Origin: Eucommia ulmoides
Taxonomy: Eukaryota > Streptophyta > Magnoliopsida > Garryales > Eucommiaceae
Reading direction: 5' to 3'
Length of the DNA stretch: 64,000 nucleotides
Assembly (NCBI GenBank): GCA_016647705.1
Contig: CM028333.1
Coordinates: 28,866,743 to 28,930,742, forward strand
In this document: positions 1-64,000 of the stretch, one piece after another
How the letters are laid out: the number at the start of each line of letters is the position of its first letter
Position numbering within the stretch: position 1 is the stretch's first letter
The notes under the pieces: model-generated
What the model was told of the DNA's origin: nothing
Database searches by the model: none
The model's input: the letters and a program-made list of their open reading frames with translations, nothing else
Program-made: the position numbers and the translations under genes

Positions 1-1045
1 CAAAAGGATTTAGGTTTTACGATCCCACATCAAGATATTTCCTTGAAATGGAAAATACGAGACTCCTTGAGGGTGTTGAGTTTGAGGAGGAAGGAAACAT
101 AAGGAATGTTGTCTTTGAAGAAGAATCTGCTATTGATGGTGAATAGGTCTCTATACCTATTGCTGTTCAAGACACAATTTTCTTCGAAGGGGAACCTATT
201 ATTGACGGTAATTAGGTCTCTATACCTATTACTATTTAAGACACAATTCCGACTCTAGATAACAATGTTCAGGCTCAGACTCCTATTCTTGACATTGTTC
301 CAAAACAAGACAATAATAAGATTCTTCCTCAAACACAACCTATAGAACAAACTCAACAAGCTCAAGAAGTTCCATTAAGGATTTCCACTAGGGAGAGGAG
401 AAGTGTGATTTCAGATGAATATATCGTCTATCTCCAAGAACATGTGGATGACATTGGTTTAACAGATGATGACCCAATCAATTTCTATCAAGCCATGCAC
501 AATTCTCACTCTCAAAATTAGATCGATGCCATGAAGGGTGAGTTGAAGTCTATGAAAGATAATGACGTTTGGGATCTCGTCAAGTTACCTGAATGTGCGA
601 AACCCATTGGTTATAAATGGATAATTAAAACCAAGAGGGATTCAAAGGGAAACATTGAGAGATATAAAACTCGTCTAACCGCTAAAGGCTTTACTCAAAA
701 GGAAGGCATAGACTACAAAGAGACTTTTTCTCCGGTATCTTCAAAAGACTCTTTTAGAACTAAAATGACACTGGTGGCTCATTTTGATCTAGAGCTACAT
801 CAGATGAATTTCAAGACTGCGTTTCTCAATAGAGTCATCGACGAAACGATATATACGGTGCATCCAGGAAACTTTGTATCAGGCAATTGAAAGTCTATGG
901 TTTGCAAGCTGAAGAAATTCATCTATGGTCTCAAACAATCTTCTATCAAATGGTGTCACAAATTTCATCAAATTATTGTCTCATATGGTTTTGAGGTAAA
1001 TGTTGTTGATGATTGTGTATACCACAAGTTTAGTGAGAGTAAATT

Positions 1046-1077
<32 letters not shown>

Positions 1078-1740
1078 CTAGTGCTATATGTTGATGTCAT
1101 ACGGATGGTTAGCAACGGTATAGGCTTTTGAGCGAAACCAATAGATTTCTAACTTAGAATTATCTTGGGGACATCTCTTTTGTATTAGGAATAAAGATAC
1201 ACCGAGATCACTCTCGGGGTATCCTTAGAATATCACAAAAGAACTATATCGATAAGGTGCTTGCTGGATTTGGTATAAAAGATTGTGCACTAAGAAATAC
1301 TCATATCGCTAAAGGAGACAAGTTTAGTCTCACTCAATGTCTCAAGAATAAGATTGGAAAAAAAAGAGATATAAAATATTCCTTATGTGTCAGCAGTAGG
1401 GAGTCTTGTATATGCTCAAGTATGTACACGTCCGGATTTAGCGTTCATATTTGGAATATTAGGCAGATACTTAAGTAACCCTGGGATAGATCATTGAGAA
1501 CCAGCCAAACGAGTTATAAGGTATTTACATAAAACATAAGATTACATGCTCACTTATCGGAAGACAGATCATTTGGAGATCATTGGGTATTCTGATTCCG
1601 ATCAAGTTTTTAATTGCTAAAGAGAGAATTTAGAGTAAGATAATATCTATAGAACATATGGGAACAAACTCCATGATTGCGGATCCACTCACTAAAGGTT
1701 TGCCACATAAGGTATTTCATGAGCATACTTCTCATATGTG
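1..1740 (+). pseudogene. Ty1/copia pol remnant (integrase tail, RT, RNase H)
   Basis: Broken coding DNA of a copia polyprotein, read on + with several stops and shifts. Up to about 480 it matches the variable tail after integrase, including a near-duplicate stretch of about 77 bp (around 120-240) that ends in stop codons. From 531 the reverse transcriptase start is clear (DVWDLVKLP, GYKWIIKTKRD, RYKTRLTAKGFTQKEGIDY, TFSPV). At about 1078-1110 the catalytic YVDD box reads YVDV, so the second aspartate is lost. Weak RNase H-type similarity (GSLVYAQVCTRPDLAF) follows near 1390-1450 and the reading decays by 1740. The element would have copied itself through an RNA intermediate in cytoplasmic particles; this copy cannot. 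The 5' part lies outside the window. The family call is firm, the lineage is not resolved. Confidence 0.85.
1048..1077. repeat. Poly-T tract inside the copia RT
   Basis: Thirty consecutive T inside the reverse transcriptase just before the YVDD box. It replaces or expands a few codons. Its length may be unreliable in the assembly. Confidence 0.9.
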
Positions 1741-2203
1741 TGTAGTTTTATCTGATGATGTGCTGGTTTAGTGAGAGTTTGTGTTTGTTGAATATTCTTT
1801 TATTAGATACATATATTTGATTTCTACAGAATAAAGTTGATGGATTAAATTTTATTTACTCTAAATTATTCTTTCTAATTGTTATTTAACATAAGGACAG
1901 AAAGATTAAGGATTGATCTCACTAAAGATTGAAGTTGAACCAGTTGGAAATAGGTATGTCTGAGATTATATTGCATGTAATTTCCATACTACTCATCCAC
2001 ATTTGATCTATGTCATTGAGTGTATTAGTATGGTGATCATCGTGATTTAGTCACGACTATATTGTGATATAAGCTACCGTAATTCAATTGCTAGTATATG
2101 AGATGGACCAAATTATTTAAGGAAAAATCTAAAGATATATAGCATACATATGTGCACCTAAGGAATTTTGTGATATTATTGTTTCAGGAATAATATGTAG
2201 CCC

Positions 2204-2214
2204 AAGTGGGAGAT
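2204..2214 (+). other. Polypurine tract of the copia element
   Basis: AAGTGGGAGAT directly before the TGTTAG start of the 3' LTR is the usual copia polypurine primer for plus-strand DNA synthesis. It fixes the LTR start. Confidence 0.8.
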
Positions 2215-2727
2215 TGTTAGGAAATTTTATTTCCTAATCTAATTTTGGGCAACATATTATTAGCACAATTATATTTGTTATTTAAAGTTAATAGGCTAAA
2301 ATTAAGTTATCTAATTAATTTTGGTAAGTCCATAGACTACTTAAAAGAATGTGGGTTAAATGAGTAGATACCCAAAAATTGTTGGGGTGATTAAGAGATT
2401 ATGGGAACTTTAATCACACCATATAAATAAATAATATTAGGGTTATGGTCCCCAATATACCAAATCATCTTGATGGTTCTCTTCTCCCCATCTGGAAGTG
2501 AATCGCGAATCCCATTGAGGAACTCCAGAGATTTGGTTGATGAAGACCACGTACCCGCTCGATCTGCGTTCTTCTCGTGATCGATTGTCATAAATTTCCA
2601 CATCGCTAGTCAATTGATTGTAATGAATCTAGGTACACAAACTTCAGTGTTAATATAGAACTATTGATGATTCGATATGTTGTGTTAGGTGTTATAGATT
2701 TAGATCTATGAGGATTAAATCCCAACA
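2215..2727 (+). repeat. 3' LTR of the copia remnant
   Basis: The 513-bp terminal repeat begins TGTTAGGA and ends TCCCAACA, giving the short inverted ends TGTT/AACA typical of copia LTRs. A TATA-like CATATAAATAAATA lies at about 2419-2433. The sequence between 1740 and 2204 is the non-coding 3' leader. The matching 5' LTR is outside the window, so the target duplication cannot be checked. Confidence 0.85.
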
Positions 2728-3654
2728 GATATGTTACCAACTTTTTTTTTTCCTGGCATACTTAATGTTTATATCTTTTCGCAACGACATAAGCAAATCA
2801 AATGACACGTATAACAAAGATTACCATATTATTTAAAGATTCCTAACTTTTAATGTTTTACTAAATTCAAAGTTCAAGTAGTTAGTTAGTAATGCAGACA
2901 AAACATGAGCAAAATCTATGGTCAATTCGATAATGTAAAAGGTACCGTCGGATAACCCCAAAGTCACAAAAGCATATTTAAACAACTTTTTTTTCCCTCA
3001 CTTTACGTAAATATAAATGAAACGTGAAAATTATTTTTACAATATCAAAAATTTAGAATGATAGTCTGTGAAGTGGACATAACAAAAAAAATGGGGTCTA
3101 TTTGGTAACGTATGAGACATGGTAGGAGAAAAATCACCGAAACATAATGAAAAATTGTTTTCTTACCTATTTTTTGCAAATATAGATGAAACACAAAAAA
3201 TTAGTTTTACTCAATTAAGAATTCTGGATGTTATTCCGTAATATAAACAATACACTAGAAGAATCTGGGATCAATTTGGTCTTGTATAGAGTGCAGTAGG
3301 AGTGCGCAAAGCTGAATAAATTTTAAGTGAGAAAAAAAATTATCTTGACTTTCCTGTAGGGGGGCTTGGGGAAAATTTAAATTAGAAAGCGTCATTTGAA
3401 TTATATATATTTTTAAATTATGATTTTGATTGAAAATGTAAAACAATTATGAAACGCTATTTCAGATAGTATTTTTACATTTTTTTATAATTATTTTGAA
3501 ATAGAAGTCGATTTTTCAAATAACATTTTCAACAGTTAAAAAGTTATTCTAAATAGCATTTTTTGTAAGTACTGCAAGTAAAAACATTATTTAAAATAGT
3601 ATTTTTTAATGTGAAAACATTATTTCAAATAACATTTTGAATTACCAAAATAGT
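2728..3654. other. AT-rich spacer, no gene seen
   Basis: No convincing coding frame. Two related stretches (about 2985-3030 and 3155-3195) both read as T-rich DNA followed by AAATATARATGAAAC, an old imperfect duplication. Between 3450 and 3640 short units like ATTATTTCAAATAACATTTT recur in both orientations. Confidence 0.5.
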
Positions 3655-3815
3655 GTGACTTAAGCGGCAAAACACATTTGAGTTAAAGCAATTGATGAGT
3701 CTCTGCAAGATCAAGGTTTGAGTCTGCGAAAAATCACTTATTGGGAGGATAGTCAATGAGATTAGTCTCATATTCTATGTGGTGTGAAGACACTCGTGGA
3801 ATGCCCAAAAAAATA
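3655..3815 (+). mobile_element. Possible tRNA-derived SINE
   Basis: TGACTTAAGCGGCAAAA (from about 3656) resembles a pol III A box, and GGTTTGAGTCTGC (about 3715) resembles a B box. They lie about 58 bp apart and are followed by an unrelated body and an A-rich end near 3808-3815. This is the layout of a plant SINE. No cloverleaf is possible, so it is not a tRNA gene. No target duplication was confirmed, hence the moderate confidence. Confidence 0.45.
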
Positions 3816-3865
3816 ACATTTTGTATTGATGAAATAAATTTTCAATTACCTAAATACAACCTTAA

Positions 3866-4526
3866 GGTTGCGTTTGGATAAGAGATTTGATAAATCCGAG
3901 AGATTTATAAAATGATGGAATTTTAAAATTCTGAATTTCAAAATCCCGTCATTTTACAAATCTCTTATTTGGATAATTGTTTGGACTGAAATATTTGGAT
4001 AATTTTTTTTGTTCTATTTTTTATCCCACTTCTTAAAAAAAAAAAAAAGAAAAAAAAAAGGGAACAAATCCAAGAACAAAGAACTAGAAACAGAACAAAT
4101 CCAAGAGCAAATTCAAAAATAAATTCAAAATTGAGGTTCGCAATTTGAAATTGAGGTTCGCCGTACAAAATCCATTTCGATTTTGAAATTGATTTCATTT
4201 TTGAAATCGAACCCTATTTTGATTTCGAAGAGGACGAATGAACGAAGACAATGGACGGAGTGACGAAGACGACGGAGAAGAGGCGACGAACCCTATTTCA
4301 GTGAACACGACGAAGAAAAGACGACGAAGAGGCAAGGAAGGATTTGGCAAATGAGTTCTCTCCCAAAAGTATTTCCAAATTTTTTCTTTCACTCCTAAAA
4401 GAATTTGACAAATTCCTCATTCCTAAATCCCAAATAAACCCAAACAAAGAATCTGTTAAAAAAATAATTTCAAAATTCTCTAACCAAATAAAATTATTCC
4501 TACAAATCCTCTACCTAAACACAACC
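3866..4526. mobile_element. MITE with imperfect inverted ends
   Basis: The left end GGTTGCGTTTGGATAAGAG and the reverse complement of the right end, GGTTGTGTTTAGGTAGAGG, match closely and both run on into GATTTG. The 661-bp element has no coding capacity; its centre is A-rich (about 4035-4060) and GAAGACGA-repeat-like (4225-4330). The terminal GTTTGG is common in hAT and PIF/Harbinger MITEs. The superfamily is unsettled because the target duplication is unclear. Confidence 0.65.
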
Positions 4527-4903
4527 AAAGTTTTTCCCTTATGTTGGAGGGGGAAAAAACTCACTACTCTATCTTCTACATTACTGTTTACCTCAATTAT
4601 TCTGAGTGAGGGAATCTTATAAAGGGTATTATTGTCCCTTCAGTATTTTATTTTTATGGGAAAGGAACAGAATGCACGTACTCTTTTCTCGCACGCTTGA
4701 CATTTGCCGTCAAAATAGACGGTCTAAACGGTTTGTTAAAAATTAAAAGGGTGCAAACAATATAAAACTATGGGGGCATAAAGTGTAATTTGCCCACAAT
4801 TTTCGTTTGCTATAATCAGTGCTCTTTTTGTTTCGTCTCCCTTCCACCTTTTTTATGCTCTCCCGTCTTCTCCCTCTGTACTTTTTTCCCATCGCAAGTG
4901 AAA
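4527..4903 (+). promoter_or_regulatory. Upstream region and 5' UTR of the receptor kinase gene
   Basis: This stretch separates the MITE from the start codon at 4904. It holds a T/C-rich leader (about 4815-4895) of the kind common in plant 5' UTRs. No strong TATA box is seen; TATAATCAG at about 4811 is a weak candidate. The MITE ends only about 380 bp upstream of the ATG, so it may influence expression. Confidence 0.4.
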
Positions 4904-7900
4904 ATGTGGACTGCACCTCTCCTTCTCTTCTTATCTCTCTCTCCACTCCTTCTCATGGATGTTGCCAATGCTCAGATGCCAGGTCCCCTCCTCTCTCTCT
5001 CTATATGCGTGTATATTTCATGTATTTTTGTATTAATTTGTTATTTCTGTTATTTTTGTGGTTGAGCTATCGTAAATTCATAGTATAGTTCGTTCTGTTC
5101 TTGATGCGATTCTTGAATTGTTTGTGTTTCTGTTTTCATTGTTTGTTCTCGATCAAATTTATTTATTTATTTATTTTTATTTTTTTCTTCCTATTGCTTC
5201 TGAAACTACTAGAACAGAATATGGTTCACTTTAATGGAGATCAACATCTGGAGAAAAAGAGCAGGGATTTTTTTTTTCGGCTCAGGTCCATTTGATATTC
5301 TAAGACGTTGATTTGCTAATAAAGCTTAAAAAATTAGATGGGAAAAATTTAAGAACTTATTTTTGGAGTTTATCGTCTGCTTATTGTACGCGAAAGTTAA
5401 GTTAGTGTGTGTTGAATTCTTTTGTGTTGGTCCAAATATGCTTGAGTACCAAATCCCAAGTGTATTAGTGCATTTCATGTACTACTTTCACCAAAGAGTG
5501 GACTCCGTCCGAATTGTATAACAATATGGGGGATAGGGTCACACAATTCAACTCCCCTTCTCACCAAAAATGAGAAATCATATATGGAAAAGAAAGTGGC
5601 CTAGAGAAGAAAAGGACAAGGGTATCGAGATAAGAAGACGATGACAGGGTTTGAATTTCCTTAGGCCTCTTGGCCAAATTGGATGCCTATTATGGATTTT
5701 ATAGTAATTTTTGTTTCAGTGAAACAGCAGAATGTAGAGCTCATATTTTGGAAATTATAGGGATTGGAAGTAGTGGTTTAGAAATAACAATTAAAAAAAC
5801 CATGTGAGGGAAGTATCTGATCGTGTGTATGAATGAAATCAACTTTATGGTATGACTTGATCAGGATGCATCCCCAAAAAGGGTTATCGAGTTTTGTCTG
5901 TGTATCAATCGAACGGTTATTATTTATATTAGCAACCGGCAAATATCCAATTCTAAAATTCCCATGCTTCACAATATGATTAGCTGTGTAAACTATATAA
6001 TTTATTGGGTAAATGCTTATAGGAAGATAAGAGTAGTTCTAAATGCTAGTAGTTTATAAATTTTCTCTTTGAACAAACCAACAAGGGGAAAGGAGATGCC
6101 ATACTCATTGAAAACTCATAACTTTTTTGTTTCATGAGGTTTTATGATCATGAAGAAGTTTTCTTTTAAGTTTCTTCTGACTTTTTGCAAGTAAATGACA
6201 CTTGAGCTGAAGGGACAATCATGTTTTCAAGTTACTGACAACTTTAATCATTCGAGGCAGGCTTTGTAAGTATGGACTGTGGAGGTAAGGATAATTTCAC
6301 TGATGAACTTGGTCTTAATTGGACTCCTGATAATTTGGAAATTGAAGGAGAAATGGCCAATATATCGGTAGCAAATGAGACACGAAAGCAATACACGACC
6401 CTCAGATATTTCCCTGTAGATAGCAGAAAGTATTGCTACACTCTTAATGTAATGAGCAGAAGGAGGTACCTCGTGAGAGCAACCTTCTTGTATGGTAACT
6501 TTGACAGCAATAATGTCTATCCCATGTTTGATATCTCCCTCGGGCCCACTCATTGGGCTACAATAGCAATTTCAGATGCTAGTACGATCGAGGTTCAAGA
6601 ATTAATATTTTTGGCTATGGATCCTACTATCAGTGTGTGTTTATCGAATGCAAGGACCGGGCAGCCATTCATCTCTACCCTTGAGCTCCGACAGTTCAAT
6701 GGTTCAATCTACCTTACAGAATTTGAGAACCAGTTCTTTCTCAGTGTGTCTGCCAGAATAAATTTTGGTGCAGACAGTGACGCTCCTGTCAGGTTTGCCT
6801 TGACTTCTATATTTATCTAAATCTTGTAATAGTTCGTGATCAAACTGAGCATAAAATAATTTATTTGAATCATTCTTAAAGTGCAAAAGTTCAGTTGGGA
6901 TTGGAATAAACAATACTATTCTGTCTTCCTGATACCTAAACATTCATTCTCTTTGTATCAGGTATCCTGATGATCCATTTGATAGAATATGGGAATCTGA
7001 CTCTGTCAGGAAAGCGAATTACCTTGTTGATGTTGCTGCTGGAACTGAAAAAATATCAACTCGAATGCCAATAGATGTTGGAATTGGCGAAATGCCACCT
7101 CAGAAAGTGATGCAGACGGCTGTAGTTGGCAGAAACGGGTCATTGACATACCGCTTGAATCTAGATGGTTTCCCGGGTACTGGTTGGGCATTCACCTACT
7201 TTTCGGAAATTGAAGATTTGGGTCCGAATGAGACCAGAAAGTTCAGGCTAGTGCTTCCCGGCGATCCTGAACTTAGCAAACCTATCGTGAACATCCAAGA
7301 AAATGCTCCGGGGAAGTATCGTCTATATGAGCCAGGATTCTTCAACATATCGCTTCCATTTGTGTTATCTTTTAGATTTGGGAAGACGTCTGATTCAACT
7401 GCTGGTCCTCTGCTAAATGCCATGGAGATAAATAAGTATCTGAAGAAAAGTGATGGCTCATTTGATGGTAAGCGTAGTCTCGGTGGAAGGAATGTGTATT
7501 GCATATGCTTAGATTGAGATTGTTTCTTTTCTCTTGAATATGAAGGATTTACTGTTGTTGGGGGACTTTTGGAGCCATAATGATGCTGATCTAATATTAG
7601 TTTTCCGTGAGCTGCAGGACCAGTTATTGCTGGTGTAGCTTCAATTTATGCACCGGCAGATTGGGCCCAAGAAGGTGGTGACCCATGCTTGCCAGTTCCA
7701 TGGTCCTGGATCCAGTGTAATTCAGATCCCCAACCAAAGATTGTTGCAATGTAAATGTATTTACTTCTTTGTTTTTCAATCTTTCTTCCATCTTTTAAGG
7801 TTGACACTTTTTTATTATTTCATCATTCAGCGTCTTGAATATATGCTTGAAAATATGTGCATTGGTATTAATTCCATGGAAGACAATTAACAAATGGAGT

Positions 7901-10900
7901 ATCGTTGATAGTGTTGCGGATTGATTATGATAAGGATTTGTCAACCGACATAACTATGGAAATATTTAGATTGCACGATATATTTATAATGCAAATCTAA
8001 GATATGTATTTTCTAATTTATATTCCATATTTTATAAAAATACCCATTATAATTTTCTAGTGTGTGAGATATACAAGTATAATTTATGTAAAATTGATGC
8101 TAAGTTGAGTTTGTTGTCAACAAAGTGTTATTCTTTTTGATGTTCTTGTTTAGTTTCTTGTAACTGACATAAAGATTATCTAATTAGATATGTGGTTTTG
8201 GTGGTAATTGTGCAGTAATTTGTCAGGAAAGAATTTAACAGGGAGTATTCCTTCAGAATTTACAAACTTGAGCAGCTTAGCCGAGTTGTAAGTTTTATCC
8301 CGTATTCTTACTTTTCTTTTGGTAGTGAAATTTACATTGATGCTCAATCAGTGGATGTGGCCAACTTAATTGCAGATGGCTTGATGGGAATTCCCTTAAT
8401 GGTCCAATTCCTGATTTTTCTGGATGTGAAAACCTGAAGATAATGTAAGCAAATGTTCTGTTCTTGTAAGCAGGAAATTCATTTTTTTTTTAAAATATAT
8501 TGCTTGCTGATTATTATTGCTTATTGTAGACATCTTGAAAACAACCAATTGGCTGGTGCAGTGCCTTCCTCCTTAGCAGGCCTACCGAATCTCAGAGAAC
8601 TGTAAGTTCATAGAACTCAAAATATTAAATCTATCTCGTTGGATTATGCCTTCTGAACGCAAAAGTTCCTTTCTTTCTTTGATTAATTTGACAATTGCAG
8701 GTATTTGCAGAATAACAAGTTATCTGGAACAGTGCCATCAGGCCTTTTGAACAAGAATCTAGTTTTGAAGTGGGTATCGTTTCTTTACTAAGAAACTGAA
8801 TGCCTCAATTGATTTATTTTATTTTATTTTTTAAATATTATTATTATGAGTTTATACCATTTACCTTCCCTGTCATTTTGCATAAAACCACAAATCTCTC
8901 CTATCATTTGAAAAATACCAGTCACCGTTTTTTACCAGTTTTTTCTTGTAAAAAGACATGAATGCCTTCTCTTATTTAAAAAAAATCTTTTTTTATTCTT
9001 TTATTTTCTTAAAAAAATCACTAACACCCCTACTTGTAAAAGTATATTTTTTACTCCTAATTTTTTAAACAATTAGATTTATACCCCCACTCCATCCTCC
9101 CAGTGCCACCGCCCCCCACCCATCTTCTTCCTCCTCCTCCTCCTCCTCCTCTCTCTCTCCCTCTAGATCCGTTGTGATGGATTGTGTAGATCCATTGCGA
9201 CGTTGCCATCCGTCATGTGAGAGAGAGAGAGAGAGGAGCAGGAGGGGTCCGGTGATTGTGATGGTTGTTCCGGCGGGGTGAGGGGTAGGGGTAGTTTTAT
9301 TTTATTTTATTTATTTATGTAAAACTTAAAAAAATATTATGTAATTTAATTTTTAATTATTTAATTATTTTAAAATTGTTAAGGGTAAAATTATCATTAC
9401 AATAAAACATTTATTGATCTTTAACCTATTGGGTAACTAAATGGTATTTGACCAAAATGATGAGGGGGTGACTGGTATTTTCTAAATGACAGGAGAGGTT
9501 GGTGGTTTTGGGTAAAATGACGGGAGAGGTAAATGGTATAAACCCATATTATTATTATTATTATTAGTTTCTGTGAAATTGTGAGATCACTTATTATAGT
9601 GCACATGCTATTATTTTTTTTGGGAGTGCTCTGTCTTCTCATCATATTTTCCCGACTTTTGTTCTTCTCAGCTACACTGGAAACGTTAATCTTCATAAAG
9701 GAAGCAGAGGAGGGAGGCTCAACAAAATAATAATCGGATCATCAGTTGGTGCTGCGGCTCTGCTTATTGCTACAATTGCCTCTTGCCTATTAATCCGCAA
9801 AGGAAAGAGCAAATATCATTCTAAGCAAGGTTGAAAAATAAATGACATTTTTTTACTAATTATTAATTGCTAATCATTTCTTGGAGACATTGGCTGTTTA
9901 CCATTGTTCTCTTGTCTTTCTTTTTTCCACAGATAAACTTGAATATCGTGTGCCTACACAGAGGCTTGTTTCTTCCCTGGGTGATGCAGCTGCAGAAGCT
10001 GCACATTGCTTCACTCTATCTGAACTTGAAGATGCAACCAAGAATTTCGAGAAGAAAATTGGCTCAGGAGGCTTTGGGGTTGTTTACTATGGGAAATTAA
10101 AAGATGGGAAGGAAATCGCGGTTAAAGTTCTGACCAGCAATTCCTTCCAGGGAAAGAGAGAATTTTCAAATGAGGTACACTTTTATATTGTTAATTTAGT
10201 AAGGGCCCGTTTGGTTTTCTTGAATTGTACCAGTTTATAAAAAGCCAATTTGTGAATTGTTATATTTCAGTGTTTGGTTGTAAAATTAAAGACACTCAAA
10301 TTAGCTATCTATCTATCTTGGTTAAATGCTATTCTCTTGTGTAATTGGAGTCAAATATAGCTAAAAACTTGATTAAACAAAAAGGATTATATGTTAAGTT
10401 ATTCAACCAAACAGTATGTAAATTTAATTAAATCAATATGTAAATGGAGAAATATGCAAATCGGTCCATGCAAAATGAAAGAATTTAGATGACCAAACGG
10501 GCACTTGAGTCAGTTTGCCAACCGAAATTATCTTATTTTATGAATTATCATATTTTAGAGGAATTGATTCATATTAAATTTACACATACTTGGATCAAGA
10601 CACGTGCAGTTGTTTTAATTTAGTTTTACTTAAAAATTAAAACTAAAATTGTTAACTAGTTAATTTAAAGGTTTTTTAATTGTACGACCAAACACCAAAA
10701 TATAACAATTTATAAATGAATTAATTGTAAAATATTTCAATTCGTAAATTAAAAGACAAACCAAATGGTCCCTTTGCATTTTTGTATAGCTGCATATTGT
10801 AACAACCAAAAATATCCATGGAATCTAGCTCTTCATATTTTTTATGGCTCAAATTTGGAAATTTTCATCAGATTTTCAAGTTGAGTTGTACTTTGACTTC

Positions 10901-13314
10901 CCGGAATATTGATTACAATTTTTTTACTTCTTTATATGGTATTTTTTCTCCATTTCTCCTAGTAACAATGCTCCCATTGTTGAACTAGGTGACTCTTCTT
11001 TCAAGGATACATCACAGAAACTTGGTACAATTTCTTGGGTTTTGCCAAGAAGAGGGAAGAAGCATCCTTGTTTATGAGTTCATGCATAATGGAACTCTGA
11101 AGGAACATCTCTATGGTAATTCTGAGCCTAGCTTGTTGGTGTTTCTGTTCCGATACTTTTGTTTCTGCTCCCAAAAATCTTTGAACAGAAACAGAAATAC
11201 AAAAAACAAAAAAAAGAGGCTTCTGATACTTAAGCTCTCTTATTTAAAAATAAATTTGTAGGAATTAAACAGAATTGTTCCTTGATTTTTGTTTCTGTTC
11301 CATGTTTTCTCTGGAGAAAAGAAACAGAAATATGAGAACAAAAATACTAAACAACTGCCACCAAAATTTCCCCACTTTTCTTTTGTTAAAATTCAAGAAT
11401 TAGAGAGTTTAATCCTACTTCATCGCCTTAAAAATTGTAGGACCTTTAACGCGAGAGCGAAGTATTAGCTGGATCAAGCGCCTTGAGATTGCTGAAGATG
11501 CAGCAAAAGGTTGAACTCATAAATGAGATTGATTTATTTCATTGTTTTATTTATTTATTTATCTATTTATTTTGACATCGGCTTGTTTCAGGGATTGAAT
11601 ACCTTCACACGGGCTGTGTTCCATCCATCATCCATAGGGATCTAAAAACTAGCAATATTCTTCTTGACAAAAACATGAGAGCAAAAGTTTCAGATTTCGG
11701 ACTCTCAAAACTTGCTGTGGATGGATCTTCACATGTATCAAGCATTGTTCGAGGCACTGTTGGATATCTTGATCCGGAGTAAGTTGGCCTGTTTTTCTTC
11801 GTTTATACAACCTACACTTCCATTTCTTTTCCTGATTATATTTGTTAAGGAACTTTCTTTCTATTAGGCTCTGTTTGTTCCCAGAAATCTGTTTCTGTTC
11901 TGCTCCTAATATTTTGGAACATATTTTTGGGAACAGAAACACAAAACAAAGGCCACCTTATCTTTAACATTTTTCGAAATTAAAATTTCATGTTTTTCTT
12001 TGGATTCTCTCATTTGTGGACAGATATTACATCTCGCAGCAATTAACGGACAAGAGTGATGTTTATAGTTTTGGAGTCATTCTTCTTGAGCTGCTATCTG
12101 GGCAAGAAGCCATATCTAATGAAAACTTTGGTGTTAACTGTCGAAATATAGTCCAATGGGTAAGCAGCTCCAAACAACCCTTCAATTGTACAGTTTTCGG
12201 GTTTAATCATAATCAGCTAATACGGTTTCATGCTTAATACATTAAGTCGACTCTTGAGGTATGCCTAGTGTAGAAACCCAATAGGGCCCAACTCACTCTC
12301 AAAAGGTTTGAGATGCTTTGTAAGATGAGGCTTGCCCTAGACTTTATATATAACTGAGGATTAGGTAACACAAGCGATGTGGAATCGTCCCCTCACTTGC
12401 AGGATGAACTTTTTGACAAACCACTGCGAACGGATATGGGGACTCAACATCAATGTGGGGATTCAACACACCCAACATCAAACAATAGGCCTGACTCTAA
12501 TATCATGTAGAAACCCAATAGGGCCTAACTCACTCTCAAAAGACGCCTTGTGAGATGAGGCTTGCCATAAGTTTTATATATAACTGAGGATCAGGTTACA
12601 CAAGCAATGTGGGATTCAACACCTAGCATGACTGAAAAACAATGGCTTGTTTGGTTTACATCTAGAAAACAGCTCTCTGATTGTAGAATTTATTTTTTTC
12701 CGAATCTGTCCGAATAAATTTCTTCTCACAATAACCATATCATGAGCTCTGATTCAACATTTCAGTTTTACTTGAATTCCCAGCGCGTGCGCACACACAT
12801 ACTTATCCTATTATTATCAATTTGTTATTGCATTCAATATTATCGTTTTGCTATTTCATTTGACACTCGGCAAAGATCGGTCTTTTGCCGGTGTAAATCT
12901 CTCTCTCACACATGCACAACTTCACAATCCAAGTACTATTCACCATTTTGCTTTTGCCTCCGATGGGTTATTTGGTGACAGGCGAGACTACACATAGAGA
13001 GTGGAGACATTCAAGGGATCATTGATCCGTCGCTAAACGAATACGATATCCAATCAATGTGGAAGATAGCTGAGAAAGCGTTGATGTGCACCCAGGCTCA
13101 CGGTAGCATGAGGCCAACCATGTCGGAAGTTCTAAAGGATATTCAAGATGCGATCTCGGTTGAGAGGGGAGCGGAGGCTGCAAGAGAAGGTAGCTCCGAT
13201 GACATTTCTCGGCATTCCATGCATTCCTCCCACCAAATGGGCTCTCTCGATTTGGGAGCCGGCGATCATTACTTGTCCATCGACGACTCCATCTCCCGCC
13301 CAGCTGCTCGGTAG
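4904..13314 (+). CDS. Malectin-like LRR receptor kinase (At1g67720 type), 15 exons
   Basis: Plasma-membrane serine/threonine receptor kinase. Exons: 4904-4982, 6261-6792, 6962-7467, 7618-7750, 8216-8287, 8376-8444, 8530-8601, 8701-8769, 9672-9829, 9933-10174, 10989-11115, 11441-11509, 11592-11778, 12024-12159, 12982-13314. All junctions are GT-AG, phases match, and the sum is 927 codons plus TAG, close to the roughly 930-residue family length. Domains: signal peptide 1-23 ([17 protein letters not shown] start), malectin-like 25-370, three to four LRRs 417-510 with one repeat per short exon, transmembrane helix about 528-550, kinase about 600-875. Glycine loop GSGGFG 607-612, lysine K628, HRD 724-726, DFG 744-746 and DPEYY are all present, so an active kinase is expected. 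The ligand is unknown. Introns 8, 10, 11, 13 and 14 carry transposon insertions yet the splice sites are intact. Homology to At1g67720 is from recognition, not a search. Confidence 0.95.
8848..9545. mobile_element. Long-TIR MITE (MULE-like) in intron 8
   Basis: About 78 bp at the left end (GAGTTTATACCATTTACC...) matches the reverse complement of the right end with only scattered differences. The 698-bp element has no transposase. It lies in an (ATT)n tract, so the exact target duplication is ambiguous. Long inverted ends without coding capacity suggest a Mutator-derived non-autonomous element. The interior is T/C-rich with a short GAGA tract (about 9220). Confidence 0.75.
10202..10773. mobile_element. 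Foldback MITE in intron 10
   Basis: The left end AGGGCCCGTTTGGTTTTCTT pairs with AGGGACCATTTGGTTTGTCT read inward from the right end. Subterminal blocks around TGTTATATTTCAGTGTTTGG also match, giving about 100 bp of imperfect inverted end. An extra end-like block, GACCAAACGGGCAC at about 10490, suggests a compound or rearranged insertion. No coding capacity. Confidence 0.65.
11137..11385. mobile_element. Foldback repeat in intron 11
   Basis: TTGGTGTTTCTGTTCC near the left and CAACTGCCACCAA near the right, with internal TTTCTGTTCC and GGAACAGAAAC-like blocks in both orientations. It belongs with the small MITE in intron 13. Exact limits are not certain. Confidence 0.45.
11867..11957. mobile_element. 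91-bp Tourist-like MITE in intron 13
   Basis: A short hairpin: TGTTCCCAGAAATCTGTTTC pairs imperfectly with TTTTTGGGAACAGAAAC. It is flanked by TTA on both sides (11864-11866 and 11958-11960), the target duplication of PIF/Harbinger MITEs. It ends about 65 bp before exon 14. Confidence 0.6.
12269..12621 (-). mobile_element. TRIM retrotransposon in intron 14
   Basis: On the - strand: 5' LTR (12621-12506, TGTTGAATCC to TTTCTACA, 116 bp, with TATATATAAAA), then TGATATTAGAGTCA, close to the initiator-Met-tRNA primer site, then only about 36 bp of internal DNA, then a 3' LTR (12469-12269) that carries about 70 extra bases near its start. CCTAG flanks both sides (12264-12268 and 12622-12626), a perfect 5-bp target duplication. 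TRIMs are non-autonomous LTR elements that encode nothing. Complete within the intron, with exon splicing unaffected. Confidence 0.85.
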
Positions 13315-13868
13315 TGTTCCATATTAGATTCTCCTTTTGATTTTTGTTTTTTCCCATTTGTTTGTTTATTTGGTTGGTTGGTTGTAGTATTCTTTGTAAT
13401 TGGTAGTAGAAGAATGTAGTTCTGGCTATTGACCATGTCTTTTGCTCATGATTGTGTTTTTTCTTTTCCTTTTTTGTTATCCAACTGTGGAGAGAGAGAG
13501 AGAAGGTAGAGGCATTTTTTTTTTTTGTTCTCAAAGTGTATTTCTTCTGTATAATTTAGTCTTCATCTAACGGTTAAAATTGAGGTTGTAACTTGTGTTT
13601 TGTCAGAGAAAAACTAAAAGTTGAAGTTCCAACCTAAGAAAGAATGTCTCTCCAAAACCTCATGTTTTATTCTTCTCAATTTCTCTTGATTTTTTCCAAT
13701 TTGTCTATCTTTTAATACTTTATTTAAATAAGTTTTAAATGTTATTTACCATTAATATAGTGATTTAAGTGAATTTAATTGTTATTTAATATTAATATAG
13801 TGGATTGAGTGAGTTTTAATTTATTTTTTTCTTTTGATAATGAGATTTTCAATACATAAATATTTTAG
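13315..13868 (+). other. 3' UTR and downstream flank of the receptor kinase gene
   Basis: T-rich sequence after the stop codon with a GAGAGAGAG tract near 13490-13503. No canonical AATAAA was seen close to the stop. Beyond about 13560 it is AT-rich spacer. Confidence 0.4.
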
Positions 13869-15625
13869 TGGGTAAATTCCACAGGTATCCTTTTTCATTT
13901 GAAAAACCTATAACGATACCTCTCATCATTCGGAAAATATCTTCGACATCCTTTGTCATTTTAGAAACTCAACGATCTCCCAAAACTAATGCGAATGGAT
14001 AGGGTTGTAAACGAACTAAACCACTTGTGAATTACTTGAGCTCTGCTCAATAATAATTCGTTCGAAACTCATTCATTTAATAAAGAACCAAACTCAAGTT
14101 TTTAATTAAACTTGTTTGTTAAATAAACAAATATCATTTGTTCGAGTTTGTCGTTCATGAACAAGTCGAATAATATAAAATTAAAATATTTTGTTATATT
14201 TTTAGTATAAAAAAATAGTAAAATAATCTCTTAAATTTCTATTTAACCTATTTAATTATTATAATAGATTGATTATTTGTAAATTTACATTGATTCTCAT
14301 AATTCTTATATTTTTATCCACACGTAACTTAAATATTTGAATTTTGTATATATATTTTTAAGAAGTAATTATAAATAACTAATTTGATTGAAAAAATATA
14401 TTATTCATACGGTGTTTAAATATTAAAATTTAATTAATAAATATTTAAAAACAAATTGAAAAAGCTCGCGAACAATTCGATTATTAAACAAATTCAACAT
14501 GAATATAAGATTATAGGCTCGACTTGAACTCGGTTTGAACTCAAATAGTATGAAAAATAAACAAATCAAGCTTGAAGTCTTGAACATTTAATGCTTGACT
14601 CGGCTTAGCTCGTTTACAGCCCTACGAACAGATGATATTTAATTTTGTTTAACATTTTACCATTTTACAATTTATTTATTTTTTACATAGAATGACAATT
14701 TTACCCCTTTTAATTAAAAGATAATTTTTTAAAATAAATAACAAAAAACTATAAATGCTTCACTTACTAAACTTTTTATTTAGTTATTTTTAAATTTGAT
14801 TATTTTCTTTTTCTATTTTTTGTTTCTCATATAAGTATTGATAAAAATAATGAAAAAAATAATTTCATTTCTTATGCAATCAATTTCATATAGTGAAAAG
14901 GACAAATACAATAAAGTATTAAAAATAACAATTAGATAAGCCACAAGTCCACAGTTTTTAACTCAAGTAAAGCTATTATTAAATAAAGTATCATTTGAAG
15001 TTTTCACCAAAATAATAATAAAAAAGTTGTAACTAAATGAAACACTGTAACTAAATTTTAAATGTTCGAATAATTTTAGAATTAAAAAATTTAGCAGTAA
15101 ATACTCTTTAAATACTAAGAAAAAAATTATAACAACCATCATTTGATCACAAAAGGAGTAGAAAATTTGAAATTAGAAATGTATTACATAAATCAACAAT
15201 ATTTAATTCTTAGAATAATTTTAAATTTTAAATTTTAGTAGTAAGTACTCTTTAAATATTTAAAAAATAAATATAGCAACCATCATTTGATTCCAAAAGT
15301 AATACAAAAACTAGAACTAAAAATGTATTACATAAACAAAATCGAAAAACCAAAATCAAACTTGATCAAAATTGTATATTACATAAACAAAATCGAAAAA
15401 ACCAAAATCAAACTTGATCAAAATTGTAATTCTTTTAAAAGAGTTACAATAGTAATTCTTTTTTTTTAAACAACTTTAGTTAATTTTTTAGTAGTATAGT
15501 AACAGTGACAAATAAGTGATTTTATATTTAATATCAATGGAATGGGGTGTCAGAGATATTTTCCAAATAAAAGCGATGTCGTGGTAGGTTTTCTAAACGC
15601 CATGAGTGTCATTAAAATTTATCCA
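13869..15625. mobile_element. Degenerate long-TIR element (MULE-MITE)
   Basis: The left end TGGGTAAATTCCACAGG matches the inverted right end TGGATAAATTTTAATGA. Further blocks also pair inward (GAAAAACCTA, GGAAAATATCT, GACATCC), about 80 bp in total. Flanks TATTTTAG and TATTTCGG look like an aged target duplication. No transposase was found. The interior is very AT-rich and contains a later insertion (14001-14623). Confidence 0.55.
14001..14623. mobile_element. Nested MITE with AGGGYTGTAAACGARC ends
   Basis: The left end AGGGTTGTAAACGAAC and the inverted right end AGGGCTGTAAACGAGC agree at 14 of 16 positions. Flanks GCGAATGGAT and ACGAACAGAT are a 10-bp aged target duplication (7 of 10). The element sits inside 13869-15625 and is therefore younger. 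Ends of this type are widespread in plant genomes. No coding capacity. Confidence 0.75.
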
Positions 15626-15708
15626 TATTTCGGTTGATGATTGTTTTCATTATGATTAATTCTATGTGACCATATCTCTTCTTCCCGTACTCTCTTTCCA
15701 AACACTTA

Positions 15709-16714
15709 CGGCTCATTTTGGTTGGATGAAATGAAATCAGAGTGGAATGGAATAGAAGGAAGAATGAAATGAGAGAAAAAAATAAATAAATTTGTCAATG
15801 GAATCACTATTTCATTCGCTTGTTTGATTGTTATTATATGTTTAAAGGAATGAAATAGAATAATGCTCTTTTACATATCAATTTTTCAAATCACATTCAT
15901 TCACAAATATACCTAATAAAATCATTTTGTTCTTAAATTTTTGTTCTCTTTGGGAGCATAAATAGATTTTCTTCTCAAATATTTATTGTTGTTTAGGAAT
16001 AGAAACATATTTTTAGTGTTCAGATTTCCATTCCCATTTCCTATATAGTTTTTTTTGTTCTCAAATTTCTATTTATGATTCAAGAAAACAATTAGATCTT
16101 TTGTTCCAAAATTTTTGTTTCTATTTTGGGAATAATAACATATTTTTTGTTCACAAATTTATGTTTCTATTTAGAGAACATGAACTGATTTTTAGCTTTC
16201 AAATTTTTATTTTTGTTCGAAATAAAAGTTTGTGAATAAAAAATTAAATTTCGTTTAGGAAACATAAACATAAATCTAGAAACAAAAAATATGTTTCCAT
16301 TCCAAAAAAAATAAAAAACGAGAACAAAAATATATATTTCTATACCTGAAACAAAAATAACATATTAGAAAAAAAAAATCGATTTTCTTTTTCAAAATAA
16401 AAATATAAAATTGAGAACAAAATATTTTATTTCCATTTGATAAAATTAATTTATAGGAAATATCGAAGTCCTTTTCAAATTGAGAATTATAGGGCAAAAT
16501 GAGGTGATGTATTTTAGATGTAACATGAAAAAAAAACACTACCGTGATCTATGGAATCTGATTTTGCCCCATGAAGTATGAAATCTAATTTCATCAATTT
16601 TCATTCTAATGGAATCAAGTTTTTGATTCCATTAGATAACCAAACAAAAGAATCGAAAACGAAGATGGAATAACGATTCCATTTCACCCTTATTCCGTTC
16701 AACTAAATGCACCG
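15709..16714. mobile_element. Tourist-like element with TTA duplication
   Basis: CGGCTCATTTTGGTTGGATG pairs with CGGTGCATTTAGTTGAACGG from the right end. TTA lies on both sides (15706-15708, 16715-16717), as in PIF/Harbinger insertions. The interior (15930-16420) holds many short GAACAAAAAT / ATTTTTGTTC alternations. No transposase is visible in about 1 kb. Confidence 0.6.
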
Positions 16715-16717
16715 TTA

Positions 16718-17753
16718 ATAAAATTCTCTCTCATTCCGTCTATTAATCACAAATAAAATTTAGGAAAAATCTACTAATTGTCCTAACTAATAACACATAA
16801 CCCATAGATTATTGGACTAAAAATACCTTGCCCATTTTAAACCTTGAAACAAAAATTTCATTTGATTTTTTTTTTTTAAATGTAAATTTCCAGATGTCAA
16901 TTATACCCCTCTGAAAATACTAAGTTATTTTAGGAAGTCAAGGATAAAATTAATTCTTATTAACTTTTTGAAATTGTTGGCATATATATTCGATAACTAA
17001 TTAGCCTTAATATCAGGATTATCATTTGGAAAACTAAAAAATTCAAATTTCAAATTTCAAAAATTTATAGTTCCTTTATATAATCATATTTCGCATTTTC
17101 TTGAAATTTTTTGGGTTCAAGAACCGTATAATCATCGATATTTTCTGGAGATTACGATTTGTAGATTAGGCTGTGGAGATTGATTTTTTTTTTTTACCAA
17201 GTGATTTATATTTTTTTATTTTTCTCCAACGCAAAAGAGGATTTGGTAATTAAAGGAGGTAAGCAAAAAAAATATTTTTGTGTTCTCATGTTTGATGTTG
17301 AAAACCACAACGTGAAGCTCAATACAAAAACAAAAAATTATTTATGAATGTAACGATTTTCTATTATTTATACATTTTCAGTATTGCTTTCAACAATGTT
17401 GATTTCCATAGAATAATTTTTTTACATTTTATCCACTCTTTCAAATCCACTATGTGTATTTATCAGTTTCTAGTCCATATGTTTATTTATTTTTTATTTT
17501 TTTTATGGAAAATACTAGCGTATCGACGATATTCGGATTTTTATCACAAAACTCATTCACATAATCACCATTATTGTCGCCAATGGTTTTGAGTTTGAGA
17601 GAGAGTTTGATTCGGTTTAGTGACAAAAATGTATGTTTGGTGTAGGTAAATTCCCTAATATGATCACCATTCCCAGTATTTTTACAATTAGCAGTGAAAT
17701 TAACACCGCGAAATTGTCAAGGGAAGTTCACAAAAGTGGCAGTTCTGATAATG
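16718..17753. other. AT-rich spacer, no gene seen
   Basis: No coding frame with family features and no clear element ends. The last 90 bases (about 17665-17753) already resemble the tandem repeat that follows (GTGAAATTAACACC, GTTCACAAAAG) and may be a worn extra copy. Confidence 0.4.
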
Positions 17754-18240
17754 GATAAAATCTCATGTTATGCATATTCATTTCACATAATAGAACACTG
17801 TGTTCAAATTAACACACCTACAAAATTGTGAACAAATTGGATTATTTGAAAATGGATAAAATCTCATGTTACGCACATTAATTTCGTATTATACTGCGCT
17901 GTGTTGAAATTAACACACTCGCAAATTGTTAATAAATTAGATTATTTGAAAAAAGAATTAGATCTCATGTTACGCACATTTATTCTGTATCATACAATAC
18001 TGTGTTCAAATTAACACCCACAAAAATATTAATAAAATAGATTATTTGAAAAAGGAATAAGATTCCATGCTACATACATTCATTTTGCATTATAAAACAC
18101 TATGTTGAAATTAATACACCCGAAAAATTATTAATAAATTAAATAATTTGAAAATTGATAAGATTTTATGTAATGTACACTCATTCTGTGTCATACATCA
18201 CTATGTTGAAATTAATACACTTGCAAAATTTTAAAGGGAA
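17754..18240. repeat. Five-copy 101-bp tandem repeat
   Basis: Units start near 17754, 17855, 17955, 18055 and 18157, periods 100-102 bp. Each has an ATCTCATGTTACGCACATT-like start, then a TGTGTTCAAATTAACAC-like centre and ATTATTTGAAAA at the end. Divergence between units is considerable. Non-coding. Confidence 0.8.
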
Positions 18241-20138
18241 ATTTATTATTTCGCCGTCAAAAGATATAGATATCAGATTATAAACTCCCAACTACAATAA
18301 TAAAGTTTTTGGTCCCCAAATATTTTTTGAAAATAGTTCTCTTTTCTTTGACCATCTTTTTTTCATTATTTACATACAATACCATTCTGTAAAAAAATAA
18401 CAAGACATGGATATTCACATTTTTATTTTGCTATTTTTAAACATTTTAATATATTTTCATGTCTAGTGCTTATGTGCATTTTCATTGTTTTTATATGAAC
18501 AAAATTATGTTGTTGTTATGTTCACACGTTCTTTTATTTTACGTTGTTTTGTTATGTTCAAAAAATCTACAAAAAAAAAAAAAAAATGAAAAAGAAAATT
18601 CACGTTCTTTGTGTTATGATCATTCATGTTACTATTTAAAATAGTTATGAATATTCAGGGGGAAAATCTAAGACCATGAAAAACAAACCGATATGAACAT
18701 TTCACTAAACCACATGAACATTTACCAAAACAATCAAGAAACAACAAATCAAGATATTGAAAATCTCTCTATATCAATAAAAATAAAACCAGTATGAACA
18801 TTCACAAAAAAACAAAACCCCCGATATTAACGATCACAAAAACTAAACTGATCAAACAAGAACAATCATTAATGTTCACAAATCGATGAGAACAACAAAA
18901 TTAAACATTAATAAAATCTTAAGTCAACTTTCACAAAACGTTAAAATAAACCCTAAGATCGACAAAAATAAAATAAAATTGTGTGAATATTCACCAAACA
19001 CCAAAACTAAATTAAAAACATTAACAAAAAACACACATCGGTGTACATTCACCAAAAAACAAAAAAAACCAATATGAACGGTCACAAAAAACAAAATGAT
19101 CAAACAAAAAATGATCACAAAACATTAACAAAATCAACGCAAACAACAAAATAATAGTAAAAAAAAAAAATCCTAAATCAACGTTCACAAAACATTGGAA
19201 ATAAACCCTAAAGATTAACATTCATAGACAAGTATGAAACGTTCACAAATTTGGAATAGTAAATGGCCTTCATCGTCATCATATATTGATAAACATTCCA
19301 AGATCTGAATCTGAGTCCAATGAACGGAGAATGAACATTGGATCTGAGTCACGAACGAACATTTGATCCAAGTCACGAACATTGAATCTTGATTTGAGTT
19401 ACGAAAGATGAACTATCGCGGATAGAAGGAGACAACTAACAAACCATCGTGACTAGAGAGAGACGAACGATGATGGTTCGCAGACCTCCATACGAACGGT
19501 GATGTTTCACGGGTGAGAGAGACACGGCCGACGGTAGAGAGAAAAAAAGAGCATGGTGAGAGAGCAACAGTTGCGGTTATAAGTTTGCACATCCAAATGC
19601 TCCTCTTGGGTACAACATCTGCTTCTTGAACCTTGCTTTCGATGGGTTCACAAACGCTACTCAAGATTAGGGTTTTGATGAGTATGGTCTTTGCTTCTTG
19701 GGACATAATGTTGGGGATGAATTTATGGGGTATCATTTATAATACAGTACAGAGATGAAGAGTATGGGATGGTTATGACAGATTATAGATTTAGGGTTTC
19801 ATATTTATACTGGGGTATTACTGTCCATTTGTAATTTTTTAACTTACAAAAGATTAAATAATAATAATAGAAGGATTAAATAATAACATTTTTGTTTAAA
19901 AGGTTAATTGAGGAGAGAGAAAGTGAAATTAGGTCTAAATAATAAAAAAAATCCAATTTTGAAATGTAAAAATATACAAATTGTGTGTATATTTTATATT
20001 GGCTTTTAATGTGTATCATGAATTTGAAGTACAAAACTACTAATTTCATAGTTAAAGTATTCATAAATTGGATTATTTGATGATATTTAGTGTATTAATA
20101 TATTATCTTAAATAACATTGGTTAAAAAATTGTTATAT
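18241..20138. other. Repeat-rich spacer, no gene seen
   Basis: From 18640 to 19260 the DNA is A-rich on + with irregular recurrences of GAACATTCAC and GTTCACAAAA. From 19300 to 19500 related units containing CGAACATTTGATC appear. Together they look like an eroded short-period repeat, perhaps an old non-autonomous transposon. The open frames here are low-complexity and show no family motif. Confidence 0.4.
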
Positions 20139-21137
20139 GTTGGCCAGTAAGCGACCCAAGTGAATTAGGTAGATATAAAAATTTAAACAATTTAAATTCT
20201 TTCAACACTTAATAAATAAAATAATCAATTTATCCTAAATTAATTCTTATCTTTGTCATGCAGCGAATAAGTATATTAAATCTAAGTGCACACCCAAACA
20301 AAACGTAAAGAAAATAAACAACGTAGAACACTACGATATATCTTGGTTCAGTAAGCTAACCTTGCCTAATCTACTCCCTCCAACTCCACGGAGATTCGCA
20401 CCCACTAAAAACCCAGATTCTTTTAATAGTAGGAACCAAACTCTTACAACGATTCTTTTTACAGGCTCATAATCAAACTTTATAATTCTTTTTTCACAGG
20501 CTAAGGAAGAACCTTATTTTTTTGCAGGTTAAAGACTAACCTAATTCTATTATAGGAAGAATCACAACCTAATCTTTTTAACAAGTTTAAGATCAAACCT
20601 CACCAACACTCACAAGTGTCATTTTCCTAGGTAAGGATTTAACCTTGACAATTCACTCAAAAATAAATTTTATTCAGGAAGAATTCACACTTAATTCTTT
20701 TCAAGGGAAAAGAATAACCTAACATTTTTATACTCTAGGTAAAGATGAAACCTCAATCTTTTTCCCAGAAAAGATTGAAATCGAAGCTACCCTGACTAGA
20801 TACAAACCCAACCGTATCTAATCTGTACAAGCTCATCAAATATAAAAAATGAGTTTCTTCTCATTCGGAGCTTCTACCACCTCAAAACAATTATACTCAA
20901 TTAATGTCCAAAAAATTACTACGTGATAGAATTTTAAGTGAGGAAAATAATATCTTATTAGAACAAGTACAGGTCGCATAGAATTAAGCACGTAATCAGA
21001 TAATATCACAAAATCATTTTCAAAAAGATTTTTATGCTCTTAAGTTTTTTTTTTAAAAAATAAAATAAAAATAAATTATATGATCTTAAAACCAAGTAAT
21101 CAATAATATAAAATCAAATATAAGCACAATAACTTGG
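20139..21137 (-). repeat. Truncated 3' LTR of the SIRE-like copia element
   Basis: Homologous over about 1 kb to the LTR at 23416-25534 (both begin TGTTGGCC on + and share long blocks, for example AAGTGCACACCCAAACAAAA). It breaks off at AATAACTTGGAAA, where gag coding sequence begins. So the U3 half of this LTR plus everything from mid-gag to the LTR is deleted. Confidence 0.75.
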
Positions 21138-23366
21138 AAAAGTCATGTTAAAATTCTTCTTTTCCCGGAATGTTCGTCGAGTCATTCTTTTGAATTTTTT
21201 TGTGAGAATCGCCATATCTTTTTCTTTTTTAATGTCAAGACTGATATCATTACTATCATCATTGTTCTCATTCTTCCAAACTTTCAATGCCAAGGACTTC
21301 TTTTTTATATTTCTCATATCGTCTTTATATTCTCGAATAGCCGTCTCATGTGTCATTAGGTCACTGATGTGGTTATCAATAGCATACTTTGTGAGATCCT
21401 TTGCTTCCTCAATCGTGGTTACCTTTGGCTCCCACACTTCAGTTAACGATCTCAAGATCTTTCAAACTTTATCCTCCATAGCGTAGGGCTTTCCGAGTTG
21501 ATTCAGATTGTTGCAAATATTATTGAATTTTGCGTACATTTCTTGAATCGATTCTACTTCACCCATTCTGAATAGTTCGAATTGACGGACAAAGACATTG
21601 GTCTTTGACTGTTTCACCTGATTTATCTTTTCGTGGGTGATTTGCAATTTGTCCCACAACCCATCCACAACTTGAAACCCTAGAATATTTCTTAGCATCG
21701 AAATAACAAAACATAATATTAATAGCTTGAGAGTTAATAGAAAGTTTCTATTTGTCAGAAGTGGTCAACTGCTCTTTCTTCTTGGCTACTGCATTTTCCA
21801 TAGGGACAAATGGACCATCCTCAATAGTTAGCTGATAGGTGTAATTTACCTATCTATTTCTAATCCGAACTTGTTAGTTTTCGAGTATGTTTATTACGTT
21901 TTAATAAGTTTTTTATTCTTTTTGTATAAATTAGGTGTGTGGGGTGAAGAGGGATGAAAACAAATCATAAACGATCAAATCAGATCAAGAATGGTGGGAA
22001 AACAAGTAAAGGGCAAAATTCAGAACCGGTAGCCCACCGCTGCGGCTGTCAAGATGCAGAGAAGGCCTAATTTTGCTGAAAACCCACCATCGCAGCAGTG
22101 AGATCCATCACCGCGGTGGTGAAAGAATAAGAGGTCTTTGCACCCACCGCCGCATCCATCGCTGAGGCCGTGACCAAACCGACATACCCACTGTTGTGGC
22201 GGTGAACCCATCGTCGCGGCAGTCACTTTACGCACAGTTTTAGATATTTATTTATATATTTTGAGCCCTATATCTTCTCCTCTCCTCTCCATTAGGCAAA
22301 GAGAGACCCCTTAGGGTTTATAATATTTTGAGAGTATTTTGGGGAGTGCTCAACCAAATCCGAAGGAGAAGAACACATTGCGAAGAAGGAGAAGCGATCG
22401 TTGAATGGTTTTAGACCCAAATCTTACTATGATTATGTTTCTTTCATTTCTCTATTTAATTTCTTAACTTCGGTAGTTTGTTGATCATGTTTAGCTCGAT
22501 TTTTGTTGTATAAATGGTTATGGCCATGAGCTAAACGGATTTTTGTCTAGGGATTAATAATATTTATGAAATCATTGTTTGTTTGAGTTATGTTTCGTTA
22601 GTGGTTGTTCTTCGTTATTCGATTGTGTTTATCGTTATTCTTTGATTATATGCTTGTTTAGATATATAGAGAATACGGGATTTGACACTCGGAAGAGATA
22701 ATTCCGAATTCGGACTAGGGTAAACACAATGCGACAATCTAATAACCCGAGAGGGAGTTAGAAAGTGTACAATCAATGACGTTGGGGAGAGACTTGTGTG
22801 ACCTAGTATCGTTAAGACGTTGAGGGAGACTTCTTTATTGATGTGAAATTACATATTCACTCATCTTATACTCGGGAGAGGTGGTGAGTGAGTTTACAAT
22901 ACAAAGATTGTCGAATAGGATGAACACCGTTATTGTAAACTAAACGAAACCAAACACATTTTTGTAAACGAAGTTAATCCCTAGATAATATTTTCCCTTA
23001 AACATCTCATATTAGTATTAGTATAATTAGATTAATTAACTTAGTATTAGTATTAATTAATTTTAAACACATTTTTTACTGCCTAGATAAAATTATGTTA
23101 TGACAATCGTAGTACTCAATAGTAATCTTAACTAATCCTTGTGGACAGGATAACTCTTACTCTCCCCACCTATATTAAAACTTGACCCATACACTTGCGG
23201 TGAAAGTGGCCACATGAAATTCCGCCACCACTAGCCATACATCATAATTGGTGACCTGAAGGAATGCAATTATTCTATTATTCCAGAATGAGTAGTTTTC
23301 AACTGCAAAAAAAGGATGTCGATGTATAGATTGCTCCTCACCTAGTGTGCCTATCGGACACGCCAT
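21138..23366 (-). pseudogene. SIRE-like copia gag fragments, split by a solo LTR
   Basis: On - the first piece (23366-23231) reads ENYSFWNNRIIAFLQVTNYD, the usual start of a SIRE capsid protein. After the solo LTR at 21833-23230 the gag resumes (GPFVPMENAVAKKKEQ), then WDKLQITHEKINQVKQSKTN, VFVRQFELFRM, then EVWEPKVTTIEEAKDLTKYA and SDLMTHE. These are UBN2-type gag motifs. At least one frameshift and a stop are present. The protein formed the particle shell. Protease, integrase and RT are deleted entirely. Confidence 0.85.
21833..23230 (+). mobile_element. Solo LTR, Athila-like family
   Basis: A 1398-bp LTR starting TGATAGGTGTAAT and ending CCGCCACCA, with no internal region. TTAGC (21828-21832) and CTAGC (23231-23235) are the target duplication, 4 of 5 identical. 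Homologous to the LTRs at 26991, 33076, 47770 and 51991. It carries the palindrome cluster (22025-22225, GC-rich CACCGC/GCGGTG units) and the conserved GACACTCGGAAGAG block. It arose by recombination between two LTRs after insertion into the SIRE gag. Confidence 0.9.
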
Positions 23367-23400
23367 GTGATCTTTATTAGCTAGTGTATCGAGCTAAATC

Positions 23401-23413
23401 AACTTTGATACCA
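23401..23413 (-). other. Primer binding site of the SIRE-like element
   Basis: TGGTATCAAAGTT on -, next to the LTR boundary at 23416. It resembles the initiator-Met-tRNA complement (TGGTATCAGAGC) with one change. It sets the element's orientation. Confidence 0.8.
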
Positions 23414-23415
23414 AT

Positions 23416-25534
23416 TGTTGGCCTAGTGAGCTACCCAAGAGGGGGGTGAATTGGGAAGATATAAAAATTTAAACAATTTAAATTATTTCAGCACTTAATA
23501 AATCAAATAATCAATTTATCATAAATCAATTATTATCTTTGTTATGCAGCAATAAGTATATTAAATCTAAGTGCACACCCAAACAAAACGTAAAGAAAAT
23601 AAACAAAGCAGAACACCACGATATATCTTGGTTCAGCAAGTTAGCCTTGTCTAATCTAGTCCCCCAAGCTCCATGGAGATTCATGCTCACTAAAAATCCA
23701 GATTCCTTTAATAGTAGGAATCAAACCCTTACAACTTTTTTTTTTCACAGGTTCGGACTCAACCTTTACAATTCTCTTTTTATAGGCTAAAGACGAACCC
23801 TATCTTTTTGCAGGGTAAAGACTAACCTAATTCTATTACAGGAACAATCACAACCTAATCTATTTAACATGCTTAAGATCAAACCTCACCAACGCTCACA
23901 CATATCCTCTTCCTAGGTAAGGATTGAACCTTTACAATTCACCCAAAAAATAATTCTATTTAGCAAGAATTCACACCTAATTCTTTTCAAGGGAAAAGAA
24001 TAACCAAACATTTGTATACTCTAGGTAAAGATCAAATCTCAATATTTTTCCTAGAAAAAATTGAAACCCAAGCTACCCTGACTAGATACAGACCCAACCA
24101 TATCTAATTCCCACAAACTCACCAAATACAAAAAATAAGTTTCTTCTCACTCAGAGCTTCTACCACCTCAAAACAATTATACCTAATTACTGTCTCAAAA
24201 ATTACTATGTGTTAGAATTTTAAGTAAGAAAAACAATATCTGATTAAAACAAGTACGGGTAGCACAAAATTAAGCACGTAATTAGATAGTATCACAAAAT
24301 TATTTTCAAAATATTTTTATGCTCTTAAGTTTAAAAGAAAAATGATTTTTCTATGATCTTAAAACCAAGTAATCAATAATATAAAATCAAATGTAACTAC
24401 AATAACTTGGAAAGATCTCACTAGGAAAATACCAAAAAAGTAAAACAGAATCACAAGACAGCTCAGATCGGTGACGCCAAATCAACAGCGCTTTAGCTCA
24501 GGAACTTCTCATACAAATAATATCATGAATGATCTCTCGAATATATCTCAGAATAATATCTCTTAGAATAGCTCAGGAACAAATAGTTCTTGATATGTGA
24601 TGTATCATGATATCAAATTGGCAGATCTATTTAAACAGGTTTAAAACAAGCCTTCCAACGTCTAGTTTTCTTAAGATAAGACATTAAAGTGCACCTATAG
24701 ACCCCATATATCATAAACATTCAATCCTGGTATAATTCACTCATATATAACCTTTAAAACTTTCAATTAAGTCCACAAATTATTTCTCAATTACTAATTA
24801 AACATATAGAAAGTATTTAATGAACCAAATTGAGATTTTTTTAAATTATATGTACCATATCTATAGGGATATTCAAATAGATTTGTTATATCTTTAATAT
24901 ATTTAAATCCTCAAAATATCTCCTTCAGATTTACCAAAATAAATGGCTAGTAACGGCTAGTATTTGATCAGATCCTTAAAATTCTCGAAATCTCAACCAC
25001 ACAGTTGGTTGACTGAACTCCTGCCCATCCGTTAACCAATCAATATAGTGTGTAACATAGGTCATTCCTCAAACGGCAGTTGATTGACCGAACCCTTCAG
25101 GTTTGGTTGATCAAACGATTCAGGATGCATTTTTCAGGCCAAAATTGAGCTATGTCGGTTGACCGATCCACTATGGTCGGTTAACTGATCGATTCAGAAA
25201 GTTTTACTTTGTCTAATCGGCTGACTGATCTCTCTTGGTTGGTTGACCGATCGATTTAGAGAGTTTCACTTCCCAGCCCATAGCCATTTTGTTGACCAAA
25301 CTCCTGCTGGTCGGTTAACCGAATGATGCTGGATACTCTCTTTCTCAACTTGTTTCAACTCCAAACTTCATCGTTTTAATCCCGTTAACCGATTTATTTT
25401 TTTGGTCAACACAACTGACCCCAATATTCAATTTTAAACACTAATTTTTCTTAGGTCAATTTTCATTTTTCAATTTCACATTGGAACAAATATTTGATCC
25501 CTAATTAGGATCCTAAACTTTATCAAATTAAACA
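23416..25534 (-). repeat. 5' LTR of the SIRE-like copia element
   Basis: On - it runs from TGTTTAATTTGATAAAG to GGCCAACA, about 2.1 kb, with the primer site directly after it. A TATA-like TTTAAATAGATC lies near 24620. The U3 part (about 25000-25330) holds repeated GGTTGACCGATC-like units. The right limit rests on the TG...CA rule and is approximate, since the other LTR is truncated. Confidence 0.7.
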
Positions 25535-26259
25535 CACAAGAGTATAATTCATCAATTTGTATTGTGTGTGATCCTAATTCGGGATACATTAAGAGTATAA
25601 GAGTGTTTGAGTTATTTTTAGCTATTTTTTTTGGAATCTTCAACATTCTTCATTTCTTTAACATCTATCTTCGCATCCTTGATAATTTCTTTATGATTTG
25701 GAACTCTTATACTGAAACACTCAATAAACACATTAGTTCCACAAAAAATATCAACCTTTAATTGTCCATAAAAACCTCGGGATCAACATTATATTTTTGT
25801 AGCCTATATTTAAGGAAGTCGAAACTTAAAAATAAGGAGCATTTGGGTCCGATAATGCAACAACGATTGCGAATAAAGTTGTTTTTAGAAGTTGGATAAT
25901 TTGCGGATTGTTTTTCGTAAGTGGGATTGTCCACCAAATGCCCCTAAAATTTATTCAATTTCATGAGCTCCAAAGAGTACTCTACTAATTCTTAACCAAA
26001 TAATAGAAGGATAATTTTTTTGGGCCTCGAAGCCCACTACTTTCCAAATTTATCCCCACTGTCCTTTCTATTTTATGAAAACCCAATTCAAAATATATGT
26101 TATTTTAATGACAAAAATATCCCTCAACTAATTTTTTAACAACCACAACAAATAATCCTATCGCCGCTACCACCACAATAAATATTCACTATCACCGCTG
26201 CTACTACTATAACAAATATTTATTATCACAATCGCTACCACAACAACAAATATTAACTA
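25535..26259. other. AT-rich spacer
   Basis: No gene seen. It contains one small MITE (25836-25944) and, near 26140-26270, an irregular CAACAAATATT / CTACCACAA repeat. Confidence 0.4.
25836..25944. mobile_element. 109-bp Tourist-like MITE
   Basis: GGAGCATTTGGGT at the left pairs with GGGGCATTTGGTGG from the right. TAA flanks both sides (25833-25835, 25945-25947). Such ends with a three-base TAA/TTA duplication identify PIF/Harbinger MITEs. Confidence 0.75.
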
Positions 26260-26985
26260 CTATTACCTCATCAAGTGTTTTACATTCAGTAACAGTCGAT
26301 GGAGACCTATTCAACAAGTAGCTTGCGGTGTTGACTGCTTGCCTAAATTTGTTTAGACAGACCTACATTAAAGAGCATACAACATGCTCTCTCCAAGAGA
26401 GTTATGTTTATGCCTTCTACAAGTCCATTTTGTTATAAAGTACCTTTGATTGTACTGTGTCTAACGATACCTTCGTTCCGACAAAGCTTGTTAAATTTAT
26501 TTGAAAAAAAATTTCAAACCATTATCAACCCTAAGATGCTTTACTTTCTTACTAGTCTGATTTTTAATCATTTCCTTCCACTATTTAAAATAATTGGACA
26601 CATCACTTTTATTTTTCAAGGTATAAATCCAGACTTTACTAGAAAAAACATTAATAAAAGTCAATAAATATCGAGAACCACCAAGAGAGAGAACTTATGA
26701 AGGACCCCAAAGATCCAAATGTACGTAGTCCACCGTACCTTTGCTCCTGTGTACTGCAATAGAAATTTAGACTCATTTTTGTTTACTAAAAATACAATTT
26801 TCACAAAATTCAAGTTTACTAACTTTATGATCACAAAGCAAACCACATTTGTTTGATATTTCCATACCTCTCTCGCTCATATGCTAACGACATATATGCC
26901 ACAATCGAGTAATATTTGAATCTGAGTCAATCGATGAATATACTAATGTAGATTCGAGCATTGTGTCACCCTACAAAAAATAAAT
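26260..26985 (-). pseudogene. Copia GAG-pre-integrase and integrase fragment
   Basis: Reading on - with few breaks: LWHICR, HMSERGMEIS (pre-integrase zinc-binding part), FCENCIFSKQKR, then DYVHLDLWGPS, SRYLLTFINVFSSKVWIYTL, RVDNGLKFFSNKF, QNGLVEGINITLLERACCML, and FRQAVNTASYLLNRSPSTVT. This is the integrase core, which inserts element cDNA into the nuclear genome. It is the 3' continuation of the protease fragment at 28711-29029; the two are separated by a solo LTR. RT and RNase H are absent downstream, so the element is truncated. Confidence 0.85.
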
Positions 26986-26990
26986 ACCAT

Positions 26991-28705
26991 TGATAGGTGT
27001 AAATTACCTACGTATTTTCAATCCGAATTTGTTAGTTTTCGAGTACGTTTGTAGTTATTTTTATATGTTTTCATACTATTTGTATAAATCAGGTGTGTGG
27101 AGCATAAAGATAGAAAAATGGAGCGAAAACGATGAGATCAAACCAAAGCGAGTTGAAGTTATGGTGCATAAACAAGCTTGAAGGCTAAAATATGAAACAG
27201 GCCCACGGCCTAGGCGTCCCGACCACTGCCTAGGCAGTGAAGAAGCTGAGAAAAGAGCAAAATATTACTGATGGACCACCGCCTAGGTGAAGATTCCTTC
27301 GCCTAGGCGGAAATCCCGCAGAAAACGAAGATGGGCTACGGACACTCGATTGCCTAGGCGGAGAAATCCACCGCTTAGGCGAAAATCCAACAGAATATTC
27401 TTCCACGTCCACCGCCTACTTCACCGCCTAGGCGATCATCCGAACTAACCTAACTCTGCCTAGGCGAAGAATCCACCGCCTAGGTGGAAATCCCCTGTAC
27501 AGTTTTGAGATATTTTTAGATATTTTTAGGATATTTTGGCTATAAATACCTTATCTCCTCCCCCTTCTCTGGTCTCTCTATTGACCTCTTGGTTTTTTGA
27601 GCACCTTAGGCTATATTTAAGCCAAGGTTTAGGAGTTTTAGAGTTGGAGCTCACATCCCGAAGTGGAGAAGACGGCGAATCGATCATTAAGCGTTCTTAG
27701 CGGTTTATCTTCGGACGAGGCTAAGTTCTTCGATTGTTTTTCCTTATTTCTTTATCTTAGGATCATATGAGCATGTTTAGCTCGATTTATATGTTTATGC
27801 AGCTATGGCCATGAGTTAAATATGAATTGTGGTAGGGATTAACGGTATATTTATAAATATGTTTGTTTGGATGATTTTGGTGTTGCGTTTATGTTTGTTC
27901 TTCGTAGTTTGATTGTGTTTATCGTATTATTTGTTTATTATAATTAGTTTGATAAATGGAGAATACAAGGTTTTGATAAACTCCGGATTCGGATTAGGGT
28001 AAACAAAAGCCACGATTCTATAACCCGATCGAGGTTTGAATCGTGGACAATCGATGACGTTGGGGCAAGACTCACGCGACCTAGGGTCCTTAAGACGTTG
28101 AGGGGGACTTCTTCGTTGACAAAAAATTGCATTATATCCCTCGTGTTATACTCAGGAGAGGTGGCGAGGGAGTTTTAGAACTGAGATTGTCGATAGGGTA
28201 AATACAATGCGACGATCCAATAATCCGGGAGGGAGTTGGATTGTGTGCAATCAATAACGCTGGGCGAGACTCATGTGACGTAGGGTCGTTAATACATTGA
28301 GGGGGACTTATACGTTGACGCAAAATCATGTATTCCCCCATCTTACACTTGGGAGAGGTGGCGGTGGAGTTTACATACCGAGATTGTCAAATAAGTCGAA
28401 CACCATAAACATGAGTAAATCGAGATCGAACACGTATTTGTAAACACGTTAATCCCTAGGCAATTCTTGACCCTAAAACATATTAGAATATTAATGTAGT
28501 TAATTTAGGTTATATTAGTATTAGTTTAATTAATTAAATACACTTGTTTTCTCTTAGATAAAGTTAGGTCACGGCAAACGCGGTATTCGATAGTAACGAC
28601 ACCAATCCCTGTGGATACGATAACCCGATCTTAACGATCACAATACTAAAACTTAGACCTCGTATACTTGCGAGTGTAAGTAGTGGCGTATTTTACGCGC
28701 TACCA
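26991..28705 (+). mobile_element. Solo LTR, Athila-like, subfamily with 199-bp duplication
   Basis: A 1715-bp LTR from TGATAGGTGTAAATTACC to GCGCTACCA. ACCAT lies on both sides (26986-26990 and 28706-28710), a perfect 5-bp duplication, so it is a true solo LTR inserted between copia protease and integrase. It carries at least six CCGCCTAGGCGG-type palindromes (27200-27490), a TATA box TATAAATACC at 27541, and a tandem duplication (27997-28195, 28196-28394). Confidence 0.92.
27200..27490. repeat. CCGCCTAGGCGG palindrome cluster in U3
   Basis: Repeated GCCTAGGCGG half and full palindromes spaced 20-60 bp apart, ending about 50 bp before the TATA box of the surrounding LTR. Clusters in the same relative place are seen in the related LTRs. 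Confidence 0.8.
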
Positions 28706-28710
28706 ACCAT

Positions 28711-29029
28711 TCATTTTTCATCCTTTCATTACTCTTAGAACACATTTCAAAACTCTCAAAATTCCACCTTCGGCGTAAAATTTATAACCATTAGAATCGA
28801 GATTACCCAAAGAAATTAAATTTTTCTTCACAACTGGAACATGCCGAACATTAGTCAATGTTCTTATAATACCATCATACATCTTGATTTGGATAGTTCC
28901 TATTCTAACTGTTTTACATGCAATATTATTTTCCACTAAGACTACAACCATTAATTGATTCATATGTAAAAAACCAATATTTATTAGGACATATATGGTA
29001 GGAAGAATTGAATCAAGAATCCATTTCAT
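28711..29029 (-). pseudogene. Copia aspartic protease fragment
   Basis: On - it starts with WILDS, the catalytic Asp motif region of copia protease, then NNIACKTVRIGTIQIKMYDG, TLTNVRHVPVVKKNLISLG and GYKFYAEGGILRVLK, a typical protease to pre-integrase linker of the Ale/Retrofit kind. The second half of the DSG motif is changed (DSI). Downstream coding continues at 26985 across the solo LTR. Confidence 0.8.
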
Positions 29030-29184
29030 TTTCTGAGCTCAAATCACCAACAGTAATAGAAAGATTTGTTTTTTTTTTTTTTAATTTGATATGTTTTCTA
29101 CAACCGCAATAATATTAGAAGAATTACTAGTGGATTTTTCATTTTTATATGTTTTCTTAAGTTTTTGAAAAATTCCATCTAGTG

Positions 29185-29191
<7 letters not shown>

Positions 29192-29219
<28 letters not shown>
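29192..29219. repeat. Poly-T tract
   Basis: About 28 T in the copia body between gag and protease; an A-run on the coding strand. Length may be unreliable. Confidence 0.8.
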
Positions 29220-29220
<1 letters not shown>

Positions 29221-29234
29221 TGACAATAGTAGCA

Positions 29235-29576
29235 TTAAATATTTTTGTTTAATCTAGACTTTGACCTAGATCGATCATTATTTCCAAAACCCCTATATTG
29301 ATTTCTCCTCCGCATAAGACCTTCACCATTTTCATTTGAACTATTGCTAAACAATATTTTCCTTAACTCTTGATAATTTAACAATCGTTTAACGTCTTCC
29401 ATACTAATAGTGTTTTTTTCATAGAGCAATGTTGTAACAATATGCTCGTAGGAAGGAGTCAAAGAACATAATAAAATAAGGGTCTGATTTTCATCTTCAA
29501 CTTTAATACCATTATGTCTCAAATCCATGATTACTTTATCAAACTCATCAATAACTTCTTTAGTAGGCATACTTTC
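29235..29576 (-). pseudogene. Copia gag, 3' part (UBN2)
   Basis: Reads VIDEFDKVIMDLRHNGIKVE, TLILLCSLTPSYEHIVTTLL and DVKRLLNYQELRK, followed by an R/S-rich tail (RRRNQYRGFGNNDRSRSKSR). This is a UBN2 gag of a copia element, the capsid protein. It is contiguous in sense with the 5' part at 30372-30760 once the intervening solo LTR is ignored. Confidence 0.85.
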
Positions 29577-30371
29577 TGTTGGTGTCCCAAAGTGGTAGAC
29601 ACCTCAAGTATGGTTCAATCAGGAATAGGTGAGTCCTCCTGTTGAGGTGAAGTTGTTGAGTCGGAGCTGGAGTTCTTCGATTGAACTGTAACTGACGACC
29701 TGGGGACTGACTAGTTGAAGTTCAGAGTTCTATCTTTCAGGGAGCTATACCTGTACAAGGCCGAGATAGGATTTTGTACCAGCGAAGCCCCTCCGGTGTG
29801 AGAGTAAGAGCTCATAAAGAAAGGGTTATAAAAGCGCATCAAATATGTAAATGGCGTTTGAGCTTTACCTCGGTCTTGCATAGCCCCCAGTATTTATAGG
29901 TGTTGGAGATTATTATCTTTACCTAATCAGTCCTAAACATGGTTAATTAGGTTAAACCATGTGTTTAGCTGATAATCTGGGGGTGTTTAAGATATAAGCA
30001 CTGGGAATGGAATTTTAGACCCATTTGGAGGATCCTGTAGGCCTCTATCAGGCCTGTGGAGATGAGCAGGTGGAGATGATCAGAGATCTGTGGAGTTCTG
30101 AAGGAGAAACGGATGGGAAAACAGAGTACCGACTGAGAAAAACGGCTAAGTCTCTAAAGATGGCCATCTAGGGGCACGACATAGAGTTCTGGGCGGCAGC
30201 GCCCCTGAGAGGCACACTACTTTTTCTTGGGTACACAGGAGATTCCAGGGAAAGATCCTTGGTAGGTGTAGGCTCCTGCGTGGCACTCTGGATTCTAAAA
30301 TATGGCCATGTCATTGCGATGATGGACACGTGGTAGGGGACCTGGTGCTGACTCAGTAACGCCGAGAAACA
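29577..30371 (-). mobile_element. Solo LTR (gypsy Tat-like) inside copia gag
   Basis: A 795-bp block with ends TGTTGG...GAGAAACA on + (on -: TGTTTCTCGG to ACACCAACA). It splits the UBN2 gag precisely. Flanks CTTTC and CCCTC agree at 3 of 5, a weak target duplication. TATA box on - at about 29890-29900 (CCTATAAATAC). The organisation, with a CTCTTACTCTCAC-like block on - downstream of TATA, resembles the LTR at 47168. Confidence 0.75.
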
Positions 30372-30760
30372 CCCTCTTCCTCTTTTTTTGTCCGAAGTGT
30401 AAAGAGATTTTGTTTCCAATACAACCTATTGGTGAGAGACTTTTCCATATGAAGTCTTTTAAGCTTCGATCACAATTTTTCCATGGTGTCATCCTCCACG
30501 ACTTAACATAACACCTTGTCTGCCAAACTAAGACTAATTGTACTGCATGCCTTCTTGTCAATTTTCATAAATTCAACATTGGACACGGTAGTAACTGGAA
30601 CCTTGGTAACAATTGTGGGCTTGGCAAAAGCCTATGTTTCGACACCTATGTCTGTGCCTTGATCGACACGTTTATCTGAGCCTTTTTCAAAGGGCAAATT
30701 TTCTCTTCACCAAAATACCATTTACAAGCCATATTGGACGAGAAAAGCATGCATTTTAAT
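30372..30760 (-). pseudogene. Copia gag, 5' part (UBN2)
   Basis: On -: MACKWYFGEEK near the start, then KIDKKACSTISLSLADKVLC and LHMEKSLTNRLYWKQNLFTL, followed by RTKKEEE. Stop codons interrupt it. It is the N-terminal half of the gag continued at 29576, and lies about 100 bp inside the primer site at 30854. Confidence 0.8.
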
Positions 30761-30853
30761 ACACCAAAACTAAAACTTTTTTTGCATCAAATTTCTCGAT
30801 CTCATATTTGGCTGTAATTTTCTAAAAAACTCAAAAATACCAAAGCTAAAATA

Positions 30854-30865
30854 GCTCTGATACCA
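30854..30865 (-). other. Primer binding site of the second copia element
   Basis: TGGTATCAGAGC on -, the exact complement of the initiator-Met-tRNA 3' end used by most plant copia elements. It lies three bases inside the LTR boundary at 30869. Confidence 0.9.
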
Positions 30866-30946
30866 ATTTGTTGTGAGGAACGTGATGTGTCCACTTTTCC
30901 AAAAGTTAAGAAAAATATGAAACAGTAAAGTATAAAGAGAAGTCTC

Positions 30947-30966
30947 CCCCCCCCCCCCCCCCCCCC
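30947..30966. repeat. Poly-C tract
   Basis: About 20 C in a row, rare in this AT-rich DNA. On the sense strand of the surrounding LTR it is a G-run. The exact count may be unreliable. Confidence 0.8.
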
Positions 30967-33075
30967 AAAGTATTGGCTTTCTTAAAAAAAATACTTAGTC
31001 TATTTTAAAAAATAAGGAGTCGCCACCTAATATTAGGTTTAATTGGTATGGTAGGTCATCGAATTTTTGAAAAACAATTTTAAAAGGCCTAAGAAAATAG
31101 GGTCAAACCAAAGATTCAATTAAAAGAGTTAGATGGTTGGTTACACTTGGGGAAAGTGTTAGGCACCCCAAGATGCCCGTCCGAAAACAGTATCTTATGC
31201 CCAATTAATTTAAGTCCAAATGTTTTATTTTATTTGGAAAATATTTTCCTCTTATTATGTAAATCTTTTTGTTATTTTTAAATTAAGATGGGACAAGTTT
31301 TTGGTATTTTTGAAATGTTCTCCTAGTATGACCTCTTATCAAATATTAAGGGATTTGACAAGGATGATTCCTAGGGAGAGTTTTATATATGTTTCCAATG
31401 AACTTCTTTAATTTAAGTGGGCAAATCAATCAAAGTGTTTTCTAAGTTATGCAAAAGGCAACATGCAAAGCGGCTTGAAATATTACATTACTTTTTATGT
31501 GAATGTAATGTCATGGAATACTTATTAAATTAATTTAAAGAAGGTCCGATTTGACATTCTCTTAAATCCTATGGAGATGGGAATTAAGGGCCATGGAAAC
31601 AAGTTTTATCAAAATTAATTCATCCAAGACTTAAGCGACATCCAACGAAATGACTTACCGATGAAGGTAATTTCCTAAACTAACCATTATTTCCTAAACT
31701 AACCATTTCTAAATTCTACTCTATTTGGGGAATCAAATCGTCGGTATAAAAATCTCTCATTCATTTTATTGAATAGTTGAATTCACCCTAGGACTTGTAA
31801 GAATTAATTCTTACAAAACAACTTTCTATTTTTATTTTTATTCTTGTTTTTAAAACTATGAATTTGAGTATAGCAACAACATAAATAACAAATACCGAAA
31901 AATAAAAGATAATTCATTATCTAACTCTTGAAGGCTAAACCCAAAAGGAAAAACTTTTTCTTGGCATTTTCATCGAATTATCGGATGAAATAATTCAATT
32001 TACAAGAATTCAAATTGTGATAACTAAAAAAAGATAAAAAAAGAACTTATATTAAAAGGGAAAGTGTACCTGTTCTAGCATGGACCCCCAACAAACATTC
32101 ATTTTTTCTCTTGAAGGCGACTTCCCGAATGAGCTTTCTTTTGAGAATCAACTCTTAGGAAGATTTGTCTATGAATTTCTGAATCTCCCAGAAGAGTTTC
32201 TCTCTGAATTTTAACTCCACAAATGGATTTTTCTCTAAGAATCGACCCTTAGAAGGGTTTCTCTCTCAATTTTGGCTACCCAGGAGGGTTTCTCTTTGAA
32301 TCTTGGCGTAATTGAACTATGAGAATGAGAATTCTATTTATAGGGAAAGACGAGGAATAAAAAAACACTAAACAACCATAGAAACCCCTAAGTGGCCACC
32401 ATCTATTCTACTTCTTAGGAAAGGAAAAATAAAAGAATACAAAAACGAAAACTTCATAGTTGGTAGGGGGCGTGCATTGCATGACTCCCTGCTTTTTACG
32501 TAAGTGTTCTCGACGTCAACGCATTGCGCGGATGCATAGTAACGGAATTATTAGGTCGCTCCTTTTACCACAAATGTACGGGTCAAGTTTTAATATAGTG
32601 GAAAAAGTAAGGGTTTTCGTATCCACATGGATTGAATTAAATTGTCGTTAAGTACCGCGATTGTCAGAACCAAATTTTATTTAAGCGATTCAATTTTAGG
32701 GTTTTTATATTAATAATAAAATTAAACTAATTAACTAATTAAACTATAATACTGATATTAACGCTTATGGGAGTATATTGTCTAAGGATTAACTTCGTTC
32801 ACTAATACGTGTTCGATTCAATTTAGTTTACATTAATGACATTCAAGCTATCCGACAATTTAGGTATCAAAAACTCACTCACTACCTCTCCTAAGTGTAA
32901 AGTAAATGAATAAGCGACTTCGCGTCAACGCCGATCTCCCCATCTAGCGTCTAAATGACACTGATCACATGAGTTTTGTCCCAACCTCACGAATTGCATG
33001 CTTTCTAATATTTTTTCGAGTTATTAGATCGTCACGTTGTGTTTAAACCCTAGTCCGAATTCGGGGTTACCTCTC

Positions 33076-35006
33076 TGATAAGTGATTTATTTATCGACAA
33101 ATCAAGTACTTTTAAATTCAAATATTTGTGTGTTTTCAAGTTCTTTTTTTGTTTTAATATGTTATTGTATTGTTTGGTAGGTTTTTGAATAAAAGGGAGA
33201 AAATGTCAAAAAACGACTCAAAACGTGTAAGTTGTATATATTTCTCTTAGCATTCCATAGGTTTTTTAATCACCTCAATCAGAGTTCGGACACAAAAGTT
33301 ACAACAAAAACAAGAAAGGGTGTCACCTTCGCAACGATGACACACCTTCGCGGTGATAAAACAGCAGAGAGTTGCTAAACTCTCTGCATTTCCACTGCCG
33401 CGACGGTCCAGCACCAACTGTAAAGGGTTTTTCTTGATATTTTGGGATATTTTTCACCCCTTAAGTTGATCCCTTCATCCCTAACATATTTTAGACACTT
33501 AGGGAGGAGTTTTGAGAGGTTTTTGGGGAGCTCATCCAAACCCCAAAGGAGAAGAACACAAATCGAAGAAGGAGAAATGCTCTCGGAGTGGTTTTAGTAG
33601 CGGATCTTTGGCATACAGCTAAGTTCCTTTGTTTCTTTCTTTATTTTCTTAACTTTGGTAGTTGGTTTGAACATGTTTAGCTCGTTTATCATTGTATATA
33701 CAGTTATGGCTGTTAACTAAATGGATATTACCTATGGATTAATATAATTTATGAATATGTGGTTTATTTAAAATCGGTATTTTATTAATAGTTGTTATTC
33801 GTTATTTGATTGTGTTTACCATTATTCTTCGATTATATACTTGTTTAGATATATTGAGAATACGGGGTTTGACACTCGAGAGAGGTAACCTCGAATTCGG
33901 ACTAGGGTTAAATACAACGCGACAATCTAATAACCTAGGAGAGAGTTAGAAAGTGTGCAATCAATGACGTTAGGGCAAGACTCATGTGACTATGTGTTCT
34001 AAAAAAAATGCTAGAGGGGGATTTCGGTGTTAATGCGAAGTCATATATTCATTCACTTGTCATTCGGGAGAAGGAGTGAATGAGTTTACGATACAGAGAT
34101 TGTCAGATAAATCGAACACCGTTAACGTAAGTCAAACGAGATCAAACACATTTAAGTAAATGAAGTTAATCCCTGGATAATCCATTTCCTTAAATATCTC
34201 AATATAGGAATATAGTATAATTAGATAAATTAGTATTTTAGTTTAGTATTAATTAATTATAAACCAATTTTTATCGTCTAAATAAAGTTAGGTTATGATA
34301 ATCGCAGTACTCAAACGATAATCTCAACCAATCCTTATAGATACGACTATCCTAACTCTTATTAATGGTTGTTATTCGTTATTTGATTGTGTTTACCATT
34401 ATTCTTCTTCGATTATATATTTATTTAGATATATTGAGAATACGGGGTTTGACACTCGGGAGAGGTAACCCCGAATTCGGACTAGGGTTAAATACAACGC
34501 GATGATCTAATAACTTAGGAGAGAATTAGAAAGTGTGCAATCAATGACGTTAGGGCAAGACCCATGTGACTATGTGTTCTAAAAAAATGCTAGAGGGGGA
34601 TTTCGGTGTTAATACGAAGTCAAATATTCATTCACTTGTTATTCGGGAGAGGAAGTGAATGAATTTACGATACAGAGATTGTCAGATAAGTCGAACACCG
34701 TTAACGTAAGTCAAATGAGATCAAACACATTTAAGTAAATGAAGTTAATCCCCTAGATAATCCATTTCCTTTAATATCTCAATATAGTAATATAATATAA
34801 TTAGATAAATTAGTATTTTAGTTTAGTATTAAGTAATTATAAACTAATTTTTATAGCCTAAATAAAGTTAGGTTATGATAATCGCAGTACTCAAATGATA
34901 ATCTCAACCAATCCTTGTGTATACGACTACCCTAACTCTTCCAATCTATACTAAAACTTGACCCGTACACTTGCGGTGAAAGTGGCGATGTAAAATTCCG
35001 CCACCA
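33076..35006 (+). mobile_element. Inner solo LTR inside the outer solo LTR
   Basis: Opposite orientation to its host LTR. It runs from TGATAAGTGATTTATT to TTCCGCCACCA. CTCTC lies on both sides (33071-33075, 35007-35011), a perfect duplication. Its first 100 bases are close to those of the outer LTR (ACAAATCAAGTACTTTTAAA in both), so the two belong to the same subfamily. Confidence 0.9.
33784..34940 (+). repeat. 577-bp tandem duplication inside the inner LTR
   Basis: Unit 1 begins ATTAATAGTTGTTATTCG at 33784 and unit 2 begins ATTAATGGTTGTTATTCG at 34361. Both end CCTAACTCTT. The two are very similar throughout, including the GGGGTTTGACACTCG block, so the duplication is fairly young. Confidence 0.88.
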
Positions 35007-36324
35007 CTCTCCTGAGTGTCAAACTCTGTATTCTCAAACCAACCAATATATCATAACAAGCATATAATGGAAGTAATAAAACGGTAAACATAATCGGATA
35101 AAGATAAACAATCATTAATAAAATATCAATTTATTCAGATCATGTTTTCATGAACAAGTCACTCCCTAGACAATAAACATTTATCTACACATGACCATAG
35201 CCCAATATTTAACAATACAATAGATAAACATCATTAAAACAACCAACCAAAGTCAAAAATAAAATAGAGAAATAAGCGAGAATAGCCAAATCTGAAGAAC
35301 GGGTGATTCCACGTGAGCTAAGTTCGTTCCAATCTCATTTTCGCCTCTTCAAATGGATGATCCTCTTGGTTGGTATGGTCTTAAAGCTCTCAAGACACTC
35401 TTAAAAACGTGCCTTAGGTGTTGGGGGAAGAGGGGATATCATAGGGATCTAAAATATCTCAAAAAATATCCCAAAATATCTTATTCAGGTAGAACCAGAC
35501 CGCTGCAGCGGTGGGAAGTCAGTAGGTCCACCGACCTTTCACCGTAGCAGCAGTGAAGGCCACTACTGCAGCGGTGGTATTTTGGCCATAACTTGCTCGT
35601 CCAAACTCCGATTGAGATGATTCAAAAATATATGAAAAGTTAAGATATAGATCTACAACTTTCATGTTTCGAGATTTTACAAAATCGGATTGCATCATTG
35701 TAAAAATAGCCTTGAAGTTACTGCACCTGAACCGAATTTGCATTTTTTCACCCATTTATTCAAAAACCTATAAAACAATACAAATACACATTAAACTAAC
35801 AAAAATACTTAAAAACACACAAATATTTGAATTTAAAAGTACTTGATTTGTCGAGAAATAAATAACTCATCAATGCACCTTTATGTAGTCATCTGCGCAT
35901 TGCGCAGAACCCATCCCTCTTTCATTTTTCTTTTGTAATGGCGGGGCCCACGTCTCTCTCTCTCTCTTTCTCACATATTTCCCTATTTGTTTCCTCTTCT
36001 TTTTTTTTTTTTTTCCTTGTCAGTTTTTTTGTTTCTTTTTATATTTTCATTTTTTGTTCTTTTTTCCCTTTTCTATCTTTTTCTCTCTCTTTTTTTAATC
36101 GTTTTTTTTTTTGGTGTGTTTTTTCAAAATCATAATAAAATAAAATGAAAATATATAGAGTGAATTAAAAATAAATTAATTTTTTTTAGAAAGATGATCA
36201 AAATGCCGTATCTACAATAAGTACTATTCACTTGTTGGTTATTATTCACATGGATGGTAACTCGTATTGCCTACAATAAAAAAATAGAATGAAATATAAT
36301 TAGGAAAAAATTAAAGGGAAAATT

Positions 36325-36427
36325 ACCGTTTACTCCCAAAAAAAATAATTATTTACCGTCTGCTCCCCGCCTATTTTCCTTGCACCGATCAATCCCATCC
36401 GACAGCTTTTCTTGCACCGGTTAGTCC
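36325..36427 (+). repeat. Left terminal iterons of the MULE
   Basis: ACCGTTTACTCC (36325), ACCGTCTGCTCC (36355), ACCGATCAATCC (36384) and ACCGGTTAGTCC (36416): four copies of one 12-bp core, 29-32 bp apart. The first starts 9 nt from the element end. They are likely transposase contact sites, by analogy with subterminal sites in other DNA transposons (inference). Confidence 0.8.
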
Positions 36428-37029
36428 CGTCGGCGGTAAACATAGCACGGAAAACTCCCGGTTCCAAAAACGGCGATGAGGAGATTACCGAAAATGCCCT
36501 TCCGTGTTTCGCGCCAACGACGATTACCTTATTTAGCTTACGAGTTTTCTAATTTTGCAACGGTACATTCATTCGGAAATCAGAACAGGGTGCAGTCGTT
36601 AGGTTGTTCAATATTCCGATTTCAAGATCGAGAATCTTCATCGTCGGCGCAGATTGAGCTTTTTGTGATCATCAAACTGACACAGGTAAGAATAAAGGCT
36701 AGATTTGCGATTCGAATTTGCAGAATTAACGCATCAATTGATTTCTACATATTCGATCAAATGCATTAAGTTATATATTTTTCGCCGGAATTCTTGTTTT
36801 TTACACACAACGAGCGTAGTCCATGAAGGAATTCATACTTTGATTTGGTACATCATGTTTTTTGATTAAATATGTACGCCGAGTTGATGAATCAATATCG
36901 AAAACACATACTTATTGTACGATTTGTATCGATCTAGTTTAGCTGACTCTTTTAACATGTTATATTCAACATCTGAACGAGTTTTCTTTTTGTTTTAGAC
37001 AATTAGTATGTGTTTTCTGATGAATGTCT

Positions 37030-37520
37030 ATTAACGTGTTGAATGTAACACGGCTTGTGTTCATTATATAAGTTTTTATATTAACGTGTTGAATGTAACA
37101 CGGATTGTGCTCATTTTTATCTGACTTTTTTTAATGTATCACTGATGACAGTAATGTTACATTCAACATCAACATGAGTTTTTGTTTTTAGACAATAAGT
37201 ATGTATTTTTTTTTAGACAATAAGATGTTGAATATAACATGTTAAACCAGTGCCCTTTTTAATAGGACAAAGAGTGTTACATTCAACATGACCACATCTA
37301 AATCAATAATTAGATGATGACAGTAATGTTACATTCAACATCAGCATGAGTTTTTGTTTTTAGACAATAAGTATGTATTTTTTTTAGACAATAAGATGTT
37401 GAATATAACATGTTAAACCAGTGCCCTTTTTAATCGGACAAAGAGTGTTACATTCAACATGACCACATCTAAATCAATAATTAGATGATGAACAATAATA
37501 TTACGTTCAACATCCACTTA
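37030..37520 (+). repeat. Left subterminal repeats with TGTTACATTCAACA motifs
   Basis: Two units of 172 bp (37144-37315, 37316-37487) nearly identical, preceded by two copies of TTAACGTGTTGAATGTAACA (about 37032, 37083) and followed by a partial third unit. Each unit holds forward and reverse forms of the 14-bp motif. This lies just upstream of the transposase start and may act in its promoter. Confidence 0.85.
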
Positions 37521-37596
37521 ATCATATCATATAGTTGGTTATATTTCACATGAACATAACACAACTAACATTTAATGTGAATGATATTTCACATAA

Positions 37597-40064
37597 ATGG
37601 CATCATCAATTGCATTAATGTGCAAATATGAGAATGTGACAATGGTTTTGAGGATGACAAGCGGCAGCAATTTGGTTGAATTGCGTGAAAAAATAATAAA
37701 TAAATGGTCAGATCTATTCATTGCCAACTTTGAGTTGTCATACTCACTCCCGGGACATCCAAAGTGTACACTTGATGATCAGAATGATTATGAAGAAATG
37801 TTTTTGGTGGCTGCCCACATGAACATTAATTTTTTAGAAGTCTGTGTCCAAAAAAAGGTGAGTGAATCAAGTGCATCTACTGGTGCTTCTTCATGTGCAA
37901 CTTTACCCCCAAACAATTGTGTCAATGGTGACAGCGACGGGGAAATGGATTATATAGGAAGCTATGGTGATATGTTACAGTTAAGCAATGACAAATTGCT
38001 ACTTTTCTCAATTTGGGCTGATGGTATTCAAGAGGTGGGGCAGAAATTCAGGGGAGGAACAAGTGAATTTCGTATGGCTTTGAAGAAATTTGCTGTAGAA
38101 GTTGGGTTTAATTTTGTCTATATCAAGAATGATAAAACACGCGTGACAGCTGAATGCTCACTACGGGAGGATAAAAAATGCCCATGGTTCGTGCATGGAA
38201 GGGTAAGGAGCGAAAACGGTTTTTTTTTATATTCGAACTCTTGTAAAAGAACACGCAAGTAGAGCTGCATTTCGCACCAGTAAGAACAAAAAATTGACGT
38301 CAGAAGTTATTTCATCATGTTTGGCTGATGAGGTTCGTTCCAACCCCGAAACTCGCCCGATTGATGTTGTTTACACTTTTAGGAAACAATATGGGCAAGA
38401 AATAACATACCGGAATCCATGGATGGGGGTAGAAAAGGCCAGGAATAATGTCTTTGGCGATTACTCGTCATCCTATGATCAATTGAGATGATACGTTGAT
38501 AAATGTAAGGAGACAAATCCTGGCAGTCACATTGCATTAGAATACAATTTGGAGACAGGACATTTCATGAGAATATTCATTGCGTTTCAAGCGTGTATAC
38601 ATGGGTTTAGGTTCTGTCGGCCAATGTTGTTTCTTGATGGCACATTCCTAACTGGTCGTTACAAAGGCAATTTATTAGCGGCAACAGCGAAAGTTGGGAA
38701 TCAAGGTACGTTTTTGTAAGTTTTTTGTTTGTTACATGTAAGAATGTTACTTTCATCATGAAAATGATAAGAACATTTGATGTTACATTCAACATCCACT
38801 GGTGTTGAATGTAACATCTTAAGGATTTTATTATTTACATATATAAACACAAGTGACCAATTGATGTTACATTCAACATCCACAGTGTTGAATGTAATAT
38901 CTTATGGATTTTACTCTGCATACATACATCAATAGAACACTTGATGTTACATTCAACATCCATAAGTTGTTGAATGTAACACCTTGTGGATTAACAATTT
39001 TCTGTTTTTCCGATCATGCAGGGATGTTTCCACTTGCATTTGCTATTGTTGATGCAGAGAATGATGATAACTGGGCTTGGTTTTTATTGGAAGTTAGAAA
39101 GATTGTTGAGCCAGAGCTTGTCATAACGTTCATCTCTGATCGGCATAACGGAATTTTGGAAGGGGTACGTGAAGTGTTTCCACACTGTCACCATGCTTAT
39201 TGTTTGCATCATTTGAAGATGAATTTAAGAGCTGCGATGACTGGTACAACTACAGCATTTAAAAATATAATGGTTCAGAAATTGAATGGTTTGGCATATG
39301 CACATTCACCAGAAATGTTTAAATTTTTATTTGATCAAATGATTAATGAAGGATGTACAAAGGTGCATAACTTCATTCAAGAATTATCACCACAAAAATT
39401 TAGTAATGCTTGTTTTAGAGGCAAGCGATATGGTGAGATGACGTCTAACTTGGCGGAGTGCTTCAATTCATGGATAAGTGAATATCGTCATCTACCGGCA
39501 ATTTTGTTGATTGACAAAATAAGGATACGATGGATGGACTTAATGGCGGAGAGGAGAAATGAAGCGAACAAACTACAATCTGAGATCAGGCCAAATTGGG
39601 AGAATAGGATGTGTGAATTAATGAACGAAGGACGAACATGGAATATCGGTTCTTCAGGAAATGGTGTATTTGAGGTCTATTCTAACCCTTCTATTCTAGT
39701 TGATATTGAAGGACGCACATGCTCATGCCGACAATGGCAAACAAAGGGATTCCCATGTGTTCATGCTTTTGCAGCTATATATAAGAGTGGATTACCTACA
39801 TTCAATTACATAGAGGACTATTTCCGAAGCTGTTTTTACCGTGAGACATACTCAAGAGGTATATATGCAATTCCAACAATGGAACGACCAATTTTGGGTG
39901 AAAGTGAAGCAATGATATTGCCTCCGTTGTCAAAGAAACGACCAGTACGGCCGAAGAAAGTTAGAATCCCATCTAGAGGAGAGGTAAAAGAAAGACGGTG
40001 TGGTAGATGTGGGAAAATGGGTAGACACAATAGGAAAACATGTAAGGCACCTCTAAATGAATAA
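37597..40064 (+). pseudogene. MURA-type MULE transposase, near complete
   Basis: Cuts and joins the element's DNA in the nucleus. Two exons: 37597-38705 and 39022-40064 (GT-AG intron, phase 1). Order: PB1-like N-terminus (about residues 1-90), MULE N-terminal domain (FAVEVGFNFVYIKND, CPWFVHGRV), DDE core with FLDGTFLTGRYKG (Asp codon 38636), FISDRHNGIL (Asp codon 39138) and SNLAECFN (Glu codon 39456), the HHAYCLHHLKMNL motif after the second Asp, a SWIM finger CSCRQWQTKGFPCVH, and a CCHC knuckle CGRCGKMGRHNRKTC at the end. Two lesions: a frameshift in a T9 run (38220-38228) and TGA at 38489-38491 after DQLR, where the family has Trp. All catalytic residues survive. Confidence 0.92.
38706..39021 (+). 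other. Intron of the transposase gene with hairpin repeats
   Basis: Bounded by GTACGT and GCAG. It holds three inverted pairs of the 14-bp motif; the first, GATGTTACATTCAACA then TGTTGAATGTAACATC with an 8-nt loop, is a perfect 16-bp hairpin. Positions 38731-38972 match 42083-42320 in reverse orientation at about 95%. Confidence 0.85.
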
Positions 40065-40715
40065 TCATGAGGTGGATCTTGATTTTTTTTTGTCAAATTT
40101 TTTTCAAATAATAATGTTCTATTTGTCATAATTTTTTTTTAAACAATATTGAATAAAAAAGCAGTGCATTTTTTTGTTCAGATTATGTTTTGCATTCAAC
40201 ATTTTTGTCATAGGCTTCTTTGTGTTACATTCAACACTCTCATAGGCTTGTTCGTGTTACATTCAACACTGTCTATTGAAAGTAACACGTCAATAGACAG
40301 TCATTTTTGCGTTTCTTTAACATGTTGAATGTAACATCGTCTGAAAAAAGGTTTTTGCGTTTCTGTTAACGTGTTGAATGTAACATTTTCTATTTTCCAC
40401 GGAAAACTCCATTTTTTTTTCTATTAACGTGTTGAATGTAACACGGCTTGTGCTCATTTTTATCTGACTTTTTTAATGTATCACTCATGTTCCGCGATAC
40501 ACCATATTATTTCCCTCCAAAACCGCACATTTCGTACCTTCTGCAGAGATAATGCGCCGGCGACGTTTGTTTTGGAAAACATGCCCTCACTCAAATGTCA
40601 TTTTTGTACCGATTCATTTCATTTCTCAAACTTTTCATCTTCTCGCATACGCAACAAAAAAACACCTCTCTGCTCTGTTCTCTCCCGTCGTTCTCATCCT
40701 CAAACCGGCGAAAAA
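40065..40715 (+). promoter_or_regulatory. Intergenic and promoter region of the Ulp1 gene
   Basis: From 40190 to 40450 at least six copies of the 14-bp motif, several preceded by TTAACG or TCAATAGAC. The block 40423-40486 (ATTAACGTGTTGAATG to AATGTATCACT) is almost identical to 37081-37143 upstream of the transposase, so both genes share an upstream module. Confidence 0.7.
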
Positions 40716-43700
40716 ATGGTGCACACAAGAAGAAAAATGGTGACTAAGAATCCTAACAGGGCTGATGATCCTGTAAATCTGTCTGATTCAGGTACTGTGT
40801 TCTTTGTCTTATCTTTGATAATGCTCTTTACATGCACACGAAACACATATGTTGAAAAGTGCAATTATGTTGATCGTAACATTCGTTATATATGTAACAC
40901 TGTTTGTTGTTTTTTGAAAAAAATGTGACATCGTAATGATTGTTTAGAAGATGTCCCGTTCCGTCATGTAACGCAACAAACGAACTCATCCACTGAATCT
41001 GATGAGATCATAGGTAAGTAATTTTCCTTCTTCCATTAACTGTTTTATTGGTCTTCCTACCAAATCATCTATAAATGTGTAGTATGTACTTTTAAGCTTG
41101 ACTGCATTGCATTTGTTTTTTGGTAGTTTCACAGCCAGAGAAGACTGTGCAACCAATAAAATTCCGTTCAAATCTATCGCAATTTCATTCGTTAATCAAG
41201 TCTATTAATCTTCAACGTGAACACTTTCAAATTCTGCGGACAATTCTATTTTGGAACACAATAAATGCTCTCCTGCGATGGGAGAGTGGAATCAGTTCAT
41301 TCCACAAAATAGATTCCCTCATCGCCAATATCATTCGCTCATATGAACCACATAAAAAAGCGTTCAGGCTTGGATCAAAACTGGTTACATTTACAAGCAA
41401 TGATGTCCAGTTGATTTTTGGATTACCACTAGGGAATGAACAACTCCCTGGTCGTTATGCAAAGAAAATGGGTTCTAAATTCTTAGCAAGGAGGCGCTTG
41501 GCTAAAAACAGGTTGAGTGTTGTTGAGATAAAGAATGAAATTGTCAAAGCATTGGCCAGGAATAACCATGAAGAAGTACAAGATGTTGCTCGTCTGCTAT
41601 GCTTGCATCTCATAGCAACTTGTTTTTTTTCAAACAAGGGTCAAGCTGCTGGTGTGTCTGATATCATGAATGTTGAGGATTTAGGAATGATGGTGACTTA
41701 TAACTGGGCTGAAGCAATTCATTCAAACTTGATGTCATCGATTTCCTCAGGTTATCGCAGACCAGAAACTGTTACTGGATGTGTTATCGCATTGCAGGTT
41801 ATATAATTCTCTTTTTTTACATTGTTCTATAGCACATATCATTTTTCCCCTTATGTTTTTAGGTTTCAAATTTAATGATGTGGTGCATTTTTTATTCAGT
41901 TTTGGTTATGCGAGCACACATATTTGCTCAAAGAAGTTGAAGGGCGGCAATATTCTATTCCACGCTGGGAAAAGTGGGACATGATGCAACTTATGGAAGT
42001 TGCATCTGGTTTGGAATTGTCCCAATTGCCTGATAATCAGGTATGCATGTTATATGCAAACATGTTCTCTGTTATGTATCATCACCTTGTGGATGTTGAA
42101 TGTAACGTCAAGAGTTCTATTAATGTCTGTATGCAGAGTAAAATCCATAAGATGTTACATTCAACACTGTGGATGTTGAATGTAACATCAATTGGTCACT
42201 TATGTTTATATATGTAAATAATAAAATCCTTAAGATGTTACATTCAACACCAGTGGATGTTGAATGTAACACCAAAATGTTCTCATCATTTTCATGTTGC
42301 AAGTAACATTCTTACATGTACTGTTGTCTAGATTAAGCGGGCTGAAATTAAGGAAACAATGGCTGAAATGCAAATGGGTATTGTGCTTCCAAGTCATACT
42401 GATATTGAATCGTCTAGTCGGGATAAGAAGCACAAGGGCAAGAAGAAGGTCGATTCGTTAGAATTTCCTTCTTTTGACCTCAAGATTTCTCAAGAGTTCA
42501 CTACTGATGTTGCTGAATTCTATGGGGGGGTCCCAAAACTTGGCTCAGCTTGTACAAAGAAATGAAAAACTTGCTGGTGATTATGATCGTCTGAAGGGGG
42601 AACACAAAGAGTTGAAGAAGAAATATTAAAAAAAAAATAAAAAAATTGAAGAAAGAGATTGCAATTTTAAAAGCCCAATTGATGAATTCACTGGTTGAAA
42701 CAGAGGTACACGTTGTTATGCAAACGGAAAAACTTGTTACTGAAAAAGCAGTACTCCAGGAACATCTAGAAGAGGCTGTGGTACATTCTGTTACACAGTC
42801 TATTCAGAAAGAGCAGGAATTCAAAGAACAGGTTGTGGAGATCGCAAAGTTTTATAATTCGGCATTAGAAGAGCGCGAATCTGTTATTGCCCAACAAGCA
42901 TGTGAGATTACCAAACATGATCGTGAACCAGTAGTCAAATGTCCAAATGTGCCTGACAAAATGGTTACACGAAGAAGTACACGTCAAAAAACACATATGA
43001 CAACTCCCACATCACTTGTAAAAAATGTTAAAAGCCGCGCGAGGACACGGAAAACTGGCGAGGGGTCAGTCCATGAATATCACATTCCTGCAAAACGATC
43101 GAAGAAGCTTATAAAAGCTACTGAGAAGGAAAAGCCAGTGACAACCAATCATTCAAAGGGCACTACAGTATATCAAGGAGAATCCAGCAAAATGACTGCT
43201 GAGTTGGATGAGTCATGCATGCTGCCTTCCCGAGATAGTGTTGTGGCTATGATGTTAACTGAAGACGAATGGAAACTTCTAGAGCTTATTATGCAAATAG
43301 AGGGTTATACGTAAGTCTCATTTTTCCATCTTTATTATTTTTCATTTTCATCTATGTCTCGATTGTTTTGTGCTGATCCAATGAAAAATATTTTGTTCTT
43401 TATACAATTAGAGCTTTCGTTTGGGGTGGAGAATGGACTTTTGGACAGGTCTCCTTTGTTGACATTCTTGATCTACTATGGGAAAAACAGCTGACAAATT
43501 TTGTGAGTTACCCTGTATATTTTTTTTTTTTTTGTTTTTATTTAATCTATATGATGTTACATTCAACATCTGTGGATGTTAAGTATAACATGTATTTGAC
43601 ATTATAAAACTCTGATGCATATTCTAAACGTATTGATGCTTATTTAATCAGGTCATCAATGGTGTTATGGAGCTCTTGTGCCTCGAACAAATGAATATGG

Positions 43701-44588
43701 CAAATGATTTAAAACAGCTTGGCGACATTCTTGTTGATCAATCATTTTTCATAAATAGTACATGTTGGGTGAGTACATTTTGCTTCTTTTCCATTTGACT
43801 GTTATACATCTACAAAATTTATTCACACATACGGTAAAAATGTTTTCTACAGTCATGGATTCTTGAAGGGGATGAACTCACACTTAACAAATTTTTGAAC
43901 CCTGACATAATCCGTGCCTTCACATCTGAGTGCCGTTATATTCATTTTCCCATAAACACTGCTGGCCCTACTCCAACAACTGGGCATTGGACCTTAGCTG
44001 TGTGCGATAAGCAAGAGTCAACATGGCGTCATTATAATTCTGTTAATCTGAGACGAAGAGGCATAGTTGACCCTTTTTTCGAAAATGCGAAAAAACTTGT
44101 AAGCTTGTATTTTCATAAAATCATTTTTTGTTGTTGTTATAACCAACAATAATTGACGATTTTTGTCCACCTATAGATTGCATACGTAGATCAACTACTC
44201 AGCAAAAATAATGTGGAGCATGAGTGGGCTAATCCTTCAGAAGATAAGATGCTGAATGTTGGTGATGTACCAGATCAAGGTTCATCAGCGTAAGTACTGC
44301 ATATATAACTTAATAATTTAAGTCATACATCATTCAATAAAAAAAAAAAAAAAGGAACAGTTGTTTGAATGTTGGTGATGTTGAATTTACAGTGTTGATT
44401 GTGGAGTATGCGTCATCCATGTAATGAAGAAAATCTTTAGGAAGGAGAAAATCCTTACAAATACGGGCTTGCATGGTTTTCGCATGGAACGTGCTGCTAT
44501 CATTCATGACTTCTTAAATGATGCACCAAGAAGATGGACGCTTGACTCATATCACACACGCACAGCAAATGAACCCAAACCTAACTAA
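40716..44588 (+). pseudogene. Transposon-encoded Ulp1-type (C48) protease gene
   Basis: Cysteine protease of the SUMO-protease fold carried by the MULE; its substrate is unknown. Exons: 40716-40791, 40948-41013, 41127-41797, 41900-42040, 42332 to 43310 (broken), 43412-43502, 43652-43768, 43853-44098, 44177-44289, 44393-44588; all GT-AG with matching phases. N-terminal helical domain FRLGSKLVTFTSNDVQLIFG and FWLCEHTYLL, similar to the DUF1985 or plant-mobile-domain-like part fused to ULP genes. The middle is a charged, coiled-coil-like, basic linker. C-terminal protease: TTGHWTLAVCDKQESTWRHY NSV with catalytic His, Asn where Asp is usual, and QGSSAVDCG with oxyanion Gln and catalytic Cys. Lesions: a frameshift at the G7 run 42523-42529, and TAA plus a shift in the A-rich 42626-42645. 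Confidence 0.88.
42041..42331 (+). other. Ulp1-gene intron 4, inverted copy of the transposase intron
   Basis: Bounded by GTATGC and TCTAG. Positions 42083-42320 are the reverse complement of the repeat in the transposase intron with about 12 differences in about 235 bp. It contains the same hairpin pairs of TGTTACATTCAACA. Confidence 0.88.
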
Positions 44589-44739
44589 AAAATAGACAAA
44601 TGGTATTGAAGTTCTAGATTTCCACAATTTTTTTTTTTGGAAACTGTTTTCCGAAGTTATTTTTTGGATGTAATCCATTGTATATACACAATGTCATACA
44701 CATTTTTGTTGCTGTCCTTTCTTATATGACAGTGTTTAA

Positions 44740-45560
44740 TGTAACAGCCCTAACAAATTGGAATGACAAAACAAAATAGACAAATAATGGTGTTTTTCAG
44801 AAGATGTTACATTCAACACGTTAATAAAAGAAAATTGAATTTTGTGAATACAAGCCGTGTTATATTCAACACGGCAATGGACACAAAAAATGACGTTTTT
44901 CTGTTGAAATAAGATGTTACATTCAACACGTTAATAGACAAAAAAAAATGGTATTTTTCAGAAGATGTTACACTCAACACGTTAATAAAAGCAAATTGAA
45001 TTTTGTGAACACAAGCCGTGTTACATTCAACACGTCAATGGACACAAAAAAGGACGTTTTTCTGTTGAAATAAGATGTTACATTCAACACGTTAATAGAC
45101 AAAAAAATGGTCTTCTTCAGAAGATGTTACATTCAACACGTTAAGAAAAGTCAATTGATTTTTGTGAACACAAGCTGTGTTACATTCAACACGTCAATGG
45201 ACACAAAAAAGGACGTTTTTCTGTTGAAATAAGAAGATGTTACATTCAACACGTTAATAGACAAAAAATGGTCTTCTTCAGAAGATGTTACATTCAACAC
45301 GTTAAGAAAAGCCAATTGAATTTTGTGAATACAAGCCGTGTTACATTTAACACGTCAATGGACACAAAAAAGACGTTTTTCTGTTGAAATAAGAAGATGT
45401 TACATTCAACACGTTAATAGACAAACAAATGGTGTTCTTCAGAAGATGTTACATTCAACACGTTAAGAAAAGCGATTCAATTTGTGAAGACAAGCCGTGT
45501 TACATTCAACACTTCAATGGACACTAATTGACTTTGTGAACAGAAGATGTTACATTCAAC
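44740..45560 (+). repeat. Right subterminal 161-bp tandem array
   Basis: Units start at CAGAAGATGTTAC near 44798, 44959, 45118, 45279 and 45440 (periods 159-161), the last one shortened. Each unit has three copies of TGTTACATTCAACA followed by CGTTAATAGAC, CGTTAAGAAAAG or CGTCAATGGACAC. It lies downstream of the Ulp1 stop and before the right terminal iterons. Confidence 0.9.
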
Positions 45561-45771
45561 ATGTAAAGACACGCAAATTTACTTTGTAGATCTTACAGGT
45601 TAGATATTATAGATCGTTTTTTAGAAATCAGAACAAAGATTTTTCATTAGCGTTTGGCATGATGGAGTTGCGCGAATTAAGTTGCGTTAGAACAAAGATT
45701 TTTCATCAGCGTTTTAGCGGAAGGATGAGCGCCTAATTAATGAAGGGTAAAATCGTCCAACGTGGACAAAA

Positions 45772-45842
45772 GTCCTGATCGGTGCATGAAAAAGCGGCTA
45801 GGTTTATTCGGTAATTAGCGGCGCTTTTTAGGACTAATCGGT
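45772..45842 (-). repeat. Right terminal iterons of the MULE
   Basis: Read inward on -: ACCGATTAGTCC (45842-45831), ACCGAATAAACC (45812-45801) and ACCGATCAGGAC (45783-45772), 29-30 bp apart. The first starts 9 nt from the right end, mirroring the left side. Confidence 0.8.
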
Positions 45843-45912
45843 GCGCGGCCCAAAATTAAATAATGATGAGACAGTGTGATTACCCACCACCACCTCCTCC
45901 TCCGCCTCATGT

Positions 45913-46646
45913 TGTAAACTTCCTCTCGTGTTTTATTTCCACGGAGGAACCTTCTTCATGAACAGCCCCTTCAATTCCATGTACCACAATTTTCTCAACA
46001 TTTTTGCCGCCCAAACCAACGCCATCGTTGTCTCAGTCCACTACGGCAGGCCGCTGGAGGAGACACTCCCGATGGCTTACGATCAGTGCTGGAGGGTGGT
46101 CGAGTGGGTCACCACCCATTTGTGCGTTGACTGTGATGAGTGGCTAAGGGAATACGCCGATCCAAAGCGCGTGTTCTTCGCCGGAAAAGCGCCGGCGCAA
46201 ACATTGCCCACAACATGGCCATCCGGTTAGGTGAAGACGAAGCCAAATCGCTTAAGCTAAGAGGAATGGTTTTTCTGTGTCCTTACTTCAAGGGAAAAGA
46301 TCCGATTCATGGTAAGACTACAGATCTTGAAACAAGAAACTCCGTTGATAAGTGTTGGCGGATTGCATGCCCCTCCACCGTGGATAGCGATGACCCATTT
46401 TTTAACCCGGTTAAGGATCCGAGATTATCAAACCTAGGTTGTCGGAGGGTGCTGGTATGTGGTGCTGGGAAAGACAAATTCAAATCCAGGGTGTGGGATT
46501 ACTATGAGACATTGAGTAAAAATGGTTGGCGAGGAACGGTGGAGATTATGGAGACGCCAGCGGAACTTCATGCGTTCTTTATGTATCATCCTGTTTCTGA
46601 TAATGCTAAGGCTCTTCTGAAGCGAGTGGCTTGCTTTATTAATTAA
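45913..46646 (+). pseudogene. Carboxylesterase (CXE/GID1-like alpha/beta hydrolase) pseudogene
   Basis: Plant carboxylesterases of this family hydrolyse small esters. The fragment starts at CKLPLVFYFHGGTFF, the oxyanion HGG motif that normally lies near residue 70-80 of about 320, so roughly the first quarter is missing. It continues NAIVVSVHYGRPLEETLP, AYDQCWRVVEWV and YADPKRVFFAG. There one base is lost (about 46184-46188) exactly at the GDSAG nucleophile elbow, removing the catalytic Ser and shifting the frame. The rest follows in the next frame: GANIAHNMAIRLGEDE, CGAGKDKFKSRVWDYY (catalytic Asp), ELHAFFMYHPVSDNAK (catalytic His), ending in TAA. It starts 53 bp after the right MULE duplication. 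Confidence 0.9.
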
Positions 46647-47167
46647 AGAGGAAGAAAACTAAATAAAAAGATGAAAAAAATTCTTCCTTCATTAAGTAGT
46701 ATTTCCTTCTGCGTGTGTTGTATTTCGTTCCTTAGTAATGATTTACTCCTAAATTAATAAAAAACAAGGTAAGACTCCATAACAAATTTAAGTGGTCCGA
46801 TTTTTTCTCGAACCGGGACATAGCAGGAGTTTTATAGCACCGGACTACCATTTTTATTTATAAAGCAAATACAACATTTTAGAGTACAACAAGATTTCAA
46901 TCAGGCACCCATAAAAAGAAGTCGAACATTTTATTTATTTTATTTTATTATTTATTTTTTTTATTTTTTTTTAATGTTGGTCAAGTTTATATGCAAACTC
47001 GATAATTGATACAAAATTTAATTTTGAAGCATATTTTTTGTTACCCATACACAACAAGAGAAACAAAATTAATTAATTGATTTAATTAAATATTTTATAA
47101 AATATTTAAAAAAATCTCTCTATATGTATTTAACAAGTAAATCAATGTCTAATGTGTTAATAGGTCT
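46647..47167. other. Spacer after the pseudogene
   Basis: Probable former 3' UTR (CTAAATAAAAAG near 46660), then AT-rich DNA with no gene or clear repeat ends. A TTTATTTTATTTTA run lies at 46930-46970. Confidence 0.4.
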
Positions 47168-47769
47168 TGTTGGGGTCGAAAATTGGACCAATCAGCAGTA
47201 TGGTTTGGTTAATCCCAACGTGGAGAGTGTCTTCGGCTGGGCTAGGGTCTTGAATCCTCCTGGAGCTTCATTTTGCACATGTCCAAATTGTTAGGGCACT
47301 GTCCGACCTGATCTCCTATCTGGTACCTGCACACAGGACGGGCGGGGTGTTCTCGGCGTGTCCCCTCTAGCGTAAGAGTAAGAGTCCGGGGGAAAAGAAA
47401 ATAGGTCTTTTGGATAAAATAAAGTTATTACCTCAAGGTTTCAACCTGTTTAATGTCTTGGTGAAACCTTCCTTATATAAGCGAGGATGCCATTAGCATC
47501 TCGGAAAATCAGAGCTTTAAGAGCGGTAATCCATCCTAGTCAGTTAGGCGCATGGAAATCACATAGAGGATTAGAGCTATGGGCCTAGGCATTTGTAGGT
47601 TGATGGAAAATCCCATGGGCCAAGCCCGTAGGGAATGATAGGTCGGCCCAGACACCTGTCAGGTCGGGACGGCTGCATTGACCTACTCTACTTTGTGGAT
47701 ATCTAAAGAGAACGTTGGAGGCCATTGCTTCGCAATTAATCGACCCGATGAGATATTCAGGTTGTCTAT

Positions 47770-49148
47770 TGATAGGTGTAAATTATCTATCTATTTCTAA
47801 ACCGAACATTGTTAGTTTTCGAGTATGTTTATTACGTTTTAATACGTTTTTATGTGTTTTTATATAAATCAGGTGTTTGGGGTAAAAAGGTATGAAAACA
47901 GATCAATAATGATGAAATCGGATCAAGAACGGTAGGACAACATGCACGGAGGCAATATTCAGAACAGCAGCCCACCGCCTAAGCGGTGAATATGCAGAGA
48001 GACGCCTAAATCTGCTGGAAGCTCACCACCTAGGCAGTGAAACTGCAGAGAAGTTCCTGAATCCACCACTCTCTCCACCACTGCGGCGAAGATCAAATCG
48101 ACATACCCACCACCTAGGTGGTCACTCTGCACCAGATTTAGATATTATTTAGATATTTTAGGATATTTTGTTTTATTTAATCCTTCCTCCTCCCTCGTTT
48201 TCGGCCATTAGACCTCCTACCATATTAGAGACATATTTTGAGAGGATTTTGGGGAACTCAAGCAAATCCTAATGAGAAGAACACAAAGCAAAAAAGGAGA
48301 AGCGATCTTGGAACATTCTTAGCGACAAATCTTTCGGACCACGGCTAGTTTCTCTCGTTTCTTTCTTCATCTCTTAACTTAGGATTATTGTTTGAGTATA
48401 TTTAGCTCATTTTACATTGTATATATGGTTATGGTCATTGACTAAACATGAATTGTTTAGGGATTAATAATATATTTATGAAAATGTGATTTGTTTGAGT
48501 TTGTGTTTCGTTAGCGATTGTTCTTCGATGTTTGATTGTGTTTATCGTTCTTGTATTGTTTATATGCTTAAAATGATATATAGAGAATACGGGGTTTGAC
48601 ACTTGGGAGAGGTAACCCCGGATTCAGACTAGATTAAACACGACGCAACGATCCAATAACTCGGGAGGGAGTTGGAGAGTATGCAATCAATGATGTTGGG
48701 GCGAGACTCACATGACCTAGTGTCGTTAAGATGTTGAGGGGGACTTCTTCATTGATGCAAAGTCACGTATTCCCTTGTCTTACACTCGGGAGAGGTGGCG
48801 AGTGAGTTTACGAACTGAGATTGTCGGATAAGTCGAACGCCGTTAACGTAAACTAAAACGAGATCGAACATGCATTTGTAAGCAAAGTTAATCCCTAGAC
48901 AACTTATTCTCTCAAAACAATTTCAATATAATATTTATAGTTTAATTAGATTAATTAGTTATATTAGTTTAGTTTATATTAATTTTATATACATTTTTAT
49001 CGCCTAGATAAAGTTAGGTCATGATAAACACGGTACTCGATAATAGTCTCAACTAATCCCTGTGAACACAATACCCGTACTCTCCCCATCTATACTAAAA
49101 CTTGACCTATATACCTACGGTGAAAGTAGCGACGTATTTATGTGCTAC
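47770..49148 (+). repeat. 5' LTR of the non-autonomous Athila-like element
   Basis: 1379 bp, TGATAGGTGTAAATTATC to GTGCTACCA. Palindrome cluster at 47978-48125 (CCGCCTAAGCGGTG, CCACCTAGGTGG), then TTTTAGGATATTTTG, and the conserved ACGGGGTTTGACACTTGGG block near 48590. Confidence 0.9.
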
Positions 49149-49154
49149 CAAGTT

Positions 49155-49172
49155 TTTGGCGCCGTTGCTGGG
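49155..49172 (+). other. Primer binding site (tRNA-Asp type)
   Basis: TGGCGCCGTTGCTGGGGA, one base from the TGGCGCCGTTGCCGGGGA complement of tRNA-Asp used by Athila/Tat elements. It lies 6 bp after the LTR. Confidence 0.9.
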
Positions 49173-49295
49173 GATTGATTTTTTTTTTTATTATTGATAT
49201 TGTGAGTAAATGACCCGATTTTACTTTAGGTATTTCTTTGTGTATGATTTTTTCTTTGTAGTTTTTGTTTTTGTTTTCCTGCAGGGTGCTTGGCG

Positions 49296-50246
49296 ATGTT
49301 AGATCAACAAGTGCTTTTGCATTTCTTTCAATGGGATTCCGAGCCGTTTTATAGTACTTGGAATCGATATAAGGATTTGCTACTTCGGTTTCCGAACCAT
49401 CATTTCCCAAGGGAGTGTCAACTACTAAACTTCCTCGATAGGTTACTAGCCGCAACCAGAATGTGGGTTGAAGGAGGAAACGGTACCACTTCTTTCGACC
49501 AACTAACCACGGACGAAGCCTATCAGGTACTGGAAGACATGGCCGAGTATGATTTTCAAAGTTGGAATTATTCAACAAACTACCAAAGCTTGGGGGATAA
49601 TTCCTTAATTTTAGAGCCATGGATTGACACTCCGGACCACGATGAGGATTCTTTCCCCAATCTGGAAGAAATATTCACTACTGTCAAGGGGGAGACTCAT
49701 AGAGTCTTGAGGAAAACAAATGATCGAATCAACTAGCACGAGGATCGTCTTGATTATATCGAGACAGTTTGCACTGACATTGATACGAACGTAACATCTT
49801 TGCAGACGCAAATCGGCCATCTTATTTACTTGATTGAGGCCGAGTCAAACGTGGTGGCTTTGGGAGGTACACAAGCCACATTCATCGAAAGTCACCACGA
49901 GGAACCAGAGACAAACGGGAGGTACTTGGGTGAGATCGATGGAGATTTGCACATTAATTGTTGTGAATTTTCATCGTTTAAATTCCAGCTGGTGACGCCG
50001 CAGTCGATCCAAGATGATTATATTTACGAGGATCCAATGTGGCTCACTTTTCATTTGCCGCCATTAGCAAGTTTGGTCCACCAAGTACATGAACCGGTGG
50101 ATCATCCTGTTGAAAGTTTGGGCCGATCAGAGCCAAATCTTGCCAAACTTGAGGGAGTTTTAAACCAAGACCCGTATGTAGTATTATTTTACACGTACTA
50201 CAGGCGAAAGCCTCTCTTTGATAAACACTTCGGCGTATCAGGCTGA
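49296..50246 (+). pseudogene. Truncated Athila-like gag with one stop
   Basis: Part of the retrotransposon gag capsid domain: YSTWNRYKDLLLRFPNHHFP and FLDRLLAATRMWVEGGNGTT, then DEAYQVLEDMAEYDFQSWNY. The N-terminal capsid part normally before this is missing and the frame starts soon after the primer site. A TAG at 49734-49736 interrupts an otherwise open frame of about 317 codons. After it come coiled-coil-like residues (DRLDYIETVCTDIDTNV) and a tail with no recognised domain. No zinc knuckle is seen. This is the element's only coding trace. Confidence 0.75.
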
Positions 50247-51176
50247 CGACCTTAAAACAAGTGCTTCTTGGGAGACAACCCAAGGCAAAAAAAAAAATTA
50301 GATCTGTCATAGCCGATTTGATTTGGAGGCGAGATTCTCTCGCCTACCAGGTACGTGTTCTAAACCCCTGTCTTCATTATCATGTTATATACTGTCATTA
50401 GAATCGCTGATAGGGTTGTTTTGGACATTGTCTGTTTGAGTCGGGTGTGACGTATAATATATTTTTAGTATGTTTTAGTTAGTTATGTTTTACTATTTTT
50501 ATCGTGTGCATATTTGTTTAGGATTAGTTTGTTTCGTTTAGTTGTTGTTTTGTGCTAAGTTTTGACTTCATCTGGGCCATTACCCGATGATGAGTCTCTC
50601 CCCTGATTGTTCATTGAGGTCAAGTGTAAAGCTCATTAATGTGTGTTCTATGTGCTTGACGTATCGTTTTAATAAAAGTTATTGTAGATCCTAAATACAT
50701 GAGCACGTAAACTCAATATAGCACTATCTGATTGATTTGAAAACGATTATCCTTCATTCAATTTCATGACAATAGGGATTCTAGAACTTGATTTGGGGGA
50801 AATTCGAGGTGAAATTCTAGGCGAGGTAGTTCAGGAGATATGATTTAGGTAGTCATTTTGTCGCTTGATCCTTTTAAGCTTACCTTGATATATCATTATC
50901 CCTCGTTACCCTGTCGAAGCTTAATAGCCATTTCAATTCTAAACACTTAACTAATACTATATCCAATTGAACTTTTTCCAAACCTATATTTCTAAACCAA
51001 AGGCACAATTAGAGTGAATCAAGTTAACATTCGTTATGCTACTTGATGTGAGCGGTTGGGTTTTGGGCTAGCTATTAATTGGTTTAGTATTCGAGTACTC
51101 GCTTGTCGTTTTTAGTTCATATTTAACACACCCCTTAAATTGTACAAATCAAATAAGTTTGGGGGTGTGGTATATG

Positions 51177-51220
<44 letters not shown>

Positions 51221-51990
51221 ATGTAAATATAGTGTATTTCCGTTTCTTTTTGACAAGTGAGTACATAGATCTTAATATATGTTCAGGGTTGTTTCCAACT
51301 TAACTGTAGGGTTTTGAGTGTGAGTATCCCAAGCAATGTGCCTTGGGTAATGTTAAGTTAATAACATTAACCCATTTTCTCTTCCAATTTACCTTTGGCC
51401 ATTGTCCTAAACCAAACCAAGTCCTAATGATCTTTTTTAATCTCCAAGCCTACATTAGTGGAGAAATGAACCCGGGTCAGGCATATGGATTCCCTATACC
51501 TAAAAGGTTTTAGTCATGAACTTTATTGAGGGATAATCTCATCTAATCAACGGGTAGTTGTATATTTGAGTTTAATCACACACACTCTGACAGGATCTAG
51601 AATAACACTTACTATTACTGAATGTTGAAATTCTAGAACACCACATGGTATGAGTTATGCTTGAACACCACATGGTATGAGTTATTGAGGGATAATCTCA
51701 TCTAATCAACGGGTATTTGTATATTTGAGTTTAATCACACACACTCTGACAGGATCTAGAATGACACTTACTATTACTGAATGTTGAAATTCTAGAACAC
51801 CACATGGTATGAGTTATGCTTGAACTTGATAGGATTGAGGGCCGATGAGGGAAAATCGTTTGGCCAGTAGATAATAATCAAAATTTGCACATTTTTGTTT
51901 AAGTGTTTTTAGTTATTATTTGGTAATTAGTTGTTATATTTTCTTGTATTGTGTAGGTGTTTTACTCGATGACTAGCAAAATTCCGAGTT
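50247..51990 (+). other. Non-coding internal region of the Athila-like element
   Basis: Starts with GCTTCTTGGGAGACAACCCA, a block common after the gag or pol of Athila-like elements. It holds T12A30-like low complexity (about 51178-51218) and two copies of AGTTTGGGGGTG (about 51168 and 51988), purine-rich tracts of the kind that prime plus-strand synthesis. A 159-bp tandem duplication lies at 51525-51830. Confidence 0.6.
51525..51835 (+). repeat. 159-bp tandem duplication
   Basis: Units start ATTGAGGGATAATCTC at 51525 and 51684 and differ at only a few bases. The phrase ACACCACATGGTATGAGTTA recurs once more at the junction, suggesting slippage between short repeats. Confidence 0.9.
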
Positions 51991-53358
51991 TGGGGGTGTA
52001 AATTACCTATCTATTTTCAAACCGAACATTATTAGTTTTTGAGTACGTTTATTACGTTTTAATATGTTTTTATATGTTTTAGTATAAATTAGGTGTTTGA
52101 GGTGAAAAGGTATGAAAACAGATCAATAACGATGAAATCGGATTAAGAACGGTGGGAAAACATGCACGAAGGCAATATTCAGAACAGCATCCCACCGCCT
52201 AGGTGGTAAATATGTAGAGAGGCGCCTAAATCTACTGGAAGCTCACTGCCTAGGCGGTAAAACTATAGAGAGGTTCCTGAATCCACCGCTTCCTTCACCG
52301 CCGCGGAGAAGATCAAACTGACATACCCACTGCCTAAACAGTCACTCTGTACCAGATTTAGATATTTTAGGATATTTTGTTCTATTTAATCCTTCATCCT
52401 CCCTCATTTTCGGCCATTAGACCTCCTACCATATTAAAGGCATATTTTGAGAGTATTTTGGAGAGCTCAAGCAAATCCTAAGGAGAAAAACACAAAGCAA
52501 ATAAGGAGAAACGATATTGGAACGTTCTTAGCAACAAATCTTCGGACCACAGATAGTTTCTCTCGTTTCTTTCTTTATTTCTTAACTTAGAATTATTGTT
52601 TGAGCATGTTTAGCTTATTTTACATTGTATATATGGTTATTGCCATTAGCTAAACATGGATTGTTTAGGGATTAATAATATATTTATGAATATGTTGTTT
52701 GTGTGAGTTTGTGTTTCGTTAGCAATTGTTCTTAGATGTTTGATTGTGTTTATCGTTTTTGTATTGTTTATATGCTTAGAATGATATATAGAAAATACGG
52801 GGTTTGACACTCAAGAAAGGTAACCCCGAATTCGGACTAAGGTAAACACAACACGACGATCCAATAACCCGAGAGGGAGTTGAAAAGTGTGCAATCAATG
52901 ACGTTAGGGCGAGACTCACATGACCTAGTGTCGTTAAGACGCTAAGGGGGACTTCTTCGTTGATACGAAGTCACGTATTTACTCGTCTTACACTTAAGAG
53001 AGGTGGCGAGTGAGTTTATGAATTGAGATTGTCGGATAAGTTGAACACCGTTAACGTAAACTAAACGAAATCAAACGCATTTAAGTAAAAGAAGTTAATT
53101 CCTAGTCAATCTACTTCCCTTAACCGTCTCATATTAATATTAGTATAGTTAATTTAATTAGATTAATTAACTTAGTATTAGTATTAATTAATTAAACTCA
53201 TTTTTAGCCGCCTAGATAAAGTTAGGTCATGATAATCGTGATAATTGATTATAATCTCAACCAATCTCTGTGGACACGATTCTCCTACTCTCCCCATCTT
53301 TACTAAAACTTGACCCGTACACTTGCGGTGAAAGTAGCGACATATTTACTCGTTACCA
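51991..53358 (+). repeat. 3' LTR of the non-autonomous Athila-like element
   Basis: 1368 bp ending CTCGTTACCA. Its first bases are TGGGGGTGTAAATTACC, not TGATAGGTGTAAATTACC as in the 5' LTR: the start looks blended with the polypurine tract AGTTTGGGGGTG. Palindromes lie at 52190-52345. Confidence 0.88.
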
Positions 53359-53407
53359 TTTATTCATATGGCTCATTATGGTCATTTAATGATGTGGTGT
53401 CAGAGAC

Positions 53408-56400
53408 ATGGCAGTTTTGATCCAGGTTGCGGATACGTGGCGGCTATTGTCGAGCTCTTTTGGGGGCCTCAGTGTTGAGCTTGGCACGGGTCCTGATGCA
53501 AAGATTGACATTGAGGGTCTGTCAACCTCAGAGGATGAAGCCCCTCCATCCACGTCAGGTCGAGCTTTAGGGGCCAGTCCGACCTCTGGACGGCGAATCT
53601 GTGAAGTTCCACAAGATGCCCTAGTTTGGCGGGTGGAATCTGAGCTGTTGCAAGAGGATGTAAATGCCCTCTGCTCTAAGTGCGCCTTCCCCAACACGGT
53701 GGACGTGTTTATTCCTAGGGATAATGATCGTGCTTGTGCTCCTGAAAAGGGAAACCTCACGATGTACGAGGAGCAGCTACTTGGCAGCCTATGATTCCCA
53801 ATTCATTCTTGGGTGTGTTCTGTCTGTTGGGATCTCAGGTTGTGTCGGTCACAACTCGCACCCAATAGTATGCGGATAGTGGTGGCCTTCCATGTAATTT
53901 GCATGGTGAAGGGCATTGAACCGTACCTGGAGTTGTTCAGGGATGTCTTCCTAGCGAAGTGCAAGCCCAGTGGAAAAGGCTGGTGCTACATAACAACCCA
54001 ACAGAAGTTTCTTACCGACTACGTCGACTTCATCAAGGGTTGGAAGCTAAACTTCTTCTTCCTTGGAAGGACTAGCACAAATGAGTGGGAGTACTCGGTC
54101 TAGATACACTAGAGGACTGAAAGGTAAGTTTAACAGTCCGATGTCAATTTAGTTTTCCTCTCAATTACTTTATCTGACTTGGTCTTTCTCTTTGTTTTCT
54201 CCGCTCCAAAGAAGAACAAGTCGAGCCTAGAGATTGTCGAGTTGAGAGATCGGGTAATAAGCACTAGTTTTAACAATGTTAAGGTATTGTTGATGTCGTA
54301 TCTGTACGACGTATACTTTTAGAGTGATCTATCCCTGCCACCACTGGTCTTGAAGAGAAGCTCCTAAAATATTAAGTGAATTTACCCCTGCTCGGTAATT
54401 TCTCGTGCTTAGCTTTTTGCACTTTTTAGATTGTAGTTGTCCTTACTACAATAATGGACATTGAAGCAATGGCAAAGATGGTGATAGAGGAGGCCAATGA
54501 AGAGGTCGCTGGAGAGGCCCCTCAGTAGATCGTGGAAAAAAAAACCATCCCGGTAGCTCCAACGATGTCGGCACCAATCAACCCCGTTGGTCAAGCTGCA
54601 CCCTAGGTGGCCCCTACATGATCTGCGCCAGTAAGCAGGGTGGCAATGCCAAGGAGACGCAGGACCCTGGTCCCATCCAGGCTGGTGGTGGTGCCTGTAG
54701 ATGCCGAGACCCCGGCCCCAGTGGAGAGGATGGACAAGGGCAAACGAAAAGCATGGGCGGCCGAGGTGGCGGTCGAGCTATAAAAGAGAAGTCGCGGAGA
54801 GAGCTAGGAGAGGTCGGTCAAAACGTTGGTTGTCCACACTAGCCTTCAGCCCTATTGTGCCATCTGGGACACGCCGGCTAGGCTCCCTAGCTTTATTCGT
54901 AAGATGACACTTCCTATGGACCTGGGTAAGATTGCCACGAAGTTCAACAATAGGCTTGCCTCCGATATGTATAGGGGCATAAAATACGGCGCTACTTACA
55001 CTCGCAAGTATACGAGGTCTAAGTTTTAGTATAGTGTGATTGTTAAGATCGGGTTATCGTATCCATAGGGATTACTGTCGTTACTATCAAATATTGCGTT
55101 TGTCGTGACCTAACTTTATCTAGGCGGAAAAAAAATGTATTTAACTAATTAAACTAATACTAATATATCCTAAATTAACTACACTAATATACTAATATGT
55201 TTTAGGGTGAAGAATTGCCTAGGGATTAATGTGTTTACAAATACGTGTTCGATGTCGATTTACTCACGTTTATGGTGTTCGACCTATTTGACAATCTCGG
55301 TACGTAAACTCCACCGTCACCTCTCCTGAGTCTAAGATGGGGGAATACATGAATTCGATTCAACAAAGAAGTCCCCCTCAACATCTTAACAATCCTAGGT
55401 CACGTGAGTTTCGCCCAACGTCATTGATTGCACACAATCCAACTCCCGACCGGGTCATTGGATCGTGAGTTGTATTTACCCTATCGACAATCTCTGTTCT
55501 AAAACTCCATCGCCACCTCTCCCGAGTGTAAGATAGGGGATATTAGAAACTTCGAGTCAATGAAGAAGTCCCCCTCAACGTCTTAACGACCTTAGATTAC
55601 GTGAGTATTGCCCCAACGTCATCGATTGTCCACGATTCAAACCCCGACCGGGTTATAGAATTGTGGCGTTTGTTTACCCAAATCCGAATCCGAGGTTTAT
55701 CAAAACCCCGTATTCTCCATTTATCTAACTAAGCATGATAAACAAACAATACGATAAATACAATCAAACTACGAAGAACAATCACAAACGCAACACCGAA
55801 ATCATCCAAACAACGTATTTATAAATATAGTATTGATCTCTACTACAATCCATGTTTAGCTATGGCCTTAGCTGCATAAATAATGAAACAATGATCTAAA
55901 CATGCTCACATGATCCTAAGATAAATAAATAAGGAAAAACAACCGAAGAACTTAGCCTCGTTTGAATATAAACCGCTAAGAATGCTCAACGATCGATTCG
56001 CCGTCTTTTCCACTTTGGGATGTGAGATCCACATCTAAAACTCCTAAACCCTAGCCTAAATATAGCTTAAGGTGCCCAAATGGCCAGGGGGTTCACAAGG
56101 AGGGGAGAGGGAATGGACTTGGAAATATTTCTGCTGGGTTTCCGCCTAGGCGGTGGGCTGTCAGTAGCCTTTGGTCATTCTTAGCTTCTTCACCGCCTAG
56201 GCGGTGGTCTGGACGCTTAGGCGGTGGGCCTGTTTCACATTTTTGCCTCCGAGCTTGTTTATCCACCTTAACTTCAACTGCTTTTGGTTTGATCTCATCG
56301 TTTTCACTTCAGTTTCCTATCTTTTTGCCCCACACGCCTGATTTATACAAAAAGTAATAAAACTAATTAAAACTTAATAAAATACTATATAAACGCTCGA

Positions 56401-57195
56401 AAACTAACTTAATTCGGTTTGGAAATATGTAGGTATATTACACCTATCAAGCCTCCTAGAGATGAGTTCCCGTCCCAGTTGAACTTTCAAACTTACATAG
56501 TTTTGTATACTTATTTTTGTTTTCCCATTCTGCTCACACTTCATTCTCGCAGGGCCTTTACTCAGCAATGAAGCTGGGGCTGCGCCTCCACTGGGCTAAT
56601 GAGAGAGCCAAAATATAGGAGGAGGAGAAGACCGAGCTAGTCAATAGCCGGGACGCAGCCCTGGAGTTGACGGGAAGCTCCAAGCAGAGAATAAACAACT
56701 AACAGCGAGGGTCGAGAACCTGCTAAAGGAAATGAAGGCCCTGGCTAAGGCAGCTCAGGACCACATGGACATAGCAAACAAAGCGGTCCAGAAATCTAAA
56801 AAGTCATTCGACCAACTCGAGAAGGTCATAAATAACATGATTCTTTGGTGGATCAGGCCCGGGCTAGAGCCGTGGAGGAGCGAAAGAATATCCGAGACTT
56901 CAAGGACATGGAGACTAGGATCGGGGCAGCGGTGATGAAGTTGGGCTTTATAGGAGTGATTAATTATGTCCGACGCTAGTTCTCCCAGGTTGACTATAAG
57001 AAGATCAGAATGGAGCTCGATCCTGGATAGGTCCGGGCCACCCAAGCTAGCGTGCCGGGCCCAGCATCGATGCTAGAGGCCAAACCGAGTCCCCTGTTAG
57101 CGATAAAGCCTAGGTCAGTCCTACTCCTTAGTAGTTCTCCCATCAGCCCAGTCAAAAACAACAACTTGCAAATTTTTCTTTCTTTTTTAGCCTAG
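53408..57195 (+). pseudogene. Tat-element antisense accessory gene (Transposase_28-like)
   Basis: Encodes the plant protein family annotated as putative gypsy-type transposon (PF04195-like), function unknown. It runs opposite to its host element (pol end on - at 58474), as the antisense accessory frames of Tat-lineage elements do. Part 1 (53408-54105): MYEEQLLGSL, then PNSMRIVVAFHVICMVKGIE and GWKLNFFFLGRTSTNEWEY, with a stop at 53792-53794 (TGA where the family has Arg) and TAG at 54102. Probable intron 54124-54211. Part 2 (54450-54967): acidic and Pro/Ala/Arg-rich. An LTR (54968-56449) interrupts. Part 3 (56555-57195): GLYSAMKLGLRLHWANER, a coiled coil (LKEMKALAKAAQDHMDIANK) and DFKDMETRIGAAVMKLGFIG. 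Several stops; dead. Confidence 0.7.
54968..56449 (-). mobile_element. Athila-like LTR (probable solo) in the accessory gene
   Basis: On - it begins TGATAGGTGTAATATACC at 56449 and ends near GCCCCTATACA at 54968, about 1480 bp. It shares the 199-bp internal duplication with the LTR at 26991 (here about 55255-55665) and CCGCCTAGGCGGTG palindromes at 56140-56230. No internal region adjoins it. A matching target duplication was not found, so the left limit is approximate. Confidence 0.75.
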
Positions 57196-58473
57196 AAAGG
57201 GCTTGTAATGATGGGCTCAAGCCCCACATTTTGTAACAACAAATTTTTTGATGAATGAATAGAATTTTCCTTTTTAATCTTTTGTCTGCTCGGCGAGTAA
57301 TTTCTGGTCGATTTTCTTTGCACATCATTACTAATAATCATTGTAACTTAGTAAAAGAAACCGATCTCGTTCATTTAATCTTTAAAACTGCAGATCAGCT
57401 CGGATACTATTGAAGTTAATGACCAAGACAACCTAACCAACACGTTATCATGAAGGAACAGTCACACCGACCTCAAAAATTGTGGGCTCTTTGCCTTCAG
57501 CCTGGTGATTTTTGGTCACTTGACTTTTTCGCAACAAATTTTGGCCACTCTAGTCTGAGCAGTTTTTTTGAGCCGACATGTGGAATCAGGTCGGTGGAGA
57601 TTTAATAAAACTCGGTCCCTTCAAAGTATTTGACAGTGAAAAGTGCAAAACGTTATTAACAAACGGGCAGGATCTTTTGCCGATCTTGGTTTTAGTGCCA
57701 AGCCGTTTTGATAGCAAATTTTTGGACTTAGGACTATAATAATTATCGTCACAACACTGAGAAGATTTTAACCTTCCACCAAATACTGGGAGATCAAGTC
57801 GGTCCACTAGCCCTTTACCCTCTCTTGATTATCTTGCCCCCCAGGCGACCATAGGAGCTCGGTTTTGCCGTGCTCGTGTGGTTGGCTTATTGGAGAGGGT
57901 ATCCGACTTGAGTTGGGCCCTTTCAGTCCATGGACCTCGACACCTTGGTGGATTCACATGGACGGTCATAGGTGAGTTCTCCTTAGTCAGTCTCATTCTC
58001 GAGCCCTTTCGGATTATCTCAATTCCCCTTACAGAAGCATCGTCCATTTAGGTCGCCTGAGCTCAGCTCGGCTGTGAGGGAGGAGATGCTAGCTTCTAGG
58101 TCCTTGGTCCTGGTTGGTGTAACACCATCGGGGGGTGACAACTAGTTATTCCTCTGGCTAACACTGTCGACCTGTGTAGCAGGCTAGTTTTACCTTTGAC
58201 GTTGTATTCCGAGATGCCTTTTCTTGGAGATTCAGCTGGAGGGCTACCCGTGCTGGTCTATGTAAGACAGAGGGCCTGCTTATCTATACCTTCTCATGGA
58301 GATAGGCTAGAGGATGGATCATCTGTGCCGTTAACAATCGAAGGGCTGCACGTCTCCACTTTCATACTTGTGGAGATTTTAGAGATATGGAGAATTTGTT
58401 GAACTGAACACCATTTTCATTGAATGAAAACTTCATTATAAGCTTTGAAAATCAAAATAAAAAATCTTTACAT
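57196..58473 (-). other. Non-coding region between Tat pol and the accessory gene
   Basis: Just after the accessory frame, GGGCTTGTAATGATGGGCTC and a T-rich stretch look like the 3' end of that + strand gene. The rest, about 1.1 kb, is richer in G/C than the surroundings and has no coding frame with family motifs. Confidence 0.5.
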
Positions 58474-58596
58474 CTATGAATATGGCTCATCTCTTGGATA
58501 GTAGCGCTTCAGGTGATCGGCGTTCCAGGGGTATCTCAGGGCTATCCCCTCTTTGTTTTCCAGATCGTACGTGCCGGGCCGAGCTACTCGGGTGAC
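58474..58596 (-). pseudogene. C-terminal end of a Tat-like gypsy pol
   Basis: On - the 123 bases read VARPGTYDLENKEGIALRYP then WNADHLKRYYP, ending in TAG at 58476-58474. This is the standard end of gypsy integrase (LE..G..L.R.WNA.HLK.YY). It is cut at 58596 by the Athila-like element that starts at 58597; the rest of pol would lie beyond that insertion. Confidence 0.8.
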
Positions 58597-59890
58597 TGAT
58601 AAATTAATTTTATCTATAGATTTTAAATCCAAATTTAGTAATTTTTGAGTGTTATATTAGTGTTTTAATTCATTTTTATTCGTTTTTATGTAAATCAGGT
58701 GTTATGGGCAAAAACGGTCGAATATCGAGCTAATCAGTTGGACGTCGGTGAAGAAATGGTATAAAACAGAGCAAACAGGCTTCTCTCTGTAGCGAGATGC
58801 TACTCTTTATAGCATCTCAAGCCAAGGGACACTGGCCCTTGCTCGCTGCAGTGAGCAACAACAAGCGGTTGTTCTGACCAAGCTCGCTACAACGAGTATA
58901 CACCAGCTGGCAACGCATTTTCTTAATATTTTTAGGATATTTTGGGTTTCTACTTATATTCCTTCATCCTACCTTTCCAAAGAACATTTTGGAGAGCCCT
59001 AGATCAGACCAAACAAGAAGAACACATCGTTGGAGAAGAGGAAACGATCTTGGAGCGGATTTTGCGAAAGTTGAACCATCTATTTTACATATTTGCCTTT
59101 CCTTTCTTGTTTCTCTATTTGTTTCTAAACTTTATTGATTGTTTGATGATATTTATCTCATGTTTTGTTGAATATTCGGTTATGGCCATGAGTAGCTACG
59201 CATTTATTATCTAGGTATTAATGTAATTCATGAATATACATGTCTGAGTAAATCTTTGTTTCGTTAATAGTTGTTCATCCCTATTTTAATTGTGTTTACT
59301 ATTTTATTACTTCCATAGTATGCTTGTTATGATATTGTGGTTGGTTTGAGAATACGGGATTTGACACTCGGGAGAGATAGTGCCGGATTTGGACTAGGGT
59401 TAAAACACAACACAACATTCTAATATTTCGGAAGATTATTAGAACGTGTGCAATCCATGAGGTTGGGGAAAGACTGATGTAATCATTTAGACGCTAGGTA
59501 GGGATATTGGTGTTGACATAGCTTTATATTCACTCACTTTACACTCGGGAGAGTTAGTGAGTGAGTTTTAGACACCAAGATTGTTGAATAGATTGATAAC
59601 CATTAATGTAAACTAGAGTAAATCAAACATGTATAAGTGAATGAAATTAATCTCTAGATAATACATTCTCATAGAATTAATACCAAGTATTTTAGTTTAA
59701 TTAGTTTTCAAATAGAAAACACATATCAAATCTCTAATCGTCTAGATAACATTGAGTTATGTCAATTTTAGTACTTAACTAGTTCTAACGATAAATCCCA
59801 GTAGACGACACTCGATCTTCGGATCCACTTCATCAGTTGTTGACCTCTTGCACTTGAGAGTAATTCAAAGAGCATATAAATATCGTAACA
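58597..59890 (+). repeat. 5' LTR of an Athila-like element
   Basis: About 1294 bp from TGATAAATTAATTTTATC to TATCGTAACA, followed by a primer site. It is divergent from the other LTRs but keeps the layout: a palindrome cluster at 58780-58905 (GCTCGCTGCAGTGAGC), then TTTTTAGGATATTTTGG, then the GGGATTTGACACTCGGGAG block at 59350. Confidence 0.85.
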
Positions 59891-59896
59891 AGTTTT

Positions 59897-59914
59897 TGGC
59901 GCCGTTGTTGGGGA
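59897..59914 (+). other. Primer binding site (tRNA-Asp type)
   Basis: TGGCGCCGTTGTTGGGGA, matching the tRNA-Asp complement with one or two changes, 6 bp after the LTR. Confidence 0.88.
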
Positions 59915-60032
59915 ATTTAAAGTTAGTGATTAAGTTGATATTACTACCAAGTAGCTTAGTATTAATTTAGACACTCTTTTATTTTATTTGTTTTTGTTTA
60001 ATCATTTTTATTGGTTGTGGTGACTGATAGTG

Positions 60033-60745
60033 TATGCGACGAAGTCAAAGTTTGGAATTCCTTGCTCTTGATTCGAAAATTGAATGTACGTTAAGAAGGC
60101 TAAGAAGGGAGAAGAGAAACCAAGCCCGAGGAATGGACGACGGTGGTAATGAACGTGTGCCATGACAACCACCGGTGCGTCAAGCGCTACCGCAACAACC
60201 ACCGGAACCTGAAGTTCGACAACAAAGGGTCCTTTAAGATTACTACTGACCCGTTATGTTTGACAACTATTCATGGATCCAGAGACAGCCGATCCAAGCC
60301 AACAACTTTGAGTTGAAACCTTCTCTAATCAACATGGTTCAATAGAACCAATATGGCAAAAATCTTCATGAATATCCAAATATCCATCTTGTGACATTCT
60401 TGGAAATATATGACACAGTGAAGATCAATGGAGTCGCAGAGAATGTCATTAGGCTAAGGCTATTTCCATTCTCTCTTCGAGACAGAGCCAGGGGTTGGTT
60501 TTAATCTGTCCAACTGGGGAACATCTCAACTTAGGAGGAACTAGCTCAACGGTTCCTCACTAAGTTCTTTCCCCAATCGAAGACATCACAATTGACGAAA
60601 TTGCTCAATTTTACCAACGGTATTATGATCCACTCTTCGAGGCATGGGAGCCATTCAAGGATTTATTGATAAAGTGCCCCCAACACGGGTATCAAGATTG
60701 GTTTCAAACCCAACTCTTCTACAACGGGTTGGAAAGCTCACTTTG
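60033..60745 (+). pseudogene. Athila-like gag, broken
   Basis: Reads MRRSQSLEFLALDSKIECTL near the start, a basic and Gln/Pro-rich part, then NNFELKPSLINMVQ, VTFLEIYDTVKINGVAENVI and RLRLFPFSLRDRARGWF of the retrotransposon gag domain, followed by TKFFPQSKTSQLTKLLNFTN. Several stops and shifts. At about 60745 it joins protease directly (LFYNGLE to KALCDLGAS), so the gag C-terminus and protease start are deleted. Confidence 0.8.
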
Positions 60746-60747
60746 AG

Positions 60748-61405
60748 AAGGCACTTTGTGATCTTGGAGCAAGTATCAATCTTATGCCGTCATCCGTTTA
60801 TCAAAAAATAGGGCTTGGAGATGCAAATCCAACTACTATTTCTCTGCAAATGGTAGATTGTTCATTGACCTATCCAAAGGAAATCATTGAAGATGTTCTT
60901 GTAAAGGTGGACAAATTCATCTTTCAAGTGGATTTTGTCGTGTTGGAAATGGAAGAAGACCGGGAGATTCTTATTATACTTGGGAGGCCTTTTCTCGCAA
61001 CTGGGAATGCGTTGATTGATGTGCATAATAGGAACTTGACTTTAAGGGTAAATGACGATGAAGTGAAATTCAACATTTTCAATGCAAAGAGGTTTTTAGA
61101 AGAGTGTCCAACTTGCAATCGAGTGAAAATGGTGGACTCGTGCGTTAGGGAGTTCTTTCATGAAAATTTGAATCGAGATCCTTTGGAGCACACTCTCATA
61201 AATTTCCTATCTATGGAGGATTTTGATGAAAAATGGTATACCACAAATAAAGGTGTTGTGGACTACGTCCTATCTCTCGAAGCTGTACCTAAATACATAG
61301 TAAATTCTATTCAAATGGAGAACCTTGATGATGAAGATAGTTCGCCCGATCCCTCAAATCCACTTTACGGTGGGCTGATTCTCAAGAAATTACCGGATCA
61401 CCTTT
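60748..61405 (+). pseudogene. Athila-like aspartic protease region
   Basis: Contains CDLGASINLMPSSVYQKIGL with the catalytic DLGA (Asp codon 60760), EDVLVKVDKFIFQVDFVVLE and ILGRPFLATGNALIDVHNRN (the second conserved protease motif). The frame is open for about 220 codons. A frameshift near 61400-61406 separates it from RT. It would have cut the polyprotein in the particle. Confidence 0.88.
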
Positions 61406-61406
61406 G

Positions 61407-63234
61407 TATACATTTTTAGGGGATAACTCTACCAAACCGGTCATTATTTTATCGTCTTTAACTCAAGAATAAGAGAACAAACTGCTCATTATCCTTAAAC
61501 GACACAAGTCCGCATTCGCTTGTTCTATTTTCGACATCAAGTGAATAAGCCCGACTATATGCATGCATAAAATCTTGATGGAGGACGCATTCAAGCCCTC
61601 AATTGAGCATCGAATAAGGCTAAACCTTGCAATGAAAGAGGTGGTCCATGCCGAAGTGTTAAAGTTATTGAATGTCAAAATCATTTATGCTATATCGGAC
61701 AATGAATGGGTAAGTCCGCTGCAAGTGGTTCCAAAGAAAGGTGGCATGAGTGTAGTGAAGAATGAGAGAAATGATCTAATTCCTACATGAACCATCACTG
61801 GATGGAAAGTGTGCATTGACTATAGAAAGTTAAACAAGACCACATAGAATGATCACTTTTCTCTCCCGTTCATCGACCAAATGTTGGATCGTCTCTCCAG
61901 TTATGACCATTATTGTTTTCTTGATGAATATTCAAGCTATAATCAAATAGTCATTTCACCGGAAAACCAAGAAAAGACAACCTTCACTTGTCCATACGAT
62001 ACATTTGCATACCGTCGTATGTCGTTTGGTCTATGCAATGCTTCAGCAACTTCCCAATGGTGTATGATGGCGATCTTTTTTGATATGGTGGAAGTATTCA
62101 TGGATGATTTCTCAGTCTTTGGTTCATCCTTTGACCATTTCCTTTACAATCTATCACTTGTTCTCAACCGATGTGAAGAGAAAAATTTAGTTCTAAATTG
62201 GGAGAAGTGTCATTTCATGGTCAAGGAGGAAATTATCTTAGGCCATCGGGTTTCTTCCAAGGGGCTTGAGATGGATTGGGTGAAGATCGAGACAATCGAG
62301 AAACTTTCGCCACCGATCAATGTAAAGGGAGTAAAAAGTTTCCAAGGCCATGCCAGATTCTACTGGAGATTCATCAAAGATTTTTCAAAAACAGTGAAGC
62401 CGTTGTGCCATTTGCTTGAAAATGATGCCATTTTCATTTTTGATGATGCTTGTGTGAGAGCATTAAATGCCATGAAGGAGAATTTTATCTCGGCTCCGAT
62501 TATAGTCGCTCCGGATTGGAATGCACATTTTGAGATCATGTGTGACATGAGTGATTATGTGGTTGGAGTTGTTTTAGGCCAACGCAAGGAGAACATTTTT
62601 CAATCAATATACTATGCAAGCAAAATGCTCAATGATGCACATGAGAATTACACCACCATTGAGAAGGAGATGATGGTAGTGGTATTTACTTGTGATAAGT
62701 TTTGTTAATACATTATAGGGTCCAAGGTGATCATCTATACAGACCATACCACCATCCGGTACTTATTTCCAAAGAAGGATACCAAGCCTCGTCTAATCTG
62801 GTGGATTCTCTTGCTTCAAGAGTTTGATGTTGATATTCGAGACAAGAAGATGAGTGAAAATATGGTAGTTGAACATCTCTCACAGCTCGTGTTAGAAGAT
62901 GTTGGTGATGATTTGTGTATCATGTAAGTTTTCCCGAATGAGCAATTGTTTAATATTAAAGTTAAACTTCCATGGTTTACGGATATAATTAATTATCTTG
63001 CATGCAAGGTGTTTTCCCCGAACCTATCTAATGCCCAAAGGAAGAAATTCCTATTTGATGTAAAACATTATATATGGGATGACCCCATATTGTTCAAGAA
63101 ATGTCCCAATCAAGTCATTCGGTGATGTGTTCTGAAAGAGAAAATTGCAAGCATTCTATATCATTACCACTCATTGTCGTGTGTGTGGCATTTTGGAGCA
63201 ACACGGACGGCCGCTAAGGTACTTCAATCAGGTT
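61407..63234 (+). pseudogene. Athila-like RT, RNase H and start of integrase
   Basis: RT: CMHKILMEDAFKPSIEHRIR, VSPLQVVPKKGG, KVCIDYRKLNKTT, FAYRRMSFGLCNASATSQWC and catalytic VFMDDFSVFG. Before FMDD four residues usual in this clade are missing (DMVEVFMDD). RNase [35 protein letters not shown] and [14 protein letters not shown]. Integrase zinc region: ILYHCHSLSCVWHFGATRTA. Stops: TGA 61788, TAG 61845, TAA 62706, TAA 62925. Integrase breaks off at 63234, where an inverted copy begins. Confidence 0.9.
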
Positions 63235-64000
63235 TTTACGAACGTATATGAATTACGAAAAAAACTCGGCCAGTGAAAACCTAATTGAAGCACCTTAACG
63301 ACCATCTGTGTTGCTCCAAAATGCCCCCCACATGGCGATGAGTGGCAATGATATAGAATGCTTGCAATTTTCTCTTTCGGAACACATTGCCGGATGACTT
63401 GATTAGCACATTTCTTGAACAATATGAGGTCATCCCTATATAATGTTTCACATCAAATAGGAATTTCTTCCTTTAGGTATTAGATAGGTCTGGGGGAAAC
63501 ACCTTGCATGCAAGATAATTGATTATATCCATAAACCATGGAAGTTTAACTTCAATATTAAACAATTGCTCGTCCATGAAAACTTACGTGATACACAAAT
63601 CATCACCAACATCTTCTAACACGAGCTGTGAGAGATGATCAACTACTATATTTTCACTCATCTTCTTGTCTCGAATCTCAACATGAAACTCTTGAAGCAA
63701 GAGAATCCACCGGATTAGACGAGGCTTGGTGTCCTTCTTTAGAAATAAGTACCGGATGGTGGCATGGTCCGTATAGATGATCACCTTGTACCCTATAATG
63801 TATGAACAAAACTTATCACAAGTAAATACCACCGCCATCATCGTCTTCTTAGTGGTGGTGTAATTCTCCTGTACATCATTGAGCATTTTGCTTGCATAGT
63901 ATATTGATCAAAAAATGTTCTCCTTGCGTTGGCCTAAAACAACTCCAACCACATAATCACTCGTGTCACACATGATCTCAAATGGCTCATTCCAATCCAG
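63235..64000 (-). pseudogene. Inverted copy of the Athila-like RNase H/integrase region
   Basis: On -, from the window edge: [40 protein letters not shown] and [20 protein letters not shown], then KIASILYHCHSSPCGGHFGA and GFHWPSFFRNSYTFVKT near 63240. It matches the + copy at 62510-63234 closely but lacks its stop at 62706 (Ser codon here) and runs about 40 bases further into integrase before the junction. It continues outside the window. Confidence 0.9.

Follow-up and report, generated by a model that had tools for sequence, protein, structure and literature searches.

A Mutator-like element (MULE) in the genome of Eucommia ulmoides raises the question of why a single short motif, TGTTACATTCAACA, fills its non-coding DNA, and what could read the motif there. 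The element occupies positions 36316-45851 of the window (the whole analysed stretch of DNA, 64 kb). Its ends and its MURA-type transposase identify it as a MULE, one copy of a large family.

Ends and genes of the element

The features of the locus, in window coordinates, are the following.

36307..36315, no strand: left target-site duplication AAAATTAAA, identical to 45852-45860
36316..45851: the MULE
36316..36430, plus: left terminus, YACCGNNTANTCC iterons at offsets 9, 39, 68, and 100 (at most one mismatch)
36958..37512, no strand: 5' subterminal motif array, 10 sites in both orientations
37597..38705, plus: MURA exon 1, with PB1-like region (below cut-off), DBD_Tnp_Mut, and start of the catalytic domain
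38706..39021, plus: MURA intron, 7 motif sites
39022..40064, plus: MURA exon 2, with MULE transposase domain and SWIM finger; reading frame open
40188..40443, no strand: intergenic motif array of 7 sites, upstream of the Ulp1 gene
40716..44588, plus: second (Ulp1) gene, its 10 exons separated by GT-AG introns; contains a PMD/DUF1985-like region and a Ulp1/C48 domain
42041..42331, plus: Ulp1-gene intron 4, 6 motif sites
43503..43651, plus: Ulp1-gene intron 6, one exact site and its decayed inverted partner
43853..44588, plus: exons of the Ulp1 catalytic domain, which retain His (GHW) and Cys (DCG)
44733..45561, no strand: motif array of the 3' subterminal region, with 16 sites (15 in plus orientation)
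45771..45851, minus: right terminus, iterons mirrored at offsets 9 and 39, with a weaker copy at 68
45852..45860, no strand: right target-site duplication AAAATTAAA, exact match to the left one

The sequence-only reading had proposed a perfect 9-bp duplication and mirrored terminal iterons, and both are confirmed. The duplication has the length of 9 nt given for MULEs in PMC2528002. Counted inward from either end, the iterons recur at offsets 9 and 39 with at most one mismatch, while the window's own rate predicts approximately 0.12 matches (up to two mismatches) per 240 bp of one strand. The ends also have 11 nt exactly in common at offsets 66-76 and are degenerate (67% identity over 67 nt), without long terminal inverted repeats, as in VANDAL and other non-TIR MULEs. 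The description of the element as complete holds for these ends and fails for the genes, both of which are frameshifted. No Rfam family reaches its gathering score within 36200-46000. A second MULE, considered around a 101-bp array at 17746-18215, was rejected, as no convincing ends were found among exact 9-bp repeats.

The assignment of the first gene to MURA is borne out by matches above the Pfam curated cut-offs to MULE (1.9e-20), DBD_Tnp_Mut (8.7e-14), and SWIM (3.8e-7). Its exon 1 shifts frame near 38220 and has a TGA stop at 38489, and exon 5 of the Ulp1 gene contains two frameshifts, near 42528 and 42625. Of the proposed Ulp1 gene with a DUF1985-like N-terminus, the protease stands (Peptidase_C48, 25.9 bits against a cut-off of 20.7), whereas the N-terminal matches to DUF1985 (E 7.8e-4) and PMD (E 8.4e-6) lie below the Pfam curated cut-offs, as they do in two relatives. 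Between these regions a coiled-coil-like and basic stretch is discernible by eye. The usual spacing from His to Asp in Ulp1 is 17 residues, and Asn occupies what we take to be the place of the usual Asp. This substitution is not a lesion of the window copy, because three relatives (L070, L071, and L072) share it. A search for PDB relatives of the Ulp1 part returned none that is credible.

Placement and spread of the motif

The motif occurs at 48 sites in the element (33 exact, 15 with one or two mismatches), all of them within 4,689 bp of non-coding DNA and none in 4,847 exonic bp, in line with the earlier claim of more than thirty exact or near copies outside exons. Exact sites and sites with up to two mismatches number 6 and 10 in the 5' subterminal region, 5 and 7 in the MURA intron, 5 and 7 between the genes, 0 and 1 in Ulp1-gene intron 1, 4 and 6 in intron 4, 1 and 1 in intron 6, and 12 and 16 in the 3' subterminal region (0 and 0 in all exons). 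The whole window contains 49 matches (up to two mismatches; 1.5 expected from shuffles), 48 of them inside the element. In a scan of the window with no motif assumed, all of the most clumped 10-mers correspond to this motif (35 copies), and the best one outside the element has 6 copies. The flanks are symmetric like the site itself, with R in 47 and Y in 46 of the 48 cases. Avoidance of exons gives a binomial p of 1.6e-15 with each site counted separately; by our own estimate the independent evidence is nearer p = 0.01, because the sites form about seven clusters, two of which are duplicates of each other. A text search of the literature did not find TGTTACATTCAACA. Phasing of the sites at 10.5 bp was set aside as support, being weak (p = 0.04 for all neighbours, 0.24 for distinct spacings). 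Sasaki et al. reportedly described helical phasing of motif sites in the VANC system in 2022.

The same restriction is seen across the family. Within the parts matched by the element's proteins, no site out of 233 falls in 20,529 bp of six long stretches (the window copy and L069-L073), none out of 506 in 65,768 bp of 30 MURA loci, and one out of 479 (an exact site in L035) in 56,575 bp of 30 Ulp1-gene loci, the latter two sets overlapping partly in the elements that they cover. As the proposed comparison of family copies brought out, the motif is retained across subfamilies in the MURA intron and in introns 4 and 6 of the Ulp1 gene, although the spacers of these introns can scarcely be aligned from one deep subfamily to another. 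Together these observations support the assignment of the motif to the non-coding DNA of the family. The possibility of equal density in unrelated repeats was addressed in part, through two unselected genomic clusters; one is itself related to the arrays of the family (84% over 123 nt), and the other may or may not be.

The arrays have clearly been multiplied by duplication inside the element. The 5' array includes a 171-bp repeat in 2.2 tandem copies, and the 3' array is a 161-bp repeat in 4.7 copies. Homology links the array between the genes with the 5' array (97% over 39 nt) and, in inverted orientation, with the 3' array (79-81% over approximately 150 nt), while the MURA intron is an inverted duplicate of Ulp1-gene intron 4 (42079-42320 is 94% identical to 38733-38973). 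Such tandem and inverted copies could suggest a neutral, satellite-like expansion, in which slippage and copying spread a functionless motif. In agreement with this, the close family shows no significant extra conservation of the motif (1.7% in motif columns vs 2.8% in spacers, p = 0.14, for the 24 of 30 copies parsed by the anchor, 6 being dropped), and its divergence is similar at all codon positions, the pattern of dead copies. Stronger constraint on motif than on spacers within copies is likewise significant in the 161-bp array only (variable columns 3/42 vs 26/102, p = 0.012; intron pair 4/84 vs 11/159, p = 0.59; 171-bp pair 0/42 vs 2/129, p = 1.0) and was rejected as a general feature. 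Neutral expansion is nevertheless improbable: the motif persists in three introns with turned-over spacers, and between arrays it stays near-identical where the flanks differ (mean pairwise column identity 0.80-1.0 vs 0.26-0.52, a contrast partly due to the selection of sites by their motif).

A role of the motif as RNA is more improbable still. In the MURA intron, six of the seven sites form inverted pairs 21-23 bp apart, folding is strong (z = -7.4), and motif pairs form three hairpins, which might aid splicing or feed small RNAs. However, sites of the 3' array are unable to pair with each other, because 15 of 16 point the same way, and the subterminal arrays fall beyond the coding portions of both genes.

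Half-site variants across the genome

The genome-wide count suggested by the sequence-only reading yields 16,912 exact copies of TGTTACATTCAACA in 947 Mb, against 15 of the reversed word. A spacer 14-mer adjoining the motif in the same intron has 68 copies (control 10). Two 7-bp half-sites placed head to head, A (TGTTACA) and the reverse of B (TGTTGAA), make up this dyadic 14-mer, hereafter A-B. The perfect palindrome of the left half-site, TGTTACATGTAACA (A-A), has 6,566 sites genome-wide (control 2), and that of the right half-site (B-B) has 1,634 (control 1). Another palindrome of the TGTT...AACA form has only 10 copies; this selective amplification of A-B, A-A, and B-B also argues against neutral expansion.

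One subfamily, with MURA 67-72% identical, uses A-A in place of A-B in the same compartments. Its members L070 (19 exact A-A, one exact A-B) and L073 (9 and 0) constitute one clade of the MURA tree (100/100); in intron 4 of L070, the one exact A-B site adjoins an exact A-A site. Ten further MURA introns comprise five with A-B (MURA 72-76%) and five with A-A (67-72%), an exact site being present in eight of the ten. Exact A-A precedes a MURA acceptor sequence at 47 distinct places (control 0), nine of which coincide with MURA exons among the matches listed. The corresponding A-B count (one match) is void, since the minimum gap of 40 in the pattern excludes the window copy itself (gap 36). The same MURA-intron pattern gives no match for B-B and so ties none of the 1,634 B-B sites to a MULE; on C1, 10 MURA or Ulp1-gene places and 50 B-B sites, among the matches listed, are each at least 41 kb apart. 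Among 11 Ulp1-gene places, hand-picked on shared contigs and thus implying no rate, the distance to an A-A intron is 2.6-4.2 kb for nine and 12.7 kb for one, and the last has no such intron.

In exon 3 of the Ulp1 gene, the window copy is 55% identical to L069 and L072 (both A-B) and 56% to L070 (A-A). Motif type therefore does not simply track protein divergence, because A-B is common to subfamilies as divergent as the A-A copy. MURA divergence fits the switch equally well.

The motif might instead be the site of a host transcription factor, collected by the elements as an enhancer for tissue-specific expression. Some elements do carry host-factor sites, and the sites here lie near both promoters and in introns. 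Yet tens of sites per element, with half-sites recombined by subfamily in the same introns, are easier to reconcile with a reader that the element carries and that co-evolves with it than with an invariant host factor, and the enhancer explanation is considered unlikely.

Candidate readers and known anti-silencing systems

The MURA protein itself may be such a reader, its MuDR DNA-binding domain recognizing subterminal and internal sites for transposition or for hypomethylation of the element. The DBD_Tnp_Mut and SWIM domains are present, and motif type follows the MURA tree among the copies examined. Maize MuDR shares the MURA-type transposase and the 9-bp duplication with the element, but has long TIRs and MURB where short mirrored iterons and the Ulp1 gene are found here. 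According to PMC10398659, maize MURA causes hypomethylation of the TIRs. However, the outermost motif sites (up to two mismatches) are set back from the ends by 642 bp and 290 bp, the tips being held by the separate iterons, and recognition of ends needs no arrays in Ulp1-gene introns. MURA is a rather unlikely reader but a live candidate, somewhat less unlikely than a host factor.

Probably, as judged from sequence, this family with degenerate termini carries a VANC-like, sequence-specific anti-silencing system read by an element-encoded dimer, most likely the product of the Ulp1 gene. The precedent of VANDAL MULEs, invoked from the outset, holds for motif placement: PMC5735166 places VANC targets in tandem arrays within introns and in the non-coding DNA between genes and at the termini, and VANDAL coding-region probes reported there and in PMC10398659 contained no motif. 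Like VANDAL21/VANC21 and VANDAL6/VANC6 of Arabidopsis (the same two papers), the element is a MULE with degenerate termini, a transposase gene, a second gene with a candidate DUF1985-type region (below the Pfam cut-off here), and arrays of one short motif that differs between related families, here between A-B and A-A subfamilies. Gene content and motif placement agree also with VANC systems as described in PMC13317346. The known motifs are 8-9 bp long (YAGTATTAY; AGTTGTCC/AC), in contrast to a 14-bp dyad with half-sites recombined between subfamilies; the Ulp1 domain is a further difference from the two VANDAL systems, and no third, VANB-like gene is seen in the element. VANC binding and demethylation have been demonstrated in Arabidopsis and are predicted here. 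The system looks like a known kind, VANC, with the dyadic half-site code and its switching as a new variant.

A Ulp1 (C48) domain beside the transposase gene also occurs in Kaonashi (KIU) and other MULEs of Arabidopsis, melon, rice, and grapevine (PMC13317346 and PMC2528002). In KI-MULEs, Ulp1 is opposite to mudrA, whereas both genes of the window copy share a strand; in relatives L069, L071, and L072 they are on opposed strands. The 2026 review states that Ulp1-carrying VANC genes act on the motifs of their own group (PMC13317346).

In the favoured reading, a nuclear protein, most likely the PMD/DUF1985-Ulp1 product, would dimerize through its coiled-coil-like middle and bind the 14-mer dyad in arrays at both gene promoters, in introns, and in both subterminal regions. 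Once bound, this non-coding DNA would stay or become unmethylated, and the two genes would thereby remain active in this family alone. Arrays would grow in number through tandem duplication and through the transfer of copies from one compartment of an element to another, and a reader with changed half-site preference could found a new, separate system, such as that of the A-A subfamily.

Sequence-specific anti-silencing has so far been worked out experimentally in Arabidopsis VANDALs. The 947-Mb genome offers tens of thousands of candidate sites and two subfamily versions one half-site apart in the same introns; because these versions coexist, two proteins and two probes would suffice for a direct test of how readers and targets change jointly. 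The motif might also serve as a short tag by which methylation is removed at a specific locus. More tentatively, A-B, A-A, and possibly B-B may form a recombinable half-site code, used by different subfamilies of one MULE lineage and read by dimers of Ulp1-type proteins. If so, a switch of the pair would set up an insulated anti-silencing system without any displacement of genes or introns, and the 16,912, 6,566, and 1,634 exact sites would constitute a very large selfish binding-site network.

The element and its genes

The sequence-only reading had described a complete MULE with a 9-bp duplication, mirrored iterons, a MURA transposase gene and a Ulp1 gene. All of these features are present and both ends are in place, but "complete" does not extend to the genes, as both carry lesions.

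36316-45851: MULE (the window copy), flanked by perfect 9-bp duplications AAAATTAAA

Long inverted repeats are absent from the element ends, which are 67% alike over 67 nt; each end has iterons (YACCGNNTANTCC) at offsets 9 and 39, and at offset 66 the two ends match exactly over 11 nt. MURA consists of two exons, joined between NQ and GMFP, while the Ulp1 gene has ten exons separated by GT-AG introns. The latter contains a region matching PMD (8.4e-6) and DUF1985 (7.8e-4), both below cut-off, a middle part that appears by eye coiled-coil-like and basic, and a Peptidase_C48 domain above cut-off. A frameshift and a TGA in MURA and two frameshifts in the Ulp1 gene (homopolymer runs occur at three of these four lesions) mean that neither protein would be made whole from the assembled copy, so relatives would be needed. 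Carboxylesterase-like ORFs, by eye without the usual N-terminus, adjoin the right side of the element (45880-46646).

His and Cys are retained in the Ulp1 domain, with Asn at what we take, from the residue spacing of Ulp1 and SENP proteases, to be the position of Asp. The Asn is common to L070, L071 and L072, three more distant family loci of the same genome, and thus seems to characterise the lineage; the domain may have a working Cys-His-Asn site or serve only for binding.

Two other repeats occur in the window. At 17746-18215, 4.7 tandem units of 101 bp, with a TGTTGAAATTAACA-like core at least two mismatches from the 14-mer of the MULE, form an array of their own, possibly that of another system. 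Degenerate, loosely spaced TGAACATTCACAAA-like repeats (18238-19250) follow GGGAAATTT, which looks like a MULE end.

Placement of the motif

The 14-mer joins half-sites A (TGTTACA) and B (TGTTGAA) head to head, forming a partial dyad in which, by eye, mirrored positions match at five of seven. Its cytosines are all in CHH context (two flanks tried), and the sites are flanked by R in 47 and by Y in 46 of 48 cases. These 48 sites (33 exact) all fall within the 4,689 non-coding bp of the window copy and none within its 4,847 exonic bp, bearing out the claim of more than thirty copies outside exons. They form two kinds of array: the first, found in both subterminal parts and between the genes, has units of ~40-150 bp in common; the second, found in the MURA intron and in introns 4 and 6 of the Ulp1 gene, has inverted pairs ~21 bp apart.

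Ulp1-gene intron 4 repeats the MURA intron in inverted orientation (94% over 242 nt). When the motifs are masked, the two introns are 96.9% (128 nt) identical within the window copy and 96.7% (183 nt) within L071, whereas between the two copies the MURA introns are 93.2% (205 nt) and introns 4 are 88.4% (311 nt) identical; this greater likeness within copies suggests concerted evolution inside each element, although the compared stretches are of unequal length. In the predicted fold of intron RNA, motif pairs at 38706-39021 form three strong hairpins (z = -7.4). Transcripts of MURA and the Ulp1 gene would have ~240 nt of mutual complementarity.

The proposed comparison of family copies gave the same picture. 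Thirty loci around Ulp1-gene exon 3 hold 479 sites, of which one falls within 56,575 protein-matched bp, and thirty around MURA exon 2 hold 506, with none in 65,768 protein-matched bp; both sets include the window copy and partly overlap in the elements covered. The sole exception among these 985 sites (60 close-family loci) is an exact A-B word at L035:2911. All 24 parsed MURA loci (of the 30) have intron sites, 172 in total, and no exon 2 sites. Deeper branches, sampled as four 9.5-kb stretches and one 4-kb stretch, have the same motif compartments wherever these are definable: together with the window copy they contain 233 sites, with none in 20,529 protein-matched bp. In L069, L071 and L072 the MURA intron carries motifs despite inversion of the Ulp1 gene relative to MURA, as do Ulp1-gene introns 4 and 6 in L071 and L072 (these two introns are undefined in L069). 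The window copy and L071, ~87% identical, differ in the orientation of this gene and retain the intron arrays.

Abundance and change of half-site

In the 946,670,599-base assembly (window on contig 9), the proposed genome-wide count revealed a strong excess of the exact 14-mer: 8,487 + 8,425 versus 15 for the reversed word. There are 68 matches to a spacer 14-mer from an array and 10 to its reversed control; the 68 include 12 pairs on opposite strands at a distance of 3.3-3.5 kb, the arrangement predicted by the inverted introns. Because the spacer is so rare, most motif sites must lie in element copies or subfamilies with other spacers, or in other DNA. Matches number at least 151 for Ulp1-gene exon 3, where 150 of 2,602 candidates were scored, and at least 118 for MURA exon 2, where 117 of 4,677 were; this is a lower bound for the family.

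Perfect palindromes of the two half-sites are also abundant: A-A is found 6,566 times (reversed control 2) and B-B 1,634 times (control 1), with 25 of the 50 B-B sites among the matches listed being clustered. A further palindrome of this form has 10 copies, spread over ten contigs (control 1). As the TGTTNNATNNAACA class totals 47,364 (2,655 reversed), A-B, A-A and B-B constitute about half of it, and decayed or other variants the rest.

L070 and L073, a fully supported clade in the MURA tree, use the A-A palindrome TGTTACATGTAACA, with 19 and 9 exact A-A sites versus one and no exact A-B sites, respectively. All ten further MURA introns, picked at 67-76% MURA identity, contain the motif (five A-B at 72-76%, five A-A at 67-72%): exact sites occur in eight of them, and two have none better than 1-2 mismatches. 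A-A precedes the conserved MURA acceptor sequence at 47 distinct places (control 0), and among the matches listed the exact A-A intron pattern occurs at 9 of 43 MURA places at 67-76%, all at 68-71%. The pattern test of the assembly found no B-B in MURA introns. Types are mixed within some clusters, likewise in L001, another family locus; at C1:19286358-19287153, A-A and B-B sites lie less than 1 kb apart.

Motif persistence and a candidate reader

Between deep subfamilies, with intron limits taken from tblastn exon edges, the MURA intron and introns 4 and 6 have little or no alignable spacer. The best motif-masked matches are mostly 6-17 nt or none; longer ones are 29 nt (window copy versus L070, intron 6), 26 and 30 nt (L070 versus L072), and 46 nt at 80% between the sisters L069 and L072. 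Each intron nevertheless retains motifs, mostly in the form that its subfamily uses; in L070, intron 4 has one A-A and one A-B site. Chance or simple inheritance of arrays would not account well for motifs kept while spacers turned over; selection for a putative binding site does explain it better.

A dimer is the suggested form of the reader, given the dyad, the half-site change and the coiled-coil-like stretch. MURA could be that reader, as its divergence matches the A-B/A-A switch equally well, but this is less likely: the terminal iterons already offer the transposase a site of its own, making the Ulp1-gene protein the better candidate. DUF1985, DUF287 and Ulp1 domains are reportedly covered in the abstract of Sasaki et al. 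2022 (EMBO J), and priority for parts of this idea therefore lies there.

Known anti-silencing systems provide the model. According to one report, VANC21 occupies introns, intergenic and terminal non-coding parts via YAGTATTAY, with the motif arrayed in tandem repeats, and the motif of a related VANC is a different one (PMC5735166). RdDM targets the same non-coding parts as VANC (PMC10398659), and a review has Ulp1-carrying VANC genes acting on the motifs of their own group (PMC13317346). By analogy with VANC, a protein encoded by the Eucommia ulmoides element, probably that of the Ulp1 gene, would act through the motif in the non-coding parts.
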